A DNA stretch of 64,000 bases, taken from assembly GCF_021044565.1 (NCBI RefSeq), contig NZ_CP087997.1, positions 1,116,001 to 1,180,000 of the forward strand, in the 5' to 3' direction. The DNA is from Subtercola endophyticus. Lineage in GTDB: Bacteria; Actinomycetota; Actinomycetes; Actinomycetales; Microbacteriaceae. Position 1 is the stretch's first letter, and each line of letters starts with the position of its first letter. Position numbers and translations under genes: made by a program. Positions 1 through 64,000 of this stretch are shown in pieces. A model generated the notes under the pieces. That model worked only from the letters and a program-made list of their open reading frames with translations, was not told the origin of the DNA and ran no database searches.

Positions 1-1303
1 CGATGATCTCGCGGTACCACATCCACGCCTCGGGGTTGATCGGTTCGCCGACGCTGCCGAGCACGCGCAGCGTCGAGAGGTCGTATGACGCGGGCACGTG
101 GCGGCCCCACTTCATGAACGTGCGAATGAGGGTCGGTGCGATGTAGTAGATGGTCACGCCGTAGCGTTCGATGATCTCGAAGTGCCGGCCCTCGTGCGGC
201 GTGTTCGGCGTGCCTTCGTACATGACCTGGGTGACGCGGTTCGCCAGCGGGCCGTAGACGATGTAGCTGTGGCCGGTGATCCAGCCGATGTCGGCACCGC
301 ACCAGTACACGTCGGTGTCGGGCTTGAGGTCGAACACGGCACGGTGCGTGTAGGCGGCCTGCGTGAGGTACCCGCCGCTGGTGTGCAGAATGCCCTTGGG
401 CTTACCGGTCGTGCCCGAGGTGTACAGAATGAACAGCGGATGCTCGGCGTCGAAGCCTTGCGGCACGTGTTCTTTCGACTGTCCGCCCACCGCTTCGTGC
501 CACCAGAGGTCGCGCCCGGCCTGCATGTCGACGGGGTCGCCGACCCGGCGCACCACCAGCACGTGCTCCACCGTCTCGGCCCCGGCCAGAGCCTCGTCGA
601 CATTCGCTTTCATCGGCGCACCGGTGCCGCGCCGGTACTGCCCGTCTGACGTGATCACCAGGCGTGCCGCGGCGTCGTCGACCCGGGCGCGCAAGGCGGC
701 GGCCGAGAACCCGCCGAACACGACGCTGTGCACCAGGCCGAGCCGCGCGCAGGCGAGCATCGAGATGACCGCCTCGGGAATCATCGGCAACTGGATGACC
801 ACCCGGTCTCCGGCGACCAGCCCCAATGCCGTCAGAGCGTTCGCCGCCTGCGAAACCTCGTCTTTGAGCGTGGCGTACGTGATGTCCCTGGTGTCACCGG
901 GTTCTCCCACCCAGTGGATCGCGACCTGGTCGCCGTAGCCGGCGAGCACGTGCCGGTCGACGCAGTTGTAGGCGACGTTGAGGGTACCGTCGGCGAACCA
1001 CCGTGCGGTGGGTGCTCCACTCCAGTCGAGCACCTCGGTGAACGGCTTCACCCAGTCGAGCTGCAGGGCCTGCTCTCGCCAGAAGCCCTCGGGGTCGGCC
1101 TCGGCGCGCGCGTACGCCTCGGCCGTCACGTTCGCCTGCGCGGCGAATGCCTCGCTGGGGGCGAACGTGCGTGTCTCGTGCAGCAGATTGTCGAACACGG
1201 CGATGTCGTGCAGCTCGATGTCGTGCACGTCGACGTCTTTCACTTCGATGGAGGCACTCGAGTCGGGCGTCGACACGTCGGGGGTAGTCACTTCATCAGG
1301 CAC
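1..1303 (-). CDS. acsA: Acetyl-CoA synthetase (AMP-forming), 3' end outside the window
   Basis: Activates acetate with ATP to acetyl-AMP and then forms acetyl-CoA. About 434 residues are visible of a family usually near 650, so the C-terminal part lies before position 1. The adenylate-forming P-loop TSGTTGKPKG is read at about 380-410, and the run DVYWCGADIGWITGHSYIVY is typical of acetate-activating Acs rather than longer-chain acyl-CoA ligases. The start is GTG at 1303-1301, preceded by an AGGAGA ribosome-binding site; no in-frame ATG lies upstream. It is divergent from a TetR-type gene with a 153 bp gap containing a perfect 7-bp inverted repeat, so local control by that regulator is plausible but unproven. 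Confidence 0.93.
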   Translation of the reverse strand, partial: MPDEVTTPDVSTPDSSASIEVKDVDVHDIELHDIAVFDNLLHETRTFAPSEAFAAQANVTAEAYARAEADPEGFWREQALQLDWVKPFTEVLDWSGAPTARWFADGTLNVAYNCVDRHVLAGYGDQVAIHWVGEPGDTRDITYATLKDEVSQAANALTALGLVAGDRVVIQLPMIPEAVISMLACARLGLVHSVVFGGFSAAALRARVDDAAARLVITSDGQYRRGTGAPMKANVDEALAGAETVEHVLVVRRVGDPVDMQAGRDLWWHEAVGGQSKEHVPQGFDAEHPLFILYTSGTTGKPKGILHTSGGYLTQAAYTHRAVFDLKPDTDVYWCGADIGWITGHSYIVYGPLANRVTQVMYEGTPNTPHEGRHFEIIERYGVTIYYIAPTLIRTFMKWGRHVPASYDLSTLRVLGSVGEPINPEAWMWYREII

Positions 1304-1351
1304 GGAGATCTCCTCATTGAAACTCTTGCGATCGCTGCAGGATGCTCGGCC

Positions 1352-1367
1352 AGTCACGCTCGTGACT
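1352..1367. promoter_or_regulatory. Perfect inverted repeat between acsA and tetR, candidate operator
   Basis: AGTCACG-CT-CGTGACT is a perfect 7-bp palindrome with a 2-bp centre. It lies 49 bp upstream of the acsA start and 90 bp upstream of the divergent TetR gene. Position and size fit a TetR-family operator serving both genes. No binding data exist here. Confidence 0.45.
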
Positions 1368-1456
1368 AGTGCATTTGCATCCGGTGCCAGTATCCTGTCA
1401 CTCAGTGCCACGGGTGCGCAACTCGCCCCGCCTGCAGTCGACAGAGAAAGTTCCGT

Positions 1457-2206
1457 ATGAGCGAAGATCGAGACGGCCGCATAACCGCGCGCCCGGCGGC
1501 CGCCCAGGGAACGCAGCTCTACGCGCCGCTGAGACGAGCGGCACTGGAGCTGTTCGAGTCGAAAGGTTTCGAGGCGACCACGGCCGAAGACATCGCCCTT
1601 GCGGCAGGAATCAGCCGGCGCACGTTCTTTCGTTACTTTCCGGTGCGTGAAGACGTGCTGTTCTCCGATCACGCCGACTATCTGCTTCTGGTCGAAGAGC
1701 GCCTGCGATCGCTCGGTGCTGGCGGTGGTGGCGGTGGCGCCGAGCCGATCGCCATCGCTGGAGCGGCTCTCGCACCCGTGATCGACGGTCAGCTGGCCGA
1801 TGTCGACTTCGTGGTGCGCCGCTCGGCACTGGTGCGCAGCAACCGCGCCCTGCGCGACCGCGAGGTGCTCTGGCTGCGCGAATACCAGCAACTTCTCGGC
1901 GACTTCTTGACCCGGCAGGATCTCGGTTCGCGCAGCGAGATCTACGCCCAAATCGTGGCTGCCGCGCTGCTCGCCGCGCTCAGCCAAGTGTTCGAGCGCT
2001 GGTTCCGGTCGCCCTCGACCGAAGACCCTCGGGCATTGTTCGCCGAACTGCTCGACGAGATCGGCGAGTCGATGGGCGATTCGGGCCCGCGTGGCCAAGG
2101 CCCGGGCCGGGAGCATCCGGAGCGCCCTGGCGTGGTCGTGATCAACTCGGGCCTGTCGGCGAATGAGATAGCCAAGCTCATCGAGGGGGCAGGCTCGCGG
2201 CCATAG
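1457..2206 (+). CDS. TetR/AcrR family transcriptional regulator
   Basis: A DNA-binding repressor of 249 residues. The N-terminal helix-turn-helix runs over about residues 22-70, with LFESKGFEATTAEDIALAAG and RTFFRYFPVREDVLF, the classic TetR recognition-helix region. The C-terminal half is variable, as expected for the ligand-binding and dimerisation domain, and carries a Gly-rich insert near residue 92. The start is ATG at 1457. It is divergent from acsA with a palindromic candidate operator between them. The ligand cannot be read from the sequence. Confidence 0.9.
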   Translation: MSEDRDGRITARPAAAQGTQLYAPLRRAALELFESKGFEATTAEDIALAAGISRRTFFRYFPVREDVLFSDHADYLLLVEERLRSLGAGGGGGGAEPIAIAGAALAPVIDGQLADVDFVVRRSALVRSNRALRDREVLWLREYQQLLGDFLTRQDLGSRSEIYAQIVAAALLAALSQVFERWFRSPSTEDPRALFAELLDEIGESMGDSGPRGQGPGREHPERPGVVVINSGLSANEIAKLIEGAGSRP

Positions 2207-2270
2207 GGCGCAGGGTGCCGAGACGCGCTCGATTCGGCACGGAAGCAGCAGATGTGGCACGGTTGGGCAG

Positions 2271-3446
2271 ATGGAGCAGTTCGCGTTCGACCGGTTACGG
2301 CGCTGGCCCGATATCGAGGCGCCGAACCTCTTCGCAAGCGACGCCAGCGACCGCCTCATCCTCGACGAGGCTTCCGAGCTGCTCGACACCCTGCAGGGAC
2401 GCGACGTCGTCGTGGTCGGCGACCGGTACGGCGCACTCACGCTGGGCGCCGCCGCCGCTCACGGGCTGTCGGGCATCCGCGTTCACCAAGACGCCTACAC
2501 GGGCGAGCTCGCCCTGGCTGCGAATGCCGAAAGGTTCGGCCTCGCCGGCTCTTTCGACTCGCACCCGCTCGACGCGTCGCTCGTTTCTGGCGCTCGAGTC
2601 GTGCTGCTGCAGTTGCCGCGCTCGCTCGCCGAGCTCGACGAGGTGACCGACCTCATCGCGAGGCACGCCGACGACGACGTGGTGGTCTTCGCGGGCGGCC
2701 GCATCAAGCACCTCACACTTGCCATGAACGACGTGCTCGGCCGCTCGTTCGCCGAGGTTTCTGCCACACGTGCTCGGCAGAAGTCGCGGGTGCTGATCGC
2801 TCGCGGGCTCGCCCGGCCCGCGGATGCTCCGCGGTACCCGCGCGTCGACGAGAACGCAGAGCTGGGCCTGACCGTGGTGGCGTACGGCGGCGCCTTCTCG
2901 GGCACGACGCTCGATATCGGCACGCGGTTTCTGCTGTCGTTTCTCGACCAGATCGTGCCGCCGCAGGCGACGGCACCGCCATCGGCCGCCGTGGGGCAGC
3001 CGGCACCTGCCCGACTCACTGCCATCGACCTCGGCTGCGGAACGGGCATCCTCGCGGCCGCCCTGGCGCGGCAGAACCCTGACTGGAACGTCATCGCCAG
3101 CGACACCTCCGCGGCCGCCGTCGCGTCGGCCCGGGGCACCGTGGCAGCGAACGGCGTGGATGATCGGGTGAGCGTGGTTCGCGACAACCTGCTCTCGAAA
3201 CAACCCGACGACAGCGCCGACGTGATCGTCTGCAACCCGCCTTTTCACGTGGGCAGTTCCGTGCACACCGGAGTCGCGCTGGAGATGTTCCGCGATGCGG
3301 CGCGCGTGCTGCGGCCGGGCGGGCGGCTTTTCACGGTGTTCAACTCGCACCTCGCCTATCAGGCCGATCTGCGCCGGCTGGTCGGGCCGACCCGCGAGCT
3401 GGGACGCAACACGAAGTTCGTCGTGACGGAGTCGGTGCCGCGGTGA
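2271..3446 (+). CDS. Class I SAM-dependent methyltransferase, RlmG/RsmC-like
   Basis: A 391-residue methyltransferase. The C-terminal domain holds the SAM-binding motif DLGCGTG (about residues 251-257) and the catalytic motif NPPFHVG (about 321), which is characteristic of N2-guanine or N6-adenine methyltransferases. The N-terminal roughly 200 residues resemble a degenerate second Rossmann domain, the two-domain layout of RsmC and RlmG, which modify guanines of 16S and 23S rRNA. Substrate assignment is by family only. The gene begins 64 bp after the TetR stop and is followed 24 bp later by the NIF3-like gene. Confidence 0.85.
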   Translation: MEQFAFDRLRRWPDIEAPNLFASDASDRLILDEASELLDTLQGRDVVVVGDRYGALTLGAAAAHGLSGIRVHQDAYTGELALAANAERFGLAGSFDSHPLDASLVSGARVVLLQLPRSLAELDEVTDLIARHADDDVVVFAGGRIKHLTLAMNDVLGRSFAEVSATRARQKSRVLIARGLARPADAPRYPRVDENAELGLTVVAYGGAFSGTTLDIGTRFLLSFLDQIVPPQATAPPSAAVGQPAPARLTAIDLGCGTGILAAALARQNPDWNVIASDTSAAAVASARGTVAANGVDDRVSVVRDNLLSKQPDDSADVIVCNPPFHVGSSVHTGVALEMFRDAARVLRPGGRLFTVFNSHLAYQADLRRLVGPTRELGRNTKFVVTESVPR

Positions 3447-3470
3447 CGCCCGCCCCCGTAGGCTGGAGTC

Positions 3471-4289
3471 GTGTCAGTTACGGTTCGTGAAGTCAACGCA
3501 GTGATCGAGGGGCTCTGGCCCGTCGAGCATGCCGAGCCGTGGGATGCGCCCGGGCTGCTCTCGGGCGACCCGCAGGCCGAGGTCACGAGCATCCGTCTCG
3601 CCGTCGACGCCGTCGCCGAGACGGTCGACGAGGCTGTGGCTGCCGGAGACGATTTGTTGCTCGTGCATCATCCGCTTCTGTTGCGCGGGGTGACGACGGT
3701 CGCAGAGACCACCTACAAGGGGTCTATGCTCGCGCGGCTGATTCGCGGCGGCTGCGCCCTGGTCGCGGCGCACACGAACGCCGACATCGTCGACAACGGC
3801 GTCTCGAGCGTCATCGCACGCAGGCTCGGGCTGGCGAACGAGGTTGCGCTGGTCGCGGGCGCGGTGCCGGGAACCGGCCTGGGCCGGGCGGGCGACCTCG
3901 CCGAGCCGGTCACCCTCGGGCGGCTCGCACTGATTCTGGCCGAACTGCTGCCGGCCACGGCCACGGGCATCCGGGTTTCCGGCGGGTACGACACACCGAT
4001 CTCGCGCGTCGCGCTGTGCGGCGGCGCCGGCGACTCGCTGCTCGGCAACCCCGAGGTGCGGTCGGCCGATGTGTACATCACGTCTGATCTGCGGCACCAT
4101 CCCGCTTCCGAGGCCCGCGAACAAGCCCTGCTCGGCCGAGGGCCCGCGCTCATCGACGTGTCGCACTGGGCGAGCGAGTGGCTCTGGCTCGACGTCGCAG
4201 CAGCCCAGCTGCGGGATGCCCTGCCGGGCGTCACCGTGAGCGTCAGCGACATTCGTACCGACCCCTGGGAGTTCGTCGTCACGCAGTGA
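3471..4289 (+). CDS. NIF3-like dinuclear metal-centre protein (YbgI/NIF3 family)
   Basis: A 272-residue member of the NIF3 family, which forms toroidal hexamers with a two-metal site. It is often annotated as GTP cyclohydrolase 1 type 2, but its biochemical role is not settled. Metal-ligand motifs are visible: VHHPLL with His66-His67, HTNAD with His101 and Asp105, and the C-terminal DVSHWASEW. The start is GTG at 3471. The next gene on the same strand is the coiled-coil zinc-ribbon-type protein, a common pairing in actinobacteria and probably an operon. Confidence 0.88.
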   Translation: MSVTVREVNAVIEGLWPVEHAEPWDAPGLLSGDPQAEVTSIRLAVDAVAETVDEAVAAGDDLLLVHHPLLLRGVTTVAETTYKGSMLARLIRGGCALVAAHTNADIVDNGVSSVIARRLGLANEVALVAGAVPGTGLGRAGDLAEPVTLGRLALILAELLPATATGIRVSGGYDTPISRVALCGGAGDSLLGNPEVRSADVYITSDLRHHPASEAREQALLGRGPALIDVSHWASEWLWLDVAAAQLRDALPGVTVSVSDIRTDPWEFVVTQ

Positions 4290-4352
4290 CTCTGACCTGA
4301 CTCAGTACTCCGGCCCCGATCATCCGTTTCACCGAAGGAACCAGCACCCATC

Positions 4353-5087
4353 ATGAAAGCACCCGTCGCAGAACAGAGGTCGCTGCTCGACCTGCAGGCG
4401 GCCGACACCCGCCTCGCCCAGCTCGGCCACAAGGCTAAGACGCTGCCGCAGCAGAAAAGGCTCGACGAGTTGGCCGGGCAGACGTCGGAGGTCTCGCACC
4501 GGCACGCCGCCGTGCGCGGTGAGCTCGAAGACGCCGAGCTCGAGATCTCGCGGGTGGAATCCGACGTGGAGGTCGTGGCTGCGCGCCTGAAGCGCGACCG
4601 CGACCGACTGCAGTTGAGCTCATCGGCGAAAGACATTCAGGGGCTCGAGCACGAGATCACCTCCCTCGAGAAGCGCCGCTCCGACCTCGAAGACATAGAG
4701 TTGGCGGTCATGGAGCGGCTCGACGACATCAACGCGAGACTCGCCGTCGTCACCGAAGAGCTCGGCGTCTTCACGGCCGAGCGCGACGAGTTGGTGGTCT
4801 CGCGCGATGCTGCTCTCGCCGAGATCAACCACGAGCGCGCCGGAGTGCAAGTCTCGCGCGACCTCATCGCCGCGGGTGTGAGCGACGAGTTGCTCGCGCT
4901 CTACAACCGGCAGCGGGAGCGGTACGGCATCGGCGCCGCACTGCTCACGCGCGGAATCTCGATGGGCAGCAACGTGAAGCTGCACGAATCCGACCTCGCG
5001 AAGATTCGCCAGGCCGAGCCCGACGACGTGGTGCTCGACCCTGACAGCAGCTGCATTCTCGTGCGCACGGAGGAGTCGGGGCTGTAG
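4353..5087 (+). CDS. Coiled-coil protein of the C4-type zinc ribbon (zf-RING_7) family, ribbon degenerate
   Basis: A 244-residue protein. Residues about 5-160 are a charged heptad-rich helix (LLDLQAADTRLAQLGHKAKT and later ELEDAELEISRVESDVE), predicted to form a long coiled-coil hairpin. The family normally ends in a Cys4 zinc ribbon; here the C-terminus reads VVLDPDSSCILVRTEESGL and has only one cysteine, so a four-cysteine site cannot form. Family members next to NIF3 genes have been linked to translation or RNA functions, which remain uncertain. The start is ATG at 4353, 63 bp after the NIF3-like gene. Confidence 0.82.
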   Translation: MKAPVAEQRSLLDLQAADTRLAQLGHKAKTLPQQKRLDELAGQTSEVSHRHAAVRGELEDAELEISRVESDVEVVAARLKRDRDRLQLSSSAKDIQGLEHEITSLEKRRSDLEDIELAVMERLDDINARLAVVTEELGVFTAERDELVVSRDAALAEINHERAGVQVSRDLIAAGVSDELLALYNRQRERYGIGAALLTRGISMGSNVKLHESDLAKIRQAEPDDVVLDPDSSCILVRTEESGL

Positions 5088-5157
5088 GGGCCGCTCTGGC
5101 TGCTCGGGCCGGTCGGGCTGGTCGGGCTGGCGTGGAGAAAGTCGATGTCAGAGGTTC

Positions 5158-6750
5158 GTGATCTACTTCAATCATGACCGAGCAATATTCAACCCATTTT
5201 GTTCGCCGGTCGCGACCGACGACGCTGTGAGCGTCTGGGTGACGTCTGAAGTTTTCACTGCGGAGCCGTTCGCAGCGGATCCTTTCGCTGCGAAGTGTTT
5301 CGCTGGTGTCCGGTTCATCTGCGAAGACGACGTCGTCGAGTCGGTGCCCGTCGAAGAGCTGCGCGACGTGCTCGCCTTGGCCGTTCGAGAGGTGATCGAC
5401 GGCGCGCGCGCAATCGCCGAGGCACAGGCCGACCAGGCGGTTCGAATCGAGCGAGTTCGTCGCGCGCGCCTCGAACTCCGCCCGGTCGACCGTTCGGCCG
5501 GTGGCACGGCCGGTACAAGCGGCACGGGATGGTCGGCCGAGGCCGTGGCAGAGCGTGAGGTCGTGACCGAACTCGCCGCCGCCCTCCACCTGAACGAGCC
5601 AGATGCTCGCCGGGCTGTCGAGACCAGCTCACGCTTGACCGCAGATTTCCCCGAAACCCTCGACGCGCTCCGGCGGGGCATGATCTCCTATCGTCACGCT
5701 GAGAAGATCGTTCAGCACAGCTTTGTGCTGGCAGACGACGTTCTCGCCGACTACGAACGGCGCGTCCTTCCCGTCGCCGAGACGGTCTCGGTGCAACGGC
5801 TCGAACGCGAAGCCCGTGCCGCGGTGGAATCGGCCCAGCCAACGACGGCGATCGAGCGCCACCTCGAAGCCGCGAAGACCCGACGGGTGTACGTCGAGCC
5901 GGGCGCCGACGGCATGGCGTACCTGACTCACTATCTGCCCGCTGTCGAAGCCCTCGCAATCTACAATCGCGCTACAGAACTCGCCCGATCGCTCAAGAAT
6001 GCCGGCGATCCACGCACGCTCACCCAGCTGCGGGCCGATGCTCTCACCGACCTCATGCTCAACGGTGAGACCTCGATCCCCGGTGCGACGCGCGGAATCC
6101 GGCCCCACGTTCGCCTCACGGTTCCCGTGCTGACGCTTCTCGGTGCGGTGCCCACGCAGATCGGCCCTCAACGCACAGCGCCAGCTGATCTCGACCCGAC
6201 TCACTGTGATCCGACCTATCTCGACCCGGCCCAGCTCGAGGGTTTCGGCCCGATCGACCGACTTACGGCCCTCGAGCTGGCACGCGATGCGCCATCCCTC
6301 GTGCGTGTTCTCACCGATCCCATCACAGGTTGCGTGCTGAATTACGGTCGACAGCGTTACAAACCACCGGCCGAACTCGATGAACTAGTGCGATTGGCTT
6401 ACCAGGAATGCACTTTTCCGATCAGCTGCACTTCATCAGCTGTCGCCGAGCTCGACCATACTCGCGCGTGGAGCGAAGGCGGTGAAACCTCGTTCGGCAA
6501 CATCGCGCCGCTGTGTTCCACACATCACAAAGTGAAGCATCACACCGAGTGGAAGGTCGAGCAAGACCCGGGAGGTTCGGGCATCATCACCTGGACCTCT
6601 CCCGCTGGCTTCGCCTATCGCGTCGAGCCGACGCCGATCGTTCGGCCGAAGCCGCGGTTCACCGAGTGGCACCCAGCACGATCAGCCGACAGCAGAGCAC
6701 CGCTTGTGACTTCGAATCCGCACGGTGTGCAGACCGATCCTCCGTTCTGA
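5158..6750 (+). CDS. DUF222 protein with C-terminal HNH endonuclease domain (13E12 repeat-like family)
   Basis: A 530-residue protein with a DUF222 region over roughly residues 60-350 and an HNH nuclease domain at the end. The HNH core is seen as CTFPISC (about 417-423), ELDHTRAW (about 430-437), GNIAPLC and THHKVKHH (about 453-460). Such proteins are multicopy in many actinobacteria and are often tied to mobile DNA; their natural role is unknown. The start is GTG at 5158, with an AGAGG site just upstream; a later GTG is possible. It is monocistronic by position and followed by the RNase P RNA gene. Confidence 0.88.
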   Translation: MIYFNHDRAIFNPFCSPVATDDAVSVWVTSEVFTAEPFAADPFAAKCFAGVRFICEDDVVESVPVEELRDVLALAVREVIDGARAIAEAQADQAVRIERVRRARLELRPVDRSAGGTAGTSGTGWSAEAVAEREVVTELAAALHLNEPDARRAVETSSRLTADFPETLDALRRGMISYRHAEKIVQHSFVLADDVLADYERRVLPVAETVSVQRLEREARAAVESAQPTTAIERHLEAAKTRRVYVEPGADGMAYLTHYLPAVEALAIYNRATELARSLKNAGDPRTLTQLRADALTDLMLNGETSIPGATRGIRPHVRLTVPVLTLLGAVPTQIGPQRTAPADLDPTHCDPTYLDPAQLEGFGPIDRLTALELARDAPSLVRVLTDPITGCVLNYGRQRYKPPAELDELVRLAYQECTFPISCTSSAVAELDHTRAWSEGGETSFGNIAPLCSTHHKVKHHTEWKVEQDPGGSGIITWTSPAGFAYRVEPTPIVRPKPRFTEWHPARSADSRAPLVTSNPHGVQTDPPF

Positions 6751-6799
6751 GCGTCGGGCGACGGTGAGACAGATCGTGCTCATCGAAACGCTCCGGCTT

Positions 6800-6829
6800 C
6801 AGTAGGGCGTATATCAGTAGTGCGTATAT
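6800..6829. repeat. Two tandem 15-bp repeats upstream of rnpB
   Basis: Two copies of CAGTAGKGCGTATAT (one mismatch) lie head to tail about 80 bp before the RNase P RNA. They sit in non-coding DNA between the HNH gene and rnpB. No function can be assigned. Confidence 0.6.
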
Positions 6830-6896
6830 GCAGTCGACGACGGCTGCGGCGCAGGCGTGGTAAGAGATACCGACGAGGGTGTGCGGTGCGTAGCGG

Positions 6897-6902
6897 TAGA
6901 CT
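6897..6902 (+). promoter_or_regulatory. Candidate -10 element of rnpB
   Basis: TAGACT lies 9 bp before the first base of the P1 helix of the RNase P RNA, the spacing expected for a -10 hexamer. No good -35 hexamer is seen at the matching distance. Confidence 0.45.
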
Positions 6903-6910
6903 CGGGGCTG

Positions 6911-7346
6911 CGAATGGGTCGGCAAGACGGTCGCGTTGGCTGGAGCATCCGCGAGTCTCGTACTCGCAGAAGTGAGGGCCACCGAGGAACGTCCGGGCTC
7001 CGCAGAGCAGGGCGGTGGGTAACACCCACCCGGGGAGACCCGAGAGAACAGTGCCACAGAGAACAGACCGCCACGATTTCCAGAGGTGCCTCCGGGTGCC
7101 TTCGGGCCTCGGGGTAAGGGTGAAACGGTGGTGTAAGAGACCACCAGCTGCCATGGTGACATGGCTGGCTTGGTAAACCTCGCCCGGAGCAAGGTCAGAC
7201 AGAAGGCGATACGGCTGCTCGTCGTGTCTTCGGGTAGACCGCTAGAGGCGTGCGGCAACGTACGTCGTAGATAGATGGCCGTCCATGGATGAGCGCCTCG
7301 CGGCGCCCGCCCAAGACAGAACCCGGCGTAACAGCCGGCCCACTCG
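6911..7346 (+). ncRNA. rnpB: RNase P RNA component, bacterial class A
   Basis: The catalytic RNA that matures tRNA 5' ends. Conserved blocks are visible in order: GAGGAACGTCCGGGCTCC near 6983, GAGCAGGGCGGTGGGTAACA near 7004, GGGTAAGGGTGAAACGGTG near 7110, the run GTAAACC near 7174, GAAGGCGATACGGCTG near 7204, and the 3' block CCCAAGACAGAACCCGG near 7310. The ends are set by helix P1: 6911-6923 pairs with 7334-7346 with a single mismatch. The length, about 436 nt, suits an actinobacterial type A RNA. Confidence 0.96.
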
Positions 7347-7360
7347 CCCCACCCGCTGAC

Positions 7361-7421
7361 ATCGAACTACGACTTTGTGCGAGCGACGCGCGCGACGACC
7401 CGCACAAACACGCAGTTCGAT
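7361..7421. terminator. Long inverted repeat after rnpB, probable convergent terminator
   Basis: Arms 7361-7381 and 7401-7421 pair over 21 bp with three mismatches around a 19-nt loop. It lies between rnpB and the convergent YdeI-like gene, whose stop is at 7433. There is no clear T-tract on either side. Confidence 0.5.
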
Positions 7422-7432
7422 CGGGCTGAACC

Positions 7433-8029
7433 CTAGTCGGCCAGCTTCTGGGGGTAGATAGTTTCGTGGCGGCCGAGCATCAGCACGTAGTCGGCGATCT
7501 TGCGTGCGCGGGTTTCGGCACGCTTGACGTTGTTGATGCGGAACAGAATGGCGTAGCGGTTGGTGGCCGAGAGGGTCGCGAAGAAGGCGGCGGCGTCGGG
7601 ATTCGCGGCCAGGGCGGCGGAGAGATCATCCGGAACCGCGATGCTTTTCGACCCGGCGTAGGCCGCGGCCCAGCGGCCATTCGCCTTGGCGCGCTCGATC
7701 TCGGCGAGGCCGGCGGCCTTCATGCGACCGGCTGCGACGAGCGCCTCGGCCTTGTCGACATTGATCTTCGACCAGAGGCTCTGCGGGCGGCGGGGGCCGA
7801 AGTTCTGCAGAAAGTGGTGCTCGTCGAGGCTGCCTTTCTGGCCATCGATCCAGCCGTAGCACAGCGCCTCGTCGTGGGCTTCGGCGTAGCTCACGCTCGA
7901 GTGATCGCCGCCCTTCTTGGCGATGGCGAGACGGATGCCCGGCGACGACTCGTGGTGCGCGGCGAGCCACTCGGCCCACGTCGCCGCATCGGAGCAATAC
8001 AGCGTCTCGCGCTCGATCGCCATTGCCAT
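7433..8029 (-). CDS. YdeI/OmpD-associated family protein
   Basis: A 198-residue protein of the YdeI/OmpD-associated family; the biochemical role is unknown. Family features visible are SYAEAHDEALCYGWIDGQKG (about 47-66), GPRRPQSLWSKINV (about 78-91), and the C-terminal segment NRYAILFRINNVKRAETRARK, which in the family forms the KRxETRxRRI motif. The start at 8029 reads MAMAIERE; ATG at 8023 is an equal alternative. The gene lies 21 bp downstream of ppgK on the same strand and may be cotranscribed with it. Confidence 0.85.
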   Translation of the reverse strand: MAMAIERETLYCSDAATWAEWLAAHHESSPGIRLAIAKKGGDHSSVSYAEAHDEALCYGWIDGQKGSLDEHHFLQNFGPRRPQSLWSKINVDKAEALVAAGRMKAAGLAEIERAKANGRWAAAYAGSKSIAVPDDLSAALAANPDAAAFFATLSATNRYAILFRINNVKRAETRARKIADYVLMLGRHETIYPQKLAD

Positions 8030-8050
8030 GCCCTCCGACTCAGACTCTGC

Positions 8051-8923
8051 CTATTTCGGCGTCGGAGTGGGTTCGCCGACGAGCTGGTTCACGTTCACGA
8101 GCACCTTCGGCTGCACCGCGAGCGACGCGGCGCCCAGGATGCCCGCGTTGTTGCGCAGCGTGGCGACGACCAGCGGCGTGCGAATCGACACCATGGGCAA
8201 GAACTCTTCGTAGCTCTTCGACACGCCGCCGCCCACGATGAACAGGTCGGGCCAGAGCAGGTTCTCGAGCTCGGAGTAGTAGGTCTGCAGGCGAGCGGCC
8301 CAGTGCGTCCAGCTGAGCTCTTCGCGCTCCTTGGCCGCGTATGAGGCCTTCTTCTCGTAGTCGCCGCCGTCGATCTGAATGTGTCCGAGCTCGGCGTTCG
8401 GAATGAGTACACCGTTGTAGATGAGCGCCGTGCCGATGCCGGTGCCGAGCGTGGTCATGATGATGAGGCCGTTCTTGCCCTTCGCGGCGCCGAACTTCAC
8501 CTCGGCATAACCGGCGGCATCCGCGTCGTTCACGAAGGTGATGTCGCGCTTCAGCGAGCCTTCGAAGAGCTTTTCGGCCTCGAGGCCGATCCACTTCTTC
8601 GACACGTTCGCGGCCGACATGGTGCGGCCCTGCTGCACCACGGCCGGAAAGTCGATGCCGATGGGAGCGTCGGCCGGGGCATCTTTCAGCGCTTCGAGCA
8701 GCTTGTCGACCGTGTCGACCACGTCTTTGGGCTTTCCGCCCTCAGGGGTAGCGAACTTGATGCGGTCGCTGAGCAGCTCGCCGGTCTCGGTGTTGACGAT
8801 GGCGCCCTTGATGCCGGTACCGCCGATGTCGATGCCGATGGCGATGGTCGCCTTGGTGTCTGACGACGACCCGGCGGGCTGCTGCGCTGCGGCGGATGTG
8901 GTGGCGGCCTCGGTGCTGTCTGT
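8051..8923 (-). CDS. ppgK: Polyphosphate glucokinase (ROK family)
   Basis: Phosphorylates glucose using inorganic polyphosphate and often ATP, feeding glycolysis. A protein of about 290 residues. The phosphate-binding motifs are GIDIGGTGIKGA near the N-terminus and TTLGTGIGTALI in the middle, followed by the ROK-type ELGHIQIDGG. The Ser/Ala-rich N-terminus (TDSTEAATTSAAAQQPAGSS) is probably disordered. An upstream in-frame start exists at 8965, but 8923 is preferred because a GAAAGAGA site precedes it. It is an actinobacterial hallmark gene. Confidence 0.93.
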   Translation of the reverse strand, partial: TDSTEAATTSAAAQQPAGSSSDTKATIAIGIDIGGTGIKGAIVNTETGELLSDRIKFATPEGGKPKDVVDTVDKLLEALKDAPADAPIGIDFPAVVQQGRTMSAANVSKKWIGLEAEKLFEGSLKRDITFVNDADAAGYAEVKFGAAKGKNGLIIMTTLGTGIGTALIYNGVLIPNAELGHIQIDGGDYEKKASYAAKEREELSWTHWAARLQTYYSELENLLWPDLFIVGGGVSKSYEEFLPMVSIRTPLVVATLRNNAGILGAASLAVQPKVLVNVNQLVGEPTPTPK

Positions 8924-8976
8924 CATCGTCGTCTCTTTCGATCGCTCGCCTCTGCTATGAGGCACTGAGAGAGAGT

Positions 8977-9846
8977 CTATTCTGGCAGCGTCAGTACCTC
9001 GGCGCCACGCTCGGTGACCACGAGCGTGTGCTCGAACTGCGCGGTGATGGAGCGGTCGCGGGTGACGACGGTCCAGTCATCGGCCCACAGCTCCCACTCT
9101 TGAGCGCCGAGCGTGAGCATCGGTTCGATGGTGAACACCATGCCGACTTCGATCACGTCGTCGAACCGTGGCGCGGAGTCGTAGTGCGGAATGATCAAAC
9201 CCGAGTGGAACACTTCGCCCACGCCGTGACCGGTGTAGTCGCGCACGACTCCGTAGCCGAACCGCTTGGCGTACGACTCGATGGCGCGCCCGATGACGTT
9301 GACCTGCCGGCCAGGGGCCACGGCCTTGATGCCGCGGTTCATCGCCTCACGAGTGCGCTCGACCAGCAGCCGCACCTCCTCGCTCGGCTCGCCCGCGAAA
9401 AACGTGGCGTTCGTGTCGCCGTGCACGCCGTTCTTGTAGGCGGTGATGTCGACGTTCACGATGTCGCCGCCCTGCAGCACGGTGTTGTCGGGGATTCCGT
9501 GGCAGATGACCTCGTTCACGCTCGTGCACAGCGATTTCGGAAAGCCGCGGTAGCCGAGGGTGGACGGGTAGGCGTCGTGGGCGACGAGAAAGTCGTGGCC
9601 CAGAGCATCCAGTTCGTCGGTGGTCACCCCGGGCGCGACGTGCTCGCCCACGAAGGCCAGAGCCTGCGCGGCGATGCGCGACGACTCGCGGATGTCGGCG
9701 ATGCGAGCGGGGGAGTAGACGTCGCCGAACCCGGATTCGTTGGGCTCTCTCTTGCCCACGTATTCGGGCCGTTCGATGGTGAGCGGCACGGCCCGCAGCG
9801 GGGAGACCCGGCCCGGGGTGAGGTGGCCGGCGGAGTCCTTTGGCAT
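8977..9846 (-). CDS. map: Methionine aminopeptidase, type I
   Basis: Removes the initiator methionine from nascent proteins with a dinuclear metal site. At 289 residues it has an extra roughly 40-residue N-terminal linker relative to E. coli Map, as in other actinobacterial type Ic-like enzymes. Catalytic positions seen are the Asp ligands in [17 protein letters not shown], the His in [13 protein letters not shown], the Glu in FTIEPML and the Glu in QFEHTLVVT. The start is ATG at 9846. It lies upstream of ppgK on the same strand. Confidence 0.95.
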
Positions 9847-9912
9847 AGGATCAATCGTAGTTCAGGCTCCGGCGATGACTGCCGGTGCGACGCTTCTGCC
9901 AAGGAGAAACAC

Positions 9913-10098
9913 ATGTCGGGCGACCCGTCGAAGCAGTACTGGTACAACATCAACACCGGCGCGGTGGAGTTCGGTTACGTGTCACCGGCACCCGAGCGTG
10001 TGGGCCCGTTCGAGACCAAGCTCGAGGCCGAGCACGCTCTCGAGACGCTGCGCGCCAACTCGGCGAAGTGGGCCGAAGAAGACGCCGCGAACGACTAG
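9913..10098 (+). CDS. Small SPOR-like protein (61 residues)
   Basis: A short protein, MSGDPSKQYWYNINTGAVEF..., matching the actinobacterial SPOR-domain small-protein family (YWYNxxTGxVE, GPFxTxxEAExAL). The role is unknown. A strong AAGGAG site at 9901-9906 sets the ATG at 9913. The last bases CTAG (10095-10098) are shared with the convergent SDR gene, so the two stop codons overlap. Confidence 0.8.
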   Translation: MSGDPSKQYWYNINTGAVEFGYVSPAPERVGPFETKLEAEHALETLRANSAKWAEEDAAND

Positions 10099-10940
10099 TT
10101 CTTGCCCTCTCGGCCGGTGAAGTCGCTCATGGTGGAGTAGAGCCCGAACACGTTGTCGGCCATCTTGTCCCAGATGACGGTCGGCAGCAGGCCCTTCGCG
10201 ACCTTCGCGATGTGCACGCTCTTCGGCAGCAGCAGGAGCGGCTTGCCGGCGAGCATGGCCCTCCAGACGCGATCGACCACGTACTCGGGCGTCATGATCG
10301 GTGTCATCACCGGGCCCTTCGCGCCCTCGAACATGCCCGTCGAGATGTAGCTCGGGGCCACCGTGGTGACCTTGACGTGACCGTGGCCCTGCTGCGTCAG
10401 CTCGAGGCGAACCGAGTCGCTCCAGCCGATGACGGCCCACTTCGAGGCGGCGTAGACGCTCATCCGGGGGTTCGAGATCATGCCGGCCGCCGAGGCGATG
10501 TTCACGATGCGACTCGGGCGGGGGCTCTCGATCATGGCGGGCAGAAACGCTCGCGTCACGATCATCGGCCCCAGCGCGTTGATCTTCATGGTCTCGATGG
10601 TGTCGTCGACGGTGTCGTGCTGCCAGAAGTACTTGCCGCGCACGATGCCCGCGTTGTTGATGAGTACGTCGGGCACGCCGACCTCGGCGAGCACCCGCTC
10701 GGCGGCGCCGGCGATGCTCTCGGGGTCAGACACGTCGATGCGGTACGGATGCACGCGAGTTTGCCCGGGCTGTGCGTTCAGCCGCTCGGCCAACGCTTCG
10801 ATCTTGTCGGCGTTGCGATCCCACAGCACGACGTCTGCGGCGCCTTCGGCCACCGCTCGTTCGGCGTAGAGCAGCCCCATGCCGCTGCCCGCACCGGTGA
10901 TGAGCACTCGTGCCCCGGCGGCCGTGCGATTGCGGCTCAT
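10095..10940 (-). CDS. SDR family oxidoreductase
   Basis: A short-chain dehydrogenase/reductase of about 281 residues. The cofactor motif TGAGSGMG is near residues 13-20, NNAG in the middle and YAASKW as the catalytic Tyr-Lys motif. Substrate is unknown. The start is ATG at 10940, overlapping the panB stop by 4 bp (ATGA), so it is translationally coupled to panB. A longer upstream frame exists but lies inside panB and is rejected. Confidence 0.9.
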   Translation of the reverse strand: MSRNRTAAGARVLITGAGSGMGLLYAERAVAEGAADVVLWDRNADKIEALAERLNAQPGQTRVHPYRIDVSDPESIAGAAERVLAEVGVPDVLINNAGIVRGKYFWQHDTVDDTIETMKINALGPMIVTRAFLPAMIESPRPSRIVNIASAAGMISNPRMSVYAASKWAVIGWSDSVRLELTQQGHGHVKVTTVAPSYISTGMFEGAKGPVMTPIMTPEYVVDRVWRAMLAGKPLLLLPKSVHIAKVAKGLLPTVIWDKMADNVFGLYSTMSDFTGREGKN

Positions 10941-11755
10941 CCTTCGAATTCGTGCTCGGGAGCGGGGTACGCACCTGACGCCACATCGGCGCGGAACGCG
11001 GTGACCGCGTCGGTCAGTACCTGGGTGAGGTTCGCGTACTGCTTCACGAAGCGCGGCACGCGGCCCTGCGAGAAGCCGGCGAAGTCGGTCCAGACGAGCA
11101 GCTGCCCGTCGCAATCGGGCCCGGCGCCCACCGAGATGGTCGGGATGCGCAGTTCTTCGGTGACCCGTTTCGCAACGGAACTCGGCACCATCTCGAGCAC
11201 CACCGCGAACGCCCCCGCATCCTCGACCGCGTGCGCGTCGGCGAGCAACTGCTCGGCGCCCTCACCACGGCCCTGAATGATGTGCCCGCCCAGCCCGTGC
11301 TCGCTCTGCGGCGTGAAGCCGATGTGCGCCATCACCGGGATGCCCGAGTCGACGATGCGCCGGATCTGCGGCGCGCTGCGCACGCCGCCCTCGAGCTTGA
11401 CGGCGTGCACATTCGCCTCTTTCATGAAGCGTACGGCGGTGTGCAGCGCATCGTCGGGGCCGCCCTCATATGAACCGAACGGCATATCTCCGACGACCAG
11501 TGCGCGCGAGGCGGCGCCGGCGACAGCTCGCGCCAGCGGAATGAGCTGATCGACCGTCACAGCGAGCGTGGTCTCGTTGCCGAACACGTTGTTTCCCGCG
11601 GAATCACCCACCAGCAGAAAGTCGATATCGGCGGCGTCGAAGATGGCGGCCGAGAGCTGGTCGTAGCTGGTGAGGCCGACGATCGGTGTTCCGTTCTCCT
11701 TCGCTATTTGAAAGTGCCGCGTTCTCACGCGCTTGCGAGGGGACTGCTCCGTCAT
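10937..11755 (-). CDS. panB: 3-methyl-2-oxobutanoate hydroxymethyltransferase
   Basis: First committed step of pantothenate synthesis: transfers a hydroxymethyl group from 5,10-methylene-THF to 3-methyl-2-oxobutanoate. A 272-residue protein of normal family length. Visible motifs are GLTSYDQLSAAIFDAADIDF, LLVGDSAGNNVFG (metal Asp), VVGDMPFGSYE, AVKLEGG, GIPVMAHIGFTPQ and TISVGAGPDCDGQLLVW, in order. It is followed by the overlapping SDR gene and preceded by nadE on the same strand. Confidence 0.95.
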   Translation of the reverse strand: MTEQSPRKRVRTRHFQIAKENGTPIVGLTSYDQLSAAIFDAADIDFLLVGDSAGNNVFGNETTLAVTVDQLIPLARAVAGAASRALVVGDMPFGSYEGGPDDALHTAVRFMKEANVHAVKLEGGVRSAPQIRRIVDSGIPVMAHIGFTPQSEHGLGGHIIQGRGEGAEQLLADAHAVEDAGAFAVVLEMVPSSVAKRVTEELRIPTISVGAGPDCDGQLLVWTDFAGFSQGRVPRFVKQYANLTQVLTDAVTAFRADVASGAYPAPEHEFEG

Positions 11756-11790
11756 GCCCCTATCCTACCCATCCGCGACCGCGACCCTTC

Positions 11791-11828
11791 CGGACGAGAT
11801 GAGGCGCCGAGGCGGTCGCTCTCGTCCG
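11791..11828. terminator. Inverted repeat between nadE and panB
   Basis: CGGACGAGA (11791-11799) and TCTCGTCCG (11820-11828) are perfect 9-bp arms around a 20-nt loop, just after the nadE stop on the minus strand. There is no T-tract, so termination is uncertain; it could instead act in the panB leader. Confidence 0.4.
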
Positions 11829-11849
11829 CACGTGTCGCTCTCGCCGGTG

Positions 11850-13595
11850 TCAGCTGACGTCGGTGGGGCGGTAGGTGATGGGCAGGCGACGGTCGCGGCC
11901 GAAGGCCGTGCGGGAGATCTTGGTGCCGATCGCCGACTGGCGGCGTTTCCACTCCGAGTGGTCCACGAGCGAGACGATGCGGTCGACCGTCTCGGCATCG
12001 AAGCCGCGCTCGACGAGCTCGGTGCGCCCGAGTCCGCCGTTGATGTACTCCTCGAGCAGAGCGTCGAGCACCTCGTATTCGGGCAACGAATCCTGGTCGG
12101 TCTGGTCGGGGCGCAACTCGGCCGAGGGGGGTTTGGAGATCGAGTTCTCGGGGATGGGCGGCGTTTCCCCACGGCGTTCTGCGAACAGGTTGCGCCAGCG
12201 CGCCAGCTCCCACACCAGCATCTTCGGAACGTCTTTCAGTGGAGCAAAACCCCCCACCGAGTCTCCGTAGATCGTCGAGTAGCCCACGGCGAGCTCGCTC
12301 TTGTTGCCCGTCGTCAGTACGAGGTGGCCCTTCTGGTTCGACAGCCCCATCAGAATGATGCCCCGGATGCGCGCCTGCAGATTCTCGGCCGCGATGCCGT
12401 CGAGCTGCAGCTGGTCTTCGACGGGAGTCACGAGGTCGGCGATGGCTTGCGTCTCGTAGTGCACCCCGATTCGTTCTGCGAGGTCATCGGCATCGGAGCG
12501 CGAGTGATCCGACGACCACCGGCTCGGCATCGACACACCGTACACCTTCGACGCCCCGATGGCGTCGGCCGCCAGCGACGCGACCACCGACGAGTCGATG
12601 CCGCCGGAGAGCCCGAGGATGACCGACTGAAAGCCGTTCTTACGCACGTAATCGCCGAGCCCCAGCACGAGAGCGTTCCAGATCTGCTCGAGCTCCTCGG
12701 GCACCACGGCGATATCCGAAGTGATCGCTGCGGGCGCGGCGCTCTCGGCGGTGGGCGCGGCAAGCTCCACCAGCGCGACATCCGCGGGCAGCTCGTGCTC
12801 CGTGGCATCCTCGAGGTCGAGGTCGACCACGAGCAGATGCGGCACGAACTGCGGTGCGCGCGCGACGATCTGGCCCGACCGGTCGACGACGACGCTGTCG
12901 CCATCGAAGAGCAGATCATCCTGACCGCCCACGATGTTCACATAGGCGACGCAGGTGTCGTTCTCCACAGCCCGCCGCGTCACCAGCGGCAGCCGCACCT
13001 CGTTCTTGTCGCGCTCGTACGGCGAGGCGTTGATCACCAGCAGCAGCCCGGCGTCGGCCGACGCCACCCGGTTGACGGGCCCCCCGTCTTGCCACATGTC
13101 TTCGCAGATGATGAGCGCAACATCCACCCCCCGCATGCGCAGCACGAGCAGCTCGTCACCGGGAATGAAGATGCGGTACTCATCGAACACCGAGTAGTTC
13201 GGCAGGTGGTGCTTGGCGTACCGAGCCACCACTTCGCCGTTCTGCATGACACTGGCGACGTTCTGGGCGATCGCCGTCGGTGCGTTGCTGGTGGTGAACC
13301 GGCGCGGCTCGAACGGGCCGTCAGGATGCCCGACCACCACCACCACGTCGCCGAGCCCCGCCTCACCGAGCTCCGCGGCCAGAGCGGATGCCCGGCGGCG
13401 GCAGGCGGCAAGAAAAGACGGCCGTGACGCCAGGTCTTCGATCGGGTACCCGGAGAGCGCCATCTCACCGAACGCTACGAGGTCGGCTCCGGCATCCCGT
13501 GCGCGCCGCACCGCGGCGACGATGCCTCGCGAGTTGCCTTCGAGGTCTCCGACAATGGGGTTGGTTTGGGCCAGCGCTAAGCGAAGTCTCGGCAT
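11850..13595 (-). CDS. nadE: Glutamine-dependent NAD+ synthetase
   Basis: Amidates deamido-NAD to NAD using glutamine. 581 residues in two domains. The N-terminal nitrilase-like glutaminase has the Glu in AFGEMALSGYP (about residue 44), the Lys in YAKHHLPNYSVFDEYR and the nucleophile Cys in ALIICEDMWQDGG. The C-terminal synthetase has the ATP pyrophosphatase loop LGLSGGIDSS and TTGNKSE. The start MPRLRLALAQTNP at 13595 is where homology begins; the longer frame back to 13874 is antisense to glnA2. It is upstream of panB in the same direction. Confidence 0.95.
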   Translation of the reverse strand: MPRLRLALAQTNPIVGDLEGNSRGIVAAVRRARDAGADLVAFGEMALSGYPIEDLASRPSFLAACRRRASALAAELGEAGLGDVVVVVGHPDGPFEPRRFTTSNAPTAIAQNVASVMQNGEVVARYAKHHLPNYSVFDEYRIFIPGDELLVLRMRGVDVALIICEDMWQDGGPVNRVASADAGLLLVINASPYERDKNEVRLPLVTRRAVENDTCVAYVNIVGGQDDLLFDGDSVVVDRSGQIVARAPQFVPHLLVVDLDLEDATEHELPADVALVELAAPTAESAAPAAITSDIAVVPEELEQIWNALVLGLGDYVRKNGFQSVILGLSGGIDSSVVASLAADAIGASKVYGVSMPSRWSSDHSRSDADDLAERIGVHYETQAIADLVTPVEDQLQLDGIAAENLQARIRGIILMGLSNQKGHLVLTTGNKSELAVGYSTIYGDSVGGFAPLKDVPKMLVWELARWRNLFAERRGETPPIPENSISKPPSAELRPDQTDQDSLPEYEVLDALLEEYINGGLGRTELVERGFDAETVDRIVSLVDHSEWKRRQSAIGTKISRTAFGRDRRLPITYRPTDVS

Positions 13596-13650
13596 AGCCA
13601 CTAGCCTAATAGCGGCAGCACCACTCGCCAGAAAGAGGTACTCACCGTCG

Positions 13651-14988
13651 ATGGATAAGCAGCGTGACTTCGTTCTTCGCACCATTGAAGAGCGCGGCGT
13701 CAAGTTCGTCAGGCTCTGGTTCACCGATGTGATCGGTACCCTCAAGTCGGTCGCCATCGCGCCGGCCGAGGTCGAGGGTGCCTTCGCCGAGGGGCTCGGT
13801 TTCGACGGGTCGGCCATCGAGGGGCTCACGCGGTCGTTCGAGGCCGATGTGCTGGCGCATCCAGACCCCACCACTTTTCAGATTCTTCCGTGGCGGGGGG
13901 AGATCGACCCCACCGCACGCATGTTCTGCGACATCACGACGCCCGACGGGCAGCCAGCTGTGGCCGACCCGCGCAACGTTCTGAAGCGCACGCTCGCCAA
14001 GGCCGGCGACCGCGGCTTCTCGTTCTACACGCACCCCGAAGTCGAGTTCTACCTGCTCAAATCGTCGCAGTACGGCCCCGACGGCCCCGAGCCGGTCGAC
14101 AAGGCGGGCTACTTCGACAACGTTCCCGGTGGCACGGCGCACGACTTCCGGCGCCGGTCGGTACGCATGCTCGAAGACCTCGGCATCTCGGTGGAGTTCA
14201 GCCACCACGAGGCCGGCCCCGGTCAGAACGAGATCGACCTGCGCTACGCCGACGCGCTGACCACCGCCGACAACATCATGACGTTCCGCACGGTCATCAA
14301 AGAGGTCGCCATCGAGCAGGGCGTGTACGCCACGTTCATGCCGAAGCCGCTCTCGGGTCAGCCCGGATCGGGCATGCACACCCACCTCTCGCTCTTCGAG
14401 GGCGACGCAAACGCGTTCTTCGAGGCGGGGGCCGAATACCAGCTCTCGAAGATCGGCCGGCAGTTCATCGCCGGCCTGCTGAAGCACGCGCCCGAGATCA
14501 CGGCCGTCACGAACCAGTTCGTGAACTCCTACAAGCGGCTCTGGGGCGGCGACGAGGCTCCGAGCTTCGTCTGCTGGGGCCACAACAACCGCTCGGCGCT
14601 GGTTCGCGTTCCGCTGTACAAGCCGAACAAGGGCCAGAGTTCGCGCATCGAATACCGCGCCATCGACTCGGCAGCCAACCCGTACCTCGCCTACTCGCTG
14701 CTGCTGGCGGCCGGGCTCAAGGGCATCGAAGAGGGCTACGAGCTGCCGCCCGAGGCCGAAGACAACGTCTGGGCGCTCAGCGACTCCGAGCGCAAGGCCC
14801 TCGGCTACAGCGCGCTGCCGGCGAGCCTCGACGCGGCCATCGTCGAGATGGAACGTTCCGAGCTCGTCGCAGAGACGCTGGGCGAGCACGTCTTCAACTA
14901 CGTGCTGCTCAACAAGCGTCAGGAGTGGGCGGCCTACCGCGACCAGGTGACCCCGTTCGAGCTGAAGAGCAACCTGGAGATGCTGTAG
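13651..14988 (+). CDS. glnA2: Glutamine synthetase, GlnA2 type
   Basis: A class I glutamine synthetase paralogue of 445 residues; the N-terminus MDKQRDFVLRTIEERG and FVRLWFTDVIGTLKSVAIAP is characteristic of actinobacterial GlnA2. The active-site regions are present (GFDGSAIEGL, HPEVEFYL, NEIDLRYADAL, KPLSGQPGSGMHTHLSL). A tyrosine falls in GYELPPEAEDN, near the usual adenylylation position, but the context differs from the canonical LYDLPP. It is shorter than GlnA1. It begins 55 bp from the divergent nadE and precedes glnE by 75 bp. Confidence 0.93.
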   Translation: MDKQRDFVLRTIEERGVKFVRLWFTDVIGTLKSVAIAPAEVEGAFAEGLGFDGSAIEGLTRSFEADVLAHPDPTTFQILPWRGEIDPTARMFCDITTPDGQPAVADPRNVLKRTLAKAGDRGFSFYTHPEVEFYLLKSSQYGPDGPEPVDKAGYFDNVPGGTAHDFRRRSVRMLEDLGISVEFSHHEAGPGQNEIDLRYADALTTADNIMTFRTVIKEVAIEQGVYATFMPKPLSGQPGSGMHTHLSLFEGDANAFFEAGAEYQLSKIGRQFIAGLLKHAPEITAVTNQFVNSYKRLWGGDEAPSFVCWGHNNRSALVRVPLYKPNKGQSSRIEYRAIDSAANPYLAYSLLLAAGLKGIEEGYELPPEAEDNVWALSDSERKALGYSALPASLDAAIVEMERSELVAETLGEHVFNYVLLNKRQEWAAYRDQVTPFELKSNLEML

Positions 14989-15063
14989 AGACTGGGTGCT
15001 CGAGGGCCGCAGCGGGCATCCGTCGGCCGAGCATCCGCTGCGCAGCAGTATGAAACGTCGACG

Positions 15064-18060
15064 ATGACACGCGAACAGACAACCCTCACCGAGCTCGCTC
15101 GGGTGGGGTTCTCTGAACTCACCCGCGCGCAGACCGAGCTCGAGATCGCTGCCGACCTCGGGCAGGTCGGCCTGCCCGAGCTGCTCGCGTCGCTGCAGCT
15201 CACCGCTGACCCCGACCAGGCGCTGGACTACCTCGTCAAACTGCTTCGCCTCCCCGCGACGCCGACCGTCGAGCTGCTGCAGCAGGAGCCCTCGCGCACA
15301 CGGCTGCTGCGGGTGGTCGGCATGTCGAGCGGATTCGGCGACTTCTTTCTGCGGCACCCCGAAGAACTCACCGCACTCGAATCGCGCGTCGCCACGCTGC
15401 CCACGCTGAGCGAGCTGCAGGATGCCCTGCTCAACTCGGTCGGCAGCGTCGACGGTTTCGCCACCATCGCCGGCGAAGGCGCCTGGACGCTGCTTCGCGT
15501 GCGGTACCGCCGCATCCTCGCGCAGATCACGGCGTTCGACCTCGAGCAGCGTGACCCGGTGGCCGGAATCGGACTCATCGCCGATACGCTCGCCGACCTG
15601 GCCTCTGCCGCGCTCGACGCGTCGCTGGCCTGTGCTCGGGCACGGGCATCCACTCGCGGGCAGAGCCGCTGGTTCTTCGCACGGGAGGAGGTGGCGGCGA
15701 CACGGCTGGCCATCATCGGCATGGGAAAAGCCGGCGCGCAAGAGCTCAACTACGTCAGCGACGTCGATGTGATCTACGTCGCCGAGGGCTGCGAAGCCGA
15801 GGGGCTCTCGACGGCTCGTGCCATCGACATCGCCACGGCTCTGGCCATGCTCACGATGCACGGCATCATGGAGACGGCGATGGAGCCGCCGCTCTGGGAG
15901 GTCGACCCGAACCTGCGGCCCGAGGGCAAAGCGGGCGCGCTCGTTCGGTCGCTCGAGTCGCATATCGCCTACTACGACCGTTGGGCGAAGAACTGGGAGT
16001 TTCAGGCCCTGCTCAAGGCCAGACCGCTGGCGGGCGACCTCGAGCTGGGCGAGCGTTACGTGCAGGCCGTGCGCCCGCTGGTGTGGAGCAGCGCGGCACG
16101 CGACGGGTTCGTCGAGTCGGTGCAGGTGATGCGGCACCGGGTCACCGACAACATTCCGGCCGACGAGATCGACTACCAGCTGAAACTCGGCCCCGGCGGC
16201 CTGCGCGACGTCGAGTTCACGGTGCAGTTGTTGCAGCTCGTGCACGGCCAGAACGACCCGCTGGTGCGGCAGGCGGCCACGCTCGAAGCGCTGGCGGCCC
16301 TGGCTGACCAGGGGTACATCGGGCGCGTCGAGGCGCACGACTTCTCGCACGACTACCGCGTGTTGCGGCTGATGGAGCACCGCCTGCAGTTGCGGCGGCT
16401 TCGCCGAACCCATCTCGTGCCGCGGGACGAGTTCGAGCAGCGCGTGCTGGCTCGCGCCACCGAGCTTGCACCGAGTGCGCCGGCCCTGCTCGAGCTGTGG
16501 AACGACATCAAGGTGCGCGTGCGCACCTTGCACGAGCGGCTGTTCTACCGGCCCCTGCTCGCCGCGGTTGCGGCGCTCGGCACCGACGAGCTCGGGCTGA
16601 CGAGCGAGCAGGCCGTCGCGCGCCTCGCGGCCATCGGCTTTCAAGACCCTCGCGGCGCTCTCGGCCACATCGCGGCGATGACGGCGGGGGTTTCGCGCCG
16701 CGCCGCCATTCAGCGGCACCTGCTGCCCGTGATGCTGCAGTGGTTCGCGAACGGCGCCGACCCCGATTTCGGTCTGCTGGCGTTCCGCCGGTTGAGCGAC
16801 ACGCTGGGGGAGACGTACTGGTACCTGCGCATGCTGCGCGACTCGTCGGGGGCCGCGTCTCGGCTGACGCAGGTGCTCTCGGGCTCACGATTCGCGGCCG
16901 AGCTGCTCGAGCGCATCCCCGAGTCGGCCGCCTGGCTCGAGAACGACAGCGACCTCAGACCTCGTTCGTTCGAGACGCTCTCGCTCGAGACGCAGGCTAT
17001 CATCGGCCGGCACGACACTCCGGATGCCGCCGCGGCCGCGCTGCGAACGGCTCGCCGGCGCGAGGTGCTGCGGCTGGCGCTCGCCTCTGTACTCGAATTG
17101 ATCGACGTGCAAGACCTCGCGCGGGCCCTCACCGACGTCACCACCGTGTTCTTGCGCGGAACCCTCGGCGTGATCCGCCAGTCGGCGGCGCTTGCCAACG
17201 GTGACGGCATCGAATTCGCAGTGATCGGCATGGGCCGGTACGGTGGCCGCGAAATCGGCTTCGGCTCCGACACCGACGTGATGTACGTCTACCGGGCTCG
17301 TACCGTGAGCCAGGAGACGGCACAGTCCGTCGCCCGTTTCATCGTCAACGAACTGGTGCGGCTGACCGAAGACCGTCGGCTGCCGCTCGAACTCGACATC
17401 GATCTGCGGCCCGAGGGCAAGAACGGCATCGTGGTGCGGTCGCTCGACTCGTACCGGGCGTACTACGAGCGCTGGTCGCTCACCTGGGAGGCGCAGGCGC
17501 TGCTGCGCGCATCCGGTGTCGCGGGCGACGAGTCGCTCATCCGGGACTTCGAGGCCCTCGCCGATGAGGTGCGATACCCTGCGGCGATCACGGCTCAAGA
17601 GGTGCGCGAGGTGAAGCGGCTGAAGGCCCGGGTCGAGAACGAACGGCTGCCGCAGGGCGCCGACCCGGCGCGGCACCTCAAGCTCGGGCGCGGCTCGCTC
17701 AGCGATGTGGAGTGGTATGTGCAGCTGCTTCAGCTCGAGCACGGCCACGATCATCCGTCGTTCCAGACGACGTCGACACTGGATGCTCTGGCCGCCGAAG
17801 TGGCGGCGGGCTACGTCGATCCGGCCGACGCCGACCGGTTGCGCGAGGCGTGGATCTTCGCCTCCCGCGCGCGCTCGTGCATGACGCTCTGGACCAACCG
17901 CACCGCCGACGTGCTGCCGCTCGACCGCCGTCAGCTCGAAGGCGTCGCACGCCTCATGGAGTACCCGCCGGGGTCGGCGACGGCGCTCGAAGAGGACTAT
18001 CTCGCGGTGACGCGGCGGGCGCGGGCGATCTTCGAGCGGGATTTTTACGGGGATCTCTAA
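15064..18060 (+). CDS. glnE: Bifunctional glutamine synthetase adenylyltransferase/adenylyl-removing enzyme
   Basis: Reversibly adenylylates glutamine synthetase in response to nitrogen status. 998 residues, full length. Two nucleotidyltransferase domains are visible: the N-terminal de-adenylylation domain with GMGKAGAQELNYVSDVDVIY (about 219-238) and the C-terminal adenylylation domain with GMGRYGGREIGFGSDTDVMY (about 722-741). Each is followed by a helical segment with LRPEGK and a GLRD/SLSDVE motif. It sits between glnA2 and the glnA1 region, as in mycobacteria where glnE lies between two glnA genes. Confidence 0.96.
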   Translation: MTREQTTLTELARVGFSELTRAQTELEIAADLGQVGLPELLASLQLTADPDQALDYLVKLLRLPATPTVELLQQEPSRTRLLRVVGMSSGFGDFFLRHPEELTALESRVATLPTLSELQDALLNSVGSVDGFATIAGEGAWTLLRVRYRRILAQITAFDLEQRDPVAGIGLIADTLADLASAALDASLACARARASTRGQSRWFFAREEVAATRLAIIGMGKAGAQELNYVSDVDVIYVAEGCEAEGLSTARAIDIATALAMLTMHGIMETAMEPPLWEVDPNLRPEGKAGALVRSLESHIAYYDRWAKNWEFQALLKARPLAGDLELGERYVQAVRPLVWSSAARDGFVESVQVMRHRVTDNIPADEIDYQLKLGPGGLRDVEFTVQLLQLVHGQNDPLVRQAATLEALAALADQGYIGRVEAHDFSHDYRVLRLMEHRLQLRRLRRTHLVPRDEFEQRVLARATELAPSAPALLELWNDIKVRVRTLHERLFYRPLLAAVAALGTDELGLTSEQAVARLAAIGFQDPRGALGHIAAMTAGVSRRAAIQRHLLPVMLQWFANGADPDFGLLAFRRLSDTLGETYWYLRMLRDSSGAASRLTQVLSGSRFAAELLERIPESAAWLENDSDLRPRSFETLSLETQAIIGRHDTPDAAAAALRTARRREVLRLALASVLELIDVQDLARALTDVTTVFLRGTLGVIRQSAALANGDGIEFAVIGMGRYGGREIGFGSDTDVMYVYRARTVSQETAQSVARFIVNELVRLTEDRRLPLELDIDLRPEGKNGIVVRSLDSYRAYYERWSLTWEAQALLRASGVAGDESLIRDFEALADEVRYPAAITAQEVREVKRLKARVENERLPQGADPARHLKLGRGSLSDVEWYVQLLQLEHGHDHPSFQTTSTLDALAAEVAAGYVDPADADRLREAWIFASRARSCMTLWTNRTADVLPLDRRQLEGVARLMEYPPGSATALEEDYLAVTRRARAIFERDFYGDL

Positions 18061-18071
18061 CTGAGGTATAC

Positions 18072-18087
18072 TCGAATACACATTCGA
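18072..18087 (+). promoter_or_regulatory. LexA-like palindrome upstream of the triple-YbjQ gene
   Basis: TCGAAT-ACAC-ATTCGA is a perfect 6-bp inverted repeat with a 4-bp spacer. It resembles the actinobacterial SOS box TCGAAC-n4-GTTCGA with one symmetric change. It overlaps the end of a possible -10 (TATACT, 18067-18072) and abuts the ribosome-binding site, so a bound repressor would block the promoter. Confidence 0.5.
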
Positions 18088-18098
18088 AAGAGGTTGAC

Positions 18099-19265
18099 AT
18101 GACTGATCCGGCGCCGGTGCGTCAATCCGTGCTGAGCGGGCTGAGTGGCAACGAGATGTACTGCATCGACCTGCTGGGGTACCACCCGGGCAATCTGCTG
18201 GTGGGCAACAGCGTCTTCTCGCGCGGGTTTCTCGGGTCGATGAGCGCGGGGTTCCGCGGCATGGTCGGTGGGGAGATCACCGCCATCACCGAGATGATCA
18301 CGCAGGGCCGGCACCTCTCCATGCAGCGTCTCATCGGCGAGATGCAGCAGCACGCCGGGCACGGCGCCACCAGTGTGACCACCGAGCTCATCTTTCACTC
18401 GCAGAACATCGAGTTCCTGTCGGTCGCATCGACGCTGCACCAGAAGGTCGGGGTGCCCGCCACCGCCTTCACCTCAGCGAGCGACGGCCAAGAGCTGTTC
18501 TGCCAAGTCGATGCCGGCTACGAGCCCGTCTCGTTCGTGATGGGAAACGTGGCCTACTCCATCGGGGTAGGCCGAGGCATCACCGGCGCGTTCAAGCAGA
18601 TGGCGCGGGGTGAGGTGACGCAATACAGCGACCTGTTCGCCCAGACCCGCAACCTCGCCCTGCAGCGCATCGTCGACGAAGCACGGTCGGTCGGGGCGAA
18701 CGCCGTGGTCGGCATCACCACGAACATCCTGCCGTTCGGCGGCGCCGCCGTTCAGGAGATGCTCATGGTGGGCACCGCCTCGCGGCACGACATCTCCGAC
18801 CCCGCGCTGGCCGCGATGGGTGTGGTCACGAGCGACCTCACCGCCGAAGAGATGTGGAGCCTGGCCCGCATCGGCTACGCCCCGATGAAGCTCGTGATGG
18901 GCACCTCTGTCTACTCGCTCGGCTTCGTCGGCGGCATCACCTCGGCCTTCAAGAACTTCGTGAAGGGCGAGATCAACGAGCTCACCCAGCTCATCTACGG
19001 CGCCCGCGAAGAGTCGCTCGGCAAGGTGCGTCAGCAGGCCACCGCCGTCGGCGCCGACGACGTCATCGGCATCAAGACCTACGTCTACGACCTCGGCGGC
19101 GGCCTCATCGAGTTTCTCGCCATCGGCACCGCCGTTCGCCGCACCACCGCGGCCCACACCCGCTCAGAGCAACTGCCGCCCCAGGCCATCGTGCGCGACC
19201 GCGACACGTTCTTCAACACCGCCGAGCGCTCGTACGGCGTCACGCTCACCGAAAACCAGCAGTAG
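18099..19265 (+). CDS. Protein with three tandem YbjQ-like (heavy-metal-binding, DUF74) domains
   Basis: A 388-residue protein built of three related units of about 100 residues. Each starts with a pattern like ExxxxxxxGYxPxxxVxGxxVYSxG and contains GGEI/KGEI and LxxxRxxAlxRlxxxAxxxGAxxVxGI. Units run at about 14-125, 132-228 and 240-345, followed by a polar tail. YbjQ proteins are usually single-domain and form pentamers; their role is unclear. The start is ATG at 18099, with an AAAGAGG site overlapping a LexA-like palindrome. It follows glnE by 38 bp but has its own candidate promoter. Confidence 0.8.
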   Translation: MTDPAPVRQSVLSGLSGNEMYCIDLLGYHPGNLLVGNSVFSRGFLGSMSAGFRGMVGGEITAITEMITQGRHLSMQRLIGEMQQHAGHGATSVTTELIFHSQNIEFLSVASTLHQKVGVPATAFTSASDGQELFCQVDAGYEPVSFVMGNVAYSIGVGRGITGAFKQMARGEVTQYSDLFAQTRNLALQRIVDEARSVGANAVVGITTNILPFGGAAVQEMLMVGTASRHDISDPALAAMGVVTSDLTAEEMWSLARIGYAPMKLVMGTSVYSLGFVGGITSAFKNFVKGEINELTQLIYGAREESLGKVRQQATAVGADDVIGIKTYVYDLGGGLIEFLAIGTAVRRTTAAHTRSEQLPPQAIVRDRDTFFNTAERSYGVTLTENQQ

Positions 19266-19278
19266 CGGCAACTCCCGA

Positions 19279-19358
19279 GTGCGTCGTCTGACGCGTGCGT
19301 CGTCTGGCGAATGCGTCGTCTGACGAACTTGTCTTCTGGCGCATGCGTCATCTGGCGA
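19279..19358. repeat. Five tandem 16-bp repeats
   Basis: Five consecutive units of about RTGCGTCGTCTGRCGM at 19279, 19295, 19311, 19327 and 19343. The fourth unit is the most diverged. The array begins 14 bp after the stop of the triple-YbjQ gene. The exact 16-bp period and lack of spacers exclude CRISPR. Confidence 0.85.
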
Positions 19359-19431
19359 CACGATAGGGTCGACTATTCGCCATCTGCTGCCCAGGCGCTC
19401 CGAGAGGGCTGCCTCCCGAATAGCATGCAGT

Positions 19432-19572
19432 ATGGCGTCCAAACCGTTCGAGCGACCGGAGCTGACGACGCCGTGGCGGCGGTTCTCGGGCAACCTGGCC
19501 GTGCGTATCAGCCTCGTGCTCGTGCTTCTCGCCGCGACGAGCGTGCTGGCGATCGTGGCGCTGTCGCGCTGA
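19432..19572 (+). CDS. Possible small membrane protein (46 residues)
   Basis: ATG at 19432 opens a 46-codon frame that begins MASKPFERPELTTPWRRFSG, continues with a positively charged patch, and ends in a single hydrophobic helix (ISLVLVLLAATSVLAIVAL) before Ser-Arg-stop. This is the topology of a bitopic small membrane protein with the N-terminus inside. The ribosome-binding site is weak and I recognise no family. Its last codons run into a 56-bp repeat array. It could be spurious. Confidence 0.4.
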   Translation: MASKPFERPELTTPWRRFSGNLAVRISLVLVLLAATSVLAIVALSR

Positions 19573-19890
19573 CGCCGCGCTCGTTCGCCCCGTTGTAGGG
19601 CGGGCGCTTCGCTGAGCCGATCGTCGCGCTGAAGCCTCGTCCGGCCCGTTGTAGGGTGGGCGCTTCGCTGAGCCAACCGTCGCGCTGACACGGCGCTCGT
19701 TCGCCCCGCGTTGTCGCGCACCGCTGAGCCGATCGTCGCGCGTTATCGCGCCTCGCTGAGCCGACCGTCGCGCTGGCGCCGCGTTGGTGCGACTCGTGTT
19801 ATCGCGCCTCGCTGAGCCGACCGTCGCGCTGGCGCCGCGCTCGTTCGCCCCGCGTTATCGCGCACAGCTGAGCCGACTATCGCGCCAAGC
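19563..19890. repeat. Imperfect 56-bp tandem repeat array
   Basis: Six copies of a core CGCTGAGCCGAYCGTCGCGC start at 19610, 19666, 19722, 19754, 19810 and 19866. Spacings are 56, 56, 32, 56 and 56 bp, so one unit has lost 24 bp. A partial unit begins at 19563. It fills the gene-free DNA before the globin gene. No coding function is supported. Confidence 0.8.
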
Positions 19891-19928
19891 GCGCAGTCTT
19901 GACCCTGGCACGTGCCCGGCGTCAAACT

Positions 19929-20384
19929 ATGCGGGTGACGACTTCGATCTACGACGCGATGGGCGGTTCGGAGTCGGTGCGCGCTCTCGCGCAGGCGTGG
20001 CACCGTCGCTGTCTCGCCGACGAGGTCGTCAGCCACGCCTTCAGCCACCCGGGCCAGCACCCCGACCACCTCGAACGCTTGACCGCCTATTGGGGTGAGG
20101 CGCTCGGCGGCCCGCCGGTGTATACCGAAACGATGGCGAACCAGCAGCACGTCGTGGTGCTGCACTCCGGCAACGGCATCCACACCGAAATGGATGACCG
20201 TGCGATCGCCTGCTTCGTCACTGCACTCGACGACGTCGGAATCACCGACGAGCTACTGCGCACGACCTTGGCCGATTACTTCCGGTGGTCGACCCATGCC
20301 CTGGCCGAGCATCCTGATGCCGCCGCCGATGTCCCCGACACCGTCCCCGTGCCGCACTGGTCGTGGTCGGGCCCCGTCGGCTGA
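19929..20384 (+). CDS. Group II-type truncated haemoglobin
   Basis: A haem protein of about 151 residues likely to bind O2 or NO. The globin core starts at SIYDAMGGSESVRALAQAWH, continues AYWGEALGGPPVYTETM, then VVVLHSGNGIHTEMDDRAI, where the His of LHSGNG is the likely proximal haem ligand, and ends with DYFRWSTHAL. The start is placed at ATG 19929; GTG 19935 would also fit. It is preceded by a repeat array and followed by short 30-bp repeats, so it looks monocistronic. Confidence 0.85.
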   Translation: MRVTTSIYDAMGGSESVRALAQAWHRRCLADEVVSHAFSHPGQHPDHLERLTAYWGEALGGPPVYTETMANQQHVVVLHSGNGIHTEMDDRAIACFVTALDDVGITDELLRTTLADYFRWSTHALAEHPDAAADVPDTVPVPHWSWSGPVG

Positions 20385-20400
20385 TTCTCCGCCAGCTGCG

Positions 20401-20478
20401 CCCCCGTCGGCTGAGAGCCCACCGGCCGAGCCCCCGTCAGCTGAGAGCCCACCGGCCGAGCCCCCGTCAGCCGAGCCC
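20401..20478. repeat. 30-bp direct repeats downstream of the globin gene
   Basis: Units starting at 20401, 20431 and 20461 (the last truncated) share CCCCCGTCRGCTGAGAGCCC followed by ACCGGCCGAG. The second unit differs from the first at one base. They begin 16 bp after the globin stop. Confidence 0.8.
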
Positions 20479-20498
20479 GGCGCCGCGGTGGGAGAACC

Positions 20499-20529
20499 GT
20501 CGGAGCTGACGCCGCATCCCCGCAATACG
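20499..20529. repeat. Dispersed 31-bp repeat, copy 1
   Basis: 29 of 31 bases match 21826-21856 at the 3' end of the DUF559 gene. Core sequence GTCGGAGCTGACGC followed by ATCCCCGCAATACG. Copy 2 is one arm and the loop of a long palindrome; here the opposite arm is not well preserved. Confidence 0.7.
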
Positions 20530-20683
20530 AAGCCATGTGGTCTCTCGTCCGACCGTTCTCCCTGCAATACGTGGACGGGTGGTCACTTTCCCGACCGTTC
20601 TCCCCAATTACGAGTTCCAACGGTTCTCCACAGTTGCTGCCCCGAGTGACGCCCGCGCGATCCGTATTGGCGAGACTGTTGCA

Positions 20684-21865
20684 ATGAATATCGAAGACGT
20701 CGTCGGGTCATTCGGCGGCATCACCAACCTCGGTCGGCTCCGGGCATCCGGATTCACCGCCAAACAGACGGAGCGTGCCGTCGACAACGGGCGCCTCACG
20801 CGCATTCGTCGCGGCTGGGTGGCGACGGCGAACGCACCACCCTCTGCCGTCAGGGCCGTTCGAGTCGGCGGGAGCCTGACCTGCGTGTCTGCGCTGCGAG
20901 AACTCGGGGTGTGGTGCGTTGCGGATGATCTGCTTCACGTACGCGTGAACCGACATGCCAACCACCTGGCGTCACCCGATAACCGCTCGGTCGCGCTGAC
21001 GAACGCCGCCGTGCAGGGAGTGAAGCTCCACGGAACGCATTCGGCACACCACCCGCGACCGCACTGGCACACCGATCCCGTCGATGTCGCGCTGATGCAC
21101 GCCATCTCGTGTCAGCCGCGCGATTACGCCGTTTCTCTCTGTGACAGCGCGATGAACCTCGGGCTGACGAGCAAGCAGAACCTGGAACAGGTGGCGGGAT
21201 TCATCGACAAGCGACATTGCGCGATCATCCGGCTCACCGATGCGAGTGCGCAGTCGGGTCTCGAGACGATCGCCAGGTTGCGGCTACGCGCCCGTCGCAT
21301 TCCGTATCGCCCCCAAGCGCAGATCAAAGGCGTCGGTCATGTCGACCTGCTCATCGGGGAGCGGCTCGTCGTCGAACTCGACGGCAAGGAGTGGCATTCA
21401 TCGCCCGAGGCATTCGCCGAAGACCGGCGCCGCGACCTGATTCTGCACGAACGCGGTTACTTCGTCATACGTCTCACCTACGCGCAAGCCATGTTCGGGT
21501 GGGGCCGAGTCGAGGCGCTGGTTCTCGACCTGGTGGCGCACGGCAAACACAACTGGCCGCGGTCACGGGTCGGGGAGGCGCGGCGTGTGGCGGAAGCTGC
21601 GTTCACGGTTGAGGCTGCGGCCGCGGCCGCAAGCGGGGCTGCATCCGCGGCCGCAAGCGGGCCGGCATCCGCCTTTGCGGGCGGTGCCGCAGGCTCGGCT
21701 CGCGGACTCTCGGCGGACTTCGGTGGAGCTGAGCCGCCGCCACTGTCGCCACTGCCGCCGCTGCCGCCACTGCCGCCACTGCCGCCGCTGTCGTCGTCGC
21801 CACTGCTGCCGCCGAGGGGAGATTCGTCGGAGCTGACGCGGTATCCCCGCAATACGTCGGGATAG
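20684..21865 (+). CDS. DUF559 (Vsr-like) endonuclease-domain protein with AbiEi-like N-terminus
   Basis: A 393-residue protein. Residues about 1-60 (GGITNLGRLRASGFTAKQTERAVDNGRLTRIRRGWV) resemble the winged-helix N-terminus of AbiEi-type antitoxins. About 215-300 is a DUF559 restriction-endonuclease-like fold with HVDLLIGERLVVELDGKEWH and EDRRRDLILHERGYFVIRLTY, keeping the D...E-x-D/K core. From about 310 the chain becomes Ala-rich, then a Pro-Leu repeat, and ends inside a palindromic repeat, so the tail may have been added by repeat expansion. The role is unknown. The start is ATG at 20684. Confidence 0.75.
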   Translation: MNIEDVVGSFGGITNLGRLRASGFTAKQTERAVDNGRLTRIRRGWVATANAPPSAVRAVRVGGSLTCVSALRELGVWCVADDLLHVRVNRHANHLASPDNRSVALTNAAVQGVKLHGTHSAHHPRPHWHTDPVDVALMHAISCQPRDYAVSLCDSAMNLGLTSKQNLEQVAGFIDKRHCAIIRLTDASAQSGLETIARLRLRARRIPYRPQAQIKGVGHVDLLIGERLVVELDGKEWHSSPEAFAEDRRRDLILHERGYFVIRLTYAQAMFGWGRVEALVLDLVAHGKHNWPRSRVGEARRVAEAAFTVEAAAAAASGAASAAASGPASAFAGGAAGSARGLSADFGGAEPPPLSPLPPLPPLPPLPPLSSSPLLPPRGDSSELTRYPRNTSG

Positions 21866-21880
21866 CGCGTCAGCTCCGAC
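21826..21880. repeat. Long palindrome (22-bp arms) spanning the DUF559 stop codon
   Basis: Arms 21826-21847 and 21859-21880 pair over 22 bp with one mismatch around an 11-nt loop. The left arm plus loop recurs at 20499-20529. This is the organisation of a REP-like or MITE-like element. It also may act as a transcriptional barrier. Confidence 0.75.
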
Positions 21881-21915
21881 CGAAGCGACTCCGCCTCCCG
21901 CCCCGCGCGCGAAAA

Positions 21916-21941
21916 GGGCCGCACCCAGAAGGATGCGGCCC
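21916..21941. terminator. Hairpin GGGCCGCA/TGCGGCCC
   Basis: Perfect 8-bp arms with a 10-nt loop in the convergent gap between the DUF559 gene and glnA1. AAAA precedes the left arm, giving a short T-tract on the minus strand. Confidence 0.55.
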
Positions 21942-21993
21942 GTTCGCTCAGGCTTTGCAGACTCGCGGCGCGCGGTTCCGCAGAGCTTTATAC

Positions 21994-22020
21994 GTCGCGC
22001 CCGACAGGGGCGGGCGCGAC
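21994..22020 (-). terminator. glnA1 terminator hairpin
   Basis: GTCGCGCCCG and CGGGCGCGAC form perfect 10-bp arms with a 7-nt loop, starting 8 bp after the glnA1 stop on the minus strand. The T-tract is weak (TATAAAGC follows). Confidence 0.65.
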
Positions 22021-22027
22021 CATCAGC

Positions 22028-23452
22028 TCAGACGCCGTAGTAGAGCTCGAACTCGAAGGGGTGCGGGCGCTGGGCGATCGGCTTGATCTCGTTCTCACGC
22101 TTGTACGAGATCCAGGTCTCGATCAGGTCGGGCGTGAAGACGTTGCCCTTGGTGAGAAACTCGTGGTCGGCTTCGAGCGCGAAAAGAGCGGCCTCGAGCG
22201 ACGCGGGCACCTGGGGGATGTTCGCGGCCTCTTCGGGCGGCAGCTCGTAGAGGTCTTTGTCGACGGGCTCGTGCGGCTCGATGCGGTTCTGGATGCCGTC
22301 GAGGCCAGCCATGAGCTGGGCGGCGAACGCGAGGTACGGGTTGCCCGAGGCATCCGGAGCCCGGAACTCGATGCGCTTCGCCTTCGGGTTGGTACCCGTG
22401 ATGGGGATTCGCACCGACGCCGAGCGGTTACCGGCCGAGTAGACCAGGTTCACGGGAGCCTCGAAGCCCGGCACGAGGCGGTGGTACGAGTTCACCGTGG
22501 GGTTGGTGAACGCGAGAACCGCGGGGGCGTGCTTGAGCAGGCCGCCGATGTACCAGCGTGCAACGTCGCTGAGCCCGCCGTAGCCGGCCTCGTCGTAGAA
22601 CAAGGGGGAGCCCTCGTTCCACAGCGACTGGTGCGTGTGCATGCCCGATCCGTTGTCTCCGAAGAGTGGCTTCGGCATGAACGTGGCCGTCTTGCCCCAC
22701 TGGGTGGCCGTGTTCTTCACGATGTACTTGAACTTCAAGATGTCGTCGGCCGCGTGCACCATGGTGTCGAAGCGGTAGTTGATCTCGCCCTGGCCTGCGG
22801 TGCCCACTTCGTGGTGGGCGCGCTCGAGGATGAGTCCGGCGTCGATGAGCTTCAGCGAGATGTCGTCACGAAGGTCGGCGTGCTGATCGACGGGGGAGAC
22901 GGGGAAGTAGCCGCCCTTGTAGGGCGTCTTGTTGGCGAGGTTGCCGCCTTCTTCTTCGCGACCCGAGTTCCAGGCGCCTTCGCTCGAGTCGACGGAGTAG
23001 AAGCTCTTGTTCTGCTTCACTTCGTAACGAACGTCGTCGAAGATGTAGAACTCGGCCTCGGGGGCGAAGAACGCGGTGTCGGCGATGCCGGTGGAAGCGA
23101 GGTAGCGCTCGGCTTTGTGCGCAACCTGGCGCGGGTCGCGCGAGTAGATCTCGCCGTTTCGCGGGTTGTAGATGTCGAAGATGATGATGAGGGTGCGCTC
23201 GACGCGGAAGGGGTCGATGTATGCGGTCGAGACGTCAGGAATGAGCTGCATGTCTGACTCGTGAATCGAGGCGAAGCCTCGAATGGATGATCCGTCGAAC
23301 ATCTGGCCGACGGAGAAGAACTCCTCGTCGACAGTGGATGCGGGAATGTTGAAGTGCTGCTGAACACCGGGAAGATCGGTGAACCGAATATCAAGGAACT
23401 TTACATCGGTGTCCTTGATGAACTTGAGCACCTCGGAGGAATCACTGAACAT
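22028..23452 (-). CDS. glnA1: Glutamine synthetase type I, main biosynthetic enzyme
   Basis: Condenses ammonia and glutamate using ATP; dodecameric class I-beta enzyme of 474 residues. Conserved blocks are [64 protein letters not shown] and RIEFRAPD. The adenylylation tyrosine is predicted at about Tyr402 in DLYELPPEE, so it is a likely target of GlnE encoded about 4 kb away. The start is ATG at 23452. A full GlnR-type box lies 72-109 bp upstream, indicating nitrogen control. Confidence 0.97.
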
Positions 23453-23523
23453 TTGAGAGGCTCCAAATGGCTTGGTACGTGAACAGTTGCAGTCGCAACT
23501 AACCCTGAGCCTACGGGCGAGCG

Positions 23524-23561
23524 ATTACCCCGCAGTGTCGCCATTGTTTCGCGCATGTTAC
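23524..23561 (-). promoter_or_regulatory. GlnR-type box upstream of glnA1
   Basis: Read on the minus strand: GTAAC-n6-GAAAC-n6-GACAC-n6-GTAAT. The first pair matches the actinobacterial GlnR consensus gTnAC-n6-GaAAC exactly and the second pair is a weaker copy at the correct spacing. Located 72-109 bp before the glnA1 start. Confidence 0.75.
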
Positions 23562-23580
23562 AGGCGGGCGCGCCGAAGGC

Positions 23581-23632
23581 GGTGACCGGTCAGAAGCCAC
23601 CCACACATGGATGCTCGTTAAGACCGGTCACC
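23581..23632. repeat. 11-bp inverted repeat between glnN and glnA1
   Basis: GGTGACCGGTC (23581-23591) and GACCGGTCACC (23622-23632) are exact reverse complements with a 30-nt spacer. It lies 48-99 bp after the glnN stop on the minus strand and could act as a weak terminator or a protein site; no T-tract is present. Confidence 0.5.
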
Positions 23633-23679
23633 GGCCGCTGGCGCGTATGCGCGAAAGCCGTCCCCGCGGCTCGCTCTCG

Positions 23680-25857
<2,178 letters not shown>

Positions 25858-25928
25858 TTTTACCCCTTATGCGCGGTTCTGACTCGCATCATTAACGACA
25901 TGCGACGAGCCAAATATAGAGAGGGGCT

Positions 25929-25955
25929 GTGGCGGGCATGTTTCGGCAGTGTGAC
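25929..25955 (-). promoter_or_regulatory. GlnR-type box upstream of glnN
   Basis: On the minus strand: GTCAC-n6-GAAAC-n6-GCCAC. The first two elements match gTnAC-n6-GaAAC exactly; the third is partial. Lies 72-98 bp upstream of the glnN start. Confidence 0.65.
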
Positions 25956-25991
25956 GGTCGTGTTCTCAGATGATTCCCTTAGAATCGCGGG

Positions 25992-26447
25992 GTGACCAAC
26001 CCGAATTCTGCTGCTGGGCCGACGTCTCCATCTGTGCCCCCCAAACGGTGGTCAGGGGCCGCGCCGAGTGAATGGCCGGGTGAACGCCTCGGTTTTCCTG
26101 AAGAGGGTCGGGGGTCGGTCGCTCGACCCGGGCGACGGATGATCGCGCTCATCCTCGACTGGGTGATCTGCTTCGTGATCTACGCCGCGTTCTTCTTCGG
26201 CAACGCCTGGGCGTCGACCATCATCTTCTTCGTCGAGCAGGTCGTGCTCATCACGCTGCTCGGCGGCGGCTTCGGGCACCTGCTGCTGGGCTTGCGGGTG
26301 GTGCAGGTCAACGGCACGTATGCGGGGTGGTGGCGGCCGATCATCCGCACGTTCTTCTTGATTCTGACGGTGCCGGCGCTCATCTGGGATTCAGACCAGC
26401 GCGGGCTTCACGATGTGTTCGCGGGTACGGTGCTCGTCAGGCGGTAG
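25992..26447 (+). CDS. RDD family membrane protein
   Basis: A 151-residue integral membrane protein. The proline-rich N-terminus (about 50 residues) precedes RRMIALILDWVICFVIYAAF, where the Arg and Asp are the family signature residues, then two more hydrophobic helices, and the end QRGLHDVFAGTVLVRR, which carries the conserved HDxxAGT motif. Function unknown. GTG start at 25992. Divergent from glnN with a 134 bp gap holding the GlnR-type box, so it could share that regulation. Confidence 0.85.
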   Translation: MTNPNSAAGPTSPSVPPKRWSGAAPSEWPGERLGFPEEGRGSVARPGRRMIALILDWVICFVIYAAFFFGNAWASTIIFFVEQVVLITLLGGGFGHLLLGLRVVQVNGTYAGWWRPIIRTFFLILTVPALIWDSDQRGLHDVFAGTVLVRR

Positions 26448-26521
26448 TCGGTGCGGCGGCGGGGCGCTGGTTCTCGGCGCCGGTGTTTCTCAGCGCCCGC
26501 GTTGCTCTGCGCCCGTGTTTC

Positions 26522-27235
26522 TCAGCGCCCGCGCTGGGGGCGCGCCTTCAGGGGGTCGACGCCCTTCGGAATTGGCAGGTTCGCTGTTCCGAGGGAGGTG
26601 AGGCGATTGTCGACGGCCAGAACCTCGGGCTTGGTGAGCGTCGGCTTGATGCGAGCGAGCTTGCCAGAGATCTTCTGCAGCTTCATGGAGTCTTCGTCGG
26701 GTCCGACGAAGAGCAACGTCACGGGAACGTTCGGCAGCACACGCAACACCTTGCGGCGCTCGTCTTCGAGCATGCGGGTCGTTCGAGACTTCGGGCCTTC
26801 GCCGATGAGTACGACACCGCCCCGCCCGACTGCGCGGTAGACCGCGTCTTGCGTCTTTGCATTGACCGCGACGGGCATCTCGCTGCCGCGCCAGGTGCGC
26901 TTGAGCGAGCTGCGCAGCACGGCGCCGACAGCTCCTGGCTGGCCTTCGATCTGACCGTACGCGGCGGTCTCGGCACGGCGGCTGAGCACCATGAGGGCGA
27001 CCAGGATGCCCGCGAGCAGACCCGCGATGATGCAGAGCACGATCGTGAAGACGTTGCCGTCGCCGATGATGAGCGCAACGATCAGACCGATCGCGACCGG
27101 GCCGAGCAGGCTCAGCAGAAGCAGGGGCACGACGTTCTTGTCGTACCGGCGGGTCATCTGCAAGACCTGCCACATCTGCTTGAGGCGGCCGTCTTCTTTC
27201 GGCTTCTTCGGGGTCTTCTCTTTGGTGCGTGCCAT
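26522..27235 (-). CDS. DUF4191 membrane protein
   Basis: A 237-residue actinobacterial membrane protein of unknown role. A basic N-terminus (TKEKTPKKPKEDGRLKQMWQ) is followed by two hydrophobic helices at about 36-58 and 61-83, then a soluble C-terminal domain with GGVVLIGEGP and VTLLFVGPDED. In many actinobacteria this family is encoded near lipoate-handling genes and the 2-oxoglutarate dehydrogenase E2; here sucB lies about 2.8 kb away. The start is ATG at 27235. Confidence 0.87.
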   Translation of the reverse strand: MARTKEKTPKKPKEDGRLKQMWQVLQMTRRYDKNVVPLLLLSLLGPVAIGLIVALIIGDGNVFTIVLCIIAGLLAGILVALMVLSRRAETAAYGQIEGQPGAVGAVLRSSLKRTWRGSEMPVAVNAKTQDAVYRAVGRGGVVLIGEGPKSRTTRMLEDERRKVLRVLPNVPVTLLFVGPDEDSMKLQKISGKLARIKPTLTKPEVLAVDNRLTSLGTANLPIPKGVDPLKARPQRGR

Positions 27236-27467
27236 ACGTCAATGGTACCGAGTCGACCGACGGCTGAACGCCTCGGTAGGGCACCGATTGGGGCCGAAGT
27301 TCTCCACAACACAGGCCCTGAGCGAACTCTGCACAGATCGGCACCTCGGATGCCCGCCGAAGGTGCTGGCGAGCGACGCTGGTCGGGTGCCTCACTTCAC
27401 CTCTCTCAGCTCACCTTCCCGTCGATCATCCACCTCTCAGGGCGCTCGGCGCCCGTCACGCAAATCC
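27236..27467. other. Non-coding gap between the DUF4191 and pseudokinase genes
   Basis: About 230 bp between divergent genes. It should hold both promoters, but I see no convincing -10/-35 pair. A 43-codon frame from ATG 27351 to 27481 has no ribosome-binding site and is not called. Confidence 0.4.
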
Positions 27468-29894
27468 GTGCGCCGCCGTGACGTCTCGGCGTCGCCTCTT
27501 GTTCCGGGTTACGACCTGGTCGAAACTCTCGGGCCCGGGCCCGGTTGGGCGCCGGATTCGGTGCTGGGTTCAGTACTGGGTTCGCCACCGGTTTCGCGGT
27601 CGTTCTCGCCGCCATTTTCGTCGCCTGGTTCGACGCGGCGCTCGACGCGGGGCTCGGCGCCTTCGGTCGCGCGCTATCTCGCGGCGCCCAGCGGCAGTCC
27701 GCATCCCCAAGCCGACCGCGTCGTCGTCAGCGTCTACTCGCCCGAGGCCGCGCCGGCTGCGCTCGAGCGGGCGCGGCTGTGGCAGCGCCTGGAATCCGCC
27801 CATTGCCCGGAGTTTCTCGACGAAGTCGACCTTGCGCCTGGCTTCGCCGTCGTGACGCCCTGGCTGAGCTGTGGGTCGCTGCAGGCACTGCTCGAGCGAC
27901 GACGGTTGCGCGTGGGGGAGGCGGTCACCATTCTGGTTCCTCTCGCGCAGCTGCTGGCTCGCCTCCATACGCTGGGCGCTACCCACGGCGACGTGCGGGC
28001 GAGCGCCGTTCTCTTCGACGAGCGCGGCACGCCCGTGCTCGTCGGCTGGGGCGGCCTCGTTGCCGGGCCAGAGGTTGTGCCGGACGATGTGGCGGACGTT
28101 GCGCGTGACGACGTGGCGGGCGTTGCGCGTGACGTTACGCGTGACGACGTGGCGGACATCGTGCGTGACGCCGGGTCGCGCCCTGCGCCAGGTGTCATGC
28201 CTCCGTTCGACAACGATGTGCGTGACTTCGTGCTCTTGAGCCGCGAGGTCTTCGGGCGCTGTCTGCTCGACTCCGAGCTGGTGCCCGGCTTCGTGACCGC
28301 TGGATTCGTGACCGGCACGGCTGAGCTGACTACGCAGTTCTTCCACAAGGCAGAGCAGCAGCTCTTCAGACTCGCCGAGGCGCGCGCGATCGATCCATTG
28401 GTGCCCTATGACTGGGGCGCAGAGTCCTCGCAGGCTCTGGCGCAGGTCGACGCGGCGGTTCGCAGCGACGTCGAGCGGCAGCTGCTTGCGCGTAGTCCGC
28501 GTGCCCGCGTGCGGTGGGTGAGTGGTCTCGTGATGCGAATGGCCGTCGCATTTCCTCGGTCTCTCGTCGTCGCCTCCGCACGCGTACGGAGTGCTGGTGG
28601 CGTGCCGCTCTGGCCGGGTTCGCGAAGCACGGTGCACCTGAAGACGCTCGGCATCGCTGCCACCGTCTGCGCTGTTGCGGTGACCGGCGCGCTGGTGGCG
28701 ACACCGAGCTCGACGCCACCGAGCTCAACCTCGACATCGAACTCCCTTTCGGCGTCGGCGGCGTCGGCGGCGGCGGAGCAGCCCCGCCCCGCGGCGTCTG
28801 ACGGCTCACACCCTGTCGGCGTGCGTCCTTCCGGCACGTCCCCGAGTGGCACGCCGTCACCTGGAACGTCCCCGAGTGGCGCGCCGTCACCTGGCACGTC
28901 CCCGAGTGGCGCGCCGTCACCTCGCACGTCCCCGAATGGCACGCCGTCACCTGCCGCACTTCCGGCGGACGCACCCCCGGCCAGCATTGCCGCGGCTGAC
29001 GGACCCTCGACGTCGATACCCTCGACGTCGGTACCCTCGACGGCCGCGCCCTCGGTGCCTCCAGGAGTTTCCGCACCCGCGGCGACTTCCGCGCCCACTC
29101 CACCGAGCACGATGGGTGTCGGCAATCCGGGTACGTCCAGTGGTGCAGTAGCCGACGTTTCAGACAGCGACGTCGTCGCAGCGATCTCCGGCGACGACCC
29201 AGCGGCAGCCCTTGCGGCTTTGCTTCTGCGACGGGACCGCTGCTTCCACCAGGCGTTCGCTGTGTGTTTCGATGAGGTCGACCAGCCGCAGTCCCCGGCA
29301 CTCGCGACCGACCAGCAGGAGTTCGGCGACGCGGTGCGAACAGGCTCGAACCCCTCGCAGATCACCGTTGCTACAGGCTCGTCCGCGAGCAACGATAGCG
29401 TGGCCGGTAACGACGACGGCCCGGGCATTCAGCGAGTCGGAGATGCGGCCGTCGCACGCGTCTGGGTCGTCGAGCCGACCGCTCCGCCGGGCAATCAGCT
29501 GAGCAATCCGCCGATGCAGCCCGCCGGGGCCGTCACACCCCGGCCACCACTCGCGGCGCTCTCCGTTCCGCAACTGTCTCTCTGGGCGGCCACGCACACG
29601 ACCTCGTCCAGTGGGTCAGCAGTGCTCGGCGCCTCGCCGACCTCGAGCGTCTCGCGTGCCGACGGTGGCGAGGGTGCCGGGGGTGCCGAGGGTGCCTCGA
29701 CAGCTTCTGATCCGTCAGCTACTCTCTCGACGGGGAATGGGGCCGGCATTGGCAACGCGTCTGACACGACAGGCCAGGCGAGCAGCGGTGGCCGAAACGG
29801 GGTGGGCGTGGCGCAAAAACAGCCGGCCTCCACCCTTCTAGTGAAGGGGGAGGCCGGCTGGAGGATTCGTGCGGTGTTCGTGCCCGCCGGGTGA
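27468..29894 (+). CDS. Transmembrane pseudokinase-like protein
   Basis: About 808 residues. The first part resembles a Ser/Thr kinase (PGYDLVETLGPGPG as a glycine-loop remnant) but is catalytically degenerate: the VAxK lysine is serine (VVVSVYSP), the loop HGDVRASAVLFD has Ala for the metal-binding Asn, and DFG is GWG (about 193-195). An 8-residue repeat (DDVADVAR type) lies just after it. One transmembrane helix is at about 392-412, followed by a Ser/Pro/Thr/Gly-rich linker with four 10-residue repeats and a C-terminal domain ending KGEAGWRIRAVFVPAG. GTG 27468 is the preferred start; earlier GTG codons are possible. Role unknown. Confidence 0.7.
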   Translation: MRRRDVSASPLVPGYDLVETLGPGPGWAPDSVLGSVLGSPPVSRSFSPPFSSPGSTRRSTRGSAPSVARYLAAPSGSPHPQADRVVVSVYSPEAAPAALERARLWQRLESAHCPEFLDEVDLAPGFAVVTPWLSCGSLQALLERRRLRVGEAVTILVPLAQLLARLHTLGATHGDVRASAVLFDERGTPVLVGWGGLVAGPEVVPDDVADVARDDVAGVARDVTRDDVADIVRDAGSRPAPGVMPPFDNDVRDFVLLSREVFGRCLLDSELVPGFVTAGFVTGTAELTTQFFHKAEQQLFRLAEARAIDPLVPYDWGAESSQALAQVDAAVRSDVERQLLARSPRARVRWVSGLVMRMAVAFPRSLVVASARVRSAGGVPLWPGSRSTVHLKTLGIAATVCAVAVTGALVATPSSTPPSSTSTSNSLSASAASAAAEQPRPAASDGSHPVGVRPSGTSPSGTPSPGTSPSGAPSPGTSPSGAPSPRTSPNGTPSPAALPADAPPASIAAADGPSTSIPSTSVPSTAAPSVPPGVSAPAATSAPTPPSTMGVGNPGTSSGAVADVSDSDVVAAISGDDPAAALAALLLRRDRCFHQAFAVCFDEVDQPQSPALATDQQEFGDAVRTGSNPSQITVATGSSASNDSVAGNDDGPGIQRVGDAAVARVWVVEPTAPPGNQLSNPPMQPAGAVTPRPPLAALSVPQLSLWAATHTTSSSGSAVLGASPTSSVSRADGGEGAGGAEGASTASDPSATLSTGNGAGIGNASDTTGQASSGGRNGVGVAQKQPASTLLVKGEAGWRIRAVFVPAG
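28083..28166 (+). repeat. 24-bp tandem repeats inside the pseudokinase gene
   Basis: Units of 24 bp start at 28083, 28107 and 28143, with a 12-bp half unit at 28131-28142. They encode DDVADVAR-like octapeptides after the degenerate DFG position. Confidence 0.85.
28831..28950 (+). repeat. Four 30-bp tandem repeats in the extracellular linker
   Basis: Units start at 28831, 28861, 28891 and 28921. They encode a Ser/Pro/Gly/Thr-rich decapeptide (SPSGTPSPGT type). High similarity between units suggests recent expansion and possible length variation between strains. Confidence 0.88.
29810..29859 (-). terminator. Minus-strand intrinsic terminator for sucB, inside the pseudokinase gene
   Basis: Arms 29821-29838 and 29843-29859 pair over about 17 bp with a single one-base bulge and a TAGT loop. 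On the minus strand the hairpin is followed by GTTTTTGCGC. It lies 140-190 bp downstream of the sucB stop and within the last codons of the plus-strand gene. Confidence 0.75.
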
Positions 29895-29997
29895 GGCGAG
29901 CGCCCTGGCGGGTTCAGCTACTGAGCCTCAGACTTCGAGCGTCGAATCCGAACTTCAGACTCCGCGATTCAGACCGCACGGTGCGGCCGTGGCGGTG

Positions 29998-31491
29998 TCA
30001 GATGCCGAGGTTGGCGGCGAAGTCGCCGGCCTCGAGGCGGTTCTTGACCGCGACGAGGAAGCGGGCGGCGTCGGCGCCATCGACGATGCGGTGATCGTAG
30101 CTCAGGGCGAGGTACACCGTCGAGCGGATCGCGATGGCGTCGGATCCGTCAGCGGTAACGACAACGGGCTTCTTCGTGACGATTCCGGTGCCGAGGATGG
30201 CGACCTGCGGAAGGAACACGATCGGTGTGTCGAACAGCGCACCGCGCGAACCGGTGTTGGTCAGCGTGAACGTTCCGCCGCCGAGTTCGTCGGGCTTGAG
30301 CTTGTTGTCGCGGGTGCGCGCAGCGAGATCGGCGATCTCCTTGGCGAAACCAGCCAGGTCGAGCTCGCCGGCGTTGCGAACGACCGGAGTGAGCAGGCCC
30401 CGCTCGGTGTCGACCGCGATGCTGATGTTCTCGTGGTCGGGGTAGACGATCGAGTCTCCGTCGATGGTCGCGTTGACGATCGGGTAGGCCTTGAGGGCCT
30501 CGGCGGCAGCGAGGGCGAAGAACGGCAGGAACGAGAGCTTCGTTCCGGTCTTCTCAGCGAACGACGCCTTCACCGAGTCGCGGAATGCCGCAACCTTCGT
30601 GACGTCGACCTCGACCACGGAGGTCAGCTGTGCGCTGGTCTGCATGGAGATGACGGCGCGTTCCGCGACGACCTTGCGCAGGCGCGACATCGGAACGGTT
30701 GTTCCGCGAAGCGGAGAGACCTCGAGCGGCGCGGGAGCGGCCGGAGCCGAGGCTGCGGGGGCCGACTGAGCGGCGACGGCGGCGAGAACGTCTTCTTTGC
30801 GAATACGACCACCGACGCCGGTGCCCGAGACGCTCGACAACTCGATGTTGTTGTCGTGCGCGAGCTTACGAACGAGCGGAGTGACGTAACCGGAGTTACT
30901 GGTCGAGCTGTCGCTCGCTGCAGCGGCGGCGGGGGCAGCAGCTGCGGGCGCGGCGGCAACAGGAGCCGGAGCGGCAGCGGGTGCCGGCGCAGCAGGAGCG
31001 GGTGCCGCAGCGGGTGCCGGCGGAGCCGCGGGGGCCGGTGCTGCAGCAACGGGTGCCGGCGCAGCGGCGACCGGAGCAGGCTCCGGCGCAGCAGGAGCGG
31101 GCGCCTGCGCTTCAGTGGCTGCGTCGGCAGAGGGTGCTTCGGCGACGGCGGGACCGGCGTCGGGAACCTGCGCCTCGGCCGGAGCCTCAGCAGCCGGAGC
31201 CTCAGCAGCGGGAGCCTCAGCAGCCGGAGCCTCGGGCGCGGCAGCCGCACCCGAACCATCGCCGATGGTCACCAGAGGCGTACCCACCTCGACGGTCTCG
31301 TCTTCTTGAACCAGGATCTGCTCGATGACCCCGGCGACCGGCGACGGGATCTCGGTGTCGACTTTGTCCGTTGACACTTCGAGAAGGGGCTCGTCGACCT
31401 CGACGTGGTCCCCGACGTTCTTGAGCCAGCGGGTCACCGTTCCCTCGGTTACACTCTCGCCGAGTGCGGGAAGGTTGACGGATTCGCTCAT
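29998..31491 (-). CDS. sucB: 2-oxoglutarate dehydrogenase complex E2 (dihydrolipoamide succinyltransferase)
   Basis: Transfers the acyl group from E1 to CoA. 497 residues: one N-terminal lipoyl domain with the lipoylation lysine in STDKVDTEI (about Lys43), a long Ala/Pro/Glu-rich linker of about 120 residues, a peripheral subunit-binding domain ([20 protein letters not shown] and GRIRKEDVL), and the catalytic domain with [17 protein letters not shown]. It could also serve pyruvate dehydrogenase, as E2 does in some actinobacteria. lpd lies 63 bp upstream on the same strand. Start ATG at 31491. Confidence 0.93.
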
Positions 31492-31554
31492 CAGTGTGTC
31501 TCCTCTTCAGAAACAGTTCAGTTGTTGATATCTACTTTAGGTCTACAGCGAGAT

Positions 31555-32928
31555 CTAGATTGCGTGCAGCGGCTTGCCCGCGAGAGCAAGGTGTGCCTCG
31601 CCGAGGGCTTCGTTCTGCGTGGGGTGCGCGTGGATGAGCGAGGCGACGTCTTCGGGGTACGCCTCCCAGTTGACGATCAGCTGGCCCTCACCGATGAGTT
31701 CTCCGACGCGAGCACCGATCATGTGGATGCCCACGACCGGCCCATCGTTCACACGAACGACTTTCACCGACCCCGTGGTGCCGATGATGTGGCTCTTGCC
31801 GTTGCCGGCGAGGTTGTACTCGTACGCCGAGACGTTCTCGGCGCCGAACTTGTCGGCGGCCTTGGCCTGTGTGTAACCCACCGACGCCACCTCGGGGTCT
31901 GAGTACGTGACCTTGGGAATGTTGACGTCTTCGACGACCTGAGGCTTCAGCCCGGCGATCTCTTCTGCAACGAAGATGCCCTGCTGAAAGCCGCGGTGCG
32001 CCAGCTGCAGACCGGGCACGATGTCGCCGACGGCGTACACACCCGGGATGCTCGTCTCGAGCCGCTCGTTCGTGATGACGAAGCCGCGGTCGATGGTCAC
32101 ACCCTGCTCTTCGAAGCCGAGACCGGCGGTCGAGGGGCCGCGGCCGACGGCGACGAGCAGCAGCTCGGCCTCGATCACGGTGCCGTTCTCGAGCGTCACG
32201 ACGACACCCCGGTCATCCTGAGTCACGCCTTGAAAGCGCACCCCGAGCGAGAACTCGATGCCGCGCTTGCGGTACGCGCGCTCGAACTGCTTGCTGATCG
32301 ACTCTTCTTCGTTGGGAACCAGGTGCGGCAGCGCCTCGATGATCGAGACGTCGGCGCCGAACGACTTCCAGACGCTGGCGAACTCGACGCCGATCACGCC
32401 GCCGCCGAGAATGGCGACCTTCTTCGGAATGTAGTCGAGCGCGAGGGCCTCTTGGCTCGTGATGACGCGGCCGCCGAGCTCGAGGCCGGGCAGTGAGCGC
32501 GAGTACGAACCGGTGGCGAGGATGACGTTCGTGCCGGTGATACGGTCGTCGCCGACCTGAACGGTCTTGGGGCCGACCAGCTTGCCTTCGCCCCGCACGA
32601 CGGTGATCTTGCGGGCGTTGATGAGACCCTCGAGACCCTTGAACTTGCTTGAGACGATGCCCTCGCGGTACGTGGTGACCGCGGCGATGTCGATACCCTC
32701 GAACGTTGTCTTCACGCCGTACTTGCCCGATTCGCGGGACACATCGGCGACCTCGGCGGAATGCAGCAGCGCCTTGGTCGGAATGCAGCCGCGGTGCAGG
32801 CAGGTGCCGCCCAGTTTGTCTTTCTCGATCAGCGCGACGCTGAGGCCCAACTGGCTGGCACGCAGAGCAGCAGCGTAGCCACCGCTCCCGCCGCCCAGAA
32901 CGACAAGATCAAAGTTCTGTTCCGACAC
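31555..32928 (-). CDS. lpd: Dihydrolipoamide dehydrogenase (E3)
   Basis: Reoxidises the lipoyl group of E2 with FAD and NAD+. 457 residues. The FAD-binding motif VVLGGGSGGYAAALRASQLG is at the N-terminus, the redox disulfide is in GGTCLHRGCIPTKALL (Cys43 and Cys48), the NAD-binding motif is VAILGGGVIGVEFASV and the C-terminal catalytic base is in HAHPTQNEAL. The start is GTG at 32928 with GGGAG upstream. It forms a likely operon with sucB. A TCA-type palindrome lies about 86 bp upstream. Confidence 0.96.
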   Translation of the reverse strand: MSEQNFDLVVLGGGSGGYAAALRASQLGLSVALIEKDKLGGTCLHRGCIPTKALLHSAEVADVSRESGKYGVKTTFEGIDIAAVTTYREGIVSSKFKGLEGLINARKITVVRGEGKLVGPKTVQVGDDRITGTNVILATGSYSRSLPGLELGGRVITSQEALALDYIPKKVAILGGGVIGVEFASVWKSFGADVSIIEALPHLVPNEEESISKQFERAYRKRGIEFSLGVRFQGVTQDDRGVVVTLENGTVIEAELLLVAVGRGPSTAGLGFEEQGVTIDRGFVITNERLETSIPGVYAVGDIVPGLQLAHRGFQQGIFVAEEIAGLKPQVVEDVNIPKVTYSDPEVASVGYTQAKAADKFGAENVSAYEYNLAGNGKSHIIGTTGSVKVVRVNDGPVVGIHMIGARVGELIGEGQLIVNWEAYPEDVASLIHAHPTQNEALGEAHLALAGKPLHAI

Positions 32929-33013
32929 TACGAGACTCCCTCATGCATGAAGATTCTGCTGCATGGCGTTTGTAAGGCCATGACGATCGTGAGACGGCCC
33001 TGCGCCAAGCAGG

Positions 33014-33031
33014 TATCTCGACGGCGAGCTA
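33014..33031. promoter_or_regulatory. Palindrome upstream of lpd, related to one upstream of acnA
   Basis: TATCTCGACGGCGAGCTA, an imperfect 18-bp palindrome. Its left ten bases equal those of the palindrome at 57031-57048 upstream of acnA. It lies 86-103 bp before the lpd start. Confidence 0.45.
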
Positions 33032-33053
33032 TTTTTTCGCCCATCAGAGCCTA

Positions 33054-34586
33054 CTACGCCTGTGCGGCCGCCAGCTTCTCGGCGACATCGAGCAACGTGC
33101 GAACGGTGACTCCGGTCGGGCCCTTCGGGGTGTAGCCGTAGCCTTCGCCGCCGTTGACGGCAGGCCCGGCGATGTCGAGGTGCGCCCAGGGGATCGGCCC
33201 GGATCCGTCGGCCTTGTCTCCCACGAACTCCCGCAGAAAGATCGCAGCGATGAGCATGCCGCCGGCCGTGTTTCCGGGTTTCATGTTCTGCAGGTCGGCG
33301 ATATCGGAGTTCAGCAGCGGCCGCAGTTCTGCCGGCAGGGGCATGTGCCAGAGCGTCTCGCCGACGGCACGCGCCGACGCAAGCACCGAGGCGACGAGTT
33401 CTGAGTCGCCCATCGTGCCGACGTAACGGTTGCCGAGCGCCGTCACCTGGGCTCCGGTCAGGGTGGCGACGTCGATGATGGCATCCGGATGCTCTTCGCT
33501 GGCGATCACGAGACCGTCGGCCAGCACGAGCCGCCCTTCGGCGTCGGTGTTGAGCACCTCGACCGTGCGACCGCCGTAGATGCTGAGCACGTCGCCGGGC
33601 CGGATCGCGGCACCCGACGGCATGTTCTCGGCGAGGCACAACCACGCCGTCACGCGAACGTTCAGGCCGAGAGACGCCGCGGCCAGCACCGTCGCCAGAA
33701 CCGTGGCGGCGCCTGTCATGTCGTTCTTCATGCCGATCATCGAGGCGGGCGGCTTCAGCGAGAGTCCGCCGGAGTCGAACGTGATGCCCTTGCCGACCAG
33801 GGCGAGGTGCTTGGCGGCTCCGCTCGGCTCGTACGACACACGAACCAGTCGCGGGCCACGAGTCGAGCCCTGACCGACGCCGAGAATGCCGCCGAAGCCG
33901 CCCTCGGCCAGTTCGTCGACGTTCCAGACCTTGAGCGACACCGGAACACCGTCTGCCGCCGACACCACCTTGTCGACGAACGAACTCGGGTACAGATCGA
34001 GTGCCGGCTCGTTCACCAGGTCGCGCGTGAGCGCCACGGCGCGGGCCGTTGCGCTGGCCGCCGAAACGGCCGCGTGCACGTCAGAACTCGCCGCAGAGTC
34101 GCCGGCCAGCGTCGTCGACAGCGCGATCGTCTGGGCGCCAAGCAGCTTCGCGTCGAGCGACTTCACCCGATAGGTCGTATAGCTGTACGAGCCCATGGCA
34201 GCGCCCTCGAGAATCGCGCGCACCTCGTTCGCATCGGTGGCGGGAAAGGCGATGCCCATCTTCGGCAGGCCTCGCACCCGGCGCCCGGCGGTGCCTGCGG
34301 CGAAGCGCAGCGACTCCGAGTTGGGGTCACCGGTGCCGAAGCCGATCACCACGACGACGGGCGAACGGATGCCCGCGGGAGCCGGCAGCCGAACCAGTTC
34401 GTCTTTCTTGGCGCCGAATCCGAACGCTTCGAACATGTTCTCTATGGCGGCCTCGACCTCGGCGTCGAAACCCGGCGGAACGAGAAGCCGGCCCCGGTCA
34501 TCCACTCGCGTCGCCCCCAGAACGAGTACATCTGTGTCGAGTTCTGACGCGGCGAGTGACGTGATGGAAATATCGGGGATGCTCAT
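33054..34586 (-). CDS. pepA: Leucyl aminopeptidase (M17)
   Basis: A di-zinc aminopeptidase, hexameric, 510 residues. Metal-ligand and catalytic motifs are GKGITFDSGGLSLKP, NDMTGAATVLA and NTDAEGRLVLADGL, the M17 signature. The N-terminal domain is poorly conserved, as usual. The start MSIPDISITSLAASE at 34586 is where the family begins; the frame running back to 35789 is antisense to the PAC2 gene. Divergent from the PAC2 gene. Confidence 0.95.
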   Translation of the reverse strand: MSIPDISITSLAASELDTDVLVLGATRVDDRGRLLVPPGFDAEVEAAIENMFEAFGFGAKKDELVRLPAPAGIRSPVVVVIGFGTGDPNSESLRFAAGTAGRRVRGLPKMGIAFPATDANEVRAILEGAAMGSYSYTTYRVKSLDAKLLGAQTIALSTTLAGDSAASSDVHAAVSAASATARAVALTRDLVNEPALDLYPSSFVDKVVSAADGVPVSLKVWNVDELAEGGFGGILGVGQGSTRGPRLVRVSYEPSGAAKHLALVGKGITFDSGGLSLKPPASMIGMKNDMTGAATVLATVLAAASLGLNVRVTAWLCLAENMPSGAAIRPGDVLSIYGGRTVEVLNTDAEGRLVLADGLVIASEEHPDAIIDVATLTGAQVTALGNRYVGTMGDSELVASVLASARAVGETLWHMPLPAELRPLLNSDIADLQNMKPGNTAGGMLIAAIFLREFVGDKADGSGPIPWAHLDIAGPAVNGGEGYGYTPKGPTGVTVRTLLDVAEKLAAAQA

Positions 34587-34682
34587 GCGCTTAATGCTAC
34601 AGAGCCGTTCGCACCGGGCTCGTTCGCTGAGGGCATGAGCCGACCGGGCTCGAGTGACGGCGCTGAAGATTAGAGTGGAAGT

Positions 34683-35618
34683 ATGAAGGATCCGGCAGAG
34701 CTGTACGAATTGGCCGACGAAGTCGACCAGATTCCCGATGGTCTGCCGCTCGTGGCCGCACTGACGGGGTTCACCGACGCGGGCTCGGCTGTGAGCCAGT
34801 TCGGCGAATACGTTCTCGACACCCTGAACAATCGGGTCGTCGCCGAGTTCGACGCCGACATTCTGCTCGACTACCGGGCGCGCCGACCGATCATCTACTT
34901 CGATCAAGACCACCTCACCGACTACCAGCCGCAGACCCTGCGGCTGTACCTGGTCAACGATGAACTCGGCCAGCAGTTCTTGCTCTTGCACGGTTTTGAG
35001 CCCGACTTCCGCTGGGAACAGTTCACTGCGGCAGTGCTGCAGCTGGTCGACCGGTTCCAGGTGAAGACCACGACGTGGGTGCACGCGATTCCGATGCCCG
35101 TTCCGCACACCCGCACGGTGGGCGTCACGGTGAGCGGTAACCGCACCGAGCTGACCGACGCGATGTCGGTGTGGCGGCCGCACACGCAGGTGCCCTCGAA
35201 TGCGCTGCACCTCGTGGAGTACCGCCTGCAGCAGCTCGGGCATCCGGTCGCCGGGTTCGTGCTGCTCATTCCGCATTACCTCGCCGACACCGAGTATCCC
35301 TCTGCCGCCGTCGCTGCGCTGGAGTGCATCAGTGCGGCGACCGGACTCATCTTTCCCACCGACAAGCTGCGCGAAGAGGGTCGTGAGTTCTTGACGAAGA
35401 TCGACCAGCAGGTGGGTTCGAACTCCGAACTCGAAAAGCTCGTCGGAACGCTCGAAGAGCGGCACGATTCGTACATGCAGAACGCGGGCCTGCGCTCGCC
35501 CCTGACCGACGAAGACGGCGAGTTGCCGTCGGCCGACGAGATCGCGGCCGAGCTCGAGAATTTTCTCGCCATCAAGCGTCGCGGTGACGACTCGGGGCCG
35601 GGGTTCGGGGGGCTCTAG
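34683..35618 (+). CDS. PAC2 family protein
   Basis: A 311-residue PAC2 family protein (archaeal and eukaryotic relatives are proteasome assembly chaperones; the bacterial role is unproven). Motifs: LVAALTGFTDAGSAVSQFGE near the N-terminus, DYRARRPIIYFD, LLHGFEPDFRWEQFTAAV and VGFVLLIPHYLAD-like helices. Actinobacteria often carry two such genes. The start is ATG at 34683, preceded by AGTGGAAGT. It ends 50 bp before a triple 35-bp repeat. Confidence 0.88.
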   Translation: MKDPAELYELADEVDQIPDGLPLVAALTGFTDAGSAVSQFGEYVLDTLNNRVVAEFDADILLDYRARRPIIYFDQDHLTDYQPQTLRLYLVNDELGQQFLLLHGFEPDFRWEQFTAAVLQLVDRFQVKTTTWVHAIPMPVPHTRTVGVTVSGNRTELTDAMSVWRPHTQVPSNALHLVEYRLQQLGHPVAGFVLLIPHYLADTEYPSAAVAALECISAATGLIFPTDKLREEGREFLTKIDQQVGSNSELEKLVGTLEERHDSYMQNAGLRSPLTDEDGELPSADEIAAELENFLAIKRRGDDSGPGFGGL

Positions 35619-35663
35619 GCTCTCGCCGCGCGGTCGCGCGCGACAGCTTTCGCCGGGGCGCTC

Positions 35664-35754
35664 GCCCTCGGTAGAGCGGATGCCCGGGCCTTGCTTTCGC
35701 CCTCGGTAGAGCGGATGCCCGGGCCCCGCTTTTGCCCTCGGTAGAGTAGAGCGA
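35664..35754. repeat. 35-bp direct repeats (2 full, 1 partial) before the MFS gene
   Basis: Units at 35664, 35699 and 35734 share GCCCTCGGTAGAGCGGATGC followed by CCGGGCC, period exactly 35 bp. The third copy is truncated by the ribosome-binding region and start codon of the MFS gene. Confidence 0.88.
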
Positions 35755-37068
35755 GTGAACTCGCGGCGCTCCTGGCTCATCTTCGGCATCGCCGCGCTCG
35801 CCTACGTGGCCGCCGTTCTGCAACGCTCGACGCTCGGCGTCGCGGGAGTCTCGGCGGCCGATCGGTTTCAAACGTCAGCGGCGATCCTCTCGAGCCTGGC
35901 CGTCGTTCAGCTGATCGTGTACGCCGCGCTGCAGATTCCCAATGGCGTGCTGATCGACAAGCTCGGGCCGCGCTGGCTGGTGATCGTCGGTACCGGCGTG
36001 ATGGTGGCCGGCCAGCTGATTCTGGCCTTCTCACCGACCATCGGGATGGCGATCTTCGGGCGAATTCTCGTCGGGGCGGGGGACTCCGCGATCTTCATCT
36101 CGGTCATCCGCCTGGTGAATTCGTGGTTCTCGGGGCGCATCGTGCCGCAGTTGTCGCAGTGGATGGGCAATATCGGCGCGCTCGGGCAGATTCTCTCCGC
36201 CATTCCGTTCGCTTATGTGCTGCACACGGCCGGGTGGTCTACGGCGTTCACCTCGGCCGCGAGTGTGGCCTTTCTCGCGTTCGTGCTGAGCATCATCGCC
36301 CTGCGCGACCGTCCGGCGTCTGTGATCGCAGCGCCCGCGCCCACGTTTCGCACGGTTCTCGGCCGGCTGGGGCCGACACTGAAACGCCCGGGCACTCGGC
36401 TGGGCTTCTGGTCGCATTTCGTGACGCAGTCGTCGGGCACGGTGTTCAGCCTGTTCTGGGGTTTTCCGTTCATGGTCTCGGCGCTCGGATTCTCGACCGG
36501 GCTCGCCTCGGGCCTGCTGGTGGTGATGGTCATCACGGGACTCATCGCGGGGCCGCTGCTCGGGGTACTCACCGCTCGCTTTCCCACCCGGCGATCGAAC
36601 CTCGTGCTGGCCATCGTCGCGATGCTCGCCATCGTCTGGACCGTGGTTCTGCTCTGGCCCGGCACGCCGCCGCTGTGGATGATCGTGGTGCTCGTTGTGG
36701 CGCTCGGCATCGGCGGCCCGGGCTCCCTCATCGGGTTCGACTTCGCTCGCACCTTCAACCCGCCGCACACCCTCGGTTCGGCGAACGGCGTCGTCAACGT
36801 CGGCGGCTTCACCGCGAGCTTCATCATGATGTTCGTCATCGGCGTGCTGCTGGATGCTCAGCACAACCTGGGCTGGAGCGCGAACCTCTATGACCTGGGA
36901 GCCTTCCGGCTCGCGTTCTGCATTCAGTACGTGGTCATCGGCACCGGAGTCGTCTTCTTACTACGGGCTCGCCGCCGAGCCCGGCAACAACTAGAAGAAG
37001 ACGAGGGAATATCGGTAGCCCCCTTATGGGTTGCACTCAGTGCGGCATGGCAACGAAGAAGGTCTTGA
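35755..37068 (+). CDS. MFS transporter
   Basis: A 437-residue major facilitator superfamily permease with about 12 hydrophobic helices. The N-terminal half has the loop 2-3 signature NGVLIDKLGPRWLVIVGTG (DxxGxR type) and a helix 4 Arg (IFGRILVGAGDSAIFISVIR). The C-terminal half repeats it (LTARFPTRRSNLVLAI). The substrate is unknown; the sequence resembles nitrate/nitrite and organic anion type MFS carriers only generally. GTG start at 35755, overlapping the third 35-bp repeat. Confidence 0.9.
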   Translation: MNSRRSWLIFGIAALAYVAAVLQRSTLGVAGVSAADRFQTSAAILSSLAVVQLIVYAALQIPNGVLIDKLGPRWLVIVGTGVMVAGQLILAFSPTIGMAIFGRILVGAGDSAIFISVIRLVNSWFSGRIVPQLSQWMGNIGALGQILSAIPFAYVLHTAGWSTAFTSAASVAFLAFVLSIIALRDRPASVIAAPAPTFRTVLGRLGPTLKRPGTRLGFWSHFVTQSSGTVFSLFWGFPFMVSALGFSTGLASGLLVVMVITGLIAGPLLGVLTARFPTRRSNLVLAIVAMLAIVWTVVLLWPGTPPLWMIVVLVVALGIGGPGSLIGFDFARTFNPPHTLGSANGVVNVGGFTASFIMMFVIGVLLDAQHNLGWSANLYDLGAFRLAFCIQYVVIGTGVVFLLRARRRARQQLEEDEGISVAPLWVALSAAWQRRRS

Positions 37069-37191
37069 CAAATCGGTGAGCGACACTAAGCGCGCGGTCA
37101 GGCTCCACTCGCAAACCGTGCAATAATTGTCGTTAGAGACCCGTTCTTGTGTAGGGGTGGTCAGTAACATGACCACGCAAAATCCCCGCAC

Positions 37192-37216
37192 TTGACATGG
37201 GTCTTAGTAATGTCAA
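37192..37216. promoter_or_regulatory. Inverted repeat and -35-like TTGACA upstream of sigA
   Basis: TTGACAT (37192-37198) and ATGTCAA (37210-37216) are perfect 7-bp arms with an 11-bp spacer, 99-123 bp before the sigA start. The left arm is also a perfect -35 hexamer, but no good -10 is seen 16-18 bp downstream. Confidence 0.4.
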
Positions 37217-37314
37217 AAAACAACTCTGGTTGACCGTGACGCGGGGCGGCGACTGTGCCTCTTTCTCAGTCAGTGCCGCTCGAACGTATCTCTCCCAGTG
37301 TGAAAGGTGATCGT

Positions 37315-38634
37315 ATGGCCACCACAAAGGCTCCAACAGCCAAGACCCCCACCAAGGCGCCCGCCGCGAAGGCGAGCGCAACCAAGAAGACCGCAGCGGC
37401 CGGCAAGGGCCCTGCCACCAAGACGGCCGCCAAGGGCAAAGCCACCGCGAGCAAGGCCAGCGCCGAGCTCGACGGTGACGATGAAGAGGCCGTCGACCTC
37501 GAAGACGTCGTCGACGACGACACTGAGGGCGAAGACGTGCTCGTCGTCGTCGCCGTGCCCGACGATGCCGACAGTACTGAGGCAGTCGCAACCGACGACG
37601 ACACCGACTCCGACGACGACTCGAAGAAGAGTGCTGTCGCCGAAGACCTGCCGACCGGTGCGCTCGTGTTGTCGCTCGTCGACGACGATGACGACGTTCC
37701 CGTCTATTCGAGCGCCATCACCGGTGCGACCGCCGACCCTGTCAAGGACTACCTGAAGCAGATCGGTAAGGTCGCCCTGCTGAACGCGGCCGAAGAGGTC
37801 GAGCTCGCCATGCGCATCGAGGCGGGCCTGTTCGCCGAAGACAAGCTGGCGAACACCGAAGGCATGACGCCCCAGCTGAAGCGTGAGCTGCAGTGGGTGG
37901 CCAAAGACGGTCAGCGTGCGAAGAGCCACCTGCTCGGTGCGAACCTGCGCCTCGTGGTGTCGCTCGCCAAGCGCTACACCGGCCGCGGCATGCAGTTTCT
38001 CGACCTCATCCAAGAGGGCAACCTGGGCCTCATCCGTGCCGTCGAGAAGTTCGACTACACCAAGGGCTTCAAGTTCTCGACCTATGCCACCTGGTGGATT
38101 CGCCAGGCGATCACGCGTGCCATGGCCGACCAGGCCCGCACCATCCGTATTCCGGTGCACATGGTCGAGGTCATCAACAAGCTCGCCCGGGTTCAGCGGC
38201 AGATGCTGCAAGACCTCGGTCGTGAGCCCACGCCAGAAGAACTCTCCCGCGAGCTCGACATGACGCCTGAAAAGGTCGTCGAGGTGCAGAAGTACGGTCG
38301 CGAGCCGATTTCGCTGCACACCCCGCTGGGTGAAGACGGCGACAGCGAGTTCGGTGACCTCATCGAAGACACCGAAGCGGTCGTTCCGGCCGACGCGGTG
38401 GGCTTCACCATGCTGCAGAAGCAGTTGGAGTCGCTGCTGGATTCGCTCTCCGAACGTGAGGCGGGCGTCATCCGCATGCGCTTCGGGCTCGGCGACGGCA
38501 TGCCGAAGACGCTGGACCAGATCGGTGACACGTTCGGCGTGACGCGTGAGCGCATTCGCCAGATCGAGTCGAAGACCATGGCGAAGCTTCGTCACCCGTC
38601 GCGCTCGCAGTCGCTGCGCGACTACCTCGAGTAA
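37315..38634 (+). CDS. sigA: Principal RNA polymerase sigma factor (RpoD/HrdB type)
   Basis: Housekeeping sigma-70 of about 439 residues. The N-terminal 60 residues are Lys/Ala/Thr-rich (histone-like), followed by an acidic stretch, typical of actinobacterial SigA. Region 1.2 is at [21 protein letters not shown], region 2 includes [20 protein letters not shown] and [15 protein letters not shown], and region 4.2 is [18 protein letters not shown] 37315 is chosen because GAAAGGTGAT precedes it; an upstream GTG at 37255 is in frame. MurT follows 4 bp after the stop. Confidence 0.96.
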
Positions 38635-38637
38635 ACC

Positions 38638-39933
38638 TTGGGCGTTCGCACCACGACGGCCGTTCTTGTCGGTCGCGCCGTACGCGTCGCTGCGCGTGCG
38701 CGCGGCGGCGGGTCGGCGATTCCGGGCAACATCGCGCTCAAGATCGATCCCGAGTTTCTGCAGCACAGCATCGCGCGCATTCCGCTCGGTGTGGTCGCGG
38801 TCTCCGGATCGAACGGCAAATCGACCACGACGAACATGCTCGCGGCCATCCTGCGCGAGCACGGCCTGAGGGTTTTCACGAACCCCTCCGGCGGCAACCT
38901 GCCGCAGGGAATCGCGTCGTCGGTACTGGCGTCGGTCTCGGCTTCGGGGGTGCTCGACGCCGACATCGCCATTCTCGAGGTCGACGAGGGGTATGGCCCG
39001 AAGCTCACGAAGATGCTGAAGCCGACGACCGTACTGCTGCTGAACATCCAGATCGACCAGCTGAACCGTTACCACGAGCCCGATCGGGTGGTGCGGATGC
39101 TCGCTGAAGTCGCCAGTACGGCCACGAAGTCGCTCGTGCTGAACCGCGACGACAACCATCTCGTCGACCTCGACTCCAGGCTCGGCGCAGCGTTCACCTC
39201 GTCTCGCGACGTGTCGTTCTTCGGGGCGACGCCTGAGCTCATCGGGGCTTCGGCCCACGGTCTGGCCTCGGCCGACCGGTTCGGAGACGAAGCAGCCGGA
39301 GCAGGCGACCGCGAGGCGGCGGTCACCGTCACCGACCTCGGCGACAGCCAAGCCGTGCTCGGCGTCGACGGAACCGACATCGCTGTTCGCTTGCCCGCCC
39401 GTGGCCTGCACTATGCGCTCGACGCCGCCGGAGCTACCGCCGCCGCTCGTTCGGTACTCGGTGCACGCTTTCGCCCGGGGCTCGTCACTGCCGCCCTCAA
39501 CGGGCTCACCACGGTCTACGGCCGCGGCGAACTGCTGCGGGTCGACGGCGAAGACATCGAGATCATCATGATGAAGAACCCGGCGAGTCTGCAGCTGAAC
39601 CTCGACTCGCTCGAGTCGGCGCCCGAGCAGGTCTTCATGGCGGTCGACGAAGGCACGCCCGATCCGTCGTGGGTGTACGACATCGATCTGTCGAGCCTCG
39701 ACCACGTCGATGTCATCACCGGGTCGAAGGCCTGGCAGTTCGCCGTGCGCTTCGGTTACGCGAACATTCCCGTCGGCACGGTCGATCTCGACGTTCGCGC
39801 CGCCATCAAACAGTTTCTCGCTCTGCCTCGGCCGGCACACGGCCGCAAGACCATGATTCTGAACTATGAGCAGATGATGCTCATTCGTAAGATTCTCGGG
39901 TTCAAAGAACTCGAAGGCGGGGGCAAGGCATGA
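38638..39933 (+). CDS. murT: MurT-like Mur ligase (DUF1727 C-terminus), no zinc ribbon
   Basis: Homologue of the ATP-dependent subunit of lipid II isoglutaminyl synthase, 431 residues. The P-loop SGSNGKSTTTN is at about 56-66, EVDEG at 114-118 and NPAS at 314-317. Two departures are seen. The protein contains no cysteine, so the Cys4 zinc ribbon is missing (its place is about 196-226). The C-terminal catalytic region reads MAVDEGTPDPSWVYD (about 334-348), where canonical MurT has an NDxxADGxDxSW segment. TTG start at 38638, 4 bp after sigA. Its stop overlaps the gatD start (ATGA). The product may not be an amidating enzyme. Confidence 0.85.
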   Translation: MGVRTTTAVLVGRAVRVAARARGGGSAIPGNIALKIDPEFLQHSIARIPLGVVAVSGSNGKSTTTNMLAAILREHGLRVFTNPSGGNLPQGIASSVLASVSASGVLDADIAILEVDEGYGPKLTKMLKPTTVLLLNIQIDQLNRYHEPDRVVRMLAEVASTATKSLVLNRDDNHLVDLDSRLGAAFTSSRDVSFFGATPELIGASAHGLASADRFGDEAAGAGDREAAVTVTDLGDSQAVLGVDGTDIAVRLPARGLHYALDAAGATAAARSVLGARFRPGLVTAALNGLTTVYGRGELLRVDGEDIEIIMMKNPASLQLNLDSLESAPEQVFMAVDEGTPDPSWVYDIDLSSLDHVDVITGSKAWQFAVRFGYANIPVGTVDLDVRAAIKQFLALPRPAHGRKTMILNYEQMMLIRKILGFKELEGGGKA

Positions 39934-40745
39934 GCGAACCACTGCGCATCCTGCACCTGTTCCCGCGCACACTGGGGCTCAACGGCGAAAGCGGAAACGT
40001 CGAGATTCTGCGCCGCAGGGCCGAGTCCCGCGGGCTGACGGTCGAGGTGACTCGGCTCGAAGACGGTGACACCGTTCCTTCGCCGGTCGATCTGGTCTTC
40101 ATCGGCAGCGGTCCCGTCTCTGCGCAGGTGCAGACGCAGGCTGCTGTGCTGGCGGTCGCTCCGGCGCTGCGAGAGCTGGCCTCATCCGGTGTGCCGTTTC
40201 TCGCCGTGGGAGCCGGGTTTCAGTTGCTCGGCACGTCGATCACGCTTGCCGACGGTGCGGCGCTGGTCGGGGCATCCGTTTTTCCGGTGACCACGGTGGT
40301 CGCGGGCGAGCGCGTGGTGGGCGACTTCGTCGTCGAGTCACAGATCGGCACCCTGGTGGGGTTCGAGAACCGTGGTTCGTACCTCGACATCGGCACAGCG
40401 ACGCCCATCGGGCAAGTGGTCTACGGGCGCGGTAACGTCGCGGCCGAGGGCCCCGGTGCCGGTGCGTCGGCGGCGGCGATCGCGGCCTCGGGTGGTACGC
40501 CCGCCTCGGTGGTGCGCGTGGCTCCGGATGCCCGCGTCGAAGGATTCTGGGTCGACAACCTCATCGGCACCCACCTGCACGGGCCGGTTCTCGCGAACAA
40601 CCCGGCCCTCGCCGACTGGCTGCTTTCGGTCGCCCTCGCCCGTCGCGGCGAGACCCTCCCCGCGGCGACGCCCGACCTCGTCGAGATCGACCGCCGCGCC
40701 GCCGAGGCGCGCGCCACCATCGCGGCCGCCCCTCTCTCCGAGTAA
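39930..40745 (+). CDS. gatD: GatD-like class I amidotransferase homologue, nucleophile replaced
   Basis: Partner subunit of MurT, 271 residues. Homology to GatD is clear along the chain: GDFVVESQIGTLVGFENRGS and IGTHLHGPVLANNPALADWL, which keeps the catalytic-type His (about 217). The nucleophile motif is LAVGAGFQLLG; alignment by eye to canonical ICGGYQFLG puts Gly94 at the cysteine (codon 40209-40211). There is no cysteine in the whole protein. A Gly/Ala-rich insert lies at about 170-203. Without the cysteine glutaminase activity is not expected. Coupled to murT by a 4-bp overlap. No frameshift is seen. Confidence 0.85.
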   Translation: MSEPLRILHLFPRTLGLNGESGNVEILRRRAESRGLTVEVTRLEDGDTVPSPVDLVFIGSGPVSAQVQTQAAVLAVAPALRELASSGVPFLAVGAGFQLLGTSITLADGAALVGASVFPVTTVVAGERVVGDFVVESQIGTLVGFENRGSYLDIGTATPIGQVVYGRGNVAAEGPGAGASAAAIAASGGTPASVVRVAPDARVEGFWVDNLIGTHLHGPVLANNPALADWLLSVALARRGETLPAATPDLVEIDRRAAEARATIAAAPLSE

Positions 40746-40800
40746 CCACTCTCCCTCCCTCCCTCCCGCTCCTCCCTCTGTCCCTCACGCTCGTTTCGAT

Positions 40801-40848
40801 TTTGCGCAGATGCACCTAAGTTCACGGTCTTAGGGGCATCTGCGCAAA
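40801..40848. terminator. Near-perfect 20-bp hairpin between gatD and the cupin regulator
   Basis: Arms 40801-40820 and 40829-40848 pair over 20 bp with one mismatch and an 8-nt loop. It lies between convergent genes and probably terminates both, although T-tracts are lacking. Confidence 0.6.
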
Positions 40849-40923
40849 GTGGATAAACAGGGGTGCGGGGAGATCGCGGAGGAGACGAGCCGGGGAGGGA
40901 CGGGCCGAGAGGGAACCGGGGGG

Positions 40924-41538
40924 TCAGGCGGGGGAGGCGCGCACGTGCATCCGCTCGCCCTGGGGGCCGAAGAGGCTCAGAAACTCGACGGGCTCGGTGC
41001 CGGCGCGGCCGAACCAGTGCGGGATGTCGGTGGCGAACTCCGCCACTTCGCCGGCGGCGAGCAGCAGGTCGTGCTCGCCGAGAACGAGGCGCAGCGATCC
41101 CTTGAGCACGTAGACCCACTCGTGGCCGGGGTGCGTTCGCGGCACCGGATCGCCCTGCGGCGCAGAAGCGGGAATGATGTGCTTGAACGCCTGAACCCCG
41201 GTCGCTCCACGGCTGAGCGGCAGAATCGTCTGCCCGTGGCGCCGCAGCGGACGGATGTGGATGCGCGGGTCTCCCGTCGCCGGAGCCCCGACCAGCTCAT
41301 CGAGCGGAACGCCGTACTCTCGCGCCAAGGGCAGCAGCAACTCGAGCGTCGCACGGCGCTGGCCCGACTCGAGCCGGCTCAGCGTGCTGACCGACATTCC
41401 CGCGTTCTGCGCCACCTCGGCGAGGCTGCGCTGCCGCGCGGTTCGCAGGGCCCGAAGTCGCGGCCCGACGGCATGCAACACAGCGTTGAGATCGCTGTTT
41501 TCGGCGGAGATGTCGCCGGAACCCTCGCTATGCTTCAT
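40924..41538 (-). CDS. XRE-type regulator with cupin domain
   Basis: A DNA-binding regulator of about 204 residues: an N-terminal helix-turn-helix (LRTARQRSLAEVAQNAGMSV and LSRLESGQRRATLELLLPLA, residues about 28-70) and a C-terminal cupin (THPGHEWVYVLKGSLRLVLG and AEFATDIPHWFG). Such proteins often sense small molecules, metals or amino acids. The start is set at ATG 41538; ATG 41562 is an alternative. An inverted repeat CAGCAA-n6-TTGCTG lies 19-36 bp upstream and may be its own operator. Confidence 0.87.
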   Translation of the reverse strand: MKHSEGSGDISAENSDLNAVLHAVGPRLRALRTARQRSLAEVAQNAGMSVSTLSRLESGQRRATLELLLPLAREYGVPLDELVGAPATGDPRIHIRPLRRHGQTILPLSRGATGVQAFKHIIPASAPQGDPVPRTHPGHEWVYVLKGSLRLVLGEHDLLLAAGEVAEFATDIPHWFGRAGTEPVEFLSLFGPQGERMHVRASPA

Positions 41539-41556
41539 GCCGTTATCTTGCCAGAG

Positions 41557-41574
41557 CAGCAAACGACATTGCTG
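41557..41574. promoter_or_regulatory. Candidate autoregulatory operator of the cupin regulator
   Basis: CAGCAA-ACGACA-TTGCTG, perfect 6-bp arms, 19-36 bp upstream of the preferred start. This is the usual position for autorepression. Inference only. Confidence 0.35.
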
Positions 41575-41673
41575 AAAGCGCCGGCAGGAAAAAAAGAGGA
41601 GTTATCGAGGGGGTGCGCCCCTACCGCGCCTTCCCGGTCGAAATCTCCTTCGTTTTGACGCGAGGTGGTGCGC

Positions 41674-43761
41674 TCAGGTGTCGATACGATCAGCACTGAG
41701 GCTCGCGCCGCCGGCGATGATGAACTCCTTGCGCGGCGCGACGTCGTCACCCATGAGCAGCTCGAAGGTGCGCTCGGCGAGCTGGGCGTCAGAGACGCGT
41801 ACGCGGCGCAGCATGCGGTGCCGCTTGTCCATGGTGGTGAGAGCGAGCTGGTCGGCATCCATCTCGCCGAGGCCCTTGTAGCGCTGAATCGGGTCTTGGT
41901 ACTTCTTGTTCGACTTCTTGAGCCCGGCCAGCACGCCGTTGAGCTCGGTCTCCGAGTAGGTGTAGATCGTCTCGTTCGGCTTGGTGCCGGGGTTCATCAC
42001 CACGACCCGGTGCAGCGGTGGCACGGCGGCGAACACGCGCCCGGCGTCGATCATCGGCCTCATGTAACGGAAGAACAGCGTGAGCAGCAGCGTGCGGATG
42101 TGCGCGCCATCGACATCGGCGTCGCTCATCAGAATGATCTTGCCGTACCGGGCGGTATCGATATCGAACGAGCGGCCCGACCCGGCCCCGAGCACCTGGA
42201 TGATCGACGCGCACTCGGCGTTCGACAACATGTCGGCGACCGACGCCTTCTGCACGTTCAGAATCTTGCCGCGAATGGGCAGCAGCGCCTGGAACTCGCT
42301 GTTGCGCGCGAGCTTCGCCGTGCCGAGCGCGGAGTCACCCTCCACGATGAACAGCTCACTCGACACGACGTCGCTCGAGCGGCAGTCGACGAGCTTCGCC
42401 GGCAGCGACGAGCTTTCGAGCGCATTCTTGCGGCGCTGCGTCTCTTTGTGCGCACGGGCCGAGATACGCGACTTCATCTCGGCGACGACCTTGTCGAGCA
42501 CCAATGCGGTCTGCGTCTTGTCGTCGCGCTTGCTCGAGGCGAATCGTTCGCCGAGAGCCTTGGTCACGACGCTCGTCACGATGTTGCGCACGGCCGGGGT
42601 GCCCAAGATCTCTTTGGTCTGCCCCTCGAACTGCGGCTCGGGCAGCCGTACCGTGAGAACCGCGGTAAGCCCGGCCAGCACGTCTTCTTTGTCGAGCTTG
42701 TCGTTGCCGACCTTCAGCCGGCGGGCGTTGTCTTCGACGGTCTTGCGCAGAAAACGCAGCAGCCCGGCCTCGAAGCCGGCGAGGTGCGTGCCGCCCTTCG
42801 GCGTGGAGATGATGTTGACGAAGGTCTTCACCTCGGTGTCGTAGCCGGTTCCCCAGCGCAGGGCGATGTCTACCGCGCAGTCGCGCGTGAGCTCGGTGGG
42901 CACCATGGCGCCCGCGTCGCTCAGCACGGGAACGGTCTCGGTGAAGGTGCCATCACCTTGCAGACGCCAGGTCTCGGTCAACGGGGCATCCGGTGCCAGA
43001 AAATCGACGAACTCGGCAAGCCCTCCTTCGTAGGAGAACGACTCGTGCTGCGTTTCTTCGCCCCGGGCATCCGTGATGTCGAGCTGCAGGCCCGACACGA
43101 GAAAGGCCGTCTGGCGGGCGCGGTCGACGAGTTCATCCGTCTGAAACTGCGTCGACTCGGTGAAGATCTGCGGGTCGGCCCAGTAGCGGATGCGCGTGCC
43201 GGTCACGGTGCGGCCCACCTTGCCGACCACCCGCAGCTCGCTGGTGTTCTCGAAGGGAGTGAATTTCGACGACGGCGACGGGTTCTTCGGGTTGACGTCG
43301 TCGAAGTTTCCCGGCTCGCCGCGGTGGAACGACATCGCCCAGGTCTTGCCGTCACGGTCGACTTCGACGTCGAGCCGCTCGCTCAGGGCGTTCACGACCG
43401 AGGCGCCGACGCCGTGCAGGCCACCGGATGCGGCGTACGACCCCGAACCGAACTTGCCACCCGCATGCAGTTTGGTGAACACGACCTCGACGCCGGTGAG
43501 GCCGGTGCGCGGCTCGATGTCGACCGGGATGCCCCGGGCGCGATCGCGCACTTCGACGCTGTTGTCGGGGTGCAGGATGATCGAGATCTCGTCGCCGTGA
43601 CCACCGAGCGCCTCGTCGACCGAGTTGTCGATGATCTCCCAGAGGCAGTGCATGAGCCCCTTGGGGCCCGTGGAGCCGATGTACATTCCCGGGCGCTTGC
43701 GAACAGCTTCGAGGCCCTCCAGAACCGAGAGGTGTCTGGCCGAATAATCGGAGGATGCCAC
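41674..43761 (-). CDS. parE: DNA topoisomerase IV subunit B
   Basis: ATPase subunit of a type IIA topoisomerase, about 695 residues. GHKL ATPase motifs include EIIDNSVDEAL, RARGIPVDI and GGLHGVGASVVNALS. The TOPRIM domain has FIVEGDSALGTAK and LMSDADVDGAHIRTLLL. The start is GTG at 43761 with a strong AAGGAG upstream; ATG 43821 is in frame but lacks such a site. parC follows across a small zinc-protein gene. That GyrA-box is absent from the partner supports ParE/ParC rather than gyrase. Confidence 0.93.
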   Translation of the reverse strand: MASSDYSARHLSVLEGLEAVRKRPGMYIGSTGPKGLMHCLWEIIDNSVDEALGGHGDEISIILHPDNSVEVRDRARGIPVDIEPRTGLTGVEVVFTKLHAGGKFGSGSYAASGGLHGVGASVVNALSERLDVEVDRDGKTWAMSFHRGEPGNFDDVNPKNPSPSSKFTPFENTSELRVVGKVGRTVTGTRIRYWADPQIFTESTQFQTDELVDRARQTAFLVSGLQLDITDARGEETQHESFSYEGGLAEFVDFLAPDAPLTETWRLQGDGTFTETVPVLSDAGAMVPTELTRDCAVDIALRWGTGYDTEVKTFVNIISTPKGGTHLAGFEAGLLRFLRKTVEDNARRLKVGNDKLDKEDVLAGLTAVLTVRLPEPQFEGQTKEILGTPAVRNIVTSVVTKALGERFASSKRDDKTQTALVLDKVVAEMKSRISARAHKETQRRKNALESSSLPAKLVDCRSSDVVSSELFIVEGDSALGTAKLARNSEFQALLPIRGKILNVQKASVADMLSNAECASIIQVLGAGSGRSFDIDTARYGKIILMSDADVDGAHIRTLLLTLFFRYMRPMIDAGRVFAAVPPLHRVVVMNPGTKPNETIYTYSETELNGVLAGLKKSNKKYQDPIQRYKGLGEMDADQLALTTMDKRHRMLRRVRVSDAQLAERTFELLMGDDVAPRKEFIIAGGASLSADRIDT

Positions 43762-43989
43762 AGAGTTCTCCTTGTGAGGTGGTGCGGAAAGGCGCAGGGG
43801 CGGGCTGGGGATCCCGTCCAACGTCTAAGACTACGTTCCGGCACCGACACCGAGCCGCTTCGACACGTCAGACCAATCCGCTCGTACGCGCACAGCGAAA
43901 CACAGGGGAATGTAACGTAGAGGGAACATAGTCATGCTTGAATCGGTTACACAGATTGTCTGAGGTACGAACCCGTGAGGAGCCATAAG

Positions 43990-44226
43990 ATGCAATCCAT
44001 TGCAACAGATGACGGCGTGGTAGGCGATCTGCACGTGAGCAGGCAGTTGACCGGCGCAGACCGCTGCGACAGCTGCGGCGCCCAGGCGTACATCCGGGTC
44101 GAGATGGCGAGCGGCGAGTTGCTGTTCTGCGCCCACCACGGCCGCGAGGTGCACGCGAAGCTGTTCCCCATCGCCAAGAGCTGGCACGATGAGTCGGCGC
44201 GTCTTCTCGAAGACCACCGCTCCTAA
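43990..44226 (+). CDS. DUF7455-type small zinc-binding protein
   Basis: A 78-residue actinobacterial protein. The core TGADRCDSCGAQAYIRVEMA carries a CxxC, and LLFCAHHGREV supplies Cys-His-His, together a plausible zinc site. Function unknown. GAGGAG at 43977-43982 sets the ATG at 43990. It lies between divergently oriented topoisomerase genes, an arrangement common in actinobacteria. It is followed by a strong terminator. Confidence 0.85.
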   Translation: MQSIATDDGVVGDLHVSRQLTGADRCDSCGAQAYIRVEMASGELLFCAHHGREVHAKLFPIAKSWHDESARLLEDHRS

Positions 44227-44248
44227 CTCGTAGCCCTAAACAACGTCG

Positions 44249-44290
44249 GCGGCGCCGGTGCATCCTTCGGGATGCCCGGCGCCGCTTTTT
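44249..44290 (+). terminator. Intrinsic terminator after the DUF7455 gene
   Basis: GC-rich arms 44249-44265 and 44269-44284 with a TTC loop, followed by TTTTT at 44286-44290. It sits in the convergent gap with parC and likely acts for the plus-strand gene. Confidence 0.85.
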
Positions 44291-44305
44291 AGCGCTGAGC
44301 GAGGC

Positions 44306-46888
44306 TTAGGGCTGGGTGACGGCGAAGCCGATGGAGCCGACGGGGGCGGCCAGGGGAGTGCCGGAGGCGTCGCGTTTGGCGCCGGAGTCGGGGAGGGTGC
44401 GCACGGCGCCGTCGGGGGCGACGGCCAGAGCGGGGGCGGGGCCGACCCAGGCGAGCTGCAGGGCGTCTTCACCCTTGATGAAGCGCTGGGAGCGCACGCC
44501 GCCGGTGGCGCGGCCCTTCTGCGGGAACTCGCTGAACGCAGAGACCTTCGCCGAACCGGCGTCGGTGCCTGGCAGCGTGGCCGAGCTGCCGGCGATCGTG
44601 ACGACCACGATGCCAGGGCCTGAGGGCGAAGCATCGTCGCCACCGGCAGCGGATGCTGCCTCGACGCCCGATGTCGCCGCCAGCGGATCGACGGCGCTGA
44701 AGGCGATGATGGAGGCACCCGCGCCGAGGCTCATGCCGGCCATGCCACCCGCGGAACGGCCCTGGGGGCGAACACTTGCGGCCGGGAAGTGGAGGAGCTG
44801 GGCATCCGTCGCCACGAACACGAGATTCGACGACTCGGTGGGCTGTTCGGCTCCGACGACTTCGTCGCCGGGCTTCAGCGTGATGAGCTCGAAGTCGGGC
44901 TTGTTCGGCCAGTCGCCCGGGATGACTCGCTTCACGGTGCCCTGCTTGGTGCCGAGCGCAATCGGCACCGAACTCGTGAGAGACACCAAAGCGACGACAC
45001 GCTCGCGCTTGGCGTCGAGAGCGAGGTAGTCGGCGATGCGAACGCCGGCCCCGAGCTGGATCGAGTTGGCGGGCGCCGCAGGCAGGTCGAGCACCGACAT
45101 GCGGATGAGGCGGCCGAAGTTTGTGACCGCGCCGATCTCGGTGCGGGTCGTGGTGGTGACGATGGAGCGCACGGCGTCGTGCTTGCTGCGGCGCAGTTTC
45201 GCGGCAGGTGCCGGGCGGGCGGAGGTGGCCGAGGTGATCTCCGCTGCGACGTCGTCGGCGCCTGCGGCATCGTCGGGTCGAGCATCCACGCGAATCGTGC
45301 GACCCGTCGTGGAGAGGAACACCTGGCACGGGGTATCTGCCAGCTCGAGCACGGCCTGCTCGCGGCGTGCGGCGGCCGTCGACGCGGGCGCCGGGCGCGC
45401 CTCGGTGAGCAGCGTACGGCGCGGCGTGCCGAGCCGGTCGGCGACCTCGTCGAGCTCTTCGGAGACGGTCTGACGTATCAGGTTCGGGTTCGACAGCAGA
45501 TTCTCGAGCATCTCGATCTCGCTGAGCAGGGCATCCCGCTCGGTCTCGAGCTCGATGCGCGAGAACTTCGTCAAACGGCGCAGGCGCAGCTCGAGAATGT
45601 AGTCGGCCTGCAGGGTGTCGAGATCGAAGACGTCGATGAGCCGCGTGCGAGCCTGATCGGTGTCGTCGCTGTTGCGGATGACCTGGATGACTTCGTCGAT
45701 GTCGAGAATCGCGATCAGCAGCCCGAGCAGCAGGTGCAGCCGCTCGCGGCGCTTGGTGAGCCGGTACTGCGTGCGCCGGGTCGTCACCTCGATGCGGTGG
45801 TCGATGTAGACCTGCAGCAGCTCTTTGAGCCCGAGCGTCTGCGGGCTGCCGCCGACGAGCGCGACGTTGTTGATGTTGAACGAGTCCTCGAGCGGCGTCT
45901 GGCGGTAGAGCTGCTCCAGAACGGCGAGCGGATCGAACCCGGTCTTGATGCCGATGACCAGCCGCAGCCCGTTCGTGCGATCGGTGAGGTCGGTCACGTC
46001 GGAGATGCCCTGCAGCTTCTTCGAGTTGACGCCGTCTTTGATCTTCGAGATGACTTTCTCGGCGCCCACCAGGTACGGCAACTCGGTGACAACGAGGCCG
46101 ACCTTGCGCGCGGTCAGGGTCTCGACGCTGACCTTCGCGCGGGTCTTGAAGGCTCCGCGGCCGGTCACGTAGGCGTCGCGCACGCCGGCCAGCCCGACGA
46201 TGGTGCCGCCGCCGGGCAGATCGGGCCCCGGGATGAACGACATCAGTTCGTCGATCGACGCATCCGGATGAGTGATGAGGTATCGGGCTCCGGCCACGAC
46301 CTCGATGAGGTTGTGCGGCGCCATGTTCGTCGCCATGCCCACCGCGATGCCGCTCGCCCCGTTCACCAGCAGGTTCGGGTAGGCGGCGGGCAGAACATCC
46401 GGTTGCACGAGCTGGTTGTCGTAGTTCGGCACGAAATCGACGACGTCTTCGTCGAGCCCGTCGGTCATGGCCAGGGCGGCCGGTGCCAGCCGGGCCTCGG
46501 TGTACCGCGATGCCGCGGGGCCGTCGTCGAGCGAACCGAAGTTGCCGTGCCCGTCGATGAGCGGCAGGCGCAGGGTCCACGGCTGGGCGAGGCGCACCAT
46601 GGCGTCGTAGATGGAGGCGTCGCCGTGCGGGTGCAGCTTGCCCATCACCTCGCCGACCACGCGCGCCGACTTCACGTGCCCGCGATCGGGCCGCAGCCCC
46701 ATGTCGCTCATCTGGTAGAGAATGCGGCGTTGCACCGGCTTGAGGCCGTCACGGGCATCCGGAAGCGCCCGGGAGTAGATCACCGAATAGGCGTACTCGA
46801 GAAACGACCCCTGCATCTCACTCGAGACATCGATGTCTTCGATGTTCTCGACCACGTCGGGCACGGGCTCGGGAGTCTTCGGTGTCAT
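44306..46888 (-). CDS. parC: DNA topoisomerase IV subunit A
   Basis: DNA breakage-rejoining subunit of a type IIA topoisomerase, 860 residues. The [20 protein letters not shown] and [20 protein letters not shown] region is the quinolone-resistance-determining segment, and the catalytic tyrosine is in SRYTEARL (about Tyr124). The C-terminal beta-pinwheel shows degenerate blades ([13 protein letters not shown]) and no GyrA box (QRRGGKG), consistent with topoisomerase IV. The start is ATG at 46888. Actinobacteria such as mycobacteria have only gyrase, so the presence of this pair is lineage-informative. Confidence 0.92.
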
Positions 46889-46951
46889 TCCTGCTGTTTC
46901 GTCGGTTGTCGAAGTGCGTTCTGCGGCGCTCCGCGTGCCAGACTTGGCACA

Positions 46952-48121
46952 ATGCCACCCATGCTACCGGGCCTTGATTCCGCGGCCGCGCACCTCACAG
47001 ACGTGTTGCCGAGTTGCCTCGCCGCCCTCGACGGTCAGCCCAATCGCCTCGAGCTGCCGGCCGCCGAACGAGTGGTCGTCGTGCTCGTCGACGGCCTCGG
47101 AGTCTCGTCGCTGCGCGCCCGTGCCGGCCACGCCCGGCACCTCGCCCCGTTGCTCACCAAGAAGAGCAAACTGGCCAGCGGATTCCCCACCACAACGGCA
47201 GCGGCACTCGCCTCGCTGACCACCGGCGTCTCACCCGGAACCCACGGCCTGGTCGGGTACACCGCCCTCGTGCCCGGACTCGCTCCGACCGCCGACGCCG
47301 TGGTGAACCAGCTCACCGGCTGGGGACCGAAGACCATGCAGCCCGATACCTGGCAGGCGGTGCCCACCCTGTTCGAGCGTGCCTCGGCGGCGGGCATCGG
47401 ATGCACGGCCATCGGTGCACCGCGCTACGCCACGAGCGGCTTCACCCACGCGGTGCTTCGAGGCGCCGAGTACGTGGGCGGCAAGACCGTCGCCGACCGG
47501 TTCGTGGCCGCCCGGCGGGTGCTGGATCAGGCCGCCACGGCCTCCCGGCCCGCCCTCGTGTACCTGTACATTCCCGAGCTCGACATGGCCTCGCACGCGC
47601 ACGGCTGGCAGTCCGACCAGTTCATCGCGGCTCTCGAGACCGTCGACGCCGAGATGGCTTCGTTCGCGGCGGCTCTGCGTCAGGGCGAAGGAATGCTGCT
47701 GACCGCCGACCACGGCATGGTCGACGTGCCGCACACCTCGCACGTGCTGTTCGATTCCGTGCCGCAGCTTGTCGCCGGGGTGCGGCACGTGGCGGGGGAT
47801 CCGCGCTGCCTGCAGCTGCACGTGGAGCCCGACCTCGGCGCCGAGGGCCTCGCGGCGCTCGTCGAAGCGTGGCGCGAGATCGAGAGGGAACGCGCCTGGG
47901 TGCTCACGCGCGACGAGGCGATCGAGGCGGGCTGGTTCGGCGAGGTGCTGCCGGGCATCCGGCCGCGCATCGGCGACGTGATCGTGGCGGCGCGCAAGAA
48001 CATCGCCTACTACGACTCGCGCCGCACTCCCGCGTCGAAGCGCACCATGATCGGCCAGCACGGCTCCTGGAACGACGACGAGCTGTTCGTGCCGCTGCTG
48101 CGCTTCGGCGCTTTCGCCTGA
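46952..48121 (+). CDS. Alkaline-phosphatase superfamily protein (nucleotide pyrophosphatase-like)
   Basis: A 389-residue member of the type I phosphodiesterase/nucleotide pyrophosphatase family. Metal and nucleophile motifs: [15 protein letters not shown] (first Asp), [20 protein letters not shown] (Thr nucleophile region), [12 protein letters not shown] and [12 protein letters not shown] (DHG). No signal peptide is seen, so a cytosolic enzyme is likely. The substrate is unknown. ATG 46952 is chosen; the longer frame is antisense to parC. It is divergent from parC with a 63 bp gap. Confidence 0.87.
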
Positions 48122-48137
48122 CGCTCGGCGGTCGCTT

Positions 48138-48196
48138 AGGTCGGAGCAGGCGCATCATGTCGACAATGCGCGGGGATGATCGCTGTGCTCCGACCT
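48138..48196. repeat. Inverted repeat and flanking direct repeat in the 48.1-48.4 kb gap
   Basis: AGGTCGGAGCA (48138-48148) and TGCTCCGACCT (48186-48196) are perfect 11-bp arms. It follows the phosphatase gene and probably terminates it. An 18-bp exact direct repeat ACGCAGACGCTGCCGCGG occurs at 48297-48314 and again at 48360-48377, the second copy being the 3' end of the next gene. The rest of the 236 bp gap holds no gene. Confidence 0.55.
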
Positions 48197-48357
48197 CAGC
48201 CCCACCGAGGCTGACAGCTCGAAGCCGACAGCCCGAGGCCGACCGGCCCGGCCGAACGCGGCCTGAGGGCGCGTCGGGTCAGGCGGCCCGCTGGCCACGC
48301 AGACGCTGCCGCGGGCTGCCCGACGTCGCGCCCGGGTCGGGGCAAGCAGGCCGTCCG

Positions 48358-49287
48358 TTACGCAGACGCTGCCGCGGCGATGCGCACCGGCAGATCGGCG
48401 CTCGTGAGAGCGGCACCGACCGCCCAGAGTGACGCCGCGAGGTCGACGCCGCGCGAGCTGCGGGGGAGGGCGACGCGCTTGGTAGGCCCGACCAGCCCGT
48501 AGCGGCTCGGCCCGTAGTACGCGCCCTGGCGCGCCTCAGCACTGGTTGCGGCGAACAAGAGCGGCTCGGCGCCCTGTTCCACGCCCTGCGAAGGCAGCAG
48601 CGTGCGACGCACCGGTGGGCGCTGCGTCTCGCGGCCCAGGTTGGCGCCGGCCGTCTGCAGGTTCGTGCGGGTGTATCCCGGGTGCGCAAGCGTGCTGAGC
48701 AGACCCCAGCCGCGTGCATCCGAAACGCTGGCGAGGTGCAAGCCCATCAGCATGTCGGCCAGCTTCGACTGCGCGTAGGAGAACGTCGGCCGGTAGCTCC
48801 CCTGCCACTGCAGGTCGTCGAAGTGCAGCTTGCCGAAGTTCGCGGTGCCGCTAGTCATGGTGGCGACGCGGGGGGCGCTGGATTCGAGCAGCCGCGGCAG
48901 CAGCAGGTTTGTGAGAGCGAACGGGCCGAGAAAGTTGCTGCCGAACTGCAACTCGAAACCGTCTGCCGTGGTGAGGCGCTTCGGCGGGGCCATCACGCCC
49001 GCGTTGTTGACGAGTACGTCGATCGGTGTGCCCGAGTCGATGATGTCTGCGGCGAATGCGCGAACGCTGGCCAGGTCGGCGAGGTCGAGACGCTTGACGG
49101 TCAGCCGGGCATCCGGAACCGCGGCAATGATCTCGTCGCGGGCGGCCTCGCCTTTCGACGGCGTGCGCACCGCCATGATGACGTGGGCGCCGGCCGCGGC
49201 GAGGCGCTTCGTCGCCTCTTTGCCGGTGCCGCTGTTCGAACCGGTGACGATAAAGGTGCGACCGGCTTGATCGGGTACGACGTACAT
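48358..49287 (-). CDS. SDR family NAD(P)-dependent oxidoreductase
   Basis: A 309-residue short-chain dehydrogenase/reductase of the retinol-dehydrogenase-like group. Motifs: [11 protein letters not shown] (cofactor loop), NNAGVMAPP and [10 protein letters not shown] (catalytic Tyr-x3-Lys). The substrate is unknown. It is divergent from a TetR gene with an 87 bp gap holding an inverted repeat, a typical repressor-target layout. Start ATG at 49287. Its C-terminus, Ala-rich, overlaps one copy of a direct repeat. Confidence 0.9.
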
Positions 49288-49310
49288 GTGTGCTCCTGAG
49301 TGATAATAGA

Positions 49311-49350
49311 ACTGCGGTCTCTTGTGTGATCACCGTAACAGACCGACAGT
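49311..49350. promoter_or_regulatory. Candidate operator between SDR and TetR genes
   Basis: ACTGCGGTCT (49311-49320) and AGACCGACAGT (49340-49350) are inverted with one inserted base. A smaller palindrome GTGATCAC (49326-49333) lies at the centre. The site would cover the promoters of both divergent genes. Confidence 0.4.
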
Positions 49351-49374
49351 CTTTTAATCAACCGAGGACGATCG

Positions 49375-50043
49375 ATGGCCCAGCCCACAGCCTTTCAACG
49401 AGCGCGAACCGACGAACAACGTGCCGCCCGGCGCGCGATCATTCTCGAAACGACGCTGTCATTGCTCACGACCACACGCGTCGCCGACCTCACGCTGAAC
49501 GAACTCGCGCGCACAGTCGGCCTGGCGAAGTCGAACGTGCTGCGGTACTTCGAGTCGCGCGAGGCGATACTGCTCGAACTCTACGATCGCGAATACGCGG
49601 CGTGGCTGGATGCGCTCGACGTCGCCCTCGCAGGCATCGTGTCGATCGAGCCCATCGCCGACGTCATGGCGCAGACCATCAGCGAGCGGCCGATCTTCTG
49701 CGACCTCTGTGCGAGCGCGCCGGGCGTGCTGGAGCACAACGTCTCTGCAGAGGTGGCGGCGGCGTACAAACGGTCTGCGGTGGCCAATGCCGAACGCCTG
49801 GGCGCCCTCGTGCTGCCCCGGCTCGGCGTCGACTCGTTCGCCTCGGGCATCGTCTTCGTCGGCGGGGTCAACATCATCGTCGGCGGCGTGTGGGCCAACT
49901 CGCAACCGTCGACCGGAATGGCCGCGGCGTACGAGGCGAATCCCGACCTGCGGGCAATGCGGGTCAACCTCGGGTATTCGCTTCGGGAGCTGCTGGCGAC
50001 CCTGCTGGTCGGTGTCGTGGCACGAACGCCGCGAACCTCCTGA
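49375..50043 (+). CDS. TetR/AcrR family transcriptional regulator
   Basis: A 222-residue repressor. The helix-turn-helix region spans about residues 18-65, with RRAIILETTLSLLTTTRVAD and ELARTVGLAKSNVLRYFESR. The C-terminal part resembles TetR_C domains of regulators that control divergent oxidoreductases. The likely target is the adjacent SDR gene and itself. Start ATG at 49375. Confidence 0.9.
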   Translation: MAQPTAFQRARTDEQRAARRAIILETTLSLLTTTRVADLTLNELARTVGLAKSNVLRYFESREAILLELYDREYAAWLDALDVALAGIVSIEPIADVMAQTISERPIFCDLCASAPGVLEHNVSAEVAAAYKRSAVANAERLGALVLPRLGVDSFASGIVFVGGVNIIVGGVWANSQPSTGMAAAYEANPDLRAMRVNLGYSLRELLATLLVGVVARTPRTS

Positions 50044-50110
50044 CGCCGCTCTGCAGGCGCGACGAACGCGAAGGGCTAGTTCGACGCGAAGGGTCAGTTC
50101 AGGTCGAGGG

Positions 50111-51568
50111 TCAGTTCAGGTCGTCGTCGCTGCGGGCACCGAAGACGATCTCGTCCCAGCTGGGCATGGCGGTGCGGCGCTTGGAGCGGGATTGCGGTCC
50201 CGTTTGGCGCTGGTTCGCCGCGGGAGTGTCGTCGAAACCGTCGAGCGTCGTGACGCCGGCGCCGGAATCGGCGACAGCACTCGCACCAGGCGACTCCGCA
50301 CCGGCAGACCCGCCAGCGCCGGCCGACCCGCCGGCCGATCCGCTCGAGCCACGCGTGCCACTCGGTGTCACGGCGCCGGAGTCGCCGGCCCGCGTGAGGT
50401 GCGCCACGGGGCGCGTGTCTCGTTCGCTGGCCGCTGAGCCCGCCGCTGAACCGCGGCCCGACGGATGCCCGGCGGAACCGTAGGCGTCGAAGTCGTCTTC
50501 ATCGCCCACGTTGAACGGGGCCGCCTCGCGCTCACCGCGGCGGCGGCGCAGGGCTTCGAGTAGATCGGCGGTCTCATTGTGCGAGGCCGGGCCGGGTGGC
50601 TGCCGGGTCACGGCGGCCGCTGCTGCAGCGGGCGAGGACTCCTCGGCGGTGCGGCCGAACGGAGACCGAGAGAACGGTGTCGGCTCGGTGAAGACCGGGG
50701 GAGCGGTGGGTCCGGCCGGGGTGTCCGAAGAAGAGGAGGCCGCGGCGCCGCCCCACAAGCCGCCCGACGAAGCGGTGGCCGGCGATGCGAAACCCGCGCC
50801 CGAAACTGCGGGGTCGTCTTGTTCGTCGGGCTCCAGCGCCTGGTCGAGCGCTTCGAGGTCGAGCCCGGGCGAAGCGATTCGCCGGGCATCCGCACCGCCC
50901 GCCGCCGCACTGCCACTAGCGCCCGCGCCCCCCGTGGGCAGCGCAGCGATCGCGCCCGAATCGACGGCACGAAGCCGCGGAATCAGCCCGTCGACGATCT
51001 CGCCCTGCTGGGAAAGCGTCACGGCGCCCGAGTTCAGCGGCGTGAGGGAGTGGCGCTTGGGGTCGAACTGCCAGCGCGCGTCGTGGTCGATCTCGGAGGC
51101 GGTGAAGGTCAGCTTGACGATCCAGCCGGTCTCTTCTTTCCAGCTCGCCCAGCGCAGGTCGATGGCACCCAGACCCTCGAGGCGCTCTTCGATGGTCTCG
51201 CCGAACGTGGAGGACTGGTCGTCGGTCAGGGGATCATTACGCAGCGGGTCGCTGCCCGAAACCTTCACCGGTACGCGCAGAGCGGAACTCACGATGTGCA
51301 GCCGCTCTGCCACGACCGGGCCTTCGAAGCGCTCGACGTACTCGAGTGACGCTCCTGTGGCGCGCGCCACATCTTCGGCGCTCATGCCGGCCCTGATCTG
51401 CGCCTGGATCTCGCGTGGCGAGACCTTGACGCCCGTGTCGGGCGCGGTCGTGCTCTGGCGGAGCCTGGATTGCAGTACTTCGTCGATGGCGACGCGATAA
51501 CGCTCACCCGTTTCGGAAGCGACGAGGAGTGCCCCGTTCTCGATTCCGATGACTGTTAGATCTTGCAT
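50111..51568 (-). CDS. sepH: Septation protein SepH
   Basis: Actinobacterial cell-division protein that stimulates FtsZ assembly. About 485 residues. The conserved N-terminal DUF3071 domain starts MQDLTVIGIENGALLVASET and contains a helix-turn-helix-like segment (VSPREIQAQIRAGMSAEDVA). The rest is a long Ala/Gly/Ser/Pro-rich linker ending in a conserved tail RRTAMPSWDEIVFGARSDDD. ATG 51568 starts at the family N-terminus; frames upstream are not conserved. The stop region is partly duplicated (GGGTCAGTTCAGGTCG at 50091 and 50108). Confidence 0.92.
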   Translation of the reverse strand: MQDLTVIGIENGALLVASETGERYRVAIDEVLQSRLRQSTTAPDTGVKVSPREIQAQIRAGMSAEDVARATGASLEYVERFEGPVVAERLHIVSSALRVPVKVSGSDPLRNDPLTDDQSSTFGETIEERLEGLGAIDLRWASWKEETGWIVKLTFTASEIDHDARWQFDPKRHSLTPLNSGAVTLSQQGEIVDGLIPRLRAVDSGAIAALPTGGAGASGSAAAGGADARRIASPGLDLEALDQALEPDEQDDPAVSGAGFASPATASSGGLWGGAAASSSSDTPAGPTAPPVFTEPTPFSRSPFGRTAEESSPAAAAAAVTRQPPGPASHNETADLLEALRRRRGEREAAPFNVGDEDDFDAYGSAGHPSGRGSAAGSAASERDTRPVAHLTRAGDSGAVTPSGTRGSSGSAGGSAGAGGSAGAESPGASAVADSGAGVTTLDGFDDTPAANQRQTGPQSRSKRRTAMPSWDEIVFGARSDDDLN

Positions 51569-51770
51569 GGTGAAAGGCCCCGTCTTGGTCTGGAGTTCCC
51601 TGCAAGGATGCCATGACAAACCCCCGGAAGACGGGAATGTTCGGGGCGTGCCGTAAGTTGCTACGGGCGAGGATGCGAACTGCAGAAATCGCGGTTTGCT
51701 ATTCCCCTTGTAATGATGCAAACTAACGCCGCCGATTTTGTTTCAGCTGGCGTATGAGAAGTGGATAAGC

Positions 51771-52064
51771 ATGGCAACCGATTACGACGCTCCGCGCAAG
51801 ACCGACGACGACTCAGACTCGATTGAGGCGCTGAAAGAGCGAGTACCAGACAAGATGTCTGGTGTCGTAGACGTTGACGACGCCGACAACCCCGGTGGCT
51901 TCGAACTGCCAGGGGCAGATCTCTCCGACCTCGACCTCGACGTGGTGGTTCTGCCGCCTCAGGCAGACGAGTTCACCTGTGTGAGCTGTTTTCTCGTGAA
52001 GCACCGTTCGCAGATCGACCACCAGACCAAACTGGGCCCGGTCTGCATCGAATGCGAAATGTAA
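51771..52064 (+). CDS. DUF4193 protein
   Basis: A 97-residue actinobacterial protein. The acidic N-terminus (DYDAPRKTDDDSDSIEALKE) leads to a C-terminal zinc-finger-like pair: FTCVSCFLVKHRSQI and GPVCIECEM, giving two CxxC motifs. Function unknown; members are near-universal in actinobacteria. Start ATG at 51771. It is divergent from sepH with a 202 bp gap and convergent with the DUF3093 gene. Confidence 0.9.
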   Translation: MATDYDAPRKTDDDSDSIEALKERVPDKMSGVVDVDDADNPGGFELPGADLSDLDLDVVVLPPQADEFTCVSCFLVKHRSQIDHQTKLGPVCIECEM

Positions 52065-52084
52065 GAAAGACTCAGGCGCAACGT

Positions 52085-52537
52085 CTAACTTGCGAGCTCG
52101 CGGTTCGCCCCTTCGAGGGCAGCCACGAGCTCGTTCGGGTTTCTGGTGGAAATAAGCCAGTACGGCACCGGGTCTGCGGGGTCGTGCACGTTGACCTTCA
52201 CGACGGGCTGAATCCAGCCCCGGATGCACAGCCACGCCCGGGCGTCGAGTTTTCGCCCTCGGGCGAGCGTGGCGGCGTCGCCCGTGAACGCCTCGGGCTC
52301 ACCCAGGAGAGACACCGGGATTCGCGCTTTACCTGCGCTGAGCATCCCGCCCTCGACAGAGACCACCGGCGACAGCACGTTGAGTACAAGCACAGAACCG
52401 CCGTAGAGAACGACCGCGCAGACATAACCGATGACGATGTTGATGGGTGCGAAAACGAGGATGCTCGCTGGAATGAGCAGCACCAGGTAAATGTAGATGC
52501 GCCCCGATGGCACGAGCTTCTCGCGATACGTCGACAT
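52085..52537 (-). CDS. DUF3093 membrane protein
   Basis: A 150-residue actinobacterial membrane protein with two N-terminal hydrophobic helices (IYIYLVLLIPASILVFAP and VIGYVCAVVLYGGSVLVLNV) and a soluble C-terminal part ending VPYWLISTRNPNELVAAL, where the RxPxxL motif is conserved in the family. Function unknown. It is divergent from dut by 51 bp, a conserved arrangement in actinobacteria. Confidence 0.9.
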   Translation of the reverse strand: MSTYREKLVPSGRIYIYLVLLIPASILVFAPINIVIGYVCAVVLYGGSVLVLNVLSPVVSVEGGMLSAGKARIPVSLLGEPEAFTGDAATLARGRKLDARAWLCIRGWIQPVVKVNVHDPADPVPYWLISTRNPNELVAALEGANRELAS

Positions 52538-52588
52538 GTCTCTATTCGATCAGAGATTTGCCGCGACAATCTGCACTACCCTCGACTC

Positions 52589-53086
52589 GTGACTGAAACC
52601 GTCGAAGTTCTCATCAAAGCTGAGCAGATTCCCAGCTACGCTCATCCGGGCGATGCCGGAGCCGATCTGCGCTCGACCGAATCGCTGATTCTTCAGCCCG
52701 GCGAGCGGTACACCATCGGCACAGGCGTCTCGATCGCCCTGCCCGACGGCTATGTGGCCTTCATCGTGCCGCGCAGCGGGCTCGCCAGCAAACACGGAAT
52801 CACCATCGTCAACTCGCCGGGAACAGTGGATGCCGGCTATCGCGGCGAGATTCGCGTCACTCTTCTGAATACTGACATCGCGTTGCCGTACGATATCGCC
52901 GTCGGCGACAGAATCGCCCAGATGATCGTCATGCCGGTGACCCGCGCGACCTTCGTTCCCGTAGAAGTGCTGCCGGGCAGCGCCCGCGGCGAAGGCGGTT
53001 TCGGGTCGACCGGCACCGCCGATCTTAACGAGTCCGCTGCGGCACCCCGCAGCGACAACCCAGACAGTGAAGAAAGCATGCCGTGA
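52589..53086 (+). CDS. dut: dUTP diphosphatase
   Basis: Hydrolyses dUTP to dUMP, keeping uracil out of DNA. Trimeric enzyme of 165 residues. All five motifs are visible: GDAGADLRS (I), PRSGLASKHGI (II), GTVDAGYRGEI (III), GDRIAQMIV (IV) and RGEGGFGSTG (V). The start is GTG at 52589. Its stop overlaps the start of the DUF3710 gene by 4 bp, the first of several coupled genes. Confidence 0.96.
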   Translation: MTETVEVLIKAEQIPSYAHPGDAGADLRSTESLILQPGERYTIGTGVSIALPDGYVAFIVPRSGLASKHGITIVNSPGTVDAGYRGEIRVTLLNTDIALPYDIAVGDRIAQMIVMPVTRATFVPVEVLPGSARGEGGFGSTGTADLNESAAAPRSDNPDSEESMP

Positions 53087-53829
53087 GCAAAAGGTCCGAA
53101 CGAAAGCAAGAATTGGCTGCGGCCGCTTCGGCGGCCGACGAGGCCGAGTCGGCTGACGCCGCCGACATCGTCGACGCGACAGAGCTCGACGCCGGTGAAC
53201 TGGTGGCGGTTGCGGCCGGAGACGCCGAGGCGGCTCCGCTCGACGCCAAGTCCGCCCCGGAGAACCGCGCGACCGACGGCCCCTTCGACTCAGAAGAAGC
53301 CAACCCCGCTCGCCCCTACGTCGACCTCGGCGGCATCAAGATCCTTCCGCGTGAAGGCCTGCAGCTGAGGCTCGAGGTCGAAGAGGGAACGCAGCGCGTC
53401 GTGGCCGTGGGGCTCGACTTCGCGGGGTCGACCCTGCAGATCCAGGCGTTCGCCGCACCCCGCTCGACGGGGCTCTGGCACGACATCCGCGGGCAGATCC
53501 GCGAGCAGATCGCCGGCCAAGGCGGCTCGCTCGTCGAGCGTGATGGCGTGTTCGGCCCGGAACTGGTCGCCGAGGTGCCCGCCGCCGGGCCCGACGGAAA
53601 GCCGGTCGCCCGCCTCGCCCGCTTCATCGGCGTCGATGGCCCGCGCTGGTTTCTGCGCGGCGTGATCGCGGGTGACGCCATGACGAGCGAAGATTCGCAG
53701 GCCGCCGTCGAAGAACTGTTCCGCAGCGTCGTCGTGGTGCGCGGGCAGTCGCCCATGCCGCCGCGCGACCTGATTCCGCTCAGCATTCCGAAGACCACGG
53801 CGGGCCCGGCCAGCACCACGGCGATCTAG
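53083..53829 (+). CDS. DUF3710 protein
   Basis: A 248-residue actinobacterial protein. An acidic Ala-rich N-terminus of about 70 residues precedes the conserved domain (ARPYVDLGGIKILPREGLQL, QIQAFAAPRSTGLWHDIRGQ, GVDGPRWFLRGVIAGDA). Function unknown. GTG start at 53083, in ATG/TGA-type overlap with dut, and 5 bp before the DUF3159 gene, so the genes form one operon. Confidence 0.92.
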   Translation: MSKRSERKQELAAAASAADEAESADAADIVDATELDAGELVAVAAGDAEAAPLDAKSAPENRATDGPFDSEEANPARPYVDLGGIKILPREGLQLRLEVEEGTQRVVAVGLDFAGSTLQIQAFAAPRSTGLWHDIRGQIREQIAGQGGSLVERDGVFGPELVAEVPAAGPDGKPVARLARFIGVDGPRWFLRGVIAGDAMTSEDSQAAVEELFRSVVVVRGQSPMPPRDLIPLSIPKTTAGPASTTAI

Positions 53830-53834
53830 TATCC

Positions 53835-54557
53835 ATGTCAGATCCCGAAGAGCGCCCGCTCTCGTTCTCCGAAGCCTTCGCGGCCGCGGCCCGTCGTTCG
53901 GGCATCGGCCAGGTCGCACCGGGCGAGACGCCGACCGCCAACTCGCTGCTGAAGGCGATGGGCGGCATCCGGGGACTCGTGGAGTCGATTCTGCCGGGCC
54001 TGGCCTTTCTGGTGATCTACACCTTCACCAAAGACCTGACCCCGAGCGTCATCGTGCCGGTGGCTGTCGCGGTGGTGTTCATCATCGTGCGCCTGGTGAC
54101 GCGCAGCGCGGTCATGCCCGCGATCGTCGGGCTGCTCGGGGTGGCCATCTCGGCGGCCCTCGCTCTGTTCACCGGCAAGGCCGAAGACAACTTTCTGCCG
54201 GGCATCATCATCAATGCCGTTTCGGTGATCGTGCTGCTCGGCTCGATCATCGCGCGCTGGCCGATCATCGGCTTGATCGTCGGGGTGCTCACGGGCGACA
54301 CGTTCGGCTGGAAGGCCGACCCGGCGAAGTTCCGGGTCGTGCTGATCGCCACCTGGTGCTGGGTGGGGCTGTTCGCGATTCGGCTGGGCGTCGAGGTTCC
54401 GCTCTACCTGGCGGGCCAGGCCGAGGCGCTCGCCTCGGCGAAGCTGCTGCTCGGCGTGCCCCTGTATGCGGGCATGCTCTGGGTGACCTGGCTGCTCGTG
54501 CGAGCTGCGTTCGGGCACCAGAAGGCTCAGCAGAAAGCTGATCCGGGCGAGGGATGA
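53835..54557 (+). CDS. DUF3159 membrane protein
   Basis: A 240-residue integral membrane protein of the actinobacterial DUF3159 family, with about six hydrophobic helices in paired repeats (LPGLAFLVIYTFTKD, VIVPVAVAVVFIIVRLV, and others). Conserved features are GGIRGLVESILPGL and WPIIGLIVGVLTGD. Function unknown. It lies between the DUF3710 gene and a P-type ATPase, with a 4-bp overlap at its stop (ATGA). Confidence 0.9.
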   Translation: MSDPEERPLSFSEAFAAAARRSGIGQVAPGETPTANSLLKAMGGIRGLVESILPGLAFLVIYTFTKDLTPSVIVPVAVAVVFIIVRLVTRSAVMPAIVGLLGVAISAALALFTGKAEDNFLPGIIINAVSVIVLLGSIIARWPIIGLIVGVLTGDTFGWKADPAKFRVVLIATWCWVGLFAIRLGVEVPLYLAGQAEALASAKLLLGVPLYAGMLWVTWLLVRAAFGHQKAQQKADPGEG

Positions 54558-57010
54558 CCGGGGGAGCCGCCGGGGAGGGCACGGGTTCGGCCGAATCGGC
54601 CGGCCCGAACGTCGGCGCGCGCATCCTGACCGAGGCTCACACCGACGGTCTCACGGGCGCGGAGGTCGCTCAGCGTATCGCGGCGGGCCAGACGAACGTC
54701 ACCCACACCCCCACGTCGCGCTCGCTCGGCGACATCGTGCGCGAGAACGTCTTCACGTTCTTCAACGGCATTCTCACCGTGTGCTTCATCGCCGTGCTGC
54801 TGCTGGGCGATCTGCGTGACGGGTTCTTCTACGGTGTCGTGGTCTTCAACGCCCTGATCGGCATCGTGCAGGAGCTTCGCGCCAAGCGCGCGCTCGACAA
54901 ACTCGCCGTGCTCGCGGCACCCGAGACCGCGGTGCGCAGAGACGGTGTCGTCACGATCATCCGGCCGGAAGAGGTGGTGCTCGGCGATCTCATCATCGCC
55001 CGGCCCGGCGACCAGATCACCGCCGACGCCGAGGTCGTGACCACCACGGCGTTGTTCATGGACGAATCGCTTCTCACCGGCGAATCCGACCCGGTGCCCA
55101 AGGCTGTCGGCGACCGATTGATGTCGGGATCTCTCGTGCAGTCGGGCACCGCAGAAGCTCGAGTCGTCGCGGTTGGGGCGGATTCGTACGCGAGCAAGCT
55201 GACCGCGGAGATCCGCAGGCACAGCCTCGTTCACTCGGAGCTGCGCGCGGCGACGAACCGCATTCTCGTCTACCTGTCGTGGATTCTCGTGCCGCTGATC
55301 ATCATCATCGTGTTCGGGCGCATTGCGACCTACGGCGGGTTCGCGGCGCTGGCCGACCCGAACGACCAGAGCTGGCGGCAGGCCCTCATCGACGCGGTAG
55401 CCGGCGTCGTGGGCATCATTCCCGAGGGTCTCGTGCTTCTCACCAGCCTCGCGTTCGGCGTCGCGGCCATCGCCCTCTCACGCCAGAAGGTGCTCGTGCA
55501 GGAGCTGGCTGCAGTGGAGGTTCTCGCCAGAGTCGACGTGCTCTGCCTCGACAAGACGGGCACGCTCACCACCGGAACCATCGGGTTCCACGGGCTCGAG
55601 CAGTTGCCCGGAAGGGTCGCGGCAGACCTCGGCCCGTGCCGTGTGGCTCTGGCCGCCCTCTCGATCGACGACGCCGGCAACGCGACATCCCGTGCGCTGG
55701 CCAACCACTTCGACATCGGCGACGCGGTGGTCGAAGACCGGCTGGCCTTCAGTTCGTTCCGAGCATTCAGCGCGGTGCGGCTGCGGCACGCGGAAAGCAC
55801 CACCACGTGGCTGCTGGGGGCGCCCGAGCGGCTGTTGCACGGGCATCCGGAGGCCCTTGCGGCCGCGCACGAGATCGCGTCGAGCGGGCGGCGCACGCTC
55901 GTGCTCTCGCAGTGCGACCTCGAACCGGCACGACTGGTCGACGAACCCGAACTGGTGCGCGAGGCGACACCGGCGTGCTTCGTGATTCTCGAAGAGACCC
56001 TGCGGCCCGAAGCCGCCGACACGCTCGCCTACTTCGCCGACGAAGGCGTGCGGGTCATCATCGTGTCGGGCGACAACCCGCACACTGTCGCGTCGATCGC
56101 TCGGCAGCTCAATCTCGGCGACACGGCGGTCGATGCCAGCACGCTCGCCGACGACGACGCCCTTTCGGCTGCGCTCGAGACGACCGATGTGTTCGGCCGT
56201 GTCGCGCCAGAGCAGAAACGGCAGCTCGTGAAGCTGCTGCAGGCGCAGGGGCACTCGGTGGCCATGACCGGTGACGGCGTGAACGACGCGATGGCCATCA
56301 AAGACGCCGACCTCGGCATCGCGATGGGCAACGCCACCCCAGCGACTCGCGCCGTGTCACGGCTCGTGCTGCTCGACAGCCGCTTCGACCGGATGCCCGA
56401 GGTGCTCATGCTCGGCCGGCGGGTCATCGCGAACGTCGAGCGCGTGTCGAACCTGTTCTTGTCGAAGACGGTCTACGGCATCGTGCTGGCCCTGTTCACA
56501 GCGATCTTCGCATGGGAGTTTCCGTTCCTGCCCCGGCAGCTCACCCTCGTCTCGGTGCTCGCCATCGGAGTGCCCTCGTTTTTTCTCGCGCTCGCGCCCA
56601 ACCGCCGTCGGTATCGGGCGGGCGTGCTGCCCCGGGTGCTGAAGTTCTCGGTGCCCACCGGACTCATCGCCGCGACGGCGTGCCTCACGGCATACGCCCC
56701 GATGCGCGATCGGCTGCCGCAGGTCGAGGCGAAGAGCCTGGCCACGATCGCGCTGTTCATGGTGTCGCTCTCGATCGTGTCGGTGCTCGCCCGGCCGCTG
56801 TCGAAGCCGCGGGTCATCCTTGTGCTCAGCATGTGCGTCGCGTTCGTGCTGGCCTACCTGCTGCCGTTCACACAGAGCTTCTTTGTGCTGACGGTCACGT
56901 CGCCGGGCTGGTTGCTCTACGTCATCGCGGTCGGTGCGGTCGGGGCATTCGGCATCGAGATCTACTACCGCATTGCGAAACGGCGCGGGCTCGTTCAAGA
57001 CCGCGAATAG
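54554..57010 (+). CDS. P-type cation-transporting ATPase, CtpE-like
   Basis: An 818-residue HAD-superfamily transport ATPase. Key motifs are TGESDPV (actuator), PEGLVLLTSLAFGVAAIA (helix 4), DKTGTLTTG with phosphorylated Asp at about 333, and TGDGVNDAMAIKDADLGIAM. The PEGL motif resembles Mycobacterium CtpE, a calcium transporter; calcium as substrate is inference. There is no heavy-metal binding domain at the N-terminus. ATG 54554 overlaps the DUF3159 stop, suggesting translational coupling. Confidence 0.87.
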   Translation: MTGGAAGEGTGSAESAGPNVGARILTEAHTDGLTGAEVAQRIAAGQTNVTHTPTSRSLGDIVRENVFTFFNGILTVCFIAVLLLGDLRDGFFYGVVVFNALIGIVQELRAKRALDKLAVLAAPETAVRRDGVVTIIRPEEVVLGDLIIARPGDQITADAEVVTTTALFMDESLLTGESDPVPKAVGDRLMSGSLVQSGTAEARVVAVGADSYASKLTAEIRRHSLVHSELRAATNRILVYLSWILVPLIIIIVFGRIATYGGFAALADPNDQSWRQALIDAVAGVVGIIPEGLVLLTSLAFGVAAIALSRQKVLVQELAAVEVLARVDVLCLDKTGTLTTGTIGFHGLEQLPGRVAADLGPCRVALAALSIDDAGNATSRALANHFDIGDAVVEDRLAFSSFRAFSAVRLRHAESTTTWLLGAPERLLHGHPEALAAAHEIASSGRRTLVLSQCDLEPARLVDEPELVREATPACFVILEETLRPEAADTLAYFADEGVRVIIVSGDNPHTVASIARQLNLGDTAVDASTLADDDALSAALETTDVFGRVAPEQKRQLVKLLQAQGHSVAMTGDGVNDAMAIKDADLGIAMGNATPATRAVSRLVLLDSRFDRMPEVLMLGRRVIANVERVSNLFLSKTVYGIVLALFTAIFAWEFPFLPRQLTLVSVLAIGVPSFFLALAPNRRRYRAGVLPRVLKFSVPTGLIAATACLTAYAPMRDRLPQVEAKSLATIALFMVSLSIVSVLARPLSKPRVILVLSMCVAFVLAYLLPFTQSFFVLTVTSPGWLLYVIAVGAVGAFGIEIYYRIAKRRGLVQDRE

Positions 57011-57030
57011 GCGTCGCCTGGTGTTATAGT

Positions 57031-57048
57031 TATCTCGACGTCAAGATA
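57031..57048. promoter_or_regulatory. Palindrome upstream of acnA
   Basis: TATCTCGACGTCAAGATA, an 18-bp palindrome with one mismatch, overlapping or adjacent to a TATAGT -10-like element (57025-57030). It lies about 104-121 bp upstream of the acnA start and resembles the site upstream of lpd. Confidence 0.5.
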
Positions 57049-57151
57049 CTTTTGCGATGCCGAGGCAGCGTGACCGAGTTAGGGCAGCCTTGCTAGCCAC
57101 GGGCATCCGGAGCCTTAGAAAATAGACGTACCAAGCGAAGGAGAGACCATC

Positions 57152-59977
<2,826 letters not shown>

Positions 59978-60020
59978 CCCGGCTGCATCTGCAACGGGTG
60001 CTCCGGGCATCCTGACCGAC

Positions 60021-60070
60021 CTGAGGCTGGCTCTTAGCACACCTGTGCTGGGACGCCAGCCTCAGTCATT
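60021..60070 (+). terminator. acnA terminator
   Basis: CTGAGGCTGGC (60021-60031) and GCCAGCCTCAG (60055-60065) are perfect 11-bp arms. An inner pair AGCACA/TGTGCT extends it. The right arm is followed by TCATTTCTCC. Confidence 0.75.
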
Positions 60071-60098
60071 TCTCCGCCTCACAGAATAGACTCGGGTG

Positions 60099-62060
60099 AT
60101 GAGCCTCCTCGAACAGATCTCTGGGCCCCGAGACCTCGACCGACTGTCGAACGATCAGCTCATCGCACTCTCGGCCGAGATCCGCCAGTTCTTGATCACT
60201 GAAGTGTCGAAGACCGGCGGTCACCTCGGGCCGAACCTCGGTGTGGTCGAACTGACCATTGCCATTCACCGCGTTTTCGACTCGCCGCACGACGCGATCG
60301 TGTTCGACACCGGGCACCAGTCGTACGTTCACAAGCTGCTGACGGGCCGCCAAGACTTCAGCCACCTGCGCGAGCGCGGTGGGCTCGCCGGCTATCCCCA
60401 GCGCTCTGAGAGCCCGCACGATGTCGTCGAGAGCTCGCACGCCTCGAGTTCGCTCTCGTGGGCCGACGGCATCTCGCGCGCCTTCGTGATGACCGGGCAA
60501 GCCGACCGGCACGTGGTGGCGGTCGTCGGTGACGGCGCGCTCACCGGGGGCATGACGTGGGAGGCGCTGAACAACATCAGCGACGACAACGATCGCAACC
60601 TGGTGATCGTGGTCAACGACAACGGGCGCTCGTACGCGCCCACCATCGGCGGCATGGCGCGCTACCTCAACTCGGTGCGCACCGCGGCCGGCTACCGCGA
60701 CCTGCACCACTCCAGCGAGCGGCTCTTCGGGCATTTCGGTGCGGCCGGACGCGCGGTGTATCGCGGAGTGCGCGGCGGCACGCACGGGTTTCTCGCCCGG
60801 CTCACCAACAACGAAGCGCTCTACTCGAACCTCGACATCAAGTACATCGGGCCGGTCGACGCCCACGACGTGCACGCCATGGAGCAGGCTCTGCACCAGG
60901 CCAAGGAGTACCGCCAGCCGGTCATCGTGCACGCCATCACCGAGAAGGGCCGCGGCTACGAACCGGCCCGCAACGATGAGGCCGACCAGTTCCACGCCGT
61001 GGGCCAGATCGACCCCGAGACCGGCGAGCCCATCGGCGGCGCCGACGGTCGCCCCTCGTGGACGGGTGTGTTCAGCGACGAGATTGCCTCGCTAGCTGCG
61101 CTGAACCCCAAGATCGTGGGCATCACCGCGGCCATGCTGCGGCCAACCGGCCTGCACACCATGGCCGAACGATTTCCGTCGCGTGTGCTCGACGTGGGTA
61201 TCGCCGAGCAGCATGCCGTGACCAGCGCCGCGGGGCTCGCCTTCGGCGGTCTACACCCCGTCGTCGCGCTCTACGCCACCTTCATCAACCGTGCGTTCGA
61301 CCAGGTGCTGATGGATGTCGGCCTGCACCGCGCCGGTGTCACCTTCGTGCTCGATCGCGCCGGCGTGACCGGTCCAGACGGACCTAGTCATCACGGCATG
61401 TGGGATCTGGCGATTCTGCAAGTGGTGCCGAACATCCGCCTCGCCGCGCCTCGCGACGGTGAGCGGTTGCGTGAAGAGCTGGCCGAGGCCATTGCGGTCG
61501 ATGACGCCCCCACGGTCATCCGGTTTCCGAAGGGTGCCGTGGGCCCCGAGATCGTGGCCGAGCGGCGTACCGCCGACGGAGTGGATGTTCTGCGCGAGGC
61601 CGCCCAGCACGACGTGTTGCTCGTGACGGTCGGTCCGTTCGCCTCCCTCGGTCTCGAGGTGGCCGAGCGGCTCGCCGCCCAGGGCATCGGAGCCACCGTG
61701 ATCGACCCCCGCTGGGTCGTGCCGACGGCGTCGAGTCTCATCGAACTCGCCGCGCAGCACCGGCTCGTGGTGACGATCGAAGACGGTATTCGGGTGGGTG
61801 GCATCGGCACGCGTATCCGGCAAGACCTGCGCGATGCGGGCGTCGACACCGCCGTCACCGAGCTGGGGCTGCCCGACGAGTTTCTCGACCACGCCAGCCG
61901 CTCGCAGATTCTCGAAGACGCCGGCCTCACGCCGCAGCACATCGCCCGCGACGTCGTCGCGCAGGTGCTGGGCAGCAAGATCCCCATCGCGCGCCCCGTG
62001 GCCGACTCGGCCGACGCGGAGCCCACCGACGACGCCGAGAGCCACCAGGGCCGGCGCTAG
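60099..62060 (+). CDS. dxs: 1-deoxy-D-xylulose-5-phosphate synthase
   Basis: First enzyme of the MEP isoprenoid pathway: condenses pyruvate and glyceraldehyde 3-phosphate with TPP. About 653 residues. Motifs: GGHLGPNLGVVELTIAIH (early His), VGDGALTGGMTWEALNNI (TPP Mg motif), and DRAGVTGPDGPSHHG. The start is ATG at 60099; a GTG codon immediately before it is also in frame. No neighbouring MEP gene is seen. Confidence 0.95.
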   Translation: MSLLEQISGPRDLDRLSNDQLIALSAEIRQFLITEVSKTGGHLGPNLGVVELTIAIHRVFDSPHDAIVFDTGHQSYVHKLLTGRQDFSHLRERGGLAGYPQRSESPHDVVESSHASSSLSWADGISRAFVMTGQADRHVVAVVGDGALTGGMTWEALNNISDDNDRNLVIVVNDNGRSYAPTIGGMARYLNSVRTAAGYRDLHHSSERLFGHFGAAGRAVYRGVRGGTHGFLARLTNNEALYSNLDIKYIGPVDAHDVHAMEQALHQAKEYRQPVIVHAITEKGRGYEPARNDEADQFHAVGQIDPETGEPIGGADGRPSWTGVFSDEIASLAALNPKIVGITAAMLRPTGLHTMAERFPSRVLDVGIAEQHAVTSAAGLAFGGLHPVVALYATFINRAFDQVLMDVGLHRAGVTFVLDRAGVTGPDGPSHHGMWDLAILQVVPNIRLAAPRDGERLREELAEAIAVDDAPTVIRFPKGAVGPEIVAERRTADGVDVLREAAQHDVLLVTVGPFASLGLEVAERLAAQGIGATVIDPRWVVPTASSLIELAAQHRLVVTIEDGIRVGGIGTRIRQDLRDAGVDTAVTELGLPDEFLDHASRSQILEDAGLTPQHIARDVVAQVLGSKIPIARPVADSADAEPTDDAESHQGRR

Positions 62061-62106
62061 CACCCCCTCATCCCGGGGCACGCCACGTAACACCGGCCCC
62101 CTCGCT

Positions 62107-62147
62107 CGCGCGGCGTTTTTTGCCGCGACTGCACCGCCGATGCGGCA
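62107..62147. terminator. Hairpins after dxs
   Basis: CGCGGC (62109-62114) and GCCGCG (62122-62127) flank a GTTTTTT loop, and TGCCGC...GCGGCA gives an alternative fold out to 62147. The position between convergent genes suggests termination, but the T-run sits in the loop rather than after the stem. Confidence 0.45.
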
Positions 62148-62179
62148 GAAATCGACGCGCGAGTTCGCGTGTGAACGCG

Positions 62180-62734
62180 TCAGACTTCTGAGCGCGCGCC
62201 CTCGACGCGGTACGTGAGCCCGATGGCGCCACTGTCGAACTGAGTCGTGTCGGTGTGCGTGAGACTCAACGGGGTGCCGCCGATCGGCAGCAGGGGAGTA
62301 CCCGAGCCGAGCACGATGGGCATGACGCTGACGATCAGCTCGTCGAGCAGGTTATTCGCGGCGAACTGGGCCGCCACGTTGCCGCCGCCGACGATCCACA
62401 CGTTCTTGCCCTCGGCCGCTGCCAGAGCTCGCGCCGCGACCACCTCGACCGCCTCGCTCGAGAACAGGATGTTCGCTCCCTCGGCCGTCGGCAGCTCACG
62501 ACTCGTCAGCACCCAGATCGGCATGTCGCCGTACGGCCACGCCTGCAGCTCTTCGTCGAGAATGAACTGATACGTGCCCGAGCCCATCACGAGCGCGCCT
62601 ACCTCGGCGAGGAACGCGTTGTAATGCGCCTCGTACGCTTCGTACCCGAACTGCAGCAGCCAGTCCATCTTGTCGTCGGCGTCGGCGATGAACCCGTCCA
62701 GGCTTGCCGCCACGTAATACTGCATCTTGGCCAT
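62180..62734 (-). CDS. Dihydrofolate reductase-like (RibD C-terminal) family protein
   Basis: A protein of about 184 residues with the RibD_C/DHFR-like fold: KMQYYVAASLDGFIADADDK at the N-terminus, VMGSGTYQFIL, and GGGNVAAQFAANNLLDELIV in the cofactor-binding half. The substrate is unknown; relatives act as putative reductases. ATG 62734 is preferred because a GGTGGGG site precedes it; ATG 62743 is an alternative. It is convergent with dxs. Confidence 0.85.
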   Translation of the reverse strand: MAKMQYYVAASLDGFIADADDKMDWLLQFGYEAYEAHYNAFLAEVGALVMGSGTYQFILDEELQAWPYGDMPIWVLTSRELPTAEGANILFSSEAVEVVAARALAAAEGKNVWIVGGGNVAAQFAANNLLDELIVSVMPIVLGSGTPLLPIGGTPLSLTHTDTTQFDSGAIGLTYRVEGARSEV

Positions 62735-62786
62735 GCACCCCACCCTATTGGTGCATGGCCCTATTAGTAGTCAGCTCAGACCGCTG

Positions 62787-64000
62787 CTATTCGACGCCCG
62801 CGATGCGGGGGTGGTGGAAGGTGTCGCCGAAGACGCGCTCGGAGGCACCGACACGGTCGAGGTAGGGCGTTGCGCCACCCATCTGGAACGGCCATCCGGC
62901 GCCCAGAATGAGGCACAGGTCGATGTCTTCGGCGGCGTGCACCACGTCGTCTTCGAGCATGCGGTGGATCTCGTCGGCGAGGCCGTCTTCGACCCGGCGC
63001 AGAATCTCGGCGCCCGTCATGGGCGTCGTGCCACCCGCGACGATAGCCACGGCGGTCTTGTCGAAGCCCTTGACCTTGCCCTTGGCGTCGCGCTCGAAGA
63101 TCTTGCCGTGCTCGGCGAGCTTGTGCAGGTTCTGGCTCTCGAAGAACCGATCGGGAAAGGCCGCATGGTGCGTGTCGAGCACATGCGCACCGACTTTGAG
63201 GCCCACCAGCTCGAGCAGCTCGAACGACGTCATCGGCAGGCCGAACGGTGCCAGCGCGGTGTCGACGACCTCGAACGGGGTTCCGGTGTCGACCGCGTGC
63301 ATCGCCTCGCCGAGCAGCTTGGCCAGAATGCGGTTCACCACGAACCCGGGGGTGTCGCGCGTAATCACCGCGTTCTTGCGCAGCTTCGCCGCGACGACCA
63401 TCGCGGTCGACAGCGTGGCGTCGTCGGTGTGCGGCGTGTTGACCACCTCGACCAGCGGCATGACGGCTACCGGGTTGAAGAAGTGGAACCCCACGACCCG
63501 CTCGGGGTGCTTGAGCTTCGACGCGATCTGCTCGACCGAGAGCGACGAGGTGTTCGTGGCGAGAACCGCCGTGTCGGAGATGTACTGCTCCACATCGGCG
63601 AACACCTCCTGCTTCACGCCGAGCTCTTCGAAGACGGCCTCGATGACCCAGTCGGCGTCGGCGAAATCGGCCTTGTTCGTCGTGCCCGAGATGAGCGCGT
63701 TCAGCTTGTTCGACTCGTCGGGCGAGATGCGCCCCTTCGACAGCAGCGTGGCGATCTCGCCGCGAATGTAGTCGAGCCCCTTGTCGACACGAGCCTGGTC
63801 GAGGTCCGTGATCACGACAGGCACCTGCAGGCGCCGCACGAAGAGCAGCGCGAACTGCGAGGCCATGAGGCCGGCACCGATGACGCCCACCTTGGTGACG
63901 GGCTTGGCGATCTTCTTGTCCGGCGCGCCGGCGGGCCTCTTGGCGCGCTTCTGCACGAGGTCGAACGAGTAGATGGATGCCCGGAACTGGTCACCCGCAA
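62787..64000 (-). CDS. fadB: Fatty-oxidation 3-hydroxyacyl-CoA dehydrogenase (FadB-type), 5' end outside the window
   Basis: Part of beta-oxidation: 3-hydroxyacyl-CoA dehydrogenase, normally fused to an enoyl-CoA hydratase. Only the last about 404 residues are visible; the open frame continues off the end. The run AGDQFRASIYSFDLVQKRAK leads into the NAD-binding motif KVGVIGAGLMASQFALL. Further motifs are TNTSSLS and VVGFHFFNPVAVMPLVEVV. The domain structure implies a crotonase region lying beyond position 64000. A start at 63956 is therefore an internal GTG and is not chosen. Confidence 0.92.
   Translation of the reverse strand, partial: AGDQFRASIYSFDLVQKRAKRPAGAPDKKIAKPVTKVGVIGAGLMASQFALLFVRRLQVPVVITDLDQARVDKGLDYIRGEIATLLSKGRISPDESNKLNALISGTTNKADFADADWVIEAVFEELGVKQEVFADVEQYISDTAVLATNTSSLSVEQIASKLKHPERVVGFHFFNPVAVMPLVEVVNTPHTDDATLSTAMVVAAKLRKNAVITRDTPGFVVNRILAKLLGEAMHAVDTGTPFEVVDTALAPFGLPMTSFELLELVGLKVGAHVLDTHHAAFPDRFFESQNLHKLAEHGKIFERDAKGKVKGFDKTAVAIVAGGTTPMTGAEILRRVEDGLADEIHRMLEDDVVHAAEDIDLCLILGAGWPFQMGGATPYLDRVGASERVFGDTFHHPRIAGVE

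Follow-up and report, generated by a model that had tools for sequence, protein, structure and literature searches.

MurT and GatD are known elsewhere as a pair that adds ammonia to peptidoglycan. The cross-bridge of group B peptidoglycan, a wall type used in classification for decades, starts at the same carboxyl, the α-carboxyl of D-Glu. In Microbacterium the bridges are Gly-Lys or Gly-Orn; in Curtobacterium, Rathayibacter, and Clavibacter they consist of one D-Orn or D-Dab.

Microbacteriaceae walls are almost uniformly of group B (PMC10978784, complemented by general knowledge of the family), so any correlation of a gene with wall type in this family is nearly a correlation with taxonomy. 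Within the accessible parts of the open-licence literature, subscription papers being outside its scope, we found no enzyme assigned to the first bond of the group B bridge.

By both sequence and fold, the closest solved relatives of the pair described below are the lipid II isoglutaminyl synthases MurT/GatD of S. aureus (6gs2, 6h5e, and 7q8e), S. pneumoniae (6fqb), and S. pyogenes (9sq9 and 9sqj). In S. aureus, the GatD substitution C94G abolished glutamine-dependent amidation and kept ammonia-dependent amidation, at pH 8.5, and S. aureus MurT stood in for MurE during in vitro pentapeptide synthesis, which its authors took as a sign that MurT is able both to bind L-Lys and to activate the carboxylate of D-Glu (PMC3266927). 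It follows from the C94G result and the replacement of MurE that a MurT freed of its glutaminase can take another amine. For the DNAAD loop of S. aureus MurT, binding of the stem peptide has been proposed (PMC6113224), and Tyr30 of S. pneumoniae GatD has been discussed as a channel plug (PMC6085368).

A MurT-GatD pair without the catalytic cysteine

We analyzed a 64,000-nucleotide stretch of the Subtercola endophyticus genome, called the window throughout, in which a MurT-GatD pair follows sigA. The features of this region are as follows.

35755 to 37068, + strand: MFS transporter, the upstream neighbor of sigA, found also in many of the relatives examined
37255 to 38634, + strand: sigA, principal sigma factor, directly followed by the slot gene
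38638 to 39933, + strand: MurT homologue, TTG start, 431 aa, 0 Cys, Mur_ligase_M and MurT_C domains
38806 to 38832, + strand: MurT P-loop GSNGKSTTT, residues 57-65, intact (mostly GTNGKTTTT in canonical family rows)
39403 to 39423, + strand: MurT GLHYALD, residues 256-262, by alignment with canonical rows
39640 to 39672, + strand: MurT AVDEGTPDPSW, residues 335-345, three residues shorter than the DNAAD-type loop and with Asp342 kept
39930 to 40745, + strand: GatD homologue without the nucleophile, 271 aa, GATase_3 domain
39981 to 39983, + strand: GatD Asn18, at the place of the ammonia-gate Tyr, by alignment
40209 to 40211, + strand: GatD Gly94, codon GGA, at the place of the catalytic Cys, by sequence and alignment
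40578 to 40580, + strand: GatD His217 (THLHGP), at the place of the catalytic His, kept in the window
40924 to 41562, − strand: XRE/cupin-type regulator in the gatD-parE gap, a place taken by racemases in many relatives
41674 to 43821, − strand: parE/gyrB-type gene closing the sigA-parE interval; the homologous gene in locus L161 was classed by NCBIfam

An earlier note made from the sequence had described the two genes as intact frames with a 4-bp overlap, with Gly replacing the catalytic Cys and with no cysteine in either protein. Each of these observations held: both frames are open, the overlap is the ATGA at 39930-39933, the codon at 40209-40211 is GGA, and the cysteine count is 0 in MurT and in GatD. 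The MurT start lies 4 bases past the sigA stop. Pfam recognized Mur_ligase_M and MurT_C in MurT (45.1 and 33 bits, with cut-offs of 24 and 25) and GATase_3 in GatD, and AlphaFold2 models of MurT (mean pLDDT 90.1) and GatD (mean pLDDT 90.3) gave their best Foldseek E-values with 7q8e_A and 6gs2_A, respectively.

With the isoglutaminyl synthases, the pair has in common the overlapping genes, the domains, the P-loop, GatD His217, and its MurT partner Asp342; it differs from them in having no Cys nucleophile, in the replacement of the gate Tyr, and in a MurT loop three residues shorter. Its scores were far under the cut-offs of the NCBIfam isoglutaminyl synthase equivalogs (114.6 of 800, 110 of 800, 114 of 450, and 75.3 of 400). 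Going by the missing cysteine, we class the pair as a glutaminase-dead MurT/GatD variant and not as one of the known kind of isoglutaminyl synthases. Compared with MurC to MurF and with archaeal pMurC and pMurE, the window MurT, like other MurTs, is shorter than most and has a GatD partner; its identity to them is only ∼15-22%. We also tried VIA-align as a means of choosing the ligase type, and it gave no choice, with MurC, MurT, cyanophycin synthetase, and MurF lying within ∼1.5 Z.

A second, canonical murT/gatD pair doing the work from elsewhere, a possibility raised in the earlier note, was not found in this genome (one contig, 4.3 Mb, 98% complete), where MurT_C (PF08353) matches once. Ten of 11 congeners gave a match, and all 10 had Gly at the nucleophile position. 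Against these 10, dN/dS was 0.12-0.25 for GatD and 0.05-0.21 for MurT, so both genes are under purifying selection, as had been supposed from their intact frames.

Loss of the nucleophile across Microbacteriaceae

A MurT profile matched in 199 of 199 family genomes; in some of these the matches reach ∼1e-10 only, and we read them as other Mur ligases. First-look candidates were scored per genome (8 in the family profile search and 6 in the outside search), and 80 family stretches were chosen from the matches listed, about one or more per genus. Weaker-matching family genomes were covered via 20 sigA stretches only, and 11 smaller loci that repeated a genome also taken as a longer stretch were dropped. 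The outside sample comprised 20 of 91 matching genomes, mostly the best-scoring, and 4 others.

The nucleophile position was occupied by Gly in 59, Ala in 16, Ser in 6, Thr in 2, Asn in 2, and Cys in 13 of 98 family GatD rows, a set that leaves out the congener loci and L128, which has no GatD row. The 85 Cys-less rows represent 83 genomes and 58 genera, and the 13 Cys-bearing rows represent 13 genomes and 12 genera; the catalytic His is also gone in 33 of the 85. Because Gly is shared by all 10 congeners and Cys is missing from 85 of 98 family rows, Gly94 is beyond chance or a sequencing error at 40209-40211, and what the earlier note had seen in a single gene is general. Among the best 80 named loci, 36 carried MurT/GatD at the slot, always without Cys (Gly in 30, Ala in 4, and Asn and Gln in 1 each).

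Outside the family, both Cys and His were present in all 24 sampled GatDs. The suspicion that the same change might accompany group A walls thus found no instance there (0 Cys-less homologues among these 24 genes, of whatever wall type). With a profile of the Cys-less form, the best outside MurT scored 382.7 bits, and the lowest score among the family matches listed was 468.5. Among the genomes sampled, for a minority of which wall type is known, the Cys-less form was confined to one family. Cys-less and canonical pairs occur together in three genomes (G079, G186, and G091) and also in Leifsonia aquatica.

Another possibility is that the pair is being lost, either as a remnant without activity or as a complex with a regulatory function only. 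The glutaminase is dead, and in a few reduced genomes GatD is shortened or undetected (L025 and L128), as this explanation would have it; a dN/dS of 0.05-0.25, a retained P-loop, and a gene position conserved over many genera speak against it, and we consider it very unlikely.

Concerted changes in MurT and GatD

The loss of the cysteine is accompanied by changes in both proteins, which we counted in 41 canonical rows and in 121 Cys-less rows, the latter being two partly overlapping locus sets added together. In GatD, the alignment position of Tyr30, the S. pneumoniae gate residue, is Tyr in every canonical row (41 of 41) and in no Cys-less row (0 of 121). In MurT, the loop that contains DNAAD in S. 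aureus is 14 residues long in every canonical row (41 of 41) versus 11 in 120 of 121 Cys-less rows, and Asp342, the partner of the GatD His, is kept in 120 of 121 Cys-less rows. An alteration of the MurT C-terminal catalytic segment had also been noticed in the earlier note. A GxYNxxN-type motif of MurT becomes GxHYxxD-type in Cys-less rows: the His is found in 120 of 121 Cys-less versus 5 of 41 canonical rows, and the last position is Asp in 116 of 121 versus Asn in 40 of 41.

The earlier note had further pointed to a missing Cys4 zinc ribbon in MurT. The ribbon is indeed absent from the window protein (0 Cys), but its absence is unlinked to the loss of the GatD cysteine: CxxC occurs in 0 of 13 canonical family MurTs, while most members of a distant Cys-less type (type III, below) keep the ribbon. 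We therefore rejected ribbon loss as a mark of new function. Simple motifs, tried for dividing MurT into subtypes, mis-sorted four Curtobacterium loci and were not relied on.

We asked whether the pair could still amidate D-Glu with free ammonia, either cytoplasmic or supplied by a different glutaminase, with GatD merely holding MurT in shape. This would agree with the conserved MurT P-loop and Asp and with S. aureus MurT plus GatD C94G, which uses free ammonia at pH 8.5 (PMC3266927). It would, however, not account for the remodeling of MurT in loop and active-site motif together with the loss of the gate Tyr, for the retention of a canonical pair in some genomes, or for the exchange of the slot with an F420_ligase-type ligase, ATP-grasp protein, and racemases described in the next two sections. 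Moreover, the group B bridge occupies that same carboxyl. We regard amidation with free ammonia as improbable and think it likely that the window pair is a neofunctionalized MurT/GatD that ligates amino acids to peptidoglycan precursors.

The gene slot beside sigA

In non-canonical family loci, sigA stands beside murT in 65 of 67 cases, versus 0 of 13 canonical loci. The two exceptions (L102 in G146 and L114 in G182) are additional Cys-less copies, each in a genome with another one at sigA; these copies away from sigA carry the motifs RTAN and KSP. The sigA-murT gap is often a few bases and is larger in Pseudoclavibacter (∼0.5 kb) and Naasia (∼1 kb).

Across 165 sigA loci, which are partly non-independent since the named and other sets share genomes (e.g., Agreia L064/L166), the slot held murT in 105, a relative of F420_ligase (PF01996) in 35, neither in 25, and both in none. 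The 25 loci with neither ligase include 3 from Leucobacter and 6 from other family genomes, one of which (L148) stops at a contig end; most of the others are named for other groups. The F420_ligase-type slot was found in 17 of 19 Microbacterium loci and also in Salinibacterium xinjiangense and Salinibacterium NG253, Pseudolysinimonas, Yonghaparkia, Gulosibacter, and Microcella alkaliphila. The Cys-less pair occupies the slot in Microbacterium aurantiacum, Microbacterium RH59, Salinibacterium soli, and Microcella putealis, and Salinibacterium thus has both slot types within one genus. Of 31 named genomes and the window's own, none combined a weak F420_ligase match of the slot type with a match to MurT_C. 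In two of these genomes, Leifsonia ALI-44-B and Okibacterium, Pfam MurT_C misses the MurT that a purpose-built profile finds. The exchange of slot occupants suggests that MurT and the F420_ligase-type ligase do similar jobs.

The slot ligase is a relative of the CofE/FbiB F420-0:glutamate ligase family (PF01996), a Pfam family different from that of MurT, and two examples scored 31-35 bits against the cut-off of 180.65 for true CofE. A separate strong F420_ligase match (E ∼1e-50) lies elsewhere in 19 of 32 genomes, in both slot groups and including the window's own; because of these FbiB-like matches, we set aside the slot match as proof of work on F420. The slot might make an amide on a target other than peptidoglycan, for example the poly-glutamyl tails of F420 or folate, given that MurT, FolC, and CofE are all glutamate-type ligases. 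The separate strong matches argue against such tailing, as does the finding of no F420_ligase match in Curtobacterium pusillum, two Leifsonia, and Pseudoclavibacter terrae, all of which have the Cys-less pair, and the neighboring racemases and ATP-grasp protein fit the chemistry of D-amino acids in the wall better. We judge an amide on such another target to be quite unlikely. The best reading is that the slot codes for the ligase that puts the first group B bridge amino acid on the α-carboxyl of D-Glu.

Two observations from the survey concern individual sequences. Brevibacterium ravenspurgense gave a weak F420_ligase match. In L196 and L223, titled Stenotrophomonas maltophilia and Aeromicrobium, the sigA end is 97% and 93% identical to that of the window, and these are probably mislabelled or contaminated contigs.

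Racemases and ATP-grasp proteins in the sigA-parE interval

Neighboring genes were counted in the 152 loci that hold both sigA and parE. An Alr-type racemase is present in the interval of 37 of 96 MurT loci, 21 of 33 F420_ligase-type loci, and 1 of 23 other loci, and an ATP-grasp protein in 3 of 96, 29 of 33, and 0 of 23, respectively; Pfam found ATPgrasp_ST and Ala_racemase domains in example neighbors. That ATP-grasp accompanies the F420_ligase form but rarely MurT fits the making of two bonds versus one.

In L195 (12440-15273) and L062 (8071-9854), a full-length and a short, mainly C-terminal, Alr-type protein are encoded on the opposite strand between the slot and parE. Such a full-length/short pair may form a racemase of two subunits for D-Orn, D-Dab, or D-Lys. 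The window's own interval (L135) has no racemase. Elsewhere in its genome stand two adjacent Alr-type genes (G000:C1:147347-149010), and adjacent pairs were also seen in Herbiconiux and Curtobacterium.

Racemases were absent from the interval in all 36 loci called as the STAN-motif subtype, four of which are the miscalled Curtobacterium. Rathayibacter, Galbitalea, Naasia, and Ruicaihuangia have a single Alr_C match in the genome. A source of the D-amino acid was thus not found in these cases. A diaminobutyrate transaminase is joined to the F420_ligase-type slot in three loci (L143 1334-3394, of EctB type; L195 10229-12351; and L150). As a general partner we rejected this enzyme, which matched in 4 of 30 genomes at E 1e-100.

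Origins of the Cys-less pairs

In a tree of 106 MurTs, the 67 non-canonical rows formed one clade (SH-aLRT 100, stem 0.58); this was a quick search with no bootstrap, in which the window appears twice, some species are represented by two loci, and L128 lacks a GatD row. A distant MurT type, represented in the tree by L164, was placed outside this main Cys-less clade. The GatDs of this type III (L145, L146, L159, L160, L026, and L164) have neither Cys nor His in 6 of 6 examined, and all sit at the sigA slot; full CxxC-CxxC is kept in 4 of their 6 MurTs and partially in a fifth. Because this distant Cys- and His-less type also occupies the slot, the glutaminase was lost at least twice at this position.

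Proposed role in group B peptidoglycan

The loss of the ammonia-making half across much of the family, combined with the fixed gene position, leads us to propose that the pair probably attaches the amino acid that starts the bridge. Going by its conserved sites, MurT would, like the canonical enzyme, bind ATP and turn the α-carboxyl of D-Glu into an activated acyl phosphate. GatD, which to judge by its sequence makes ammonia no longer, would stay as a structural partner from which the gate Tyr has gone. A free amino acid would then attack in place of ammonia, most likely the D-diamino acid of a one-residue bridge, D-Dab or D-Orn. In relatives whose bridge contains Gly, the F420_ligase-type ligase and ATP-grasp protein found in the same slot would take over this role.

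More tentatively, and with somewhat less than even confidence, we suggest that the whole sigA-parE interval is an unrecognized cassette for the group B cross-bridge. One-residue bridges (D-Dab or D-Orn) would be made by a glutaminase-dead MurT-GatD that arose at least twice, two-residue bridges (Gly plus a diamino acid) by the F420_ligase-type ligase and an ATP-grasp protein of sugar-transfer type, and the D-amino acid would be supplied by the adjoining full-length and short Alr-type racemases. If the proposed role is right, there would be named candidate genes for the first step of the group B bridge, and a glutamine amidotransferase would have become an amino-acid ligase by the loss of one residue and a gate. 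Wall type would be predictable from one gene slot, and there would be a wall-specific step to study in Microbacteriaceae, a family that includes plant pathogens.

The earlier note had already suggested that an amino acid could be coupled in place of ammonia. The slot-sharing amide ligase, the adjoining racemases, and the published behavior of C94G GatD with MurT partly support this; as a universal rule it is broken by Leucobacter. All 3 named Leucobacter loci have an empty slot, and a canonical Cys pair lies elsewhere (L211, L217, L227, and L246-L248), and Leucobacter chironomi is described as having a B-type wall with Dab (PMC4511665). With 17 of 19 Microbacterium loci holding the other ligase, the slot pair is thus not found in all group B organisms. 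Lacisediminihabitans, a genus outside the slot survey, is reported as B1alpha with Dab (PMC7033078), a misfit to a simple division into one- and two-residue bridges.

As far as the sources consulted go, group B walls with Dab or Orn are reported in several genera that have Cys-less slots, namely Herbiconiux, Cryobacterium, Glaciihabitans, Agreia, and Agromyces. Herbiconiux, a relative of the window's species, is described as B2gamma with D- and L-Dab (PMC10011130). Published wall ratios from strains outside the slot survey fit in part the bridge types given at the outset: Gly 1.0 to Dab 1.7 in Subtercola (PMC5945732), Gly 0.9 to Glu 1.0 in Rhodoluna (PMC4156110), and Gly 3.5 to Orn 1.0 in a Microbacterium (PMC10978784).
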